From Gammaproteobacteria bacterium (GTDB lineage: Bacteria; Pseudomonadota; Gammaproteobacteria; SZUA-229), in contig JAOUNI010000020.1 in the NCBI GenBank assembly GCA_029881035.1, positions 1 through 44,026 on the forward strand: DNA of 44,026 nt. Reading direction: 5' to 3'. The notes below the pieces were generated by a model, which made no database searches, was not told the DNA's origin, and saw only the letters and a list, made by a program, of their open reading frames with translations. Positions 1-44,026 of the stretch are shown here, piece by piece; the stretch's first letter is position 1; each line of letters opens with the position of its first letter. Made by a program: the position numbers and the translations under genes.

Positions 1-581
1 TCCAGGCGTGCATCACGGCCGCAATTGAAGCGATAAAACTTATAGCGTATCGGGTTCTTTGTATAATAATCCTGGTGATAATCTTCGGCGGGATAAAATG
101 TCGATGCCTGGGTGATTTCAGTGACTATTGCTTGCTTGAAAGGTTTGTTTTGTTCGATATCGCGTTTTGATTGTTCAGCATCCATTTTTTGCTGCGGGCT
201 GTTATAAAAAATACCGCTGCGGTACTGTTTGCCGTGATCACAAAATTGTTGGTCTTTTACGGTTGGGTCGATAGTGCGCCAAAAACGATCGGTCAGTTCC
301 TTGTAACTGATCATCTCAGGATTAAAAACAACTTCGACCGCTTCGGTATGTCCGGTGCCACCGGCAGAAACTTCTTTATAAGCAGGATTCTTTTTATGGC
401 CACCGGTATAACCGGAGGTAGTTTTGAAAACGCCAGGCATTTTGTCGAAGTCGGATTCTACGCACCAGAAGCAGCCGCCGGCAAAAATGGCGGTTTCCAT
501 TTTATTACTATTCTCCTGCGCTATCAGCAGAGCAGGGAAGTTGAACATTAATATCAGTGCAATAATATATCGATTAAACAT
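1..581 (-). CDS. msrA: Exported peptide-methionine (S)-S-oxide reductase MsrA, 3' end cut by the window edge
   Basis: MsrA reduces the S-epimer of methionine sulfoxide in proteins. Read on the minus strand from the ATG at 579-581, the frame is open to base 1 (193 codons, no stop seen). A hydrophobic signal peptide (about residues 5-21, ending LLIA before QEN) suggests periplasmic work. The family signature GGCFWC lies at residues 35-40, with Cys37 the catalytic cysteine. The YPAEDYHQDYY stretch and the CGRD region expected near the family C-terminus are present, so little is missing. It lies 34 bases downstream of msrB on the same strand, so the two probably share a transcript and together repair both sulfoxide epimers in the envelope. 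Confidence 0.95.
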   Translation of the reverse strand, partial: MFNRYIIALILMFNFPALLIAQENSNKMETAIFAGGCFWCVESDFDKMPGVFKTTSGYTGGHKKNPAYKEVSAGGTGHTEAVEVVFNPEMISYKELTDRFWRTIDPTVKDQQFCDHGKQYRSGIFYNSPQQKMDAEQSKRDIEQNKPFKQAIVTEITQASTFYPAEDYHQDYYTKNPIRYKFYRFNCGRDARL

Positions 582-615
582 AAGTCGTATCCTGTATTGA
601 AAAACCATATTGTCA

Positions 616-1107
616 TTAAGCGGGAATAAATTTCAGTGCCAGGCCGTTGTTACACCAGCGTTCTCCGGTGGGTTTTGGGCCATCTTTAAATAGATGACCA
701 TGATGACCTCCGCAATGCGCGCAATGATATTCGGTGCGTGGATAAATCATTTTGAAGTCAGTCTTTGTTTCCATGGCACCAGGTAAGCTGGTAAAAAAAC
801 TGGGCCAGCCGGTACCGCTATCAAATTTCATTTCTGAGTTAAATAGCGGCGATTCACAAGCGGCGCAGACGTAGACTCCCTGACGTTTTTCGTTATTCAG
901 TGGGCTGGATCGCGGTGGTTCTGTACCTTCATCACGCAGGATATGGTATTGCTCTGGTGTCAGTATCTTTTTCCATTCTTCATCAGTTTTAACAATTTTC
1001 ACGAATTTCATGGATGAATTGTCCTTGTTTGCCAATGTTCTTGATGCCAGCAGTGGTAGAGCTGCCAGACCCAGGCCTGCCAAAGTGATAAATTTACGTC
1101 GGTTCAT
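616..1107 (-). CDS. msrB: Exported (Tat-type signal) peptide-methionine (R)-S-oxide reductase MsrB
   Basis: MsrB reduces the R-epimer of protein-bound methionine sulfoxide. The 163-aa protein opens with MNRRKFI and a hydrophobic stretch to about residue 26, a twin-arginine-like export signal. The structural zinc pairs CAAC (81-84) and CAHC (129-132) are intact. So are the GGHHGHLF loop and the catalytic cysteine Cys152 in RWCNNG, where the family norm is RYCxN. A GGAG-like site lies about 11 bases upstream of the ATG. It is the promoter-proximal gene of the msrB-msrA pair. Export of both enzymes points to an envelope methionine-repair role, distinct from the MsrPQ system. Confidence 0.95.
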   Translation of the reverse strand: MNRRKFITLAGLGLAALPLLASRTLANKDNSSMKFVKIVKTDEEWKKILTPEQYHILRDEGTEPPRSSPLNNEKRQGVYVCAACESPLFNSEMKFDSGTGWPSFFTSLPGAMETKTDFKMIYPRTEYHCAHCGGHHGHLFKDGPKPTGERWCNNGLALKFIPA

Positions 1108-1460
1108 AATATGGGAACTCCGGATTTATTGCTGTCAGTGAGGTCAGTTTAGAATCATGATCTCACTGAGACATCACAGAGTTATCACTTTTTTGTCACA
1201 TTGACAGAAAATCTCGAGTAATAAAGTAATTATTTTTTTACTGATTGACGATTTTGAATATCGTAAGTCATAAAAGGGATATTTAGATATTGATAATTAG
1301 ATCCCAAAAGAGATATTTAGATTCCGCTTCTATCTCATCACAGATCTTTGAAGTGCCGCTCATATAATTCCTGAAACGTAATTGATTCATGTCAAACTTT
1401 CACAATATCATGGAGTGTAGAGTTTCTACTTGAAGGATAAAAAATTGAAGGACTAACAAT
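1108..1460. promoter_or_regulatory. Divergent intergenic region between msrB and the lipoprotein gene
   Basis: This 353-base gene-free stretch separates two divergent genes, so it must carry both promoters. It contains a small palindrome, TCTCA-C-TGAGA (1161-1171), on the msrB side and a 17-bp imperfect direct repeat (listed separately) on the lipoprotein side. An AAGGA ribosome binding site precedes the ATG at 1461. I could not assign convincing -35/-10 boxes. Confidence 0.5.
1272..1322. repeat. Direct repeat pair AAAAGRGATATTTAGAT, 34-bp period
   Basis: The 17-mers at 1272-1288 and 1306-1322 are identical except for one base (G/A at position 6). Their starts are 34 bp apart, close to three helical turns, so a protein could bind both on one DNA face. 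They lie 140-190 bp upstream of the lipoprotein start and about 165 bp upstream of msrB. A regulator site is inference; the repeat itself is directly visible. Confidence 0.6.
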
Positions 1461-3548
1461 ATGAATAAACTTAGCTTTTCGATTATCGGTTTGTTTACTT
1501 TGCTATCAGTTGCCTGTGGAGGCGGGGGTGGTGATTCAAGTCCGAGTAATACCACACCTGACCCTGTTAATCCTACTCCAGATCTTTTATTCAATAAACT
1601 TCTTGGTTTTGTCACTAACACCGATGGTGAACTGATTTCCTATGCCAGTGTGGGTGGTGCTATCACCGGCAACAGTGGTGTGACTACCGATGAAGCGACA
1701 GCAACGGCAGCTGGCTGGTATCTGGTTGAAGCAGAAGGTTATGCGCCATCTTATACCCGACCATCAGGCGAAATAGAGGGTATTAACATCATCAATACAA
1801 CGCTGACACCGATCGCTGCACAGGCTTTTCATGTTATGGGTGGTGATGTAACCACTTTAAGTGCTGGACCAGGAGATGTGGTTACAGTAACGATTCAACC
1901 CGCGGTATTTGATGAAGATGTCATTATCGAACTGACTCCACTTGATCCGATTTTTCTTGATACTGCTTTTGCAGCCATGGATACGTCTGATGTACTGCAT
2001 ATCAGTCAGCCATTTGATATTCGTGCACGCGCTGCAGATGATGGTAGTCTGGTGCAGCCTGCTTCTGGCCAGGTAGTGGAGATCACTCTGACTGATGGTG
2101 GTGCCCTGGGTGATCCAGCGCGCTTATTCTGGTTTGATGCTGATCAGGGACAGTGGCTAGAACAACATAATGCGGCCTGTAATCGAGTAGATGCAGATCA
2201 CGTAAGTTGTTTGCTCGATCATTTTTCACAGCACGCAGGTGGCAGCAGCACACCACCACCTCCATCCGGTGCGGGTAACGCCCATTCACAGGCATCTAAG
2301 GACACAGATGCTGCCTATGACACCTCAGCAAAAGACATGGCTGAACGAGAAAAAAATGGTGAAGAGCCTGGTTCATGTGAAATATTCACGCCGGCGCTTA
2401 TAGCCGCCTTTATGGCTGAGGTGGATGCCGCTATAGCAGAGGCCAAAGCTAACCCTGGCGAAGCCGCAAAAGCGATGTTATTTAAAACAGCAGCACGCTT
2501 GCAGCTTGTTGGTGGTTTTTCTGGTGATTATGATTCTGGTTGCGATGTTTTCCCTCCGCAATGGCCACATGCTGGAGATCCTTACGCTGACTTAATGGAA
2601 GAAGCCGATAATGTCACCAGAAAACTGGCAGCAAAAGTATTAACAAACCCCAAGTGTCCCGACATTGATTCTATCGCCAAAGTTTTAGCCGAAGCGCAGT
2701 TGCTTGGTGTTGAGGATATTCAGCCAGATCTGGAATATAAATATAACGAGCTACTGGATCAGTGCAATATATGGGAGGGACGCATTGAATATTCAATTAT
2801 CCTACCAAGGGCGCTGGCAAGCTTTGACGGTATTGATTATGACCCATGGTATAGCGGCGCGCTCTACTGGAATGAATCCCATGACATCATGTTGGCCTTG
2901 CATGCTTCTTCTGGAACCGCAGATGAAAATATAGGAAACTTTGAAGGTACAGATAAAGTAACAACTGATTTTTCTGATGCTGAATATAGAAGTTATACCT
3001 CCAATACCGGTTGTAGCTTCCCGGTTTATGATGCCACTATCAGGCGCGGTCAGCCTGTTAATGGTGAGATAAATGCCAGCTTTGCCGGACGTTTAGATTC
3101 TAATAATAATTTCGTAGCAGACAGTTTTAGCGCCGCCAATGACATTAAAATTTACTACGGTGTCTTTGAGACAGGGTGGGCCTTCGATGGTTGGCCAAGC
3201 CTGCTCTGCATAAAGGATGATGATGCTGAAGGCAGCTACACTGATATTTATCGTGGCCAGTTAGTTGAGCAATTTGCTGATTATCAATATCTTTATGGTA
3301 CTTCGATCGACATGGGGAACCATGTATTTAGTAACTCTTTTTATGATGTACTCCCAAGCCTGTGGGATATTTTGAATAAGGGTCCTACCCAGCCTGCGCC
3401 GCCAGCCACTGAAACCAACCCCTACCCGAAAGCTTATTACAATGGCACAGAGATACTGTTTGAAGCCTATAGTTTTGGTTTAGCCAATGATATGCAAATT
3501 GTGATGCGTTGGAATATCGTCCACACTGATTATACGCGCGGACGTTAG
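1461..3548 (+). CDS. Large outer-membrane-type lipoprotein of unknown function
   Basis: The 695-aa protein starts with a lipoprotein signal peptide and a lipobox ending LSVAC, with the lipidated cysteine at about residue 19. Glycine- and proline-rich linkers follow. Residues about 45-120 look like a carboxypeptidase-regulatory-like beta sandwich (GFVTNTDGELISYASV, then TDEATATAAGWYLVEAEGYAP). Next come beta-rich segments, a Pro-rich linker near 265-270 and a large C-terminal part I do not recognise. Several scattered cysteines in the C-terminal half suit an extracytoplasmic, disulfide-bonded fold. No enzyme motif was found. It stands alone, divergent from msrB and convergent with the amidohydrolase gene. 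A surface adhesin or scaffold role is possible but unproven. Confidence 0.75.
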   Translation: MNKLSFSIIGLFTLLSVACGGGGGDSSPSNTTPDPVNPTPDLLFNKLLGFVTNTDGELISYASVGGAITGNSGVTTDEATATAAGWYLVEAEGYAPSYTRPSGEIEGINIINTTLTPIAAQAFHVMGGDVTTLSAGPGDVVTVTIQPAVFDEDVIIELTPLDPIFLDTAFAAMDTSDVLHISQPFDIRARAADDGSLVQPASGQVVEITLTDGGALGDPARLFWFDADQGQWLEQHNAACNRVDADHVSCLLDHFSQHAGGSSTPPPPSGAGNAHSQASKDTDAAYDTSAKDMAEREKNGEEPGSCEIFTPALIAAFMAEVDAAIAEAKANPGEAAKAMLFKTAARLQLVGGFSGDYDSGCDVFPPQWPHAGDPYADLMEEADNVTRKLAAKVLTNPKCPDIDSIAKVLAEAQLLGVEDIQPDLEYKYNELLDQCNIWEGRIEYSIILPRALASFDGIDYDPWYSGALYWNESHDIMLALHASSGTADENIGNFEGTDKVTTDFSDAEYRSYTSNTGCSFPVYDATIRRGQPVNGEINASFAGRLDSNNNFVADSFSAANDIKIYYGVFETGWAFDGWPSLLCIKDDDAEGSYTDIYRGQLVEQFADYQYLYGTSIDMGNHVFSNSFYDVLPSLWDILNKGPTQPAPPATETNPYPKAYYNGTEILFEAYSFGLANDMQIVMRWNIVHTDYTRGR

Positions 3549-3603
3549 AGTTAAATGAAACTTTCTCTGCGCCCATTGTAAGGAGCATTTGTAAAAAAAT
3601 TAA

Positions 3604-4518
3604 CTAACCCAGCAATGCTTTTATATGTGCTGCTACACTGCGCCCCAGTGCGGAGAGTGCATAACCACCTTCCAGTGTTGAAACGATTCTACCTTGGGCA
3701 TATTTATCTGCAATGGTTTTGATTTCGTTCGTCACCCATGCATAATCCTGTTCTACCATATTCAGGCCAGCCATATTGTCTTCGACATGTGCATCGAAAC
3801 CGGCAGAGATAAGAATGAGTTCAGGCTGAAATGCTTCCAGCTTTGGTAGCCAGTGCGATTTAATCGCGTCGCAAAAGATTTTCCCATCTGCGCCTGCTGG
3901 TAAGGGCACATTGACAATATGTTCTGATTTGGTATCAGTTCCAGCATACGGATAGAACGGATGCTGAAAGGTTGAACAAAATAGGATTTTTTCTTCGTTT
4001 TTAAAAATATCTTCAGTGCCGTTACCGTGGTGCACATCAAAATCGACGATAGCTACTCGTTTTAGATTGTGCGTATACAATGCATGCGCTGCACCGACAG
4101 CAATATTATTAAAAATACAGAATCCCATGGCTTTATTATGTTCGGCATGGTGGCCGGGGGGCCTGACATTACAAAAAGCAGCGCTATTTTTTCCATTCAA
4201 CACCAGATCAACACCAAGTACCACGGCACCCGCTGCACGTAATGCAGCGCTTAATGTATATGGATTCATCGAAGTGTCAGGGTCGAGAAAAAGATAACCC
4301 TGTTGCGGTGAGTTGAGAAAAATTTCATCAACGTACACGGGATCATGTACCCGGTATAACTGATTACGCGTTGCCAGCGGCGCATCATGATGTTGTAAAA
4401 CCGAGTCCAGACCAGAAGCAGACAATTGATCTTGAATGGCTCTCAGGCGCGCAGGATTTTCTGGATGGCGTGCTCCCATTTCATGCAGCACACAATCCGG
4501 GTGTGAAATCAAAGCCAC
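3604..4518 (-). CDS. Histone-deacetylase-family zinc amidohydrolase
   Basis: This 304-aa enzyme belongs to the arginase/deacetylase fold that removes acetyl groups from acetyl-lysine or acetylpolyamines. The active site is complete: tandem His at 123-124 in RPPGHHAEHN, zinc ligands Asp161 and His163 in DFDVHHGNGT, Asp242 in SAGFDAH, and the GGY loop near the C-terminus. The HPE-NPARL N-terminal signature is present. The start is a GTG at 4516-4518. An in-frame TAG not far upstream leaves no ATG, and an AAAAAAGG stretch lies before the GTG. Bacterial relatives act on acetylpolyamines, acetoin-pathway proteins or unknown substrates, so the substrate here is open. The gene appears monocistronic. 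Confidence 0.93.
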   Translation of the reverse strand: MALISHPDCVLHEMGARHPENPARLRAIQDQLSASGLDSVLQHHDAPLATRNQLYRVHDPVYVDEIFLNSPQQGYLFLDPDTSMNPYTLSAALRAAGAVVLGVDLVLNGKNSAAFCNVRPPGHHAEHNKAMGFCIFNNIAVGAAHALYTHNLKRVAIVDFDVHHGNGTEDIFKNEEKILFCSTFQHPFYPYAGTDTKSEHIVNVPLPAGADGKIFCDAIKSHWLPKLEAFQPELILISAGFDAHVEDNMAGLNMVEQDYAWVTNEIKTIADKYAQGRIVSTLEGGYALSALGRSVAAHIKALLG

Positions 4519-4852
4519 TGACAGGGTACTGCCTTTTTTGGCTGCTGTGTTAATGAAGAGCTATCCTAATATTAAAGTAACTAATAGTATCATTTGTACC
4601 ATATAGACAGAGCAATAACATTATGACTTAAATATTTTATGACACATACTTTTGCATATTTATTTTATGAGGCGAACGTATAATTATCTTGAAATTGAAA
4701 AATAGATCAGGGCCAATAGAAAAATGTTATCGAGAAATATAATACATACAGATTTTTAAATTTAAATGACAGCCTATAAATTGTATTTATGGTGACAAAT
4801 ATTTAAAAAAGGTGATGAAATTCAACTGAAAATAGTAATGTTTAATCAAAAT

Positions 4853-4887
4853 TTTAATTAAATCACTTTTTTTAATTAAATCACTTT
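4853..4887. repeat. Perfect tandem duplication of a 17-mer, 18-bp period
   Basis: TTTAATTAAATCACTTT occurs at 4853-4869 and again at 4871-4887, separated by one T. Each unit contains the palindrome TTAATTAA. The repeat lies about 60 bp upstream of the gene relic. It may be replication slippage in AT-rich DNA or a pair of protein sites. Confidence 0.75.
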
Positions 4888-4949
4888 AATAATTGATCTA
4901 AATAAGTATTTCAAGAAAAGATATAGATATCAGCAGGATACAATCACAT

Positions 4950-5106
4950 GAGGGCCGGGAAATTTATTTCCATCGAAACAGTCTGGTTGATGGTTATTTT
5001 GACGGCCTGGAGAATGGTGATAAAATGAACTCTTTAGAAATAGCAGGTATTGATAGTCACAGCCAGCACTGTGCACTTAATCGGTAAACATAATATTGTC
5101 GGCTGA
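4950..5106 (+). pseudogene. Decayed 3' fragment of the HPF/cold-shock-domain gene
   Basis: This stretch aligns base for base with 21587-21745, the end of the intact HPF/cold-shock gene. By eye, 55 of 65 bases match from 4964, and 43 of 46 match at the end, including GTGCACTTAAT and ATATTGTCGGCTGA. The middle is more diverged, and a net 2-base deletion shifts the frame. In the parental frame it reads IYFHRNSLVDGYFDGLENGDK, close to the intact IYFHRNSLVDGDFDGLEEGDK, then loses the frame and stops early. The ribosome-binding half and the start of the cold-shock domain are absent. It therefore looks like a duplicated or recombined remnant and not an expressed gene. Confidence 0.85.
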
Positions 5107-5124
5107 CAATAAGTTAAGTAACGT

Positions 5125-5153
5125 GGTGGCCTGCTAATTATTAGCAGGCCACC
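5125..5153 (+). other. Perfect 13-bp inverted repeat (hairpin) without a U-tract
   Basis: GGTGGCCTGCTAA (5125-5137) pairs fully with TTAGCAGGCCACC (5141-5153) across a TTA loop. It follows the gene relic by about 20 bases and ends 20 bases before the ATG of the DUF4382 gene. No T-run follows, so it is not a standard intrinsic terminator on the plus strand. It may be a relic terminator, a leader hairpin or an operator. Confidence 0.7.
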
Positions 5154-5173
5154 ATGAAAATGAGGCTAAAGTG

Positions 5174-6091
5174 ATGAAATTATCGATAACTAAAACATTC
5201 AAAATAATGGTAATGACCAGCCTGACGTTATTTCAGTTCGGCTGCAATTCGGGCAGCTCATCACCAACAGGTTCATTAACTATCAATGTGACTGATGCAC
5301 CCATTGATACAGCCGAAAAGGTTATTATTGAATTCAGTGGCATTGAAATAAAACCGCAAAATGGAACGTCGATTAGCTTTGACTTCACTGAAAAGTGTAC
5401 GTCTGACCCGGATTTATGTCAGATTGATTTGTTAGCACTCAATAATGGCCTTTCTCAGCAGTTACTGGATTCTGAGATCGTCTCTTCCGGACAGTACAAC
5501 TGGCTTCGATTAATGGTTAATGCTGAAGCGAATGTTAAAGATTCTTATATTGTTATCGCTGGAAAGGAATATGAGTTACATATACCAAGCGGCGCACAAA
5601 GTGGGCTTAAATTAAATCAGGGTTTTGTAGTTCCAGCAGGGGGTGAAGCAAACTTCACCATTGATTTTGATTTGCGTAAATCAGTGCATGATCCTGTAGG
5701 TATGAGCGGTTATATACTTCGACCTTCGCTGCGAATGATGAATAACGTTGAAACAGGAACATTATCAGGCAGTATCGATGCCAGCTTTTATTCAAGCGGC
5801 AGCTGCAACGGCGCAGTTTATGTTTTTGATGGCAGCGTCGATACGCCCGATGATGAAGATGGTGAAGGCTATGGACCTGACCCGATCACTTCGGCATTGG
5901 TCAACGACGATGGTGTATATAATTACAAAGTGAGCTTTCTTACCGAAGGTAATTACCTTATCGCGTTTACCTGTGATGCTCTAGCTGATAATCCTGATTT
6001 AGATGATGATACAGCTACAGTTAGTTTCCTGAGTACCGCAACCGTCACTATTAACGCAAATAACAATACAGTTTATAACTTCGAACCTTAA
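5174..6091 (+). CDS. DUF4382 exported (probable lipoprotein) beta-sandwich protein
   Basis: The protein is about 305 aa. A GTG at 5171 is in frame, but the ATG at 5174 is better spaced from GAGG at 5162-5165. An N-terminal hydrophobic segment ends FQFGCNSGSS, an imperfect lipobox because the -3 position is Gln and not Leu. The first domain carries the DUF4382 signature: GSLTINVTDAPID, then IEFSGIEIKP, and LRPSLRM at its end. A second, carboxypeptidase-regulatory-like beta domain follows, with DGSVDTPDDEDGEGYGP and NYLIAFTCD. The molecular role of DUF4382 proteins is not established. The location should be the periplasm or the outer-membrane face. A clear terminator follows. Confidence 0.85.
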   Translation: MKLSITKTFKIMVMTSLTLFQFGCNSGSSSPTGSLTINVTDAPIDTAEKVIIEFSGIEIKPQNGTSISFDFTEKCTSDPDLCQIDLLALNNGLSQQLLDSEIVSSGQYNWLRLMVNAEANVKDSYIVIAGKEYELHIPSGAQSGLKLNQGFVVPAGGEANFTIDFDLRKSVHDPVGMSGYILRPSLRMMNNVETGTLSGSIDASFYSSGSCNGAVYVFDGSVDTPDDEDGEGYGPDPITSALVNDDGVYNYKVSFLTEGNYLIAFTCDALADNPDLDDDTATVSFLSTATVTINANNNTVYNFEP

Positions 6092-6104
6092 AATATTTTT
6101 ATTT

Positions 6105-6133
6105 AACGGTGTCCAAAAGGACGCCGTTTTTTT
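6105..6133 (+). terminator. Intrinsic terminator after the DUF4382 gene
   Basis: AACGGTGTCC and GGACGCCGTT form a 10-bp stem with one G-U pair and an AAAA loop, followed by a run of T. It lies 14 bases after the stop codon. Confidence 0.9.
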
Positions 6134-6189
6134 ATTATTAAATTAAATGGGGAAGGGCAACACCTACAATTAAAAAAACTATTGTCAAT

Positions 6190-6756
6190 CTAAACTTTTA
6201 TTTTTATCAGTTGTTGCCATGCGTCCAGAATGTCTTGCTGTGCACTATCCTGTTTGTTACCTATAAGTTCATCTGGAATTTTTTTACTATGGATAACTCG
6301 ATCAGGATGACCTTTTGGGAATTCGGATAAATGATCAAAAAACAAATAACCGTTTACCGGTATATCGGGGATAGATGCTGAAAGTGTGTTGATTTGGTAA
6401 TCCAGCTCATGAAGTGGATTTTCGAAGCTGTAACTTCTTTGACCTAACATTTGTGTCCATTCATCGATATGATCAGCGCAAAATATTTTACCGGGATAAC
6501 ATTTATACATTATTAAGCTAATCGCATCGTTACGCATAACCAAACGATCAATCGTGAAATAATGGCCGAGCCCATCAGGCCATTGAACATTAATGAGCTG
6601 TTCAATACCCAGACGATTAAGCTGCCTATAAGTTTTGAAGTTCAACCAGTAATGTTTTATTTTTTTTCGGCTGAGATAAACTATCAGACTGATAAAGATA
6701 ACAGCTGCAATGATTATTAAGTGTTGCTCGGTTATCTGCGTTATTGTTTGTAACAT
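6190..6756 (-). CDS. Membrane-anchored NERD-like protein with a degenerate active site
   Basis: The protein is 188 aa from the ATG at 6754-6756; a TTG 15 bases further upstream is also possible. One transmembrane helix (about residues 12-30) is followed by a basic stretch and a cytoplasmic domain. Its order matches the nuclease-related (NERD) domain: FTIDRLVM, then ISLIMYKCYPGKIF, WTQMLGQRSYSFENPL and VNGYLFF. In typical NERD proteins the second motif contains an acidic residue two before the lysine (ExK). Here that position is Met (IMYK), so nuclease activity is doubtful. The IDxLV aspartate is kept. No partner genes are adjacent. Family assignment is by pattern only. Confidence 0.6.
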   Translation of the reverse strand: MLQTITQITEQHLIIIAAVIFISLIVYLSRKKIKHYWLNFKTYRQLNRLGIEQLINVQWPDGLGHYFTIDRLVMRNDAISLIMYKCYPGKIFCADHIDEWTQMLGQRSYSFENPLHELDYQINTLSASIPDIPVNGYLFFDHLSEFPKGHPDRVIHSKKIPDELIGNKQDSAQQDILDAWQQLIKIKV

Positions 6757-6943
6757 ATCACTTATTCTCAAACTGATACTCGCTAGTGATTCTTATGTTG
6801 GCATAATGGCTGTAACAATTAACCTCGGTAATTACTCTATTATTTATTTTGTGTTGGAGCAACCGTTTATTTTGATATTTATTTAATAATAAAGGTGGGT
6901 AACCAGGCCTGTTGAACTTAACGCGCTTTCCTACTGAATTATT

Positions 6944-7693
6944 TTACTCAAGATAACGTGTTTGCCACTGTAAATACATGGCATGTACATGCTCTGCAAA
7001 TTCTTCCTTGCTAGTAAAACCTTCGGGACTGATGGCATCGTAGACATAATAATTGGCATGGTTGTTCTGGCAGGTCATAAAATGCCAGAATTTATTAAGC
7101 AGCGTTTGCGGGTCGCGCCATTCAAACGTATCCTGTTCTTCGTAATGCAGAAACACCGGCAGGATCGGTACACCTGTTTTAATTGATATATCAAAGGCGC
7201 CTGTTTGAAATTTCGAATATATACGCCGTCCTTTACAGCCACCTTCCGGGAAAATGGCTACGTTACGGCCTTTTTTCACTGCATTTATTAACGAATCCAG
7301 CGCTGCATGTCGTGATTCTGGATCATCGCGTTTTACAAAGATAGTATCGGCTTTGGCGCTAATACGACCTATAAAATACCAGTGCCGAACACCTTCTTTA
7401 CCTAGCGGGTAAACATTAAACAGGGCCGGTATGGCAAAGTCCTCCAGTGCCGAAGGATGATTGGCAATCAGGATAAAATGCTCTGGCAGGGCATGTGTAT
7501 TCTTCTGATGTAGGCGTAGGTCTATACCCAGGGCACGAATAAAAAAACGGCACCAACTACGTGAAAGGGCATGGTAATAATCACCGGTAAAAATACGTGG
7601 TAGCCAGGACAGAAGATATAATATCAGTGTAAATACGGACAGCTCCAGCCAACACCAGATCAACCAAAAACTACGTATAATAAATTTGAGCAT
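6944..7693 (-). CDS. PlsC-type lysophospholipid acyltransferase (LPLAT family)
   Basis: The 249-aa membrane-bound enzyme is predicted to move an acyl group from acyl-CoA or acyl-ACP to a glycerol-phosphate-type acceptor. An N-terminal hydrophobic segment (about residues 5-28) is followed by the motif NHPSALED, then FVKRDDPESRHAAL, the FPEGG block, and VPILPVFLHY. In the usual HX4D motif the acidic residue is Asp. Here the fifth position is Glu, with Asp next to it. AGGAGA lies just upstream of the ATG, and a perfect 11-bp inverted repeat lies 23 bases upstream of the start. It is monocistronic. Whether it makes phosphatidic acid or acylates another lipid cannot be told. Confidence 0.88.
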   Translation of the reverse strand: MLKFIIRSFWLIWCWLELSVFTLILYLLSWLPRIFTGDYYHALSRSWCRFFIRALGIDLRLHQKNTHALPEHFILIANHPSALEDFAIPALFNVYPLGKEGVRHWYFIGRISAKADTIFVKRDDPESRHAALDSLINAVKKGRNVAIFPEGGCKGRRIYSKFQTGAFDISIKTGVPILPVFLHYEEQDTFEWRDPQTLLNKFWHFMTCQNNHANYYVYDAISPEGFTSKEEFAEHVHAMYLQWQTRYLE

Positions 7694-7715
7694 CGAACTA
7701 TTCTTCTCCTGAAAG

Positions 7716-7742
7716 TTAGTTATTATTGATGATAATAACTAA
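7716..7742 (-). promoter_or_regulatory. Perfect 11-bp inverted repeat upstream of the acyltransferase
   Basis: TTAGTTATTAT (7716-7726) and ATAATAACTAA (7732-7742) are exact reverse complements around TGATG. The element sits 23 bases upstream of the acyltransferase start, where a repressor site or leader hairpin would act. The regulator is unknown. It does not fit the Fur consensus orientation. Confidence 0.6.
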
Positions 7743-7917
7743 TTACAGAGTAGTGCATAAAGTCATGTGGGTCTATTTATATCCAGAGATTTGAATAACA
7801 TGGCTGATCAGGTTTAGTTTCGAAATCTATTACTTTTGAGTCCAAAAGATAGATAGGGCTGATGTCTTCTACCAGGGGTAGTTTATTGTTACTATGACAA
7901 ACCAAATATATGCATTT

Positions 7918-7936
7918 ACAGAAATTTAATTTCTGT
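7918..7936 (+). promoter_or_regulatory. 19-bp perfect palindrome upstream of the PilZ gene
   Basis: ACAGAAATT-T-AATTTCTGT is a perfect palindrome with one central base, 47 bases upstream of the PilZ start. It has the size of a dimeric repressor operator. No -10/-35 pair around it is convincing. Confidence 0.55.
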
Positions 7937-7982
7937 TAGTAATGCCAATAACAAAACAATCTCTCTAGATCAGGGTAAAACC

Positions 7983-8384
7983 ATGTCACAAACTCTATCA
8001 GAACGCCATTTTTCCCGTATTCCCTTTGATGCCGAGACACACATTATCAACCCTGATGATAACCAGTCATGGCCATGTACGTTATTTGATATCAGCTTAA
8101 ATGGCGCGTTGACTTCTTTACCCATTTACTGGCCAGCTAAACGTGGCGATAGTTACAGGCTTGAAATACAGCTTGGCGATGTGAACAAAAATGATCTTCG
8201 ATTAAGCATGAATGTCAAAGTTGCTCACATGGAAGTAGATCATGCTGGATTTGAGATTGTAGATATGGATGTTGATACGGCCAGCCATTTACACCGTCTG
8301 ATTGAATTAAACACCGGTGATGAAACGATCCTCAAACGGGAACTGGCTGAACTCATCAAACTACATGAAAGTGAAGCCCAATAA
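7983..8384 (+). CDS. PilZ-domain cyclic-di-GMP-binding protein
   Basis: The 133-aa cytoplasmic protein is essentially a stand-alone PilZ domain. The c-di-GMP-binding RxxxR motif is RHFSR at residues 8-12, and the second motif DISLNGA begins at Asp36. The length and the RIPFDAE start match single-domain PilZ adaptor proteins. These are receptors that pass the c-di-GMP level to motility or surface-structure partners. It sits alone. The GGDEF protein at 42701 is a possible source of the signal within this window, but no physical link can be claimed. An AGGGT site precedes the ATG. Confidence 0.92.
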   Translation: MSQTLSERHFSRIPFDAETHIINPDDNQSWPCTLFDISLNGALTSLPIYWPAKRGDSYRLEIQLGDVNKNDLRLSMNVKVAHMEVDHAGFEIVDMDVDTASHLHRLIELNTGDETILKRELAELIKLHESEAQ

Positions 8385-8505
8385 CCTGACTTGTACATTC
8401 TATTCTGTCTTCACACTATGCCACTTATTTCTCTATCGTTCTATTTTGTTTGCTCGAACAAATAAGACTATCCTTATTTACTAATAAGTTATCACCTCAT
8501 CGTCA

Positions 8506-8522
8506 ATAGGGATTTTCCCTAT
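8506..8522. promoter_or_regulatory. Inverted repeat ATAGGGA-TTT-TCCCTAT
   Basis: A perfect 7-bp inverted repeat with a 3-base centre, 101 bp upstream of the 5'-nucleotidase-family gene. No T-run follows, so an operator is more likely than a terminator. The binding protein is unknown. Confidence 0.4.
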
Positions 8523-8581
8523 ATAACGTCCTCTGTTGCGCCTTTAGTATTTTCTCCAGTTAAAAACCCAGTAGTACCGTC

Positions 8582-8604
8582 AACATTTAGTTGGCATAAA
8601 TGTT
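8582..8604 (+). promoter_or_regulatory. Leader hairpin just before the ribosome binding site of the 5'-nucleotidase gene
   Basis: AACATTTA (8582-8589) and TAAATGTT (8597-8604) pair around a 7-base loop and end a few bases before the ribosome binding site ACGGAGAA. It could modulate translation or be an operator. Confidence 0.4.
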
Positions 8605-8622
8605 AAAAAAACGGAGAAATAA

Positions 8623-10842
8623 ATGAAAAAAAAATCTTTTATAAGTTCAAAAACATTGTTATCGGCCGCATTGGCAGTAGCCTCTCTGGGCACGCAGGCA
8701 TTTGCTCAAGATAACGACAATCTTGTAACGCTCATCGAAATGGGTGATCTGCACGGTACAATCGTTCCCCATGCGGCAATTCTGAAAAATTCTGATGGCT
8801 CAGAACGCGAAGTGGCTAGTTCAGGTGGCCTGGCCAGATTGAAAACGATCATCAATGAAATTCGTAGTCAAAACTCAGAGGCAGTACTTCTTTCTGCTGG
8901 TGATTTAACCCACGGCAGTGCAGAGGCCATGTTTACCGTCGGTGATGCCATGATGGTGCCGATGAATGCCTTTGGTATCGATGTGTTTACACCGGGTAAC
9001 TGGGACTTTGGTTATGGTGCTGCTGTATTCCGTAACCGTTTTACAACGTTTGGTCCAAAACCCACTATACCGGGCAATATCCGCCCCATGGCCAGTTATA
9101 TCAATTGTGCCAGTATTCCTGTTATCGCTGGTCTTACCGATGTAGACAGTGGTTATACCTGTGATGAAAATGACGCCAACACTGCTCCTTATCCAACCCC
9201 AGCTGGTCAGGGTGTCATCAAAGCCAGTTTTCCGGTGGTTGCTGCCAATATTTATAACGCGGCTCCGCTTCCTGCACAGCTACAGGGCAAACGCACTCTT
9301 GCACCGTATAAAATACTGGAGCGTAATGGCACTAAAATCGCTGTTATTGGCTTGACTGCAGCAATCGTTCCACAGCAGGCCGATACCTTCAATATCGGTT
9401 TACGCTTCACGCAGGGCGTTGAAGAGTTGCCAGCACTGCTTGATGAAGTAAAAAAACTGGGTGCACAGCTGATTGTGGTTCAGTCTGAACTGGGTCTTGC
9501 GCAAAACATAAAAATTGCGCAAAGTTTCGAAGACATCGACGTGATGTATTCTGCACACACGCATGAGGCGACTATTGGTGCCTTACTGGTAGATAGTAAA
9601 AAAGTATCCAGAACCACTCCTGGTCAGGCGTTAAGCAGAGGTGAGCGTTACCAGCTTGCCAAAGGTGCTGCGATTGTCGTTGAAACCAATCGCGACATGT
9701 ATGTTGGCAAACTCGATCTGGAAATGAATGGCGGCGACATCGTCGATTTTTCATGGCAGGCCATTCCGGTTGATGAATCAGTGACACCAGATCCGGCCAT
9801 GGCGCAGTTAGTGGCCTTTGTTGAAGAAGGCTTTGTTGCCGGCGCTGATAATGCCGTGATGCGTCACACATTCATGCCTGGCGGCTTCCTGAATCCATCC
9901 GTTCGCGGTCTCCAACTAACTGAAGACCTTGACACAGTTGTCGGTTATACCGATACCCTGTTATTACGCCATCATGTTCTTGAAGATACACTGAACAACT
10001 TCATTGCGGATGCCATTTTAGATGTTACCAACACTGTGGCTGACGTAAGAAATCAACCAGGCTGGGAAAATGGCGTTGACGTTTCCATGGCTAACGGTTT
10101 CCGTTTCGGTAATGCCGTACTGCCGGGCAGTGCGATTACTTTGCGTGATTTGTACACCTGGTTCCCGATTTCACCTGCAGTGAATATTGCAGATTTCTCG
10201 GGTCAGAGTATACAAAATAGCCTCAACACCATTCTTGGTGCCGTGTTTGATCGTAATGTATTCATGCAACGCGGCGGCTGGAATGTGGGTCTTGCCAACA
10301 TGGAACAGAAAATCGACCTTAAAAACAGACCGTTCAGCAGCTCAAGTGGCCGTATTGTTGACATTAAGATTGGTGGTCAGCCACTAGATTTAAGCAAGCG
10401 TTATGTATTTGCGTCCTGCTACGGTCATGGCAATCCACTGGATGAAGTCTGTCGTACCAGTGGTGGCGCTAACTTTAAGTTTTTCCAGTTAACTGATGCG
10501 GACGATTACAGCAGCGCAATTACATTAACTGGCCCTGCTGCCACAGAAAATTTCATTGTTGGCGCAACGGTTAAACAGGTTGCACCTGATAACTTCCTGC
10601 ATCCTGTACATGCACTGCGTCGTTACCTGGATAGCCTGCCCGATAACACCGTCACCGAAGCTCAGTTTGGTGCTGGCCAGGGTCGTGTCGTTACTGTGGA
10701 TTCAAAGAACCCCGGTAACCTGCCTCAGGCAGAAAGTGAGCAAATTGGCCAGCCAGATAACACCCCTGATATAACGTTTGTACAACCGCCTTTTGGTGCG
10801 GGTCCAGCGTTCTTCAGTGGTCATGTCGGTCACAATGATTAA
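8623..10842 (+). CDS. Exported 5'-nucleotidase-family metallophosphatase with a GNWD motif
   Basis: The 739-aa protein has a signal peptide ending TQAFAQD, so it is periplasmic or secreted. The N-terminal metallophosphoesterase domain has metal-ligand motifs GDLHG (41-45), SAGD (91-94), GNWDF (125-129) and SAHTHE (near 316). A C-terminal 5'-nucleotidase domain follows, including SMANGFRFG and RDLYTWFPIS. Family members hydrolyse nucleotides, 2',3'-cyclic nucleotides or related phosphoesters. In most of them the third motif is GNHD/E. Here Trp replaces the His, as in the related thiosulfohydrolase SoxB. No sox genes are nearby, so the substrate is open. It is followed by a strong terminator. 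Confidence 0.9.
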   Translation: MKKKSFISSKTLLSAALAVASLGTQAFAQDNDNLVTLIEMGDLHGTIVPHAAILKNSDGSEREVASSGGLARLKTIINEIRSQNSEAVLLSAGDLTHGSAEAMFTVGDAMMVPMNAFGIDVFTPGNWDFGYGAAVFRNRFTTFGPKPTIPGNIRPMASYINCASIPVIAGLTDVDSGYTCDENDANTAPYPTPAGQGVIKASFPVVAANIYNAAPLPAQLQGKRTLAPYKILERNGTKIAVIGLTAAIVPQQADTFNIGLRFTQGVEELPALLDEVKKLGAQLIVVQSELGLAQNIKIAQSFEDIDVMYSAHTHEATIGALLVDSKKVSRTTPGQALSRGERYQLAKGAAIVVETNRDMYVGKLDLEMNGGDIVDFSWQAIPVDESVTPDPAMAQLVAFVEEGFVAGADNAVMRHTFMPGGFLNPSVRGLQLTEDLDTVVGYTDTLLLRHHVLEDTLNNFIADAILDVTNTVADVRNQPGWENGVDVSMANGFRFGNAVLPGSAITLRDLYTWFPISPAVNIADFSGQSIQNSLNTILGAVFDRNVFMQRGGWNVGLANMEQKIDLKNRPFSSSSGRIVDIKIGGQPLDLSKRYVFASCYGHGNPLDEVCRTSGGANFKFFQLTDADDYSSAITLTGPAATENFIVGATVKQVAPDNFLHPVHALRRYLDSLPDNTVTEAQFGAGQGRVVTVDSKNPGNLPQAESEQIGQPDNTPDITFVQPPFGAGPAFFSGHVGHND

Positions 10843-10866
10843 TCCTTTTTGTTAGAAGGACGATTA

Positions 10867-10896
10867 AAAGGCGGCTTTTATAGCCGCCTTTTTTTA
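10867..10896 (+). terminator. Intrinsic terminator after the 5'-nucleotidase-family gene
   Basis: AAAGGCGGC and GCCGCCTTT form a 9-bp GC-rich stem around TTTTATA, followed by a T-run. Confidence 0.95.
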
Positions 10897-10991
10897 TTAA
10901 AAAATGTCCTCAAACAGTCAATGAGCAAGAATATTCAGAAACCTGGGATTCTGACGTATACTCGTGCATAAATAACTTCAGGCATTATTCA

Positions 10992-11876
10992 TTGCACATT
11001 TTTATATCACGTACAGGACAAATTTTTCTGAATAATTTCAGATATCAATTGTTGTTCATTTTTTTCGGGCTCGCACTCTGTCAACCGATAATATCCATCG
11101 CGAAAGAAAATTCAAATTGTAGTGATGCCAGCCCAATTATTTTTGGAATTATTCCTTTTGTCAGCGCTGAGCAGCTCGTTATACAATTTTCACCGATAGC
11201 GCTTTATCTCTCGGATCATCTTGGTATTCCTGTCCGCATAGAAACCGCCCCTGATTTTGTAGAATTTGCCCGCCGTACTCATGAAGATAAGCGTTACGAT
11301 ATTCTATTTACAGCGCCCCATTTCTATCCTCAGGCAAGTAGCAGGGCAGGTTACAGATTAATTGTCAGTGTTGATTCACCGGGTATGTGGGCCGTTATTG
11401 TTGTGCCACGACAAAGTCCAATTCATAAGCTCGATGACCTGAAAGGCAAGCGGTTAGCAACGGTGCCCCCAGCAGGCCTTGCTACATTGCTAGTCAGAAA
11501 ATATTTGAATGATGCGGGTATCGATCCTGATGAGGATATCACCATAATCAGCACACCTTCACATGATGCCTCTTTGCTTTCTTCTTATTATGGAGTGACT
11601 GATGCATCAGCTTTGATGCAGCCTCCGTATGCAGCGGCCAGTCAACAAGTTCGTGACAACATGCGCATCATTGCTAGAACCGATAGCACGCCACACATTC
11701 CAATCAGTGTAAGCCCAAGAATCAATGATTCCTGTAAATCTGAAATAACTAAATTACTCTTAGAGATGAGTACAACACAAAAAGGAAAGGAAATTCTCAG
11801 TCATAATAGCTTCTCTGGTTTTAAACAAACGAAGCCCGAAGAATACGATAAAGTCCGCGATCTTCTCGCCAGATAA
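10992..11876 (+). CDS. PhnD-like periplasmic substrate-binding protein of a three-component signalling unit
   Basis: The protein is 294 aa from a TTG start (10992) with AGG nine bases upstream; the exact start is uncertain. A hydrophobic segment (about residues 19-36) should serve as signal peptide. The mature part follows the PhnD-type binding-protein pattern: FGIIPFVSAEQLVIQF, then LYLSDHLGIPVRIETAPDF, YDILFTAPHFY, and LDDLKGKRLATVPP. No ABC permease or ATPase gene is nearby. The stop is three bases before the start of a sensor kinase gene. The likely job is therefore to bind a ligand and present it to that kinase and not to feed a transporter. The ligand is unknown. Confidence 0.85.
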   Translation: MHIFISRTGQIFLNNFRYQLLFIFFGLALCQPIISIAKENSNCSDASPIIFGIIPFVSAEQLVIQFSPIALYLSDHLGIPVRIETAPDFVEFARRTHEDKRYDILFTAPHFYPQASSRAGYRLIVSVDSPGMWAVIVVPRQSPIHKLDDLKGKRLATVPPAGLATLLVRKYLNDAGIDPDEDITIISTPSHDASLLSSYYGVTDASALMQPPYAAASQQVRDNMRIIARTDSTPHIPISVSPRINDSCKSEITKLLLEMSTTQKGKEILSHNSFSGFKQTKPEEYDKVRDLLAR

Positions 11877-11879
11877 ATT

Positions 11880-13283
11880 ATGTTGTCTGCCATTAAAAAC
11901 CTGTTTCACTCACTTCGTTTTCGACTCATTGCAAGTGTGGTAACTATTGAAGTCATTATGCTTTCATTATTGGTCTGGAATAATATCTCCATTATTCATA
12001 CTACCCACACTGACCGACTCAGAGATACTGCAATCAGCATGATTCAACAGATTGCAACCACTTCTGGTAATTACATGGTCGCCGTGGATTATGCAACGCT
12101 TAAAGAATATCTCAGCAATATTATCAGTTACAAGGAGTTGTCCTATATTGTTGTTGTCGATCGAGATGAAAATGCTGTTATAGCATTGGGCACAGTTACT
12201 CCCGAAGCCAGACCCAAAATCGATACGCACCCTGCACTGGTTAATGACAATGTTTTTGATATCGCACAAAATATACAGGTTGCAGGCCAGCCTATGGGCC
12301 GTATGTTAATGGGTTTTTCTCTTTCATTGATGGATGATGCCATTCATAAATCACGTAATAGAGGCATTACCATTGCTTTAATTGAAATCATATTAACCAT
12401 TCTGGTTACTATTATTATCGGCCTGGGACTGACTCGAAGATTAGGCCTGCTTTCAAAAGCAGCAGGGGAGGTCGAAACAGGGAATTATTCTGTGACCGTG
12501 CCAACTGAGACAGATGACGAGGTAGGCAAAACAGCAGCAGCTTTCAATCGTATGGTTGCGGAAGTTTCAAAAAGAACGCAGCAGTTATTATATGAAGAAA
12601 AAAGAACACAACAACTACTGACTGAAAACAGGTTGCTAATAAAAAAATCACTCGAAGTTCAAGAAGAAGAACGCAAACACCTTGCTCGTGAGCTTCATGA
12701 TGAACTAGGGCAATGCATTACCGCCATTCAGGCCGACGCGGAGTCTATCAGAGATTTATCTCCAGAATGCGATCACCGTGTTATTACCAGTGCCGATGCG
12801 ATTTTAAATGTTTCTGCACATATTTATGATGTTGTTCACTCAATGATGCATCTTCTTCGCCCCAGTATTTTAGATAATCTTGGTCTTGAAGAAGCTTTAA
12901 AAGATGAAATCGATGTCTGGAAAAAACGAAATCCTAAAATAAGTTGCATCTATGATTTTGATGGTGACTTATCTAATCTTGGAGAACGCATTAACATAAC
13001 CATTTACCGTATCATCCAGGAATGTCTGACAAATATAGTTAAACATGCCTCTGCCAGTCACGTCAGTATAGAGTTGAAACGAGACCGAGAAAACCTACAT
13101 CTCAGTATCTGCGATGATGGTATCGGCATGGATTCTGCAGCACCCTCACAAGCTCATATTGGGCTCGGGATTATCGGCATGCGTGAACGTATACAGGCTT
13201 TAAATGGAATCTTTATGCATGAGACATCAACAGATAATGGCTTTCAGATTTTTATTAAAATTCCGAACGATAAAGAGCAATAA
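11880..13283 (+). CDS. NarL-family sensor histidine kinase (HAMP, HisKA_3, HATPase)
   Basis: The 467-aa inner-membrane kinase has a first membrane helix at about 14-33, a periplasmic sensor loop of roughly 125 residues, and a second helix at about 161-182. A HAMP linker (ETDDEVGKTAAAFNRM) follows, then a HisKA_3 dimerisation helix with the phospho-acceptor His near 272 in RELHDELGQ. The ATPase domain shows QECLTNIVKHA, DDGIGM and GLGIIGMRERI. It follows the PhnD-like gene by three bases and precedes the response regulator by three bases, so the three genes form one operon. It probably senses the ligand-loaded binding protein and phosphorylates the regulator. Confidence 0.95.
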   Translation: MLSAIKNLFHSLRFRLIASVVTIEVIMLSLLVWNNISIIHTTHTDRLRDTAISMIQQIATTSGNYMVAVDYATLKEYLSNIISYKELSYIVVVDRDENAVIALGTVTPEARPKIDTHPALVNDNVFDIAQNIQVAGQPMGRMLMGFSLSLMDDAIHKSRNRGITIALIEIILTILVTIIIGLGLTRRLGLLSKAAGEVETGNYSVTVPTETDDEVGKTAAAFNRMVAEVSKRTQQLLYEEKRTQQLLTENRLLIKKSLEVQEEERKHLARELHDELGQCITAIQADAESIRDLSPECDHRVITSADAILNVSAHIYDVVHSMMHLLRPSILDNLGLEEALKDEIDVWKKRNPKISCIYDFDGDLSNLGERINITIYRIIQECLTNIVKHASASHVSIELKRDRENLHLSICDDGIGMDSAAPSQAHIGLGIIGMRERIQALNGIFMHETSTDNGFQIFIKIPNDKEQ

Positions 13284-13286
13284 TTC

Positions 13287-13931
13287 ATGGCATCCAATAA
13301 TATAAGCGTAATACTGGCTGACGATCATGAAGTCGTCCGAGCGGGTTACCGTCGTCTACTTGAAGCAACTTCTGATATAACTGTTGTGGCCGAAGCAGAA
13401 GATGGAGAATCAGCCTACCGGTGTTTTTTCGAATACCAACCTGACGTACTGGTTATGGATATATCAATGCCGGGTATTGATGGTCTTGAAGCCAGTCGTA
13501 AGATCCTGAGTAAGGACAGGAATGCCAAAATACTCATTTTTAGCGTTTATGAAAATGAAGTATATTTAAAACGAGCGCTTGACCTCGGTGTGCTTGGTTA
13601 CATATCAAAACGTAATGCCTCACAGGTTATGATTGATGCTGTTCGACAAATCGCATCGGGTACATTATTTGTCGGACAGGAAATGATGCCGTATCTGGTG
13701 AAATCAAGAAATTCAAACGATGGTGACCCTTTATCAATTTTGTCACCCCGGGAGTTCGAGGTATTTCTTCTACTTGCCGATAGTAAATCAGTGAACGAGA
13801 TTGCCGAATTACTCAACCTGAGTCCAAAAACAGCGGGACATCATTACACTCATTTAAAAAACAAACTGGGTATTAATGATATTGCCGGTTTAACCCGACT
13901 TGCAATACGTCATGGTCTTATTACCCCGTAA
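13287..13931 (+). CDS. NarL/FixJ-family response regulator
   Basis: The 214-aa DNA-binding regulator has a receiver domain at about 1-125, with acidic pair Asp12-Asp13, phosphorylation site near Asp57 in VMDISMPG and the conserved Lys in YISKRN. A LuxR-type helix-turn-helix follows (LSPREFEVFLLLAD, then NEIAELLNLSPKTAGHHY). It sits three bases after its cognate kinase. Targets are not evident. No palindrome repeated within the window clearly matches a LuxR-type site. Confidence 0.95.
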   Translation: MASNNISVILADDHEVVRAGYRRLLEATSDITVVAEAEDGESAYRCFFEYQPDVLVMDISMPGIDGLEASRKILSKDRNAKILIFSVYENEVYLKRALDLGVLGYISKRNASQVMIDAVRQIASGTLFVGQEMMPYLVKSRNSNDGDPLSILSPREFEVFLLLADSKSVNEIAELLNLSPKTAGHHYTHLKNKLGINDIAGLTRLAIRHGLITP

Positions 13932-14006
13932 ATTTAAGTTTATTAGATAATAACCACCGACCGCTGTATCAACTTAATAAATTTAGTTCTACTGTTAGCC
14001 TCGTGT

Positions 14007-14510
14007 TTAAATGCCAAATGCATTCAGCGTCCAGCTAATACCGCCACCAATAGCCTCCGGGTAGTTATGCTGAACAAATCGTTTAATTTCGATAACACGA
14101 TGGACTGGAACATCTATCATCAACAATATCTCACCGTGTGACAATGCATCGGCGAACTCAGTTAGATGAGCATCGGGTACTCGCATAACAAATTGAAGAC
14201 CCGCAAAATAGGACATTAACATAGCCACAAATGCAAGACCGGCCCATAACCAGTGTGCTGTAAACAAACACACCAGAAATGCAATTAGCGCAATAGAAAA
14301 TAACAGTAAATTCTCATACCACAAAACCTGTTCAATATGAAAAGCCGTATCATTTTTCTGTCTGGCAGTGGCTTTGGGTAAAGTAGAGAGCTTTATATCA
14401 TGAGCAATGGCATGTATCAGATGTTTTGGGATTTTTTTAAGGATGAGTTGATCAACCGCACACTGAGCATGTTTTTCATCAGGAAACAAAAAGAATAATC
14501 TTCTTAACAT
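14007..14510 (-). CDS. Two-helix membrane protein of unknown function with a YflT-like N-terminus
   Basis: The protein is about 167 aa. The frame extends to 14549, but the ATG at 14508-14510 is preceded at proper distance by TGAGGT, so I prefer it. The N-terminal segment (RRLFFLFPDEKHAQCAVDQL, IPKHLIHAIAHD) resembles the ferredoxin-like domain of stress proteins of the YflT/DUF1269 kind. Two membrane helices follow (about 65-85 and 88-108). The C-terminal segment contains EILLMIDVP and ends in a Gly-rich tail, and may repeat the same fold. No enzyme motif is seen. It converges with the response regulator gene and diverges from the aldolase gene. Confidence 0.7.
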   Translation of the reverse strand: MLRRLFFLFPDEKHAQCAVDQLILKKIPKHLIHAIAHDIKLSTLPKATARQKNDTAFHIEQVLWYENLLLFSIALIAFLVCLFTAHWLWAGLAFVAMLMSYFAGLQFVMRVPDAHLTEFADALSHGEILLMIDVPVHRVIEIKRFVQHNYPEAIGGGISWTLNAFGI

Positions 14511-14613
14511 CTCGTACCTCATGAACCTGCTGACTATACGAGCCAACATCCATGTATATACGCATGTCAGATTGAATATTTCATAGCTATAAGAGTACGA
14601 ATCCAGGCTGCAA

Positions 14614-14628
14614 TGTCAATCATTATCA
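14614..14628. promoter_or_regulatory. Candidate Fur box in the divergent region before the aldolase gene
   Basis: TGTCAATCATTATCA matches the 7-1-7 Fur consensus TGATAATNATTATCA at every position except two. It lies about 105 bp upstream of the membrane-protein start and 140 bp upstream of the aldolase start. One match in AT-rich DNA can arise by chance. Confidence 0.3.
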
Positions 14629-14766
14629 TTCCAAATAGCTTTATTGACCGCATATCTAACCTGTTATTTATATGGTTTATATGTGTAAAACAAATACTTT
14701 ACATCAGTCACGGAAATCACATTAAAATTATACCTTTTAATATTTAAATGCCTGTGAATAAAGCCT

Positions 14767-16746
14767 ATGAATAGTCTCTGGTTAAATACTTCCACCGATA
14801 AAATTTTAGATAATCCTTTGCAGCTTAGAGTTTACACATCCAGACTATTAGGCCAGAACCCTGATCTGGTACTGCACGGTGGCGGCAATACTTCAGTAAA
14901 AATTACCGAAAAAAATATCTTTGGTGACGATGAAGAGATACTTTATGTCAAAGGCAGTGGCTGGGATCTGGGCAATATCGAAGCCGAAGGCTTTGCACCG
15001 GTAAAACTAAATGTTCTGATGCACATGGCCGGTTTGGAACAGCTGAGTGACTCGGACATGGTATCCATGCAACGAGCAGCCATGACCAACCCTTATGCAC
15101 CCAACCCATCGGTCGAAGCGGTGCTGCATGCGATCATCCCATTCAAGTATGTCGACCATACTCATGCTGACGCTGTCGTTACTATCACCAATACTCCAGA
15201 TGGTGAAAATATAATCAGAGAGATTTATGGCGACCGGATTCTGATCGTGCCTTATGTCATGCCGGGTTTTGTACTGGCAAAAAAGATTTATGACATGACC
15301 CGAAACATCGACTGGTCTTTATACGACGGCATGATCTTGCTCAATCATGGCGTATTTACCTTTGATGAAGAGGCCAAATCCAGTTACGAGAAGATGATTA
15401 ACATCGTTTCGCGTGCAGAAGATTACCTCGCAACAAAGACCACTTCAAAGACAAGTACTGATCATAGGACCGAGCTGGATTTAAAGCTACTTGCCGGCAT
15501 AAGAAAAAAAGTATCTGTGTTGAGAGGGGCAGCAGTTTATGCCTTGACTGACAGCAGCACAGATGCCGGTTCTTTTGCCAGCCTGGATAATGTCGATGCC
15601 ATTGCTACCCGGGGGCCGCTGACACCAGACCATATCATCCGCACTAAAAAGTCACCGCTAATTATCCAGTCTGATGCAACGATAAATACCACTGAGGTCG
15701 ATGACTATTCTGATAGCTACCAGTCTTACTTTGATAAAAATTCAAATGAACAACAGATTTGTCTCGATCATGCGCCAAGATGGGCGATATGGAAAAAACA
15801 GGGCCTGATTTCGTTTGGCACGACATTAAAGGAAGCCCGCATCATTTCAGATATTAGCTCTCATACGATAAAGGCCATTCAGACATCGGAGCAATTGGGC
15901 GGCTGGACAGCACTTCCCGAAAAAGATTTATTCGAGATGGAATACTGGGAACTGGAACAGGCGAAATTAAGTAAAAGCAAAAGCAGTCCTGAGTTTCAGG
16001 GAAAAATCGCACTGGTCACCGGTGCGGCCAGTGGCATTGGCAAGGCCTGTGTTGAAGCCCTGCTTAAAAAAGGCGCTGCCGTCGCCGCACTGGATATCAA
16101 TCCAGCCATCAAAGGCCTATTCAACAGGAGTGACGTTATAGAGATCACTTGTGATGTCAGCAATGATACCGCGCTGAAAAACGCGGTGGAAGAAACCGTC
16201 AGATATTTTGGCGGGCTGGACATACTGGTGACGAATGCCGGTATTTTTACCGCCAATGAAAATATCGAAAACATGAGCGATGACACCTGGCAACTGAGCA
16301 TGGACATCAACCTGACCAGTCATCAGCGCCTGATGAAATATTGCATTCCTTTCCTGCGCCATGGCATCGACCCGGCCATCATCATCATTGCTTCAAAAAA
16401 TGTTCCCGCACCGGGGCCAGGTGCCAGTGCTTATTCAGCAGCAAAAGCAGGACTCACACAGCTGGCACGCGTTGCCGCCTTTGAGCTCGGCAAAGATAAC
16501 ATCCGCGTCAACACCATTCATCCCAACGCCGTTTTCGACACGGGGGTGTGGACAGAAGAGATGCTGCAAGGTCGTGCCAAAAGTTATGGCATCAGCGTTG
16601 AGGAATACAAAGCCAATAATGTATTACACACCGAGGTAACCTCAAAAAATGTAGCTGACATGATGTGTGCCATGGCAGGGCAGGCTTTCGCTAAAACCAC
16701 AGGCTCACAGGTGCCGGTAGACGGCGGCAACGAGCGGGTGATCTGA
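14767..16746 (+). CDS. Bifunctional class II aldolase / short-chain dehydrogenase fusion
   Basis: The 659-aa cytoplasmic enzyme has two parts. Residues 1 to about 390 are a class II (AraD/FucA/RhaD-type) aldolase with HGGGNTSVK (37-45), VKGSG (61-65), candidate catalytic Glu117, and zinc ligands His131, His133 and His194. Residues about 412-659 are a short-chain dehydrogenase with TGAASGIG (418-425), NAG (490-492), Ser543 and YSAAK (556-560). Its stop codon overlaps the start of mtnA (TGATG). That suggests cleavage of the MtnA product, a 5-methylthio- or 5-deoxy-ribulose 1-phosphate, to DHAP plus a small aldehyde. The fused dehydrogenase would then convert the aldehyde. This substrate is inferred. 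Rhamnulose-1-phosphate is the usual annotation for such fusions, but no rhamnose genes are nearby. Confidence 0.9.
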   Translation: MNSLWLNTSTDKILDNPLQLRVYTSRLLGQNPDLVLHGGGNTSVKITEKNIFGDDEEILYVKGSGWDLGNIEAEGFAPVKLNVLMHMAGLEQLSDSDMVSMQRAAMTNPYAPNPSVEAVLHAIIPFKYVDHTHADAVVTITNTPDGENIIREIYGDRILIVPYVMPGFVLAKKIYDMTRNIDWSLYDGMILLNHGVFTFDEEAKSSYEKMINIVSRAEDYLATKTTSKTSTDHRTELDLKLLAGIRKKVSVLRGAAVYALTDSSTDAGSFASLDNVDAIATRGPLTPDHIIRTKKSPLIIQSDATINTTEVDDYSDSYQSYFDKNSNEQQICLDHAPRWAIWKKQGLISFGTTLKEARIISDISSHTIKAIQTSEQLGGWTALPEKDLFEMEYWELEQAKLSKSKSSPEFQGKIALVTGAASGIGKACVEALLKKGAAVAALDINPAIKGLFNRSDVIEITCDVSNDTALKNAVEETVRYFGGLDILVTNAGIFTANENIENMSDDTWQLSMDINLTSHQRLMKYCIPFLRHGIDPAIIIIASKNVPAPGPGASAYSAAKAGLTQLARVAAFELGKDNIRVNTIHPNAVFDTGVWTEEMLQGRAKSYGISVEEYKANNVLHTEVTSKNVADMMCAMAGQAFAKTTGSQVPVDGGNERVI

Positions 16747-17777
16747 TGAAAGTCGATGGCAAGAATTATCGTACCGTGTGGCTGGAAGGTCATACCGTTT
16801 GCCTGATTGAGCAGAACCTGCTGCCATTCGAATTCAAAATATTTAGGGCAGAAAAATACCGAGAGACCTGCAGGGTGATCTCAACCATGATTGTCAGAGG
16901 TGCGGGTGCCATAGGTGCTACCGCTGGCTACGCTATGGCGCAGGCTTTTATTGAGCACGGCACTGATACCGATGCGGTAAACAAAGCTCGACACGAAATC
17001 GAGAATACAAGGCCCACCGCACAGAACCTTTTTTATGCGGTCGAACGAGTTTTCAGGGCAGGGCAGGCTTCTATAGAACAGGCCATTAGCGAAGCAGAAA
17101 CAATTGCCTATGAAGATGCCGATGCCTGTGAAAGAATCGGCGAACTGGGTAATGAGTTAATCAAAGATGGTTTTAATATAGAAACACACTGCAATGCCGG
17201 TTGGTTGGCGTTCGTTGATTTCGGCTCTGCGCTGTCACCGATTTATGCCGCGCACCGAAGTGGCAAAAAAGTGTTTGTTTATGCCGATGAAACCCGGCCC
17301 AGAGGTCAGGGCGCACGGCTCACTGCCTGGGAGCTAAAAAATGAAAACGTGCCTCACGTCATCATTCCGGATAATGCCGGCGCACACCTGATGTCACTGG
17401 GCAAGATAGATATGGTAATTGTCGGCTCAGACAGAATCGCCGCCAATGGCGATGTGGCTAATAAAATTGGCACGCTGGAAAAAGCCATTACCGCAAAATA
17501 TTATGGCATTCCTTTTTATGTCGCCGCGCCCACATCGACTATCGATTTTGACTGCGCTACTGGCAAAGACATACCCATAGAACAACGGCATCAGGATGAA
17601 GTGCTGTATCAATCAGGGCCCAACCAGCAAGGCATGCTGGAAACCGTGCTGATCAGTTCACCCGGCTCAGCCGCAATCAATCCGGCCTTTGATGTCACCC
17701 CCGCTGAACTGGTGACCGCCATCATTACCGAAAAAGGTATTTTCAAGCCGACAGATCTAGCAATTCTTAACGGCTAA
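16746..17777 (+). CDS. mtnA: S-methyl-5-thioribose-1-phosphate isomerase MtnA
   Basis: MtnA converts the aldose 5-methylthioribose 1-phosphate, and in several bacteria 5-deoxyribose 1-phosphate, to the ketose 1-phosphate. The 343-aa protein is full length and has RGAGAIGATAGYAMA (51-65), catalytic Cys149 in HCNAG, and Asp229 in GSDRIAANGDVANKIGT. Its ATG overlaps the stop of the aldolase-dehydrogenase gene by one base, so translation is probably coupled. No mtnB, mtnC, mtnD or methylthioribose kinase lies in the window. The pair therefore fits the DHAP shunt better than the full methionine salvage pathway. The phosphorylase or kinase that makes the substrate must be elsewhere. Confidence 0.95.
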   Translation: MKVDGKNYRTVWLEGHTVCLIEQNLLPFEFKIFRAEKYRETCRVISTMIVRGAGAIGATAGYAMAQAFIEHGTDTDAVNKARHEIENTRPTAQNLFYAVERVFRAGQASIEQAISEAETIAYEDADACERIGELGNELIKDGFNIETHCNAGWLAFVDFGSALSPIYAAHRSGKKVFVYADETRPRGQGARLTAWELKNENVPHVIIPDNAGAHLMSLGKIDMVIVGSDRIAANGDVANKIGTLEKAITAKYYGIPFYVAAPTSTIDFDCATGKDIPIEQRHQDEVLYQSGPNQQGMLETVLISSPGSAAINPAFDVTPAELVTAIITEKGIFKPTDLAILNG

Positions 17778-17880
17778 TCTATACAGATACTTACATTATC
17801 CACAGACGAGTCAGATTGACTGATTATTAACTACAAGAACATGAATCCAGATGATGATGTCATCAATTGTCTCAGGTTAA

Positions 17881-20739
17881 TTACTCAATAAATGGTGTAT
17901 TTATCTGGGCGAGGTCGGGTTCGCCACAGTGCCGTAAAATAAACTCACGACTATGATCGCGTAATTCAAGCGCGGCATGCCAGTTGCCGTTATTGTGTTT
18001 ATTCATTATCGCTTTACTGTCGATTGCTTCACCAATATCAATGTTGATTGAACCGTAATGCGGAAACCACGAACCGTCCCGTAATATGGATCTTGTGCCA
18101 CGTATGGCTACCGGAACGATCGGCACACCAGCCTGTGCAGCAACCGTAAAAGCGCCCATATGAAATGGCCTTAAACCCGGCACACGGGTGAAGGTACCTT
18201 CTGCAAAAAATATCAATGTATGTCCCTGTTTGAGCGTATTGGCCAGATGATGGGTATCTTCCACACTTTTACTGGACTCATAACGATCGACAAATTCTGT
18301 GTGAATATTTTTTAATGGAATACGATTGTAAAAATGCGTAGCTAATTCTTTTTTGGCAATAAATCGGAGATAACCGGGCATGGTCGCCAACAGTGCATAG
18401 CTGTCCAGATAACTGGTGTGATTTGAGACCAGGACATAAGCTTGTCCTGGCTTCGGAATATTTTCAATACCATTGACCGTAACTTTAATAGCAGCGAGTT
18501 TACCCAGCAAACGCGTACAGTTTTTTGTAATAAACCAGCGCAGGGAAAAGCCAGGCATGAACATGGTGACTAGCCAGACAATGATTGCCAGTAGGCAATA
18601 GGTAACCCAGCAATACGCTGCATAAAGCACAGAGAGCCCATAACGCCACATGCGTCGAAGCTGAGGCAGAATACTGGCAAGCGTGATTCGCGTTAACTGC
18701 CAGTAGATTCCAGCATGCTTTTTACCAATTCGGCCTGTTTCAAACAGTTCACGGCTGGCAGCGCGGCGAATTTTCCCGCTCGAAGTTTTTAAAACCGTGC
18801 CGGGTGGTGCCAGTACCACTTCATCGGGTGGTGAGCCGATGAGATCAGTGGCCAGTGAATTAATTTCATGACGAAGTTTTTCCAGATCATTATCGTCCTT
18901 ACTACGTGTTTCAGCGACCACGATCAGGCGTTCTGTTTTACTGTGTTTGTCTTCACTCCCGAAAACCGCAACACGGCCTGTGCGTATCGCTGAAATATTA
19001 CCAACGGCTTCTTCCAGCTCATGCGGATAGATATTTCGACCTGCTCGAATAATGATATCTTTCACCCGGCCAGTAACAAATAATTCACCATTCGCCATAT
19101 AAGCCAGATCACCGGTATCCAGCCAGTCGCCATCAAACAGAGATTGTGTTTTTTCAGTGTCGCGATAATAACCACTCGTTGAAGATGGCCCCTGAAACTC
19201 CAGACGGCCTTCACGGCGCTCGGGCAGTTCATGTCCAGCCGGGTCGATGACCCTGAGTTGATGATGAGGCAGAGGCGGGCCACTGGACACAAATTTGAGT
19301 GCATTTTTATCTTCGGCATCGACCGGTCTAGCAACACCCGATCGCATAAATCGACTTCGTTCGATCTGGTCAACGAGCGCGCCACGATCCAGTGGTGGAA
19401 ATGCAAGACCAACGGTTGACTCTGCCAGACCATAGACCGGCATCATGGCTTTATTGTTAAATCCGAAAGCTGCAAAACGCTGACTGAAATTATTAATCGT
19501 TTCAGAGCTAACCGCTTCTGCGCCGTTGAAGGCAGCGCGCCACGAACTGAGGTCAAGATTTTGTATGTCTTCGTTATTTATGCGTCGCAAGCAGTATTCA
19601 TAGCCAAAGTTAGGTGACGCCGACAGGGTGCCACGATAACGATGAATTGCCCACAGCCAGCGCTCTGGTCTGGCCAGAAAACTCAATGGCGGCATGACCA
19701 CGAATAACGCAGCGTAATACAGGCTGCCTAACCATGCACCGATTAAGCCCATATCGTGATAAAGCGGCAGCCAGCTGACGAACACATCATTGGCATCAGC
19801 CTTGACTACTTCGCCCATGGCACGGATGTTAGCCAGCAAATTCGCATGCGTGAGTACAACGCCTTTAGGGTCACCGGTACTACCCGAGGTATATTGTAAA
19901 AATGCAATGTCGTTGCCTGTTAATACGGGCATGGCTGAAATCGCTGAAGATGAAGCCAGTTCAACCGTTGTCACAATCTGTTGTAAATCCGGTACCTGTG
20001 ACTTGAGCAATTGAGCGACTTTTATAGCTTCGGCTACAGTAATAAATGTTTTTACCCGACAGTTGTTGAGGATGTGCACGTGCCTACGCATATGATCTTC
20101 AAGCTGTGATGGCCGCGAGGGAGGATAGATAGGCACGGGGACACCACCGGCCATTAAAACTCCCATAAAACTATAGAAGTAGTCAGGACTACTCGGCAGC
20201 ATAATGGCAACCGGTTCTGCCGGTTTAATTCCATTCCGCTGGAGCGCGCCAGCGACACACAGGGCAGTATCCTTGAGCTGCTGATAGCTAATCAATTCGC
20301 CATCACCTTCGTCCGTACATATCTGAATATGTGGACGGCTGCCATGTGCACTGACATGCCAGTTCAAAACATCAATCAGCGTGAGCGAATCGTCCGGAGT
20401 CGCCTCAACCTCACCCAGTTCTGCCACTTGTATATCTGTTGTATATAAGGCTGACCTGGAGCTTTCTGCGCTCTGAATGGCGCGTAGTAAATCCCTGGCT
20501 GATTCGGCTTCAGCGAAAATTTTCTCCGGCAATGCCAGCTCGAATTTTTTTTCAACCCTGGCAATCAATTCAACACGACCCAGACTATCAAGGCCGAGGT
20601 CTTTCTCGAAATGACTGTCCAGGGTTAATGCTTTTCCGGATGGAATATTTTGATGGATTTCGGTGACTAGCGTATTTATAACCTGCAACAATGTAGTCAC
20701 AGCATTATCAACCTGTGTTGTTGCCCTGGAGGTTTGCAT
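17881..20739 (-). CDS. Three-domain ACP / fatty acyl-AMP ligase / lysophospholipid acyltransferase fusion
   Basis: The 952-aa protein carries, in order, an acyl carrier domain (1-95, phosphopantetheine Ser52 in LGLDSLGRVEL), an AMP-forming acyl ligase (about 115-670, with YTSGSTGDPKGVV, YGLAEST and TGDL motifs), a hydrophobic membrane segment (about 695-735), and a PlsC-type acyltransferase (NHTSYLD, which is HX4D, and FFAEGTF). The simplest reading is that the ligase activates a free fatty acid as acyl-AMP, loads it on the carrier, and the C-terminal domain transfers it to a lysolipid at the inner membrane. This is similar in logic to Aas of E. coli. The order of reactions is inferred. The gene is monocistronic and converges with mtnA. 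Confidence 0.9.
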   Translation of the reverse strand: MQTSRATTQVDNAVTTLLQVINTLVTEIHQNIPSGKALTLDSHFEKDLGLDSLGRVELIARVEKKFELALPEKIFAEAESARDLLRAIQSAESSRSALYTTDIQVAELGEVEATPDDSLTLIDVLNWHVSAHGSRPHIQICTDEGDGELISYQQLKDTALCVAGALQRNGIKPAEPVAIMLPSSPDYFYSFMGVLMAGGVPVPIYPPSRPSQLEDHMRRHVHILNNCRVKTFITVAEAIKVAQLLKSQVPDLQQIVTTVELASSSAISAMPVLTGNDIAFLQYTSGSTGDPKGVVLTHANLLANIRAMGEVVKADANDVFVSWLPLYHDMGLIGAWLGSLYYAALFVVMPPLSFLARPERWLWAIHRYRGTLSASPNFGYEYCLRRINNEDIQNLDLSSWRAAFNGAEAVSSETINNFSQRFAAFGFNNKAMMPVYGLAESTVGLAFPPLDRGALVDQIERSRFMRSGVARPVDAEDKNALKFVSSGPPLPHHQLRVIDPAGHELPERREGRLEFQGPSSTSGYYRDTEKTQSLFDGDWLDTGDLAYMANGELFVTGRVKDIIIRAGRNIYPHELEEAVGNISAIRTGRVAVFGSEDKHSKTERLIVVAETRSKDDNDLEKLRHEINSLATDLIGSPPDEVVLAPPGTVLKTSSGKIRRAASRELFETGRIGKKHAGIYWQLTRITLASILPQLRRMWRYGLSVLYAAYCWVTYCLLAIIVWLVTMFMPGFSLRWFITKNCTRLLGKLAAIKVTVNGIENIPKPGQAYVLVSNHTSYLDSYALLATMPGYLRFIAKKELATHFYNRIPLKNIHTEFVDRYESSKSVEDTHHLANTLKQGHTLIFFAEGTFTRVPGLRPFHMGAFTVAAQAGVPIVPVAIRGTRSILRDGSWFPHYGSINIDIGEAIDSKAIMNKHNNGNWHAALELRDHSREFILRHCGEPDLAQINTPFIE

Positions 20740-21178
20740 TGAATGTACCCCTACAATTTCTGTTGTAAAAAATAACAGAAATAAACCAGCTATCCGAACA
20801 GTATAAGCATTATCAAGCTTGTGGAAATTAATTTATAACATTCAATCATCAAGAGTATCCAGCTACTTATTAAATAATCTTATTAGTTCTGCTTGTAGCC
20901 GTTATTAAAACCGGCACCACATTAAAGCCGATAAAAATAATTTATAGACAATTATCAACAAGACGGCTTCAGCTCATTTTTTGAAATTATTCAGAATGAC
21001 GATCTATTACCAGAACATTTGAATAAGTACAGAAAAACTATTGTTTACATACCCTGATAATTAGCTGCATTTATAATGGCAACATCACATAAATTAGTGA
21101 TCTAAGAGAATACTTCGAAAAATAATATAGGTATGATATAGATGTGGTTCAATATTATTAGTAATGGAGGTTTGATTA
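20740..21178. promoter_or_regulatory. 439-bp divergent intergenic region, ACP-ligase fusion versus HPF/cold-shock operon
   Basis: No gene is seen. An inverted repeat TTTCTGTT (20757-20764) / AACAGAAA (20774-20781) lies 18 bases upstream of the fusion gene start on its strand. On the other side a perfect -10-like TATAAT occurs at 21072-21077, without a good -35. A strong GGAGG site at 21167 precedes the HPF/cold-shock start. The remainder is AT-rich and featureless. Confidence 0.45.
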
Positions 21179-21745
21179 ATGAAACAGCCTTTGCAAGTTA
21201 ATTTTCGAGACATCCCACCCTCTGAGTTTATAGAAGCCAATATCCGTGAAAAAGCCGCCAAGCTAGATGAGTTCTATGATCACATCATGGCCTGTAAGGT
21301 AATGGTAGAGGCTCCTCATACCCACCACCATAAAGGTGTTCTATACCACGTTAGAATTGATCTGACCGTGCCGAACGGTGAGATTGTTATCAATCGTGCC
21401 CCCAAAGATCATCATGCGCATGAGGATGTTTATGTAGCCATCCGTGATGCCTTTAATGCAGCTCGCAGAAAATTGCAGGACTTTTCCCGTAAACAGCGGG
21501 GTGATATCAAACATCACGAAACTCCACCGCACGGTGTTGTCACCGAACTGGTTCCTTATGAGGATTTTGGCAGGATACTGACTTCAGACGGCAGAGACAT
21601 TTATTTCCATCGCAACAGTCTGGTTGATGGCGATTTTGACGGCCTTGAAGAAGGTGACAAAGTTAGATTTTCGGAAGTCGCAGGCGATGAAGGCCCGCAG
21701 GCCAGCACTGTGCACTTAATTGGTAAACACAATATTGTCGGCTGA
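21179..21745 (+). CDS. HPF/RaiA-family ribosome-associated protein fused to a cold-shock domain
   Basis: The 188-aa cytoplasmic protein has an N-terminal HPF/RaiA-type ribosome-hibernation domain (about 1-105: QVNFRDIPPSEFIEANIREK, then EDVYVAIRDAFNAARRKLQD). It is followed by a cold-shock nucleic-acid-binding domain (about 120-182) with DFGRILTSDGRDIYFHRNSL and GDKVRFSEV. Such fusions are thought to bind the small ribosomal subunit under stress, and the cold-shock half would add RNA affinity. A consensus GGAGG precedes the ATG. It is followed after 17 bases by a CBS protein gene with its own strong ribosome binding site. A decayed copy of its 3' end lies at 4950-5106. Confidence 0.93.
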   Translation: MKQPLQVNFRDIPPSEFIEANIREKAAKLDEFYDHIMACKVMVEAPHTHHHKGVLYHVRIDLTVPNGEIVINRAPKDHHAHEDVYVAIRDAFNAARRKLQDFSRKQRGDIKHHETPPHGVVTELVPYEDFGRILTSDGRDIYFHRNSLVDGDFDGLEEGDKVRFSEVAGDEGPQASTVHLIGKHNIVG

Positions 21746-21762
21746 TAAAGGAGGAAAAGCTC

Positions 21763-22212
21763 ATGACAGCAGGGGAGTATTGTAATCGTGAAGTGGTCAT
21801 CACGGATCGTGACACATCTATTGCACAGGCCGCTATACTGATGCGAGAACACCATGTTGGTAGTCTGGTGGTGGTGAAAAAACGAGATGGTGCAAATGTA
21901 CCGATTGGGATTGTCACCGATCGTGATCTGGTCATTGAAGTCATCGCACTTAAAGTACCCATTAATTCTGTCATCGTCGGCGATATTATGAGCACTGATC
22001 TAGTTACAGTTGAGGAGCAGGAGACGCTGATTAACACACTGGATCTCATGCTGAAAAAAGGCGTTCGCCGTATTCCTGTTGTTGATAAGCAGAAAAATCT
22101 TCAGGGTATTCTGACGGCAGATGATGCTATTGATCTGCTGGCCGAGTCGATGAGTGATCTTACGAAAATAATCAACAAGGAGCTGATGTATGAAATAAAG
22201 CAGCGACCTTAG
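21763..22212 (+). CDS. CBS-pair domain protein
   Basis: The 149-aa cytoplasmic protein consists of two tandem CBS motifs (about 8-65 and 73-130: DTSIAQAAILMREHHVGSLV, then IGIVTDRDLV; GDIMSTDLVTVEE, then RRIPVVDKQ and GILTADDAIDLL). CBS pairs bind adenine nucleotides and usually sense energy state. AAAGGAGGAAA precedes the ATG. Co-transcription with the HPF/cold-shock gene suggests that it relays energy status to ribosome hibernation or RNA metabolism, which is inference. No catalytic domain is attached. Confidence 0.92.
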   Translation: MTAGEYCNREVVITDRDTSIAQAAILMREHHVGSLVVVKKRDGANVPIGIVTDRDLVIEVIALKVPINSVIVGDIMSTDLVTVEEQETLINTLDLMLKKGVRRIPVVDKQKNLQGILTADDAIDLLAESMSDLTKIINKELMYEIKQRP

Positions 22213-22245
22213 TCGTTACCATGGTTTTCTCTGATCCTGTGGCTG

Positions 22246-22288
22246 TGGTAGTCACTGTTAATAAGTGATTTTATCGCGGCCACTACCA
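22246..22288. terminator. Weak nested hairpin between the CBS gene and the convergent YfaZ-like gene
   Basis: TGGTAGT (from 22246) can pair with ACTACCA. Inside it, TCACT (22252-22256) pairs with AGTGA (22264-22268), followed by TTTT. The stems are short and the T-run is only four bases, so termination is plausible but weak. Confidence 0.3.
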
Positions 22289-22296
22289 ACCCCAGG

Positions 22297-22878
22297 CTAA
22301 AAAGACCACAACAGTCCAAGATAAACACCGCGATCAAAATCCTCGGACATGCCATGCACCTGTTGGGTTTTAATCCTGCGATAACCTAGACGAATAGAAG
22401 CATCTGCCATAAGCTCATAATCACAATTAGCATATAACCATGACACACTGTCGCCATCGGCAAATGTGAGCGATTCACCGGCATAATTCAGGCCTGTTTG
22501 AAAATGGAGCCTGTCAGGCGACGACGGTCGATAAGCCAACTCAACACCAACTGCAAGCGCACTTAAATAATAACCCAGTGGATCTGCTGCAATGACTCTA
22601 ATGCCGGCACCGGCCATTAATCCATTTGAATCGCCCGTAAAACTGGTGAGGCCGGCACTGGCAAATATGTCCTGATGTTTGTTCTGTTCACTGTAAAGAA
22701 GCTGCCCATTTAGTCTTAGTGCTGAATCGTTATCTTTAGCATCAGCGCTTTCAAAAATAAGATTGATATTATTTTTGCCAATTTCGATACCAAATGTCTG
22801 CGCAGTAACATCGTATGTAAAAAATACCTGGCATATGATTATGCCGGCCATGGAAATATATGTAATAGAGCATCTCAT
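22297..22878 (-). CDS. YfaZ-like outer-membrane beta-barrel protein
   Basis: From the ATG at 22876-22878 the protein has 193 aa; a longer reading from a TTG at 22902 is less likely, since AGGGA is spaced for the ATG. The signal peptide ends near YDVTAQ. The rest alternates polar and hydrophobic residues in beta-strand fashion (GIEIGKNNINLIFE, LMAGAGIRVIAADPLGYYLS, DASIRLGYRRIK) and ends in a terminal Phe (GLLWSF), typical of outer-membrane barrels. The pattern matches the YfaZ family, whose function is unknown. It converges with the CBS gene and diverges from the ceramidase-like gene. Confidence 0.7.
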   Translation of the reverse strand: MRCSITYISMAGIIICQVFFTYDVTAQTFGIEIGKNNINLIFESADAKDNDSALRLNGQLLYSEQNKHQDIFASAGLTSFTGDSNGLMAGAGIRVIAADPLGYYLSALAVGVELAYRPSSPDRLHFQTGLNYAGESLTFADGDSVSWLYANCDYELMADASIRLGYRRIKTQQVHGMSEDFDRGVYLGLLWSF

Positions 22879-23120
22879 AATGATTATCCCTATACCCCAC
22901 AATGAACAAATTTGTGGCCGCTTCCGTTATTGGTAATACTCGGTCCGTTTCCCAGTTAAATACCAAACTCAACCATTGTCCACCAGATAATTTACATCAA
23001 TACACAATTGTCGGACAACATCCATCGTTATTTGGTATTGTAGGTATCAAAGTTTCGTATTTTCACATACGACAATTGTCGATTCTGGTATGGTTGTTTC
23101 TATTAGTTAAAATTATTGCT

Positions 23121-23873
23121 ATGAACAAAAGACATTTTTTATTACTGGCCGTTAAGTTTAGTGCCATCATCGCGATGCTATTATTGCCTGCCATGCCTCA
23201 GGATGTGCACTACCATGATTTTGCGGACCAGCGCACACTATTCGGTGTACCCAATTTTTTCAATGTTGCATCGAACATACCCTATCTTTTTATTGGCCTG
23301 CTAGGCTACTTACTGATCCTCAAACAAAGTCAGCTAGCGATCGTGTTTTCCTTAAAATATGCCTATGGCTTATTTTTTGTCGGCGTCGCGCTGGTGTGTT
23401 TTGGCTCTGGTTATTACCATCTAAACCCGTCAAACGCGACTTTACTCTGGGATCGTCTGCCAATGACACTGACTTTCATGTCATTTTTCACTGTCATTAT
23501 TGGTGAATACATACATGAAAAATCAGCCCAGCAATTATTTATTCCTCTGTTAGTCACGGGTATGTTTTCAGTCATTTACTGGTACTGGAGCGAAACCGTC
23601 GGGCATGGCGATTTACGACTGTATATTCTTGTTCAATTTTTACCCATGATTATGATGCCACTGATCTTATGGCTGTTTTCCTCGCGTTTTACCTACGGCC
23701 ATTATTACTGGCTGATCATCGGCTGCTACCTGCTGGCAAAAATATTTGAACTGGCTGATCAGTTTGTATTTGATGCGCTAGGTTTTATTTCTGGCCACAG
23801 CATCAAACATCTGGTATCAGCGATTGCACCGTATTTATTTTATCTGGCATTGAAATGCCGCCGACCTGTTTGA
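23121..23873 (+). CDS. Alkaline-ceramidase-like multi-pass membrane protein
   Basis: The reading frame opens at 22902, but the first ~70 codons look non-coding. I start at the ATG at 23121 (MNKRHF), giving 250 aa with about seven membrane helices. Conserved segments match the alkaline ceramidase (PF05875-type) superfamily: HYHDFADQR, GVPNFFNVASNIPYLFIG, then GSGYYHLNPSNATLLWDRLP, IIGEYI and a late His-rich GHSIKHLVSA. Family enzymes are zinc-dependent membrane amidases. Bacterial homologues are mostly untested, and sphingolipids are not expected in this host, so the substrate is open. The ribosome binding site is poor. The gene appears single. Confidence 0.75.
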   Translation: MNKRHFLLLAVKFSAIIAMLLLPAMPQDVHYHDFADQRTLFGVPNFFNVASNIPYLFIGLLGYLLILKQSQLAIVFSLKYAYGLFFVGVALVCFGSGYYHLNPSNATLLWDRLPMTLTFMSFFTVIIGEYIHEKSAQQLFIPLLVTGMFSVIYWYWSETVGHGDLRLYILVQFLPMIMMPLILWLFSSRFTYGHYYWLIIGCYLLAKIFELADQFVFDALGFISGHSIKHLVSAIAPYLFYLALKCRRPV

Positions 23874-24179
23874 TTGCCATTAAGTCAATGATCCACCGTT
23901 TTTTCTCATCACCCGCTTTTCATTCACAGCCAAATTTAATTTCAATTTAACCAGGCAATTGTCTGTAATATTTATCATTGCTAATATATACACTCTAATC
24001 CAGTCAACGTCTCGACATTGACGTTACCCTGATGATGACACATGTAATCATACCTATCAGGCTTCAATACATGGAATTATCAGGTATCGATTTTGTGTGA
24101 CTGCAATAGACCGTTCTGCAATCCTGTCAGGTAGGATGACAGACTCCATTATTTTTTTATAACCTACTAAGGCCCGTTT
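23874..24179. other. 306-bp intergenic region without a gene
   Basis: No coding is visible. Two short inverted repeats occur: AACGTC/GACGTT (24006-24025) and CTGTCA/TGACAG (24124-24142). The latter is followed 11 bases later by a T-rich stretch. TATCAGG appears twice about 26 bases apart. Promoter boxes for the downstream MFS gene are not clear. Confidence 0.35.
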
Positions 24180-25583
24180 TTGAAACAGCGCTACTCAAGA
24201 GACCCGGTCACAAACCGCAGCTTAAGGCACTCGGTTCGAGATGGTGCTGCCTATGCTGTAATGCTAGGTAGTGGTGAAACCTATTTTTCAGCCTTTGCCA
24301 TTTTTCTTAAGGCGAGTACGGCCCAGATCGGTTTTCTGGCATCCGTGCCGGCACTACTGGCATCCTTCGCGCAGTTGCTTTCAGCCTGGCTAGGTCACAG
24401 CTTCGGCAATCGAAAAGCCATTATTCTTCTGGGTGCCAGCCTGCAGGCACTGATCTGGATTCCTATGTCACTTTTGCCATGGTTAGAGTCTGACTACGTG
24501 GTAGAAATATTCATTATCTGCGTCACCCTCTATTACGCTTTTGGTAATCTGGCTGCACCACAATGGTCAAGCTTGATGGGCGATCTGGTAGCTGAAAAAA
24601 AACGCGGGCGATATTTTGCATTCCGCACGCGTATCTCCAGCATGACTTCTTTTCTGGCGTTAGTCGCTGCCGGAATGATATTGCATTTTTTTGATAGCCA
24701 TCTGGCGACCAAAACAGGCTATCTGATCCTGTTTTCCGTTGCCTTTTTTTCACGTCTTGTTTCTGTCTACCATCTGATAAAAATGCATGATCCTGCCGGT
24801 CACGTCGCCGCAATCGAAATGCCGGTTGAAAAACTCACCTGGAAGCAATTAAAACAATCCCAGTTTGCCGGTTTTTCACTTTACTTCGCCCTCATCCAGT
24901 TTAGTGTCGCCCTCGGCTCACCTTTTTTCTCGATCTACCTGTTACGCGATCTTGGCTTTAGTTATGTTGAATTTATGGCCTGCACCGCAGCGACGGTATT
25001 TATGCAATTCCTGACGCTCAATCGCTGGGGACTTATTTCAGATATTTTTGGCAACCGGATCATTCTTAGCTTATGCGGCAGCCTGATACCGTTTGTGCCA
25101 TTTTTCTGGCTGCTGTCGTCTAATTTTTATTATCTGATGGTGGCGCAGGCCTTTGGCGGCATTATCTGGGCAGGTTTCACCCTCAGTGCCAGCAACTTCC
25201 TGTATGACCTGATTCCACCGAATAAACGTGCGACCTATATGGCGGCTCATAGCGTACTGGGCAGTATTGGGGTGTTTTTTGGCGCCTTGCTGGGCGGTTA
25301 TCTAGGTAGCGTGATGCCGGCACAATATATTATTTTGGGCTATGAAATAAACCTGGTCAGCCAGCTCTATAATGTTTTTATCCTGTCCTTTATTCTCAGG
25401 GCAATTACGTCTTTTCTGCTGATCCCCAAATTAAAAGAGATCAGGCGCGTTAAGCCAGTTTCCATAAGGCGATTGATTTTCAGGATAGTGCGGTTCAATT
25501 CATTATCGGGCCTGAATTTCGAAGTCATCAGCAGCCGTAAAAAAACAGTCCAAACAGAGGCAGCTAAAAAAAACGGCTCCTGA
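24180..25583 (+). CDS. MFS transporter, substrate unknown
   Basis: The 467-aa inner-membrane protein has about twelve hydrophobic helices in the major facilitator pattern, with a GHSFGNRKAIILLGA loop between helices 2 and 3. It begins at a TTG: an in-frame TAA ten bases upstream excludes longer starts, AAGG is spaced for it, and the conserved LRHSVRDGAAYAVMLGSGETY segment starts soon after. A basic C-terminal tail ends in the terminator stem. No neighbouring pathway indicates the cargo. The family of GETYxxAFAIF carriers is widespread in proteobacteria and uncharacterised as far as I know. Confidence 0.85.
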   Translation: MKQRYSRDPVTNRSLRHSVRDGAAYAVMLGSGETYFSAFAIFLKASTAQIGFLASVPALLASFAQLLSAWLGHSFGNRKAIILLGASLQALIWIPMSLLPWLESDYVVEIFIICVTLYYAFGNLAAPQWSSLMGDLVAEKKRGRYFAFRTRISSMTSFLALVAAGMILHFFDSHLATKTGYLILFSVAFFSRLVSVYHLIKMHDPAGHVAAIEMPVEKLTWKQLKQSQFAGFSLYFALIQFSVALGSPFFSIYLLRDLGFSYVEFMACTAATVFMQFLTLNRWGLISDIFGNRIILSLCGSLIPFVPFFWLLSSNFYYLMVAQAFGGIIWAGFTLSASNFLYDLIPPNKRATYMAAHSVLGSIGVFFGALLGGYLGSVMPAQYIILGYEINLVSQLYNVFILSFILRAITSFLLIPKLKEIRRVKPVSIRRLIFRIVRFNSLSGLNFEVISSRKKTVQTEAAKKNGS

Positions 25584-25597
25584 GAGCCGTTTTTTTG
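25566..25597. terminator. Bidirectional intrinsic terminator overlapping the MFS stop codon
   Basis: AAAACGGCTC and GAGCCGTTTT pair around CTGA. A-run to the left and T-run to the right let it work on both strands, serving the MFS gene and the convergent histone-like gene. The MFS stop codon TGA lies in the loop. Confidence 0.93.
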
Positions 25598-25616
25598 TAA
25601 GTTCAACCAGTTTGGT

Positions 25617-26099
25617 TTAGCTCGGGGTAGTTCCTGTACTAACAACTGCTGGTGCTGGCTTGGCTTTTTTTGCCTTTTTTGCTTTCGCAGGTTTCTTTGC
25701 AGCAGGTTTAGATTTGCTAGCCATTTTCTTAAATTTGGCCATTTGCTCTCTTTCCCACTTCTCGCCAGCGGCAACCATGGCAAGAACTTTCTTCTCGCCA
25801 ATTTTCAGCAATTCAGCTTCACGTTTCATCGCTGCATTCAGTTGAGCTTTCAATACCGCAATTTCTGCCTTAGCTGATTCGTTTGCGGCTTTAAGTGTGT
25901 CTTTGGTCGCTTTCAGGTCAGCTCGCAGCTTATCTGCCAGGGCTGAACGCTTGGCAGCCGCGTCTTTACGAAGCGCAGCCGTTGCTGATTTCTTTGTAGC
26001 TGATTTTTTTGCAGTCGCTTTTTTAACTGGTTTTTTTACAGCGGCTTTTTTCTTTGCTGCTGCAGGTTTCTTTTTTTTCGGTGTTGTAGATTTTGCCAT
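25617..26099 (-). CDS. Lysine/alanine-rich histone H1-like protein
   Basis: From the ATG at 26097-26099 the protein has 160 aa; the open frame runs further upstream but a GGAAA site favours this start. The N-terminus (about 1-50) and C-terminus (about 125-150) are Lys/Ala/Pro-rich tails with KKPAAAKK-type repeats resembling eukaryotic H1 and bacterial AlgP/BpH1. A central predicted coiled coil (about 55-115: LADKLRADLKATKDTLKAANE) probably dimerises. Role: likely nucleoid or RNA binding, inferred from composition. A 7-bp inverted repeat ACACAAT/ATTGTGT lies at 26139-26165 upstream. Low sequence complexity limits family assignment. Confidence 0.8.
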   Translation of the reverse strand: MAKSTTPKKKKPAAAKKKAAVKKPVKKATAKKSATKKSATAALRKDAAAKRSALADKLRADLKATKDTLKAANESAKAEIAVLKAQLNAAMKREAELLKIGEKKVLAMVAAGEKWEREQMAKFKKMASKSKPAAKKPAKAKKAKKAKPAPAVVSTGTTPS

Positions 26100-26201
26100 G
26101 AGTTTTTTCCATTCGTGAATAGTTGAACTGTTAACATAACACAATCAGTTAATTTCTAATTGTGTGCATACTTTATTCCTCTTCATCTAGAAAAGAAATA
26201 T

Positions 26202-26957
26202 TTAAATCAAACTAAATTCAGCCAGCAGTGGTGTATGGTCAGACAGTCGACGCCAGGGCTGTCCGTGCAAATAACTGCAATCGACAAGTTTTAGACCCCG
26301 AAAATAAATACGATCCATTGATAGCAGAGGAAACCAGGCAGGGAAGGTACGGGCATAACAACCGTGGCTCAATTTAAATGCTTCAAAAACACCCAGATCA
26401 TGATGCAGGTAGTATTCTGCACGACCACGCCAGTCATTAAAATCACCCGCAATAATCAATGGCTCATCATCAGGCACGTGGCTACTAATGCGATTGGATA
26501 ATGTCGCTACCTGACGCTCTCTTTCTCGTTCAAATAACCCCAGGTGAACACAAATAATGTGAATCTTCTTCTCAGTGGAGGCTATCTGTATGGTACCGTG
26601 CAACAGACTTCGACTGGCCGATTTCATAATGGCAACATCGATATTTTCCCATTCAATAAAAGGGTGCTTACTCAAGATAGCGTTACCATGATCGCCTGAT
26701 TTGTAAATGGCATTTTTACCATAGGCATGATGCGGCCATACTTCGTCAGCCAGAAACTCAAACTGGCTGTTATTCGGCCAGTCATCAAACCGATTTTTAG
26801 ATATATTGCGCTCTCCATGGATTTCCTGCAGAAAAACCACGTCGGCATCAATGTTACGCAAAGAACTTTTTATATCATGCAGGATAAAACGAAGATTGCT
26901 GGCGCTAAACCCCTTGTGAATATTGTAGGTCAGTACTTTTATCGACTTTTCGGACAT
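26202..26957 (-). CDS. Endonuclease/exonuclease/phosphatase-fold hydrolase
   Basis: The 251-aa cytoplasmic-looking enzyme has the EEP-superfamily motifs: LTYNIHKGF (8-16), VVFLQEIHG with the metal-binding Glu, ICVHLGLF, AGDFNDWRG, MDRIYF and the terminal SDHTPLLAEF. The catalytic set (Glu, Asp/Asn, Asp, His) is intact. The family includes nucleases and phospholipid or inositol phosphate phosphatases. It resembles the YbhP-type proteins found next to lipid genes. Here it is divergent from the CDP-archaeol-synthase-like operon, which makes a lipid-related phosphatase or phosphodiesterase attractive but unproven. GGGAACTC precedes the ATG. Confidence 0.88.
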   Translation of the reverse strand: MSEKSIKVLTYNIHKGFSASNLRFILHDIKSSLRNIDADVVFLQEIHGERNISKNRFDDWPNNSQFEFLADEVWPHHAYGKNAIYKSGDHGNAILSKHPFIEWENIDVAIMKSASRSLLHGTIQIASTEKKIHIICVHLGLFERERERQVATLSNRISSHVPDDEPLIIAGDFNDWRGRAEYYLHHDLGVFEAFKLSHGCYARTFPAWFPLLSMDRIYFRGLKLVDCSYLHGQPWRRLSDHTPLLAEFSLI

Positions 26958-27022
26958 GAGTTCCCAGAACTATTTTGTTTACCATATATTAAACTTGGTT
27001 ATACACTGTGAGTTAACTAATC

Positions 27023-27520
27023 TTGGATCGTACAGTGACCATTGAATTATTACAGCTTTTGTTATTGATTATAATCGCAAATGGCGCTCCGATATTGATC
27101 AGTGCGATGTTAGGTGATGTTTTTGACATTGCTGTTGATTTCGGCTGGAAACTACCAGACGGACAACGAATATTTGGCTCCTCAAAGACGTGGCGTGGTG
27201 TTGTAGCGGCTTTCTTAACCACACCTATAGCAGCATGGTTGTTAGGTTTTTCTCCCGAAACAGGCTTACTGATTGCATTCTATGCGATTCTTGGTGACCT
27301 GATATCCAGTTTTATAAAACGACGTCTGTCGCTACCACCAAGCAGTATGGCCTTATTGCTTGACCAGATTCCAGAATCACTATTTCCCGCATTGATGCTG
27401 AAGGATGTCTTTAATCTTGATATTTCATCGATACTGTTACTGGTCGCTATATTTATTATTATGGAACTGACACTTTCTAAGCTTCTCTACCATTGGGGTT
27501 TGCGTAACAGACCCTATTAA
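27023..27520 (+). CDS. CDP-archaeol synthase (CarS)-like membrane protein
   Basis: The 165-aa protein starts at TTG 27023 or GTG 27035, with four to five membrane helices. It carries the block order of the CarS family (CTP transfer to a lipid phosphate): APILIS, FGSSKTWRG, AILGDLISSFIKRRLSLPP and LLDQIPESLFPAL. Archaeal CarS makes CDP-archaeol from digeranylgeranylglyceryl phosphate and CTP. In a bacterium the lipid is more likely a diacyl or other polar lipid phosphate, though this is inference. Twenty bases downstream lies a CDP-alcohol phosphatidyltransferase, the natural next enzyme in such a pathway. Confidence 0.85.
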   Translation: MDRTVTIELLQLLLLIIIANGAPILISAMLGDVFDIAVDFGWKLPDGQRIFGSSKTWRGVVAAFLTTPIAAWLLGFSPETGLLIAFYAILGDLISSFIKRRLSLPPSSMALLLDQIPESLFPALMLKDVFNLDISSILLLVAIFIIMELTLSKLLYHWGLRNRPY

Positions 27521-27540
27521 AGATGTTAAGGTGGTGATAC

Positions 27541-28125
27541 ATGGAACCGACTACAGAAAAAATAGTTAATCTTCCAAATCTGGTCAGCTTTCTCAGGATA
27601 CTGATGGCACCGGTGCTATTTTACTTTGCCTTATCTCAGCAACCGTACTGGTTTATTGGCATTCTGTTATTCGCAGAATTCACCGATGTGCTTGATGGCT
27701 TTCTGGCCAGAAGCCTGAACCAGATTACGAAAATGGGTTCGCATCTCGATAGCTGGGGTGATTTTATCATCTACACCACTATTGCTATCTGTGCCTGGAT
27801 ATTATGGCCCGACATCCTGCTACGCGAGATTGTTTATTTTGTCATCATTATACTGAGTCTCACACTGCCGGTACTGATCGGTTTTATCAAATTCCATCAA
27901 TTCACCAGTTACCATACCTGGAGCGTTAAACTGGCGGTAGCAATAACCGTACTGGGTTACATTTTGCTGTTTACCGGATTGCTCGACTGGCCTTTTAGAG
28001 CCGCTGCTCTGTTCTGCCTGTACGCCGCTCTAGAAGAAATAGCGATTACATTTTTGATTCATCATGAACATGTCGATATCCGGTCAGTCAGGCAGGCGTT
28101 AAAATACCGCCGGCAAAATAGATAA
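27541..28125 (+). CDS. CDP-alcohol phosphatidyltransferase
   Basis: The 194-aa membrane enzyme exchanges the CMP of a CDP-activated lipid for an alcohol head group. The whole signature DG-x2-AR-x8-G-x3-D-x3-D is present (DGFLARS, then KMGSHLDSWGD, about residues 49-71), with several further helices. AAGGTGGTGA precedes the ATG. It is shorter than or equal to PgsA in length, but the head group cannot be read from sequence. Its position between the CarS-like gene and a VTT gene suggests a dedicated lipid-synthesis module. Confidence 0.9.
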   Translation: MEPTTEKIVNLPNLVSFLRILMAPVLFYFALSQQPYWFIGILLFAEFTDVLDGFLARSLNQITKMGSHLDSWGDFIIYTTIAICAWILWPDILLREIVYFVIIILSLTLPVLIGFIKFHQFTSYHTWSVKLAVAITVLGYILLFTGLLDWPFRAAALFCLYAALEEIAITFLIHHEHVDIRSVRQALKYRRQNR

Positions 28126-28148
28126 AAACAGGAGATAAGTACACATCA

Positions 28149-28808
28149 ATGATCAAACGCTACGCCAAAAAACTCCTTATCGTGGCTTTGCTGATCGCAA
28201 CAGGAATATTGCTGGAACTTTATGGCCTGCTCGATGCTGAAAAAATGCTCCACCTCGCCAGAGGCTATTCTGATCAATGGTGGTTAGTTGTAGTATTAAT
28301 CCTGCTGCAAGCAATTCTTTTTACCTTTGCTCTGGCGGGTTCCTTTTTTCTCTGGATTGCCGCACCGCTTTACCCTCCAGCAATGGCAACATTCATTCTT
28401 GCTGCTGGCGGTACTCTCGGTGGCATAGGCGCCTATTTTTTTTCAAAACGTCTCACCGATGAATGGGTAGAGCGCATCGAAAAATCACATGCTTATAAAC
28501 TATTGCACAAACAGGATAATTTCTTCGCCCTGTTTGCCTTACGTGTATTTCCAGCCTTTCCACATTCTTTAGTTAATTACAGTTCGGGTATTCTCAAAGT
28601 CAAACTCAGTCACTTCATAGCCGCTGCCTTTTTGGGCATAGGCATAAAGTCCTATATTTATGCCGAGGTTATATACAACGCCACCACGAACGCCTCTTTG
28701 GATGAGCTAATGAAACTATCAACCTATGGGCCCTTAATTTTATTATCAGCACTAAGCCTGATGGGTGTTTTTATTAAATATAAACTGACCCGCCCTTATG
28801 AAAATTGA
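28149..28808 (+). CDS. VTT (TVP38/TMEM64/DedA-like) membrane protein
   Basis: The 219-aa protein has about five to six hydrophobic segments. The VTT hallmark region is present: LFALRVFPAFPHSLVNYSSG followed by KLSHFIAAAFLGIG, with the reentrant-loop Gly/Pro pattern AGGTLGGIGAYFFSKR. Members have been linked to lipid scrambling or carrier-lipid flipping. It sits 23 bases after the CDP-alcohol transferase, and its last codons overlap the next gene by 11 bases. That suits export or scrambling of the lipid made by the two preceding enzymes. Confidence 0.88.
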   Translation: MIKRYAKKLLIVALLIATGILLELYGLLDAEKMLHLARGYSDQWWLVVVLILLQAILFTFALAGSFFLWIAAPLYPPAMATFILAAGGTLGGIGAYFFSKRLTDEWVERIEKSHAYKLLHKQDNFFALFALRVFPAFPHSLVNYSSGILKVKLSHFIAAAFLGIGIKSYIYAEVIYNATTNASLDELMKLSTYGPLILLSALSLMGVFIKYKLTRPYEN

Positions 28809-30363
28809 TATCACTCATATGCTTAAACCGGTGGCCTATGATCATCCGGTTAAAAATATTGAACTTATCGAAACTCATATATCCTGGGTAATCCTCACCG
28901 GTGATTTTGTCTACAAGATTAAAAAGCCCGTTAACTATGGTTTTCTGGACTTCTCCACACTGGAAAAAAGACACCAATGTTGCCTCAATGAACTGCGTTT
29001 AAACCGTAGACTGGCACCAGCTATATATCTGGATGTGGTCTCAATTACCGGTACAGAGGAGAAGCCAGTAATAGCCGGTAGCGGTGAAGTCTTTGAGTAT
29101 GCAGTAAAAATGAAACAGTTCCCACAATCAGCTCAACTCGATTTTATGCTGGCAGCCGGTGAGCTAAGAGCCGAACACATGGATGCTATTGCTAACATGG
29201 TGGCCGATTTTCACCGGCATATTGATATCGCCGATGGCACAATGAACTATGGCAATAACGATATTCTTTATCTGCCAGTTACAGAAAATTTTGAGCAGAT
29301 AAGGGATCATCTGGATATAACGCCGTATACCGACACACTGGCCAGGCTTCAGTCGTGGAATAAATCTACGTTTGAAAAACTGGCAACTGTTTTCGAACAA
29401 CGCAAACAGAATGGTTTTGTTCGTGAATGCCATGGAGATATTCATTTGCGTAATCTGGTCTGGCTGGAGGATGGCCCAACTGCTTTCGACTGCATTGAGT
29501 TTAATGTTCATTTGCGCTGGATTGATGTCATCAGCGAAGTGGCTTTTCTGGTCATGGACCTGCAGGACCGGCAGCAACCCCATCTGGCCAATCGTTTTCT
29601 CAACAGCTATCTGGAAGCCACAGGCGATTATGCCGGATTGGCCATACTACGATTCTATCTTTGTTACCGGGCATTGGTTCGCGCCAAAGTCGATGCCTTG
29701 CGCCTTGCTCAGAAAAATATCTCAGAACAGGGCAGACAGCAAACACTCACCGAGTTCGAATCTTATCTTCGGCTGGCGAGTACCTATACGCTAGCTTCAA
29801 CGCCAGAATTAATTCTCATGCGGGGCTTATCTGCCTCGGGCAAAAGCACGGTCGCCCAACTGCTAGTCGATGCCACCGGCATGATCCGAATCCGTTCCGA
29901 TGTCGAGCGCAAGCGGTTATTTTCCCTACCACTCACCAGCAACGTCAAAGTCTCCCATAAAATCGATGCCGGTATCTATTCACAGCAGGCCTCCCTGCAA
30001 ACCTATTCAAAATTAATTGAGCTCGTTTCACTGGTGATTAATGCAGGGTACAGCGTCATTGTCGATGCGGCCTTCTTAAAATATGAGCAGCGTGTGCCGT
30101 TTCTTCGCCTCGCTGAAAGCCTGGGTGTTGCCTATACCATTCTGGAAGTGAGCGCACCGGAAGAAATTCTTCGGCAACGCATTGTCGAAAAAAGGCACGA
30201 TGTTTCTGATGCAGACCTTACTGTGCTCGAACACCAGATAGCCAACTGGCAGCCGCTTCATGAAGATGAAAAATACAACACCCTGCATATCAATACGGGA
30301 CAGACGTATGACATTAAAACGCTGATTACGGAACTCAATGAGCGTAAATTAAACATTACCTGA
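28798..30363 (+). CDS. Aminoglycoside-phosphotransferase-like / AAA-kinase fusion protein
   Basis: The 521-aa protein has an N-terminal APH/choline-kinase-like domain (about 1-335) with the catalytic loop CHGDIHLRNLVW and FDCIEFN, and a C-terminal P-loop kinase (about 340-515) with Walker A GLSASGKST. Such two-domain proteins are common in proteobacteria, but no substrate has been established that I know of. Its ATG lies inside the end of the VTT gene, so it is translationally coupled to the lipid operon. One domain could phosphorylate a small alcohol, such as a head-group precursor, but this is only suggested by context. Confidence 0.88.
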   Translation: MKIDITHMLKPVAYDHPVKNIELIETHISWVILTGDFVYKIKKPVNYGFLDFSTLEKRHQCCLNELRLNRRLAPAIYLDVVSITGTEEKPVIAGSGEVFEYAVKMKQFPQSAQLDFMLAAGELRAEHMDAIANMVADFHRHIDIADGTMNYGNNDILYLPVTENFEQIRDHLDITPYTDTLARLQSWNKSTFEKLATVFEQRKQNGFVRECHGDIHLRNLVWLEDGPTAFDCIEFNVHLRWIDVISEVAFLVMDLQDRQQPHLANRFLNSYLEATGDYAGLAILRFYLCYRALVRAKVDALRLAQKNISEQGRQQTLTEFESYLRLASTYTLASTPELILMRGLSASGKSTVAQLLVDATGMIRIRSDVERKRLFSLPLTSNVKVSHKIDAGIYSQQASLQTYSKLIELVSLVINAGYSVIVDAAFLKYEQRVPFLRLAESLGVAYTILEVSAPEEILRQRIVEKRHDVSDADLTVLEHQIANWQPLHEDEKYNTLHINTGQTYDIKTLITELNERKLNIT

Positions 30364-30456
30364 ACAGCTCGTCTTTTCTGCACTAACCATCAAAAATCAC
30401 CATCAATATTAGCGTTTGGTGAAATATAACTTCGTCATGTACTATCTGCCTGCCAG

Positions 30457-30484
30457 TTGAAATAATATAAAAACTGGCTATAAC
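30457..30484 (+). promoter_or_regulatory. Sigma-70-type promoter for the candidate small RNA
   Basis: TTGAAA (30457-30462) and TATAAC (30479-30484) are 16 bases apart, with two mismatches in total to the consensus hexamers. Start of transcription would be near 30490. No open gene begins soon after, and a terminator lies 100 bases on. Confidence 0.55.
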
Positions 30485-30489
30485 AATAA

Positions 30490-30615
30490 GCAACTACGGA
30501 GAGTTAGCAATTGTATAAAACTCCAGTTGAGCATTAGCTGATTTTCAAAAAGCCGTGCTCGAAGAGAGAAAAGTAGTAGCGCATGATCCGGCAGCCTTTA
30601 TGGCTGCCGTTTTTT
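30490..30615 (+). ncRNA. Candidate ~125-nt small RNA
   Basis: The stretch between a good promoter and a strong intrinsic terminator is about 125 bases long and codes for nothing convincing. GGAG (30498-30501) can pair with CTCC (30521-30524) to form a 5' hairpin. GAGC (30529-30532) can pair with GCTC (30557-30560). The 3' end is a GC-rich hairpin with a U-tail, as in Hfq-dependent RNAs. It stands in a 362-bp gap between the kinase fusion and the hemerythrin gene. Conservation has not been tested. Confidence 0.4.
30589..30615 (+). terminator. Intrinsic terminator, 225 bp downstream of the kinase fusion gene
   Basis: CGGCAGCC (30589-30596) pairs with GGCTGCCG (30602-30609) around TTTAT, followed by six T. 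Confidence 0.92.
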
Positions 30616-30725
30616 ATGACGACACACATGTGTAAGTTACAATGAGATCCAATAGATACTTACCCATTAAAATCAATAAGCTAACTCTAAAATTATCATC
30701 AGAGAAATATTTATCAGGAAATCAT

Positions 30726-31127
30726 ATGTCAGACATTAAATGGGAAAAAAGATACGAGATTGGTCACGACCGAATCGATTTTGAACACCAAATATTTGTT
30801 GATCTTATTGCAAAGATAGATGATGCAGTAAAACTGGGCAATGATGATAACTATGTAGAAAGATTACTAAACGAATTACGTGTCTATGCGGTTTTTCACT
30901 TTATAAGCGAAGAAAACATTATGTATCTGGCGGGTTACCCTGATTATGATACTCACAAGCAACATCACGACGAACTGCTTGCCAATTTTAGTCAAAAAAT
31001 AATGGAGAGCCAGCTGGAGAAACATAAACTAGAAGCTTTAATCATCTTCCTTAAAGACTGGTTCGTGAGCCATACACTGAATGAAGATAAAAAAATAGCC
31101 AGTTTTGTAGAAGGTAAGAATGTTTAA
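30726..31127 (+). CDS. Bacteriohemerythrin
   Basis: The protein is 133 aa from the ATG at 30726 (MSDIKWE), which has AGGA upstream; an in-frame start at 30642 gives an unlikely N-terminus. It is a single hemerythrin domain with the di-iron ligands in place: RIDFEHQIFVDLI, HFISEENIMYL, THKQHHDELL and FVSHTLNEDKK. These proteins bind O2 reversibly and serve as oxygen store, sensor or carrier in microaerobic bacteria. It follows the small-RNA terminator, so it has its own transcript start. Confidence 0.93.
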   Translation: MSDIKWEKRYEIGHDRIDFEHQIFVDLIAKIDDAVKLGNDDNYVERLLNELRVYAVFHFISEENIMYLAGYPDYDTHKQHHDELLANFSQKIMESQLEKHKLEALIIFLKDWFVSHTLNEDKKIASFVEGKNV

Positions 31128-31203
31128 CGTTGTAGCTACACGTCACAGGCACTCAATTCGTCTGGTTATTAACAGCTGAAATTAATTAACGTTAGCATCG
31201 CTA

Positions 31204-31251
31204 CATAATCAGGGTGAGGCTCTAATTACTTGATTACCCCCTTTGATTATG
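31204..31251. repeat. Imperfect long hairpin between hemerythrin and DUF2784 genes
   Basis: CATAATCA-GGG (31204-31214) pairs with CCC-TT-TGATTATG (31239-31251) with a two-base bulge and a 24-base loop. Without a T-run it is not a standard terminator, but it lies in the convergent gap between two genes. Confidence 0.4.
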
Positions 31252-31277
31252 CAACGCCAGCTTAGCTAGATACCTGC

Positions 31278-31640
31278 TTATATTTTAGGTTTGCGATATA
31301 GCAATGCATATACAATCACGTTAATGGCGATTACCATTATTCCCATTACAATAAACTCTCCACGATCCAGACCCGACGGGTAAATGGCGGGCAGCAGATA
31401 ACGTTCGATAAAACCACTGGTATAGGCCTCGACGCCAGCAGCCTGCCGTAACATGTTTTCCAGTGGGGTAAGGGGGCAAATCCAGCCGAACATAATAATC
31501 ACCGCTGCCCATATAGCGGCGGGGATATGCAACCACATCATCCAGCGCCACTTAAAAACCAGCATGCCACCAGCGAGCGCAAATACGATAAAGGCAAAAT
31601 GAATCAGGATGACGGCATCAGCAGCGATTCGGTATAACAC
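31278..31640 (-). CDS. DUF2784 membrane protein
   Basis: The 120-aa protein has four predicted membrane segments. Its pattern fits the DUF2784 family: VILIHFAFIVFALAGG, then WLHIPAAIWAAVIIMFGWICPLTPLE and FIERYLLPAIYP. GTG start at 31638-31640 with GAGGT about twelve bases upstream. The function is unknown. The conserved His, Cys and Glu in the core suggest a metal or redox role, but there is no proof. It stands between the hemerythrin and the Pds kinase. Confidence 0.88.
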   Translation of the reverse strand: MLYRIAADAVILIHFAFIVFALAGGMLVFKWRWMMWLHIPAAIWAAVIIMFGWICPLTPLENMLRQAAGVEAYTSGFIERYLLPAIYPSGLDRGEFIVMGIMVIAINVIVYALLYRKPKI

Positions 31641-31701
31641 GGAAAACCTCTATGTATGAATAGTAAGGAATTGGTTACAGAATTTTGGCGTTCAAAAAAC
31701 C

Positions 31702-33777
31702 TCATTCATCTTTAACCACCGGCAATCGTATATCCACGCAAACACCATCCTTATCAGTAGTATTAAATATCTTCAGTACACCATTATGATATTTGGCAAT
31801 TTTTGCTGCCACATACAGACCAATCCCCAAATGCGGTTCTCCAATAGTGCCTTGTCGGTGAGAGATGATACCGCTGCATAAATTATTGATAATGTTATCC
31901 GCGATCAACCTGCCTTTATTGCAGATACTGACTACGGCCTGATCTTTATCATCTCTATTTAGTTCAATTCTGATTTCTGATCCGGGCACAGCAAAGTCAA
32001 TGGCGTTATCTTTAAGTTTATCGAGCAGCTGGGTCATTCTTAAATCGCTACCCTGTATCCTGATGCCTGAACCGGGCCCAGTATAAGAAAATACACGGTC
32101 TGTATGTTTAAGGCTGATGTTTGACACATACTCGGATAGTAATTCGGCCAGGTCGAAGATTTCTTTTTCGTCCTGCGATAAGGCATCTTCGATATGTGCT
32201 GCCTCAGTCAGGCTATGTACGATGAGTTCGAGCTGCCTTGAGGCATTGGTGGCACTGTTGATGAGTTTCTCGTCGAATTCATGGCTGGCACTCATTTTTT
32301 GTAGAGCCATACTAATAGTGTTGAGCGGGTTTAATATTTCATGGCGCAGGGTTCTAGGTACGCTTTCAAGAAACCCGGTATAGCTCTTTAATTGCGATAA
32401 CAGCGTTGAGAAACCACGCGAGAGTTCGCCAACTTCATCATTGGCGTTGCTGCTGGCGTTGATCGTATCCTTGATTAAACGACCATCACGATCAAATGCG
32501 CTGGAGACTTCTTTTTGCAGGTTTCTGATTCGATAGGCCAGCAAACTACTGAATAATAACAGTCCGATTATCGCCATAATAAAAACAACGACAGTGGCGA
32601 TAATAATTTTAGTCAGCGAGTCACGTTGACTGGAAAGTATGGTGGCACTGTTTTTTTCAACCAATACCGCACCGGTTATTTCTTTGTCCTGATAGATGGG
32701 ATGTGAAGCCAGCACCAGTTCTTCTCCTGTTCCTGGAAGGCTTCTAACAACATTACTTTGTCCAAGCAGGGCCTGAGCCACTAGATCAGGCGCAACTTTA
32801 TCGTTTAACGAGCATAGCGTGCTCTGCAAAGCGTTACTACCGATGACAGCACGTACCCGACGGTACTGATCAACAATGCAGACATTGGAGTCGGCATACC
32901 CGAGGCCTTTGATAATTCTGTCAAGTTCAGGTGAGCGTACAATTAGTTTATTCAATGCAGCCACATCATCATGCAGGGTCGCCACAACAGTATCAATTTT
33001 TCGTTCAGTACTACTGTTGACATCAACCACGCTAATCATCAGGTGTTTATCATCATTCAACCAGTCAATAGGAAAACGCATTTCCACATCATAACCACCG
33101 GCTGTTTCTCTCCATATGGCATTGAGCTTATAGACAGGCTGACCGGTGAGAGGCCTGACCCAGTCATCAAACATTTCATATACACTGACATTTCCTGCTA
33201 CTTCCGTGATCAATAAGTATCTTTTAACCTCACCTGATTTATCGATTAACTCAACACGAATCTGGTCACTACTATCGAGTCGGGTGTATTGTGGGTGTCG
33301 GTAGACAATATCGGCGTCGGTGACACTAATCAAAGCGTATAGATGTTTATTGTATTCGCCGAGTAACAGACCAAAAGAAACAGGAGCGACTGAACCTGCG
33401 GTTCTGTCATAGATAAGGCTCTCGGCGCCAAATGTTCTTTTTTGTGATAATAATAAGTTCCAGTCACTACCATAACCATCGAGCACAATCCTCTGATTGA
33501 GCGGGTAGACATAAAGTGAACTTTCTTCAATGAGTGAATTACTGGGGCTATTTGAAATATTGAACAGGTCAGAGCGATTATGCAGCACGGTAGCGATAGC
33601 GCCTGCAGCTAATAATTGCGCATCCTCCTGACCCTGAACTAAAAACTCTTTCATTTCATCCATATAACGATTACCTAGCCAGGGCAGGGCCATCAGAAAC
33701 AAAGCACTGAATGCAATAATCTGCACGCTCAACGATAATCTGCGCCTAATTTTTCTACTGGTTTTTAACATGTCCAA
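31702..33777 (-). CDS. pdsS: Sensor kinase PdsS of the proteobacterial dedicated sortase system
   Basis: The 691-aa inner-membrane kinase has a first membrane helix at about 17-35. A large periplasmic part contains a CBM9/DOMON-like beta domain (VLDGYGSDWNLL, LYALISVTDAD, SSDQIRVELID). A second helix lies at about 392-418. A cytoplasmic linker is followed by a HisKA helix (LRHEILNPLNTIS) and HATPase motifs (LKDNAIDFA, GIGLYVAAKI). Domain order and position match PdsS, the kinase always found with class GN sortases. It overlaps pdsR by 13 bases. The sugar-binding-like sensor suggests recognition of a surface polysaccharide, which is inference. Confidence 0.9.
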   Translation of the reverse strand: MDMLKTSRKIRRRLSLSVQIIAFSALFLMALPWLGNRYMDEMKEFLVQGQEDAQLLAAGAIATVLHNRSDLFNISNSPSNSLIEESSLYVYPLNQRIVLDGYGSDWNLLLSQKRTFGAESLIYDRTAGSVAPVSFGLLLGEYNKHLYALISVTDADIVYRHPQYTRLDSSDQIRVELIDKSGEVKRYLLITEVAGNVSVYEMFDDWVRPLTGQPVYKLNAIWRETAGGYDVEMRFPIDWLNDDKHLMISVVDVNSSTERKIDTVVATLHDDVAALNKLIVRSPELDRIIKGLGYADSNVCIVDQYRRVRAVIGSNALQSTLCSLNDKVAPDLVAQALLGQSNVVRSLPGTGEELVLASHPIYQDKEITGAVLVEKNSATILSSQRDSLTKIIIATVVVFIMAIIGLLLFSSLLAYRIRNLQKEVSSAFDRDGRLIKDTINASSNANDEVGELSRGFSTLLSQLKSYTGFLESVPRTLRHEILNPLNTISMALQKMSASHEFDEKLINSATNASRQLELIVHSLTEAAHIEDALSQDEKEIFDLAELLSEYVSNISLKHTDRVFSYTGPGSGIRIQGSDLRMTQLLDKLKDNAIDFAVPGSEIRIELNRDDKDQAVVSICNKGRLIADNIINNLCSGIISHRQGTIGEPHLGIGLYVAAKIAKYHNGVLKIFNTTDKDGVCVDIRLPVVKDE

Positions 33778-34454
33778 CTGTAACCAAAACCATAGCGGGT
33801 TTTTATACAGGAAAATTCAGAATCTACCTGTTTAAACTTTTTTCGTATATGAAGAATATGAGTGTTAATAGTATTGTCTTCGACCACACCCTGTCTTGTA
33901 GCGCTGACTAGATCCTCGATGCTAACACCACTCGGTGTATTTAATATCGCACGTAAAATGTCAAATTCCGTGGGTGTTAGATTAACCGGAATGTTTTTCC
34001 ACTTCATAGTCATACTGGCATCATCAATGCTGATATCCCCGATATGCTGAAAATTAGTAGACTGACTATTAGCCGAAGTATTATTTTTTATCTGGAACAA
34101 AGATTGAATACGTGTAATCAGAAAATTTAGTGATACCGGCTTAGTTTGATAATCCCAGGCACCCAGTTGTAGACCATAAATTTTATCGAGTTCATCACCA
34201 CGACTGGTTAAAAAGATAATCGGGAACTGTGCATCTTTGTCTTTCAGGAAGCGACAGATTTCAAAGCCACCACCAACTTCATTACCCAGCATGATATCAA
34301 GAATCGCCAGGTCTGGCAGAGTCTGTTGAAATGCTTTAAGCGCTGCCGTTCTATCGGCATACTCAGCCACCTCATAACCACAGTTACGCAGTGCCTCTGC
34401 ATAATGCTGGCGTTGGTTAACATCGTCTTCGACTATAGCAATAATTTTTTTCAT
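33765..34454 (-). CDS. pdsR: Response regulator PdsR of the dedicated sortase system
   Basis: The 229-aa OmpR/PhoB-type regulator has a receiver domain (about 1-120) with the acidic pair Asp10-Asp11, phosphorylation site Asp53 in ILDIMLG and Lys in QTKPVS. A winged-helix DNA-binding domain follows (NLTPTEFDILRAILNTP, then NTINTHILHIRKKF). It is the first gene of the minus-strand pdsR-pdsS pair and diverges from pdsO across 179 bp. It presumably controls the sortase-substrate operon next to it. Confidence 0.92.
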   Translation of the reverse strand: MKKIIAIVEDDVNQRQHYAEALRNCGYEVAEYADRTAALKAFQQTLPDLAILDIMLGNEVGGGFEICRFLKDKDAQFPIIFLTSRGDELDKIYGLQLGAWDYQTKPVSLNFLITRIQSLFQIKNNTSANSQSTNFQHIGDISIDDASMTMKWKNIPVNLTPTEFDILRAILNTPSGVSIEDLVSATRQGVVEDNTINTHILHIRKKFKQVDSEFSCIKTRYGFGYSWTC

Positions 34455-34633
34455 GGCCTCAATCTACCTCATTTTGTCCAGATTGTAGAGTGATTTGCCT
34501 GCATCTCCATAATTTATCCATTTTCTTTCCATGCACTGCCAAAGATTGAAATAGCTTGCCTTGATTTAATGACAACCGTAACGAGGTGTTACCACATTTG
34601 TGAATCACCAATATTTTAAATCAGGAGATAACC

Positions 34634-35425
34634 ATGAATAAAAAAATAATTTCAATCGCAATCGCCTCCATTATCGCAGCAACTTCAGGCCAGAGCATGG
34701 CCAGCCAGGATGAACAGGAAACGACAAACAGTAAAAAACAGATTACTGCTATCAGTATTGGTGCAGTCAGTGGTGCACTGATTGCCGGACCAGCAGGCCT
34801 GATTATTGGTGGTCTCGTCGGTGCACTGGCCAGCCATAACGGTACAGAATCTGAATCTAATATTCAAGGGATCGATCACCTGGCAGAAACTGAAATAATG
34901 TTGAATGAAATGCTGGATTCTTCGAAACAACTTGAAGATAACAAGCAAGTAATGACAGCATCAGTCAGTAACATCGTTTCAGTGACCGAATCTGATAACA
35001 CAGAGGTTAACAGCACTTTACAGGAAATTATCATCAATGACCTCAGCCTTGATGTTTATTTCAAAGCAGGCAGTATTATTGTAGAAAAATTTTACTCACC
35101 ACAACTTTCAGTAATTGTAGATTTGCTCAATAAGATTCCAGACCTGGAGTTAAAACTTGATGCTTATTCAGACCGACTGGGTAATGAAGCTGACAACCTC
35201 CAGTTATCTGCTGAACGACTAGCCTCTGTACACGAATACTTTGTTAACCACGGCATTGATCTAAATCGCATCACCAGTTATGCACATGGTGAAAAGAATT
35301 TCGTCTCATTACCGGGTGATCTTGACACGTACATGTTCGATCGTCGCGTCGTAGTTAGCTTTAAAACACCATCACAAGGGCTGCAAAACAACCTTGCAAT
35401 CATGACAGAAAAACCATCTTTTTAA
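34634..35425 (+). CDS. pdsO: PdsO, OmpA-family protein of the dedicated sortase system
   Basis: The 263-aa protein has a signal peptide (about 1-23, ending SMAS), a Gly-rich zipper segment (GAVSGALIAGPAGLIIGGLVG is the kind of membrane-inserting motif seen), a linker, and a C-terminal OmpA-like peptidoglycan-binding domain (about 135-250) with LKLDAYSDRLGNEADNLQLS and SAERL. CAGGAGATAACC precedes the ATG. It is the first gene of the plus-strand part of the locus. Its job in the system is not known; anchoring a sortase or substrate complex to the cell wall is plausible. Confidence 0.9.
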   Translation: MNKKIISIAIASIIAATSGQSMASQDEQETTNSKKQITAISIGAVSGALIAGPAGLIIGGLVGALASHNGTESESNIQGIDHLAETEIMLNEMLDSSKQLEDNKQVMTASVSNIVSVTESDNTEVNSTLQEIIINDLSLDVYFKAGSIIVEKFYSPQLSVIVDLLNKIPDLELKLDAYSDRLGNEADNLQLSAERLASVHEYFVNHGIDLNRITSYAHGEKNFVSLPGDLDTYMFDRRVVVSFKTPSQGLQNNLAIMTEKPSF

Positions 35426-35497
35426 GAATTAACCCGGCTCACTGGTATGTCCAAAACCGGGATTATTTATAAATTATTTATCAGCCAGGTAATTATT

Positions 35498-35773
35498 ATG
35501 AACATGACCCACCAGGAAAAAATAAATCATAAAAAACGCTCAATTCCACCACTTATCATTAACTGGTTACGCCATTTCGGCTGCCGTATCACAGGCATGA
35601 ATGGCACGACGCTAATCTATTTTGATAAACAAAGTAAACGTACTTTGTGTTCAGAAGTTGGTCATACCATTGTTAGAAGGCTGGATGACATGATGGACGC
35701 CTATCTGGTGATGTCCAAGGACAGAATTATTGCCGTCGGCCACCGGTTCTCACATCAGCGAAGTGAAAAATAA
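35498..35773 (+). CDS. Small conserved-looking protein inside the sortase locus, function unknown
   Basis: From the ATG at 35498 the protein has 91 aa, with AGGT about eight bases upstream; a longer frame from 35447 has no ribosome binding site. It is basic and soluble, with no signal peptide or membrane helix. Recognisable pattern: IINWLRHFGCRITG, IYFDKQSKRTL, GHTIVRRLDDMMDAYLV and VGHRFSHQR. I do not know the family. Its position between pdsO and the sortase substrate, 32 bases before the substrate start, suggests that it is co-transcribed. It could be a regulator or an extra system component. Confidence 0.65.
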   Translation: MNMTHQEKINHKKRSIPPLIINWLRHFGCRITGMNGTTLIYFDKQSKRTLCSEVGHTIVRRLDDMMDAYLVMSKDRIIAVGHRFSHQRSEK

Positions 35774-35805
35774 GCCTCAATAAAAAATATCAGGAGATGA
35801 TTGCC

Positions 35806-37902
35806 ATGAGATACAGCAACGATTTTCGCTATTCATATAGCAAACCTAACAGAATAAAAACCATATTCATTCGATTGCTGGTGACGGTGCTTGTCTTCCT
35901 GATGTTTTTTATGCTGGCGACCAATGTCTATGCCGGCGCGGAGACCCCGGCGAGTGCGCCCGACCTGAATGCCGCCACGAGAGGCTCTGCCTGGCTACTG
36001 CCTAGTGACGGCGTCTATATCGAAGCGTTGCAGCTGCAATCCAACGTTAACATTAATATTAGCGGCATGATTGCACGCGCGAAGGTCAATCAGCATTTCA
36101 GAAATACCAGCAGTTTATGGGCAGAAGGCATCTATGTTTTTCCTTTGCCGGAAAATGCCGCGGTTGATCATTTCAAGATCATCATTGACGGGCGAATCAT
36201 TGAAGGCCAAATAGAAGAAAAGGAACAGGCCAGAAAAACCTATGAAACGGCCAAGCGCAATGGCCAGAGAACAGGACTAATTGAGCAACAACGACCCAAT
36301 ATATTTACCACCAAACTCGCCAACATTGCACCGGGCGCTGAAATGGCGGTAGAAATTGAGTATCAACAAACACTGGAATACCGAGACGGCCAGTATTCAC
36401 TGCGTTACCCACTGGTGGTGGGTGAGCGTTATATCACCGCATCGAAACAGGGCATTGCCGATCCGCAGTATGACACGGGCGTTTACACACAGTCGTCAAC
36501 CACATCCAATCAGCTCAACCCGACATCGATCAGTGTCAATCTGGACACCGGCATATCGGTGACAAATATTGTCAGTAGCAGCCACGACGTTAGCATTAGC
36601 CCTCAGCTGGATAATCGCTACACCGTCAGCTTGCAGGATGAACATGTGCCCGCTGACCGTGACTTTTTACTAACCTGGACGCCGGTGCTGGGTAAATTAC
36701 CCAAAGCGACCGTGTTCAATCAAAAACAGAATGGCTACGAATACAGCCTGGTCACGGTCTACCCGCCAAAGAACGAGCTCTATAACCAGCTTGATATACC
36801 CAGAGAGGTCGTCTTTATTTTAGACGTATCGGGTTCCATGTCAGGCACGTCGATTGAGCAGGCGAAGCTAGCTTTAAGTCTGGCGCTGGACAGACTCAAA
36901 CCATCGGATAAATTTAATATTATCTGGTTCAACAACATGGCTAAAAAGATTTTTTTTGATTCGAACTTTGCCAGCAACCAGAACATACAGTATGCGCAGA
37001 AATTTTTAAGCGCTTTAAACGCCGACGGCGGCACAGAAATGATGCCGGCACTTCAACTGGCCTTTAGCACACCTGTTCAACCTGAATTTCTCCGCCAGCT
37101 GGTATTTATTACCGATGGCAATGTCAGCAATGAACGCGATTTGTTTGCCTATATAAAAACGAATTTAGGAGAGAACCGGCTGTTCACGGTCGGCATTGGT
37201 TCTGCACCAAACAGTTTTTTTATGAAAAAAGCGGCGAAGGCGGGGCGGGGCACGTTTACATTTATTAGCAATATCCGGGAAGTGGGCCAGAAAACGGCAG
37301 CGCTGTTCAAAAAACTGGAAACACCGGCTTTGACCGATATACGCCTGGCTGTCATCGGCGATGATATCGAAATTTACCACGACCCAATACCTGACCTTTA
37401 TATCGGTGAGCCGGTCACAGTCTTGTTGCGTGGAAAAAATATTTTCAACTCCATCACCATGAATGGAAACATTGGCACCCAGCCCTGGCAGCATAAAGTA
37501 TCGCTAAATCGAGGTTCTGATAATGATGGTGTCAGACTGGCCTGGGCTCGGGAAAAAATTGGCTCACTCAGCGCCGACTATCATGACGAGAGCAACGGCA
37601 ACCTGAAAGATCATCTAAGACTGCAGATCATCGAAGAATCGATAAAGCATCATTTGCTCAGCCAGTTCACCAGCCTGGTGGCCGTCGATGTTACGCCCGT
37701 TAATCAGAGTGGCGAACTGCATGCTGAGCGAATTAAAAATAACCTGCCATTCGGCTGGACACGGCCAGCTAAAACTAATCAGCCATCAGCATCACAGATC
37801 CATTTTCCTCAAACTGCAGCAGGCTCATATCGGCATGTTATTTTAGCGATGATGTTTATTGGCCTGGCCATCGTCATCCGCCGCCTGAGATTCATCTTGT
37901 GA
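35806..37902 (+). CDS. Sortase-target surface protein with VIT and von Willebrand factor A domains
   Basis: The protein is 698 aa. The ATG at 35797 directly abuts AGGAG, so the ATG at 35806 is preferred. A signal peptide or helix (about 22-45, ending VYAGAE) leads to a VIT domain (about 55-185: AKVNQHFRNTSSLWAEGIYVF, EGQIEEKEQARKTYE). A vWA domain (about 335-510) follows, with intact MIDAS residues in FILDVSGSMSG and FITDGNVSNE. The C-terminus has a sorting-signal layout: FPQTA (667-671), a hydrophobic segment, and a basic tail RRLRFIL. This makes it the single substrate expected for the adjacent class GN sortase. Its function on the surface is unknown. Confidence 0.93.
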   Translation: MRYSNDFRYSYSKPNRIKTIFIRLLVTVLVFLMFFMLATNVYAGAETPASAPDLNAATRGSAWLLPSDGVYIEALQLQSNVNINISGMIARAKVNQHFRNTSSLWAEGIYVFPLPENAAVDHFKIIIDGRIIEGQIEEKEQARKTYETAKRNGQRTGLIEQQRPNIFTTKLANIAPGAEMAVEIEYQQTLEYRDGQYSLRYPLVVGERYITASKQGIADPQYDTGVYTQSSTTSNQLNPTSISVNLDTGISVTNIVSSSHDVSISPQLDNRYTVSLQDEHVPADRDFLLTWTPVLGKLPKATVFNQKQNGYEYSLVTVYPPKNELYNQLDIPREVVFILDVSGSMSGTSIEQAKLALSLALDRLKPSDKFNIIWFNNMAKKIFFDSNFASNQNIQYAQKFLSALNADGGTEMMPALQLAFSTPVQPEFLRQLVFITDGNVSNERDLFAYIKTNLGENRLFTVGIGSAPNSFFMKKAAKAGRGTFTFISNIREVGQKTAALFKKLETPALTDIRLAVIGDDIEIYHDPIPDLYIGEPVTVLLRGKNIFNSITMNGNIGTQPWQHKVSLNRGSDNDGVRLAWAREKIGSLSADYHDESNGNLKDHLRLQIIEESIKHHLLSQFTSLVAVDVTPVNQSGELHAERIKNNLPFGWTRPAKTNQPSASQIHFPQTAAGSYRHVILAMMFIGLAIVIRRLRFIL

Positions 37903-38483
37903 TTAGCCGCCGATCTCTGGCCAATGTCATCATGCTGATGTGCCTGACTATCGGTACCTGGCATCTTGGCAGTGCCTCATGGATTTACAGCAAGGCTTAT
38001 GCGGCGTCATTTTTAATTAACGAAGCCTGGCAGGCAACGCTGACCAATAACGCTATCAACAAGCCCTGGTCGTGGGCGGACACCTGGCCAGTGGCCAAGT
38101 TATCCATTCCCGCCATTGAGTTAGATGAGATCATCCTGTCCGGCGACAGCGGTTCAAGCCTGGCCTTCGGGCCGGGGCTGTCACAGGCCGGCGCCGCGTT
38201 GCATGAGGATGGCACCAAACTCATTAGCGGCCACCGTGACACGCATTTCAGTCAACTGCAGTACATTGCCGTCGATGATGATATTTTTATAAAAACAGCA
38301 AGCGTTGATAAAAAATATAAAGTGATCGATATTAAAATCGTTGATAGCCGTACAGAGAGCATTGACCCGGCCGAAGCCGATTATGATCTTGTCCTGGCCA
38401 CCTGTTACCCTTTTAACTCGGTTTCGGTCGGCGGGCCGCAACGCTTCATTGTAAGAGCGATTGAGCAGCAGGTGAAATACTGA
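37899..38483 (+). CDS. Class GN sortase of the dedicated sortase system
   Basis: The 194-aa enzyme has one N-terminal membrane helix (about 8-28) and a sortase domain. Catalytic residues are His112 in SGHRDTH, Cys169 in LATCYPF and Arg182 in GGPQRF. It starts at a GTG that overlaps the stop of the substrate gene (GTGA), so translation is coupled. Sortases cut at LPXTG-like motifs and join the protein to a wall component. In these Gram-negative systems the acceptor is not known to me. Pairing with one substrate per genome is the rule for class GN. Confidence 0.95.
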   Translation: MISRRSLANVIMLMCLTIGTWHLGSASWIYSKAYAASFLINEAWQATLTNNAINKPWSWADTWPVAKLSIPAIELDEIILSGDSGSSLAFGPGLSQAGAALHEDGTKLISGHRDTHFSQLQYIAVDDDIFIKTASVDKKYKVIDIKIVDSRTESIDPAEADYDLVLATCYPFNSVSVGGPQRFIVRAIEQQVKY

Positions 38484-38492
38484 GCGACTGTT

Positions 38493-41246
38493 TTATCGTT
38501 TACTGATTCGTTTGATGAACTTGTGTAATTCCATTACCACCAGCACTGTTAACGCCATGCCCAATAACTCTAACCAGTGTTGGGGCGAAACAGGCTGGAT
38601 ATGCAACACGTCACTGATCCATGGCATATACATAGCGGCAATATGAATCAGTTGTGCCGCTGCTGTGCCGAAAAAAAGGATTCGATTAGTAAAAGGATTA
38701 TGCAATAGCGCAGAGCGTGTTTCCGATCGACAATTAAATACGTGGATGTTTTCAAATAGCACCATCAACAACAATGTGCTGTTGCGTGCCTGATCTATGT
38801 CATAACCCAGATTTAACAAATACTGGAACAGGAAAAACGCAACAGTGCCCATCACCAGCGCAGAGATCACAACGCGCTCTATCATTATCCGGTTAAATAT
38901 AGGATCACGCGGTGGCCGGGGCGGGCGGTTCAACTCATTACCTTCACCGGGTTCGAAAGCCAGTGCCACATCCTGAATGCCGTTAGTGACCAAATTCAGC
39001 CACAGCAAATGCACCGCGAGCAGCGGTAATGGTAGTCCGGTAACTAACGTCAGCGTAAATAACACCAGTTCTGCCATGCCAGTAGAAATCAACAGAAAAA
39101 TAACTTTGCGCACATTGGCATAAGCGATGCGGCCTTCTTCAATGCCCGCGACGATGGAAGAAAAATTGTCATCGGTAATAATAAGATCGGCGGTTTCCCT
39201 GGCCACATCAGTGCCGCTCTTGCCCATGGCAACACCAACATGGGCAACCTGAAGCGCCGGTGCATCATTAGCACCATCACCACTAACCGCCACAAAATGT
39301 CCATTGCGTTGTAACGATTGAATGATAAATAATTTCTGCTGTGGATCAACGCGAGCAAACACATGCGCTTCCCGGGTTAATTCATCTATCCGGTTATCCT
39401 CAGCAGCATGTTTGAGTTCCGGACCAGTAATAATTTGATCAGCGTACTCGGCAAGATTGAGCTCCCTGGCAATTGCCAGTGCTGTCACAGGGTGATCGCC
39501 GGTAATCATGGCAACTTCGATGCCCGCCTTGCGACACTTTGCAATTGCCGCTTTTGCTTCGGGACGTAATGGATCGATCATGCCAATCAAGCCGATCAGG
39601 GTTAGATCAATCAAGTGTTCTTCAGAAAACACTTCGCCATCCTTCAGTTCAGTTTCACCACTAGCCACTGCAATTACTCGATATCCCTGACTCGCCAGTG
39701 CGCGTGCCTGAGCTTCGATTAACTGACTGTCCAGTTTTGTGTTACCGGTAACTCCCACCATGGCATTACACATTGGTAGCAGTCGCTCTAACGCGCCTTT
39801 AACAAAGGCACACTGTTGACTATTAACCTGATTCAGACTGGCACAGAACATACGTTCTGATTCGAACGAAATAGTTTCTATTTCCGGATAGGCATTGACG
39901 GTTTCTGCCTTGGTAATTCCAGCCTTATGTGCCATCACCAGCAATGCCGTATCAACGGCATCACCATGATGTGCCCAACTGTTATCACGATGACTGAGAA
40001 AACCTTCATTAGCTAACACAGAGACCTGGCACAGACGTTCCAGCAGCATCATTTCGTCAGACGAGGGTGTACCTTGAGGTGTAACAATATTGCCTTCGGG
40101 TTCAATACTTGAACCAGTAACATCCCAGGGTTCCATGTCAGGGAAAGCTATGGTGCGCACGGTAAGCTGATTGACGGTAAGAGTGCCGGTTTTATCGGTG
40201 GCAATGAAAGTACACGAACCCAATGATTCGACAGCAACCAGCTTGCGAACAATAACATTACGTTTTGCCATTCTACGCATACCGATTGCCAGTGCTACAG
40301 TCAGTGCTACGGGCAATCCCTCGGGTATTACAGAAACGGCAAGTGCAACTGCGAGCAGAAAGATTTCGGCCAGCGGCATACCACGTGAAAAGGAAATGGC
40401 TGCCATAATGATTGCTGCCACAGCGACAATAATAGCAACGCGATGGGTAAACTTTTCCATGCGAATCAACAGTGGTGCTTTGGTCGGTGGCTTGTTGAGC
40501 ACGGACTGGGCGATATGTCCGAGTTCGGTATCCAGTGCCGTACCGACAATCACGCCTCGGCCACGGCCACGCTCAACCAACGAACCCGCAAATAACATAT
40601 TGCGCTGGTCAGCCAAAGGCGTATCAACTTCCAGTTGCAATACAGCATTTTTTAAAACAGCAGAAGATTCGCCAGTGAGCAGAGATTCATTCACTTCCAG
40701 ATCGTGGCTGGCGAGCAAACGAATATCGGCAGGAATCTTGTCGCCAGACTCAAGTAAAATGATGTCACCGAGCACCAACTGTTCAGCATCAACCTCATAG
40801 CTATCACCATCGCGCAAAACCTGACTACGTGTACTGACCAGGCTACGAAGCGCAGCCGCGGCGCGTTGCGCAGAATGTTCCTGTATGCCACCGATAATCC
40901 CGTTAATAATCAGAACGGCTGCAATAAACCCCGCATCAGACCACTCCTGAATAGCAACAGATAATAGTGCCGCCACAATCAGCACATAAATAAGCGGACT
41001 AGCAAACTGATGAATAAAAATTATGCCTATCCCGGGCGGCCTGGTTTCAGGAAGACGGTTAGGACCATTCTGTTCGAGACGGGTAGCAGCCTCAGCCTGA
41101 GTCAGACCATGTTTCGATGACTGCTGTACAGCAAGAACTTCATCACACGATGATGCATGCGGTGCTGCCAGCATAAAGTCATTCGTAGGAGACTTAGCAC
41201 CATATGCCTGACTGGGCTTATCAGAAATATTATTGGTATTACTCAT
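38493..41246 (-). CDS. P-type (type II) cation-transporting ATPase
   Basis: The 917-aa inner-membrane pump has an N-terminal cation-ATPase domain (HGLTQAEAATRLEQNGPNRL), TGES (191-194) of the actuator, PEGLP (308-312) in helix 4, phosphorylation site DKTGTLT (351-357), GDGANDAPAL in the hinge and about ten helices. PEGLP suggests Ca2+ or a related divalent or monovalent cation. In helix 6, calcium pumps have NxxTD, whereas here the segment is NLVTNGIQD, with Asn in place of the Asp ligand, so ion selectivity is uncertain. It converges with the sortase gene nine bases away and shows no terminator between. Confidence 0.93.
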   Translation of the reverse strand: MSNTNNISDKPSQAYGAKSPTNDFMLAAPHASSCDEVLAVQQSSKHGLTQAEAATRLEQNGPNRLPETRPPGIGIIFIHQFASPLIYVLIVAALLSVAIQEWSDAGFIAAVLIINGIIGGIQEHSAQRAAAALRSLVSTRSQVLRDGDSYEVDAEQLVLGDIILLESGDKIPADIRLLASHDLEVNESLLTGESSAVLKNAVLQLEVDTPLADQRNMLFAGSLVERGRGRGVIVGTALDTELGHIAQSVLNKPPTKAPLLIRMEKFTHRVAIIVAVAAIIMAAISFSRGMPLAEIFLLAVALAVSVIPEGLPVALTVALAIGMRRMAKRNVIVRKLVAVESLGSCTFIATDKTGTLTVNQLTVRTIAFPDMEPWDVTGSSIEPEGNIVTPQGTPSSDEMMLLERLCQVSVLANEGFLSHRDNSWAHHGDAVDTALLVMAHKAGITKAETVNAYPEIETISFESERMFCASLNQVNSQQCAFVKGALERLLPMCNAMVGVTGNTKLDSQLIEAQARALASQGYRVIAVASGETELKDGEVFSEEHLIDLTLIGLIGMIDPLRPEAKAAIAKCRKAGIEVAMITGDHPVTALAIARELNLAEYADQIITGPELKHAAEDNRIDELTREAHVFARVDPQQKLFIIQSLQRNGHFVAVSGDGANDAPALQVAHVGVAMGKSGTDVARETADLIITDDNFSSIVAGIEEGRIAYANVRKVIFLLISTGMAELVLFTLTLVTGLPLPLLAVHLLWLNLVTNGIQDVALAFEPGEGNELNRPPRPPRDPIFNRIMIERVVISALVMGTVAFFLFQYLLNLGYDIDQARNSTLLLMVLFENIHVFNCRSETRSALLHNPFTNRILFFGTAAAQLIHIAAMYMPWISDVLHIQPVSPQHWLELLGMALTVLVVMELHKFIKRISKR

Positions 41247-41611
41247 ACGTTATACCAGCAGCACTTGATCCTGCTATTTTACTACAATTTAACTGTCAAT
41301 CCGGCACAAGAATTAACTCAAATTAACCGATATAAATTAGAGCTTACTGATGAATAATAAAAATTAATGCCATCTTCCGGCTCGACATCTTAATGCCTTG
41401 GTTTCCACACCTATGAGTAACTAATTACCATATATTTACAGGTGAATATACTTACTCTCATTCATGTAATGTACATGCATCAGTTAGTTAATATATCTAA
41501 CTATAATCAATAAAAATGTTTTAAACACATAGAAGAATATATGTAGTTAGTGAAGCAACTGACTATATGAGGAGATCATTTAATAACTGAAACTGAATTG
41601 ATAGGTTAATA
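41247..41611. promoter_or_regulatory. 365-bp divergent region, P-type ATPase versus polyamine-type sensor gene
   Basis: No gene is seen. On the right side a 15-bp palindrome CATGTA-ATG-TACATG (41463-41477) is followed by an inverted repeat AGTTAG/CTAACT (41482-41502) that touches a perfect -10 box TATAAT (41502-41507). A good -35 is lacking, which would suit an activated promoter. Start of the binding-protein gene is 105 bp downstream. Confidence 0.45.
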
Positions 41612-42685
41612 ATGATAGTACCAAAACAGACATATGCTTTAATCGCCATTTTTTTTATGCTTGTTAATGGTGACACTATCGCTGAGTCAATCGCAAATTT
41701 ACCTGTACTCCATGTTGCTGGATGGGATGTCTATTCCGACCCAGAATATCGTAACAAAACCATCGGTTATAAAAGCTTTGAAAATCAATTCGGTTATTCA
41801 ATCGAATTCACACCATTAAACAACCTCGATGAAATAATTTATTATGCCGAAACTAATAAGGATGTTGATGTATTAATTATTTCTAATGAAGGCATTGAGA
41901 TACTCTACAAGATGAATCTTGCCGAGAAATTAGATCTGGAAAAAATTCCCTATTATCAGGATTTACATCATAGCTTAAGGTACAGCTCATGGAGCCAATT
42001 TGATGGTGGCGTCTACGCTGTGCCATGGGCGTGGGGTCCAACCGGTCTGCTCTATGACAGCAAAATCATAGCTGAACCAGAAAGCTGGAATATATTTTGG
42101 GATCCAAAATATCGGGGTAAAGTGTCACTCTGGAATGATGTATCTATGATCTGGATTACAGCACTAACACTGGGATATAACAATGTCTATAACCTGACAC
42201 AAGACCAACTCAATGAAGTAAAACAAAAACTCCTGCTACTCAATGACCAGGTGCATTCCTACTACAAAGGCGAACAGGAAGAACTAGAACTTCTTATTTC
42301 AGGAAAAGTTTTTATCACCAATAGCTGGTTTGATCCGTCTTCGCGCCTGAATAAGCATAACAGGGAATTTAAAATGGTTATTCCAAAAGAGGGAGCCGTT
42401 GGCATGTTTGACAGTTACATGCTCAGTAGAAACAATAAATTAAATGAAATTTCACATCAATTTATTAATCATCAGATCAGCCCTGAGATTCAGTTACAAT
42501 TAAGCCGGATTACCGGATTATCTCCATCAAACATTGAAACATTGGCATTCATGACCCAGGATGAAATTCAAGCATTACATCTTAATGACCCTAGCTATTT
42601 CAGAAAGATGATTCTATGGAACGTAATGCCAAGAAAAAACCTGTATGAAAATGTAATGAAGGAAGTACGTCAACAGATCAAATAA
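41612..42685 (+). CDS. PotD/NspS-like periplasmic polyamine-type binding protein
   Basis: The 357-aa protein has a signal peptide (about 1-24, ending TIAES) and a bilobal binding-protein fold of the spermidine/putrescine family: LHVAGWDVYSDPEYR, DVLIISNEGIEILYK, the FDGGVYAVPWAWGPTGLLYDS segment typical of PotD-like proteins (split here only for description), and MFDSYMLSRNN. No ABC transporter genes are adjacent. Fifteen bases downstream starts a membrane GGDEF protein. This arrangement and length match NspS of Vibrio, which binds norspermidine or spermidine and signals to MbaA. Polyamine as ligand is therefore the best guess. Confidence 0.85.
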   Translation: MIVPKQTYALIAIFFMLVNGDTIAESIANLPVLHVAGWDVYSDPEYRNKTIGYKSFENQFGYSIEFTPLNNLDEIIYYAETNKDVDVLIISNEGIEILYKMNLAEKLDLEKIPYYQDLHHSLRYSSWSQFDGGVYAVPWAWGPTGLLYDSKIIAEPESWNIFWDPKYRGKVSLWNDVSMIWITALTLGYNNVYNLTQDQLNEVKQKLLLLNDQVHSYYKGEQEELELLISGKVFITNSWFDPSSRLNKHNREFKMVIPKEGAVGMFDSYMLSRNNKLNEISHQFINHQISPEIQLQLSRITGLSPSNIETLAFMTQDEIQALHLNDPSYFRKMILWNVMPRKNLYENVMKEVRQQIK

Positions 42686-42700
42686 AATATTGCTGACATT

Positions 42701-44026
42701 ATGAAAGAATACACCAGATTAATAGGTAATATTACAGCACTAGGTTTTGTACTAATTGTGGCTGTTGGTTATTTCATGTTTCTAGAAATGAATACAGCAT
42801 TACAATTGCACCAATTGCACCAATTCCAGACAGAATCCAGAGCAAAGATAGCAATATTTAATGAAAGAATTAACAATATCTCGAATAATTTTAATTCTTA
42901 CGCAAAGCTTCCATCATTCAAATCCATACGATTTCACACGCTCACCTTAAATTATCTAGCTGCCGATGAGGATAAGCGACAACTTGAATTATTTCTATTT
43001 GATGCTCAAAAAGACAATATTCACCTAATTGAAACAAGATTTATTGACAACGAAGGAGTTGAAATAATTAAAGTTGATCAAACTGCCATATATTCAAATC
43101 TGGAAAATGTCAGTAATGACAAAAATGTATTACATTTAATTAGTCTGAATCTTAAGGCAGATGAAAACCACATTGATGCAATCACTAATGATTCAGGAAC
43201 ATTAGTCAGCGTAATCTGGTGGGTACCCGTGTATGTATCATCCACAAAAAGATTAGGCTATCTTGCCTTTAATGTTAATTCAACATTAATTACCAGAGAA
43301 ATTACCGATATTGCCGACAGTGGCCAGAATTTTATAATTATAAATAATCAATTCGACAATCTCAGTCGAAGCGAGTATCTATTAATTTCAGAGCCATTAC
43401 TGGAAAATATCAAACTGGATGATGTCGACTGGATAGTTTCAGATGAACTGCCATTAAGCGGCCTAAACTGGAGAATTTCAATTGTTGGCAACAAAAATCT
43501 TTATACTGAAGGCATTGAGACGACGAAGTTAATTGTCAATTATGGTCTTATACCTGCATCAATTCTGATTTTTATTTTTTTGGCCTACATATACAGAAAA
43601 AAAATAGCTGCTGATAAACACATACATCATCTTGCCTTTTATGACAGCCTGACAGGACTGGTAAATCGTCACCAGTTTGACAACGCACTCAATAACGCTC
43701 TGATTGAAACCAAAGAACATAATTCTCAACATGCTTTACTGTATCTGGATCTTGATCAATTCAAAATTGTTAATGACACTTGTGGACATTTGGCCGGTGA
43801 CAAACTACTTGAAGAGTTAGCAGCTTATCTTAAAAAAACTGTCCGTGACATTGATATGTTAGCCAGACTCGGTGGTGATGAGTTTGCATTACTACTCAAT
43901 CTATGTCCTGAAAATATGGCTATCAATATCGCCAATAAGATACTTACCACTGTTTCTGATTTTCGTTTTGTCTGGAAAGAGAAGTCATTTAGTATTGGCG
44001 TCAGCATTGGCGTTGTTTTCATCAAT
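42701..44026 (+). CDS. Membrane GGDEF protein, MbaA-like, 3' end cut by the window edge
   Basis: 442 codons are visible and the frame is open at the right edge. Membrane helix 1 is at about 7-29, a periplasmic sensor domain of roughly 245 residues follows, and helix 2 is at about 277-298. A diguanylate cyclase domain begins near 308 (YDSLTGLVNRHQF, LYLDLDQFKIVND), with the active-site loop RLGGDEF (GGDEF at 391-395) and an intact inhibitory-site RxxD (RDID) just before. No HAMP domain is evident. An EAL domain may lie beyond the edge, as in MbaA. It is co-transcribed with the PotD-like gene. Role: adjusts cyclic-di-GMP in response to the ligand-loaded binding protein. Confidence 0.9.
   Translation, partial: MKEYTRLIGNITALGFVLIVAVGYFMFLEMNTALQLHQLHQFQTESRAKIAIFNERINNISNNFNSYAKLPSFKSIRFHTLTLNYLAADEDKRQLELFLFDAQKDNIHLIETRFIDNEGVEIIKVDQTAIYSNLENVSNDKNVLHLISLNLKADENHIDAITNDSGTLVSVIWWVPVYVSSTKRLGYLAFNVNSTLITREITDIADSGQNFIIINNQFDNLSRSEYLLISEPLLENIKLDDVDWIVSDELPLSGLNWRISIVGNKNLYTEGIETTKLIVNYGLIPASILIFIFLAYIYRKKIAADKHIHHLAFYDSLTGLVNRHQFDNALNNALIETKEHNSQHALLYLDLDQFKIVNDTCGHLAGDKLLEELAAYLKKTVRDIDMLARLGGDEFALLLNLCPENMAINIANKILTTVSDFRFVWKEKSFSIGVSIGVVFIN

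Follow-up and report, generated by a model that had tools for sequence, protein, structure and literature searches.

A probable duplicated, internally deleted and frame-shifted HPFcold-type pseudogene in a gammaproteobacterial genome

Near one end of 44,026 nucleotides from a gammaproteobacterium (contig JAOUNI010000020.1, positions 1-44,026, the whole of which is called the window here), a short stretch of DNA resembles the 3' end of an intact gene for an HPF/cold-shock protein located about 16 kb downstream. This raises the questions of what the stretch is, how it arose, and whether it still has a function. A sequence-only reading had taken it for the relic of a duplicated HPF/cold-shock gene, and this is supported by a match far above chance. 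We consider it likely, with a probability of roughly 0.85, that the stretch is a duplicated, internally deleted, frame-shifted HPFcold-type pseudogene that now makes no protein. The features of the relic and of the intact locus are:

4825-4879, + strand: possible outer promoter-region remnant, found only in a composite alignment, to 21029-21083; AT-rich and weak alone
4880-4930, + strand: leader remnant, 37/51 identical to 21084-21134 without gaps
4926-4934, + strand: deletion junction, where the leader and coding matches overlap
4926-5057, + strand: remnant of codons 129-172 (cold-shock domain), frame still open, no start codon
5058-5060, + strand: site of a frame-shifting net loss of 2 bases; the shifted frame stops at TAA 5085-5087
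5061-5106, + strand: remnant of the final 46 bases including the old stop codon, 43/46 identical
21084-21134, + strand: matching leader of the intact gene, counterpart of 4880-4930
21179-21745, + strand: intact HPFcold-type gene, S30AE and cold-shock domains, 188 aa, assigned by Pfam and PDB matches
21763-22212, + strand: CBS-domain gene 3' of the intact copy, without a counterpart after the relic

The intact protein contains an N-terminal S30AE/sigma-54 modulation domain (PF02482, E 4.3e-13) and a C-terminal cold-shock domain (PF00313, E 4.1e-10), both exceeding the cut-off, and it matches PDB 9t0z chain 9 over residues 1-178 (E 1.4e-38). The HPFcold class is named for CBU_0020 of Coxiella burnetii, a hibernation factor reported to bind to the 30S decoding site and, through its cold-shock domain, to the anti-Shine-Dalgarno sequence (PMC13392368). 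Judged by domain order and sequence, the product of 21179-21745 is a member of this class, having both domains of CBU_0020 (PDB 9t0z) in the identical order, whereas the relic retains the cold-shock part alone and yields no protein. One genome of the family (G024) carries two intact, diverged HPFcold genes (L010 and L032), 79% and 66% identical to that of the window; functional paralogues therefore exist in the family.

Window positions 4926-5109 were 78-84% identical to 21563-21748, the 3' end of the intact gene. A BLAST search of 4900-5160 against its own genome returned the intact gene (21570-21748, 78% identity, E 1e-33) and otherwise solely the query itself and a self-complementary hairpin. 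The identity between this region and the intact gene was far from random, with a local alignment score of 165 as compared with a maximum of 28 among 500 dinucleotide shuffles. Over 4926-5057 the alignment was gap-free and codon-for-codon (95/132 identical), the relic translating as DISRIQSHEGREIYFHRNSLVDGYFDGLENGDKMNSLEIAGIDS where the intact protein reads DFGRILTSDGRDIYFHRNSLVDGDFDGLEEGDKVRFSEVAGDEG, and the match passed the stop codon by 3 bases, reaching 5109. The 157-base recurrence described earlier (4950-5106, against the 159 bases of 21587-21745) was confirmed together with its net 2-base deletion, which lies near 5057-5062, as were the three differences in the final 46 bases (5061-5106). 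The similarity over 4950-5106 was real; the start proposed for it was wrong, since the coding match begins at about 4926 and a leader match lies further 5'.

This leader match immediately precedes the coding match, in the same orientation and in the order of the intact gene. All of 200 dinucleotide shuffles scored lower, and among 143 further AT-rich stretches of 55 bases taken from the window the best scored 14, as compared with 23 for the leader match. Homologous genes in two relatives (G001 and G006) have leaders that likewise matched the relic leader above all of 300 shuffles; those of most other relatives gave a weak match or none. A profile of the relatives' leaders detected the intact leader (E 2e-4) and missed the relic leader, for which the evidence is pairwise. 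Furthermore, a composite sequence joining the leader of the intact gene to its 3' end aligned to about 4825-5109 in one piece. From these alignments the relic extends over 4880-5109, possibly 4825-5109. Absent from it are 21135-21562 (approximately 428 bp), which comprise the leader end, the ribosome-binding site, the start codon and codons 1-128. The view that the stretch duplicates just the final 157 bases of the gene was thus right about its being a relic of a duplicated gene and incomplete as to its extent; because part of the leader is present besides the 3' end, an internally deleted copy fits better.

Two observations concern the leader regions. An 18-base sequence, TTTTAATTAAATCACTTT, is present in two copies in perfect tandem at 4852-4887, just 5' of the relic leader. 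The HPFcold leaders of four loci in the family (L005, L006, L007 and L068) have in common a motif, TTAAT/TTGAT-N4-ATCAA, approximately 80-100 bases before the start, which resembles an FNR/Anr box and would suggest oxygen control of HPFcold in the family; the motif is degenerate in the leader of the window's own gene.

The relic makes no protein. Its homology to the intact gene is accompanied by lesions, namely the loss of the start codon and the first 128 codons and a frameshift near 5058, and no usable in-frame start was found: the only ATG-led frames of at least 20 codons on the + strand were one of 26 codons, which does not lie in the old frame, and one of 20 codons, which belongs to the frame-shifted end. 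No convincing HPF-domain match, and hence no S30AE domain, was found 5' of 4926, and none was found elsewhere in the genome apart from the intact gene. Two of the frames of 4560-4935 were empty of HPF-domain matches. In the third, 4581-4652 scored beyond every shuffle and was judged to be a chance match, because it aligned to the cold-shock part, lies in the wrong place and contains a stop. The differences between relic and intact gene fell on the three codon positions as 11/6/20, as compared with about 5/4/22 between functional homologues; on these few sites, positions 1 and 2 together account for 17 of 37 differences in the relic and about 9 of the 31 that separate functional genes, which is the direction expected without coding constraint. 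In the tree of the 3' ends the branch of the relic measured 0.36 and that of the intact copy 0.06.

These results are consistent with a course of events in which an HPFcold-type gene was copied with its promoter region, in the same orientation, to a site about 16 kb upstream, with a histone-deacetylase-like gene on one side and a DUF4382 gene on the other; the direction of copying is suggested by synteny. Comparison with the intact copy shows that the duplicate has since been shortened, probably in a single deletion, by about 428 bp between the leader and codon 128, among them ribosome-binding site, start codon and HPF domain, and that it subsequently lost a net 2 bases close to the end. Bacterial pseudogenes derived from decayed gene duplicates are a known category, and the relic shares with them the lost start, the large internal deletion, the frameshift, the occurrence in a single genome and possibly, from the few sites here, relaxed constraint. 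It differs from them in clustered divergence, suggestive of possible conversion tracts, and is otherwise not unusual. Literature searches on the subject of pseudogenes returned nothing specific to such a relic.

As to the origin of the copy, the intact gene has the same neighbours in two relatives (G006 and G008) as in the window (acyl-CoA synthetase-like, HPFcold, CBS and YfaZ), and in part in a third (G002). Because this neighbourhood is common to relatives, the 21-kb site is taken to be the old locus and the relic the derived copy. The histone-deacetylase-like and DUF4382 genes of relatives lie on separate contigs or apart from each other, with no relic-like piece found at these loci. Among 54 family genomes the relic was present in this one only; many of the other 53 are incomplete, and absence from them is no proof. 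A DNA search of 40 relatives likewise returned intact genes and no relic. The copy was earlier thought to be recent, which is doubtful: of 132 sites, 9 show the base of most relatives in the relic and a different one in the intact copy, and the copy therefore probably predates some of the changes in the intact gene. It had also been proposed that an incoming paralogue was lost here, and it is conceivable, if unlikely, that the relic is the remnant of an HPFcold gene gained horizontally from a related species. The relic reads GRIQS..GRE, as do several relatives, where the intact copy reads GRILT..GRD, and in trees of the 3' end (about 180 bases) a sister relation of relic and intact copy was weakly supported, the best tree lacking it being better by 2 log units. 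However, the resident gene was the closest sequence to the relic in both parts (95/132 and 43/46, against 92/132 and 37/46 for the next best), and the resident leader was the best match to the relic leader, with that of G001 close behind. Moreover, no phage record with the gene was found, plasmid homologues were less than 60% identical, and nothing close to a source for the relic was present in the phage or plasmid records. Duplication of the resident gene is accordingly favoured over an incoming paralogue.

The better preservation of the 3' end than of the middle, noted in the sequence-only reading, is real. The relic differs from the intact gene at 3 of 45 sites in 4964-5008 and 3 of 46 in 5061-5106, and the two remaining stretches have 14 differences in 38 sites and 20 in 49; that is, 7% of sites differ in the two patches and 37-41% in the remainder. 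The clustering had a permutation p of 0.002-0.005, with a window size picked after seeing the data, and functional homologues showed no such contrast, differing on average by 18-26% in all four stretches. Because the differences are clustered, plain drift alone is inadequate. One explanation would be that the 3' end or the whole relic has been retained as a regulatory RNA, as a decoy for a binder of the intact gene's mRNA or as a decoy promoter region, for which the two patches and the partly preserved leader could be cited. This is very improbable, and the earlier suggestion of a retained RNA-level role is unsupported: folding of the relic was no better than that of shuffles (z -0.14; -1.0 and -0.3 for the two 3' ends), an Rfam search of the relic gave no match, no copy was found in any relative, and gene conversion can produce the same patches. 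Still less credible is the specific form in which the patches are under selection and a relic transcript, mimicking the 3' end of the HPFcold mRNA, tunes that mRNA as a decoy; if true, the RNA of a bacterial pseudogene would be acting on the gene from which it derives, and nothing here supports it. Short gene-conversion tracts from the intact copy, or chance, explain the patches better. Little weight was given as well to the idea that the DUF4382 gene at 5171 now uses the relic as its promoter or as a spacer. The relic is directly 5' of that gene and contains, on the same strand, a sigma-70-like site at 4999-5026 with 10 of 12 consensus bases and a TG before the second hexamer, but promoter-like sites number 6 as compared with 4.1 in shuffles, and the homologous DUF4382 genes of two relatives (G003 and G006) manage without the relic.

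There is no good sign of present function, and the relic appears to be an ordinary dead gene duplicate of a single genome. Its value is mainly for annotation, as its recognition keeps the fragment from being taken for a gene or an RNA element. It also provides an example of a bacterial duplicate between duplication and total loss, with its leader still recognisable and with possible conversion tracts.

Between the relic and the DUF4382 gene, just 5' of the start of the latter, a perfect hairpin was observed at 5122-5156, with a stem of about 16 bp and a loop of 3 bases (-29.6 kcal/mol, z -7.2); it lacks a T run. That it belongs to the duplicate or to a repeat family was considered and rejected, the intact copy having no such hairpin and the genome no close second copy. 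A tiny open reading frame, ATGAAAATGAGGCTAAAGTGA (MKMRLK), at 5153-5176 overlaps, in the sequence TGATG, the ATG that may start the DUF4382 gene, and could be a coupled leader peptide or a chance occurrence.

What the first reader, a model, noticed from the sequence alone, without database searches (positions are those of the whole stretch)
41612..44026. NspS/MbaA-type polyamine to cyclic-di-GMP signalling pair
A PotD-like binding protein with no transporter and a two-helix membrane GGDEF protein are 15 bases apart, the arrangement known in Vibrio for control of biofilm by norspermidine and spermidine. Here the GGDEF and inhibitory sites are intact. The nearby sortase-anchored vWA protein and the PilZ receptor could be parts of the same surface-attachment response.
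Basis: partly seen in the sequence, partly recalled or inferred. Interest (0 to 1): 0.55.

Follow-up and report, generated by a model that had tools for sequence, protein, structure and literature searches.

The report
Binding-protein-gated cyclic-di-GMP receptor pair
A periplasmic binding protein and a membrane enzyme that makes and breaks the biofilm signal cyclic-di-GMP are encoded side by side and travel together between distant bacteria; they resemble the Vibrio polyamine sensor NspS/MbaA but come from a different branch of binding proteins, and their relatives carry the same sensor on other kinds of signalling output.

Summary
In detail: an orphan PotD-like binding protein (PBP, 41612-42685) lies 15 bases before a two-helix GGDEF protein (from 42701) with intact GGDEF and RxxD sites. 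The contig ends inside that gene; the rest lies on contig C7 (329-base overlap, 2 mismatches), giving 749 aa: TM-dCache-TM-GGDEF-EIL, without HAMP. So an EAL-type domain is present.

The pair is real. In 10 of 10 loci examined (Gammaproteobacteria, Magnetococcales, Sulfurimonas) the PBP precedes the same kind of sensor, and both occur in the same 5 of 96 relative genomes.

The NspS/MbaA label is half right. Sinorhizobium NspS groups with other DGC-linked PBPs on the PotD side. The window PBP belongs to the YdcS/aldehyde-dehydrogenase-operon side, and an AU test rejects joining it with NspS. Its pocket keeps Trp38, Tyr41, Asp176, Trp239 and Asp267 but has Glu93, Met265 and Leu303 at contact positions. 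The ligand is probably an amine; spermidine or norspermidine is unproven.

Most interesting: in 4 of 10 loci the sensor is fused to a histidine kinase instead of GGDEF, with the same pocket (3 of the 4 checked). This is a portable two-protein receptor with exchangeable output: a new variant of a known kind.

The parts
41612..42685 (+). Periplasmic binding protein, 357 aa, hydrophobic N-terminal signal segment; type-A family (YdcS side of the PotD/YdcS superfamily)
42701..44026 (+). First 442 aa of a 749-aa sensor cyclase/phosphodiesterase; the gene continues on contig G000:C7 (L117, frame ends at base 1250) with the rest of GGDEF and an EIL-motif EAL domain
42701..43618 (+). Sensor part of that gene: TM helix, periplasmic double-Cache domain, TM helix; short linker, no HAMP
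43634..44026 (+). GGDEF domain, first 132 of 161 Pfam positions within the window
43844..43855 (+). RxxD product-inhibition (I) site, residues 382-385 (RDID)
   Evidence: RxxD named as allosteric inhibition site in PMC9993111
43871..43885 (+). GGDEF active-site motif, residues 391-395

Best explanation
The two genes make a two-protein surface receptor. The binding protein, secreted to the periplasm, captures a small amine-bearing solute. In one of its conformations it docks on the periplasmic double-Cache domain of its partner. Docking moves the second transmembrane helix, which runs without a HAMP domain straight into the catalytic part, and so shifts the balance between c-di-GMP synthesis (GGDEF) and breakdown (EIL-type EAL domain). 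The intact RxxD site should add product inhibition, which MbaA lacks. It works like NspS/MbaA but arose from a different binding-protein lineage, and the receptor half has been joined to other outputs (GGDEF of another lineage, histidine kinase, hybrid kinase) in relatives. Shown: gene order, domains, co-inheritance, lineage, output exchange. Inferred: docking, direction of the response, ligand class.
For: Adjacency in 10 of 10 loci across Gammaproteobacteria, Magnetococcales and Sulfurimonas, with no transporter gene in the pair. PBP and sensor occur in the same 5 of 96 genomes. PBP and sensor distances correlate (r 0.835, 0 of 5000 permutations, 10 loci), and the supported groups of the two trees agree. 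The full gene has GGDEF and an EAL-family domain; the catalytic E, N, E, DD, K and Q are present by eye (residue roles recalled). PBP model: Z 32.4 to spermidine-bound PotD (rmsd 3.0, 315 residues), 32.0 to YdcS (rmsd 3.0, 323 residues). Sensor model: double-Cache fold, Z 16.8 to 3lie (rmsd 3.8, 219 residues). Nearest transporter homologues sit in operons with aldehyde dehydrogenase genes (4 of 5 annotated regions), and patD follows ydcSTUV in E. coli, which fits amine substrates. Activation of diguanylate cyclase/phosphodiesterase receptors by binding proteins is an established mechanism (passages of PMC9602780; of PMC8967002).
Against: No binding or activity was measured. Neighbouring binding-protein and sensor-kinase genes are not always functionally linked: AgtS and AruS showed no binding to the nearby SBPs (abstract and passages of PMC11113362). 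The Cache domain could bind a ligand by itself. The mirror correlation was not compared with unrelated gene pairs, so shared vertical descent or joint transfer explains part of it. L044 has no EAL domain and its I-site stretch reads RDSS, so neither is universal in the family.
Confidence: 0.68

Rival explanations
1. It is a true NspS/MbaA system: the PBP binds norspermidine and spermidine with opposite effects and controls biofilm as in Vibrio.
For: Same gene order, orphan PotD-like PBP, GGDEF-EAL partner whose EAL motif has a changed middle letter as in Vibrio MbaA (EVL); V. cholerae facts from passages of PMC8079147 and section 17 of PMC9993111. W38, Y41, D176, W239, D267 retained.
Against: S. 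meliloti NspS groups with the PotD-side family; joining it with the window family is rejected, p-AU 3.3e-5, though NspS has a long branch. Partner has RxxD and no HAMP. hhalign finds no match between the sensor profile and S. meliloti MbaA's sensor (probability 0.3%); the NspS-side family's sensor profile also scores only 6.5% against it, so that comparison is not decisive. The W255/Y293/Y85 positions are M/L/E in 9 of 9. No nspC above its cut-off in the genome (best 48.5 bits, cut-off 409).
Confidence: 0.08
2. Same mechanism, but the ligand is a common polyamine (putrescine, spermidine, cadaverine or agmatine) bound by an independently recruited PBP.
For: Closest folds are PotD, YdcS, PotF; the family profile scores YdcS 109 bits, two PotD homologues 89, E. 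coli PotD 63; the equivalents of PotD Asp257 and Asp168 are kept.
Against: The E171, W255 and Y293 equivalents are M/L/I, M and L; M at 255 and L at 293 occur in 0 of 19 transporter PBPs compared. PBPs of the same Pfam family that were predicted to bind polyamines prefer GABA or 5-aminovalerate (PMC11113362).
Confidence: 0.3
3. Same mechanism, but the ligand is an amino-carboxylate such as GABA or 5-aminovalerate, or another metabolite (opine-like).
For: GABA receptor Atu4243 (4eq7, Z 29.1, rmsd 2.9, 306 residues) and opine PBPs are within about 3 to 4 Z of PotD; PA0602, PA4985 and AgtB (SBP_bac_8) bind GABA/5-aminovalerate (PMC11113362).
Against: Profile and fold rank polyamine-type PBPs first; no carboxylate-binding residue was identified, and the pocket was not examined in three dimensions.
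Confidence: 0.3
4. The neighbours are not coupled: the enzyme senses a ligand directly through its Cache domain and the PBP serves a distant transporter.
For: dCache domains often bind ligands directly (many ligand-bound structures); SBP/kinase neighbours can be unlinked (PMC11113362).
Against: 10 of 10 adjacency, exact co-occurrence in 96 genomes, congruent histories across phyla; the genome's PotBC-type transporter has its own PBP on contig C70.
Confidence: 0.12

Closest known systems
NspS/MbaA (Vibrio cholerae VC0704/VC0703; Sinorhizobium meliloti SMc00991/SMc00992)
   Same: Orphan PotD-superfamily PBP directly upstream of a 2-TM GGDEF-EAL protein; likely PBP-gated c-di-GMP switch; EAL motif with altered middle letter (EIL here, EVL in Vibrio)
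   Different: Different PBP lineage (AU test against S. meliloti NspS), different pocket, GGDEF instead of SGDEF, RxxD present, no HAMP, sensor not alignable with S. meliloti MbaA's
PotD-side PBP plus dCache-HAMP-GGDEF-EAL pairs found here in G001, G040 and seven class genomes (type B)
   Same: Gene order and output; occurs in the window's own genus (G001)
   Different: PBP groups with NspS and PotD; HAMP present in the two scanned; no RxxD before GGDEF where readable
YdcS (E. coli, PDB 6nlp) and PBPs of ABC-transporter/aldehyde-dehydrogenase operons on Hoeflea, Ruegeria, Methylobacterium and Shinella plasmids
   Same: Nearest transporter-linked relatives of the PBP by tree, and YdcS first by profile and Foldseek
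   Different: They belong to ABC transporter operons; 26-30% identity in the plasmid search
LuxP/LuxQ, TorT/TorS and other PBP-gated histidine kinases (recalled)
   Same: PBP docks on a periplasmic domain of a 2-TM receptor; the type-A kinases in L042, L045, L046, L047 would work this way
   Different: Ligand and PBP superfamily differ; here the output is a cyclase/phosphodiesterase

Membership tests
NspS/MbaA | Orphan PBP gene directly upstream of the receptor gene | tested here: met
   15-base gap, no ABC transporter genes
NspS/MbaA | PBP belongs to the NspS lineage | tested here: not met
   S. meliloti NspS (L095) sits in the PotD-side clade (100/99); joining with type A rejected, p-AU 3.34e-5. 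V. cholerae NspS itself was not available
NspS/MbaA | Norspermidine-contact residues W41, Y233, D236, W261, D263 (PMC9993111) | tested here: not met
   W38 and D267 kept; W239 conservative; P242 and M265 differ. D70, D90, F131 not scored
NspS/MbaA | Receptor with HAMP, degenerate SGDEF and no RxxD | tested here: not met
   No HAMP hit in the G006, L043 and L044 partners; GGDEF and RxxD intact in the window
NspS/MbaA | EAL-type phosphodiesterase domain | tested here: met
   EIL motif on contig C7; EAL domain above Pfam cut-off in the G006 homologue
NspS/MbaA | Responds to norspermidine and spermidine | not testable with these tools
   needs binding and c-di-GMP assays
PBP-gated transmembrane receptors (general) | Conserved pairing of PBP and receptor periplasmic domain | tested here: met
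   10 of 10 loci; the same 5 of 96 genomes
PBP-gated transmembrane receptors (general) | Physical PBP-receptor complex | not testable with these tools
   no complex prediction offered
Diguanylate cyclase with product inhibition | GGDEF, and RxxD five residues upstream | tested here: met
   43844-43885; sequence only, activity not tested

The most novel reading that the evidence does not exclude
A previously undescribed, portable periplasmic receptor made of a dedicated binding protein and a double-Cache domain detects one amine-like ligand, which is not a classical polyamine, in Gammaproteobacteria, Magnetococcales and Campylobacterota, and has been plugged into several outputs: cyclase/phosphodiesterase, cyclase alone, histidine kinase with response regulator, and hybrid kinase. 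In Sulfurimonas the kinase version sits next to a REC-GGDEF-EAL protein, so one signal may reach c-di-GMP directly in one lineage and by phosphorelay in another.
Probability: 0.4. Interest if true: 0.62.

Novelty: new variant of a known kind. Interest (0 to 1): 0.45.

Why it matters
Ligands are unknown for most c-di-GMP receptors. Here the ligand should sit on a small soluble protein that can be purified and screened alone, and natural kinase and cyclase versions of one receptor allow a direct test of how a binding protein controls different outputs. It also warns that a PotD-like gene next to a GGDEF gene is not enough to call a system NspS/MbaA: at least two PBP lineages stand next to GGDEF receptors.

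Tried and rejected
Direct comparison with V. cholerae NspS/MbaA was not possible: no Vibrio chromosome record was reached. S. meliloti NspS/MbaA was used instead, recognised in CP090106 by gene order, 4-base overlap, SGDEF, lack of RxxD, and EAL; its identity with SMc00991/00992 was not checked by locus tag.

The type-B sensor as a query of plasmids gave no match. The Ensifer adhaerens hit H62 showed no SGDEF or GGDEF frame nearby. The Sinorhizobium sp. K101 hit H28 did (SGDEF) and was not used further.

The idea that the sortase cluster is an obligate part was dropped: 6 of 10 type-A genomes gave no sortase match (G523 in that call is the same genome as L044's, contig length 20621, and was not counted twice). 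Several are incomplete draft genomes. In G798 (L043) the sortase is on another contig.

The REC-GGDEF-EAL protein of L047 looked like the type-A output moved to a response regulator, but two other GGDEF-EAL proteins of the window genome fall in the same group, so this is only suggestive.

Rows dropped: the L046 PBP (internal TGA) from the trees; the L064 PBP (masked in my ORF list by an opposite-strand frame), so type B has 8 tree rows for 9 loci. The 19 transporter rows were a chosen set. L048 (20% identity) was not counted as type A.

Literature seen: abstract and section 17 of PMC9993111; passages of PMC8967002, PMC8079147, PMC2628731, PMC8846402, PMC9602780; abstract and passages of PMC11113362. 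The listings showed no paper whose title or abstract start describes a YdcS-side PBP with GGDEF and kinase partners; most listed papers were not opened. Searches on the sortase family and on YdcS with putrescine gave nothing useful from the listings.

Full report
WHAT IS THERE. The window is one whole contig (G000:C28) of an unnamed 2.69-Mb genome with 45 GGDEF matches. ORF 41612-42685 encodes a 357-aa binding protein of the SBP_bac_6/SBP_bac_8 type. After 15 bases follows ORF 42701-, open at the window's end. The second gene continues on contig C7 of the same genome: C7 starts with 329 bases that match the window's end with 2 mismatches, and together they encode 749 aa. As a check, the genes after it on C7 resemble those after the G006 copy (by eye). 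The same-genus copy in G006 is 752 aa with GGDEF and EAL domains above Pfam cut-offs. The window's EAL motif reads EIL, G006's EVL, G087's and L043's EML. RxxD and GGDEF are intact at 43844-43855 and 43871-43885.

THE PAIR IS REAL. Homologous PBPs at 51% identity or more to the window's were found in nine further genomes: G006 (=L040), G087, G008 (=L042), G027 (=L045), L041, L043, L044 (Magnetococcales), L046 and L047 (Sulfurimonas) (L048 at 20% was not counted). I call these type A. In all ten loci the next gene downstream on the same strand is a 2-TM protein with the same sensor region, with gaps or overlaps of at most 20 bases in nine; in L046 the start is uncertain. Among 96 relatives, the PBP (E below 1e-130) and the sensor occur in the same five genomes, G000, G006, G008, G027 and G087 (G008 has two further weak partial sensor matches at 5e-9 and 1.5e-7). 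In the class sample, 2 of 369 genomes have the PBP at that level and the same 2 have the sensor; one further genome matches each profile more weakly (G254 beside a PotA-like ATPase; G386 a hybrid kinase beside what looks like a phosphonate-type PBP). In the phylum sample 2 of 398 have it. So the system is rare and patchy. PBP distances and sensor distances correlate (r 0.835; 0 of 5000 permutations reach it; 10 loci), although the PBP is far more conserved (mean identity 55% against 26%).

OUTPUT EXCHANGE. Six of ten partners carry GGDEF (window, G006, G087 and L043 in one GGDEF lineage, L041 and L044 in another) and four carry a kinase: L042, L045 and L047 have HisKA and HATPase_c, and L046 matches a hybrid kinase. 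The four kinase rows fall on one side of a branch in both trees (87/88 and 81/86, unstarred), so one switch is possible. L041 has a GGDEF of the other lineage although its PBP and sensor are sisters to the window's. L042 and L045 are followed by a CheY-like regulator (by eye), L047 by one and then a REC-GGDEF-EAL protein. L044 has GGDEF only.

FOLD. The PBP model (mean pLDDT 82) matches spermidine-bound PotD 1pot (Z 32.4, rmsd 3.0, 315 residues) and YdcS 6nlp (Z 32.0, rmsd 3.0, 323 residues), a tie; Foldseek puts YdcS first. The sensor model (pLDDT 85) matches double-Cache domains, best 3lie (Z 16.8, rmsd 3.8, 219 residues), and 2p7j, a Vibrio GGDEF-family protein's domain (Z 15.7, rmsd 4.8, 223 residues). 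No HAMP was found in the three GGDEF partners scanned (G006, L043, L044); one kinase (L042's) has a sub-threshold HAMP match.

IS IT NspS/MbaA? A second kind of PBP-GGDEF pair was found: G001 (the window's own genus), G040, and seven class genomes (L059-L065), nine loci. In the two scanned in full the receptor has dCache, HAMP, GGDEF and EAL matches; no RxxD stands in front of GGDEF where readable. I call them type B. S. meliloti NspS/MbaA was recovered from CP090106 (346 and 790 aa, 4-base overlap, SGDEF, EAL). In a 39-row tree NspS lies with type B and one other row (100/99) on the PotD side, and type A lies with YdcS and the PBPs of aldehyde-dehydrogenase operons. Holding type A with NspS costs 79.6 log units (p-AU 3.3e-5), and with type B and NspS 107.5 (p-AU 3.5e-71). 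NspS, YdcS and two kinase-linked rows have long branches, so finer placements are unsure. hhalign links the type-A and type-B sensors as remote homologues (probability 93.8%) but not type A with S. meliloti MbaA (0.3%); type B against MbaA is weak too (6.5%), so the sensor comparison is not decisive. No type-B PBP was found in the window genome at E 1e-70, and among 96 relatives no genome had both kinds.

POCKET. On a 38-row alignment, with the roles of PotD residues recalled, all nine type-A PBPs without stops keep W34, Y37, S83, D168, W229 and D257 of PotD (window W38, Y41, S91, D176, W239, D267). All nine have E for Y85, M for W255 and L for Y293, none of which is seen at those positions in 19 transporter PBPs; E171 is M, L or I. 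Type B keeps W255 and D257 in 8 of 8 and has D at 232 in 8 of 8, as S. meliloti NspS does. The type-A pocket is thus coherent across phyla and across outputs, and distinct, so the ligand is probably one compound or class. The nearest transporter homologues, at 26-30% identity, stand in ABC operons ending in an aldehyde dehydrogenase in four of five annotated regions (a sixth had no annotation), and patD follows ydcSTUV in E. coli, so an amine is my first guess. PMC11113362 shows that SBP_bac_8 proteins predicted to bind spermidine and putrescine preferred GABA or 5-aminovalerate. The genome has a separate PotBC-linked PBP on C70 and no nspC above its cut-off.

NEIGHBOURHOOD. Genes 31702-38483 match the proteobacterial dedicated sortase families: histidine kinase TIGR03785, regulator TIGR03787 and PdsO TIGR03789 below their cut-offs, target TIGR03788 and sortase TIGR03784 above. 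The pair lies within about 3 kb of the sortase in G000, G006 and G087, with the opposite relative orientation in G087. The sortase was found in 4 of 10 type-A genomes, and in G001 without type A. Proximity in two families is suggestive, not proof, and the pair does without a detected sortase in six genomes as assembled.

HOW IT WORKS. Best reading: the PBP, in its ligand-loaded or empty form, docks on the double-Cache domain; the signal passes through TM2 to shift synthesis against breakdown of c-di-GMP, with product inhibition through RxxD. V. cholerae gives the precedent (norspermidine-NspS favours synthesis by MbaA; passages of PMC8079147 and PMC8967002). The direction here is unknown.

VERDICT. 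Observation confirmed; interpretation right in kind, wrong in family; ligand open. A new variant of a known kind, interest 0.45.

Noticed in passing
window 10992-13931 (+): A second binding-protein/sensor set: PhnD-like PBP (PF12974), a HAMP-HisKA_3 histidine kinase 3 bases later, and a response regulator with a LuxR-type end (by eye); no transporter genes beside it.
   Followed up: partly
window 31702-38483: Proteobacterial dedicated sortase cluster (kinase, regulator, PdsO, VIT/vWA target, class GN sortase) lies next to the pair in G000, G006 and G087.
   Followed up: partly
L033:10946-11213 (G087): The type-A cyclase gene is interrupted in its EAL part by a stretch that matches a repeat family with further copies at about 361-1779 of the same locus.
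   Followed up: partly
L046:8099-8101: The PBP has an in-frame TGA exactly at the codon of the otherwise invariant Trp181; sequencing error, decay or recoding not resolved.
   Followed up: partly
L058 (G001), L038 (G040), L059-L065: A PotD-side PBP plus dCache-HAMP-GGDEF-EAL pair with canonical GGDEF, the likely NspS/MbaA-like group, found in 7 of 369 class genomes and once in the window's genus.
   Followed up: partly
L058:2311-4404 (G001): Directly downstream of the type-B cyclase lies a second, similar GGDEF-EAL protein (697 aa) with GGDDF in place of GGDEF and a shorter sensor: a possible tandem duplicate.
   Followed up: no
L036:6292-9551 (G026): A distant PBP (31-33% to the window's) overlaps a hybrid histidine kinase gene by 4 bases; it is sister to type A in the trees (97/88, 93/88).
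   Followed up: partly
L047:9995-14932 (Sulfurimonas): PBP, kinase, CheY-like regulator and REC-GGDEF-EAL in a row: the receptor family linked to c-di-GMP through a possible phosphorelay.
   Followed up: partly
L095 (CP090106.1): A 3.7-Mb record labelled plasmid pSymB carries nspS-mbaA-like genes that the literature names by SMc locus tags (chromosomal, recalled); the label may be wrong.
   Followed up: no
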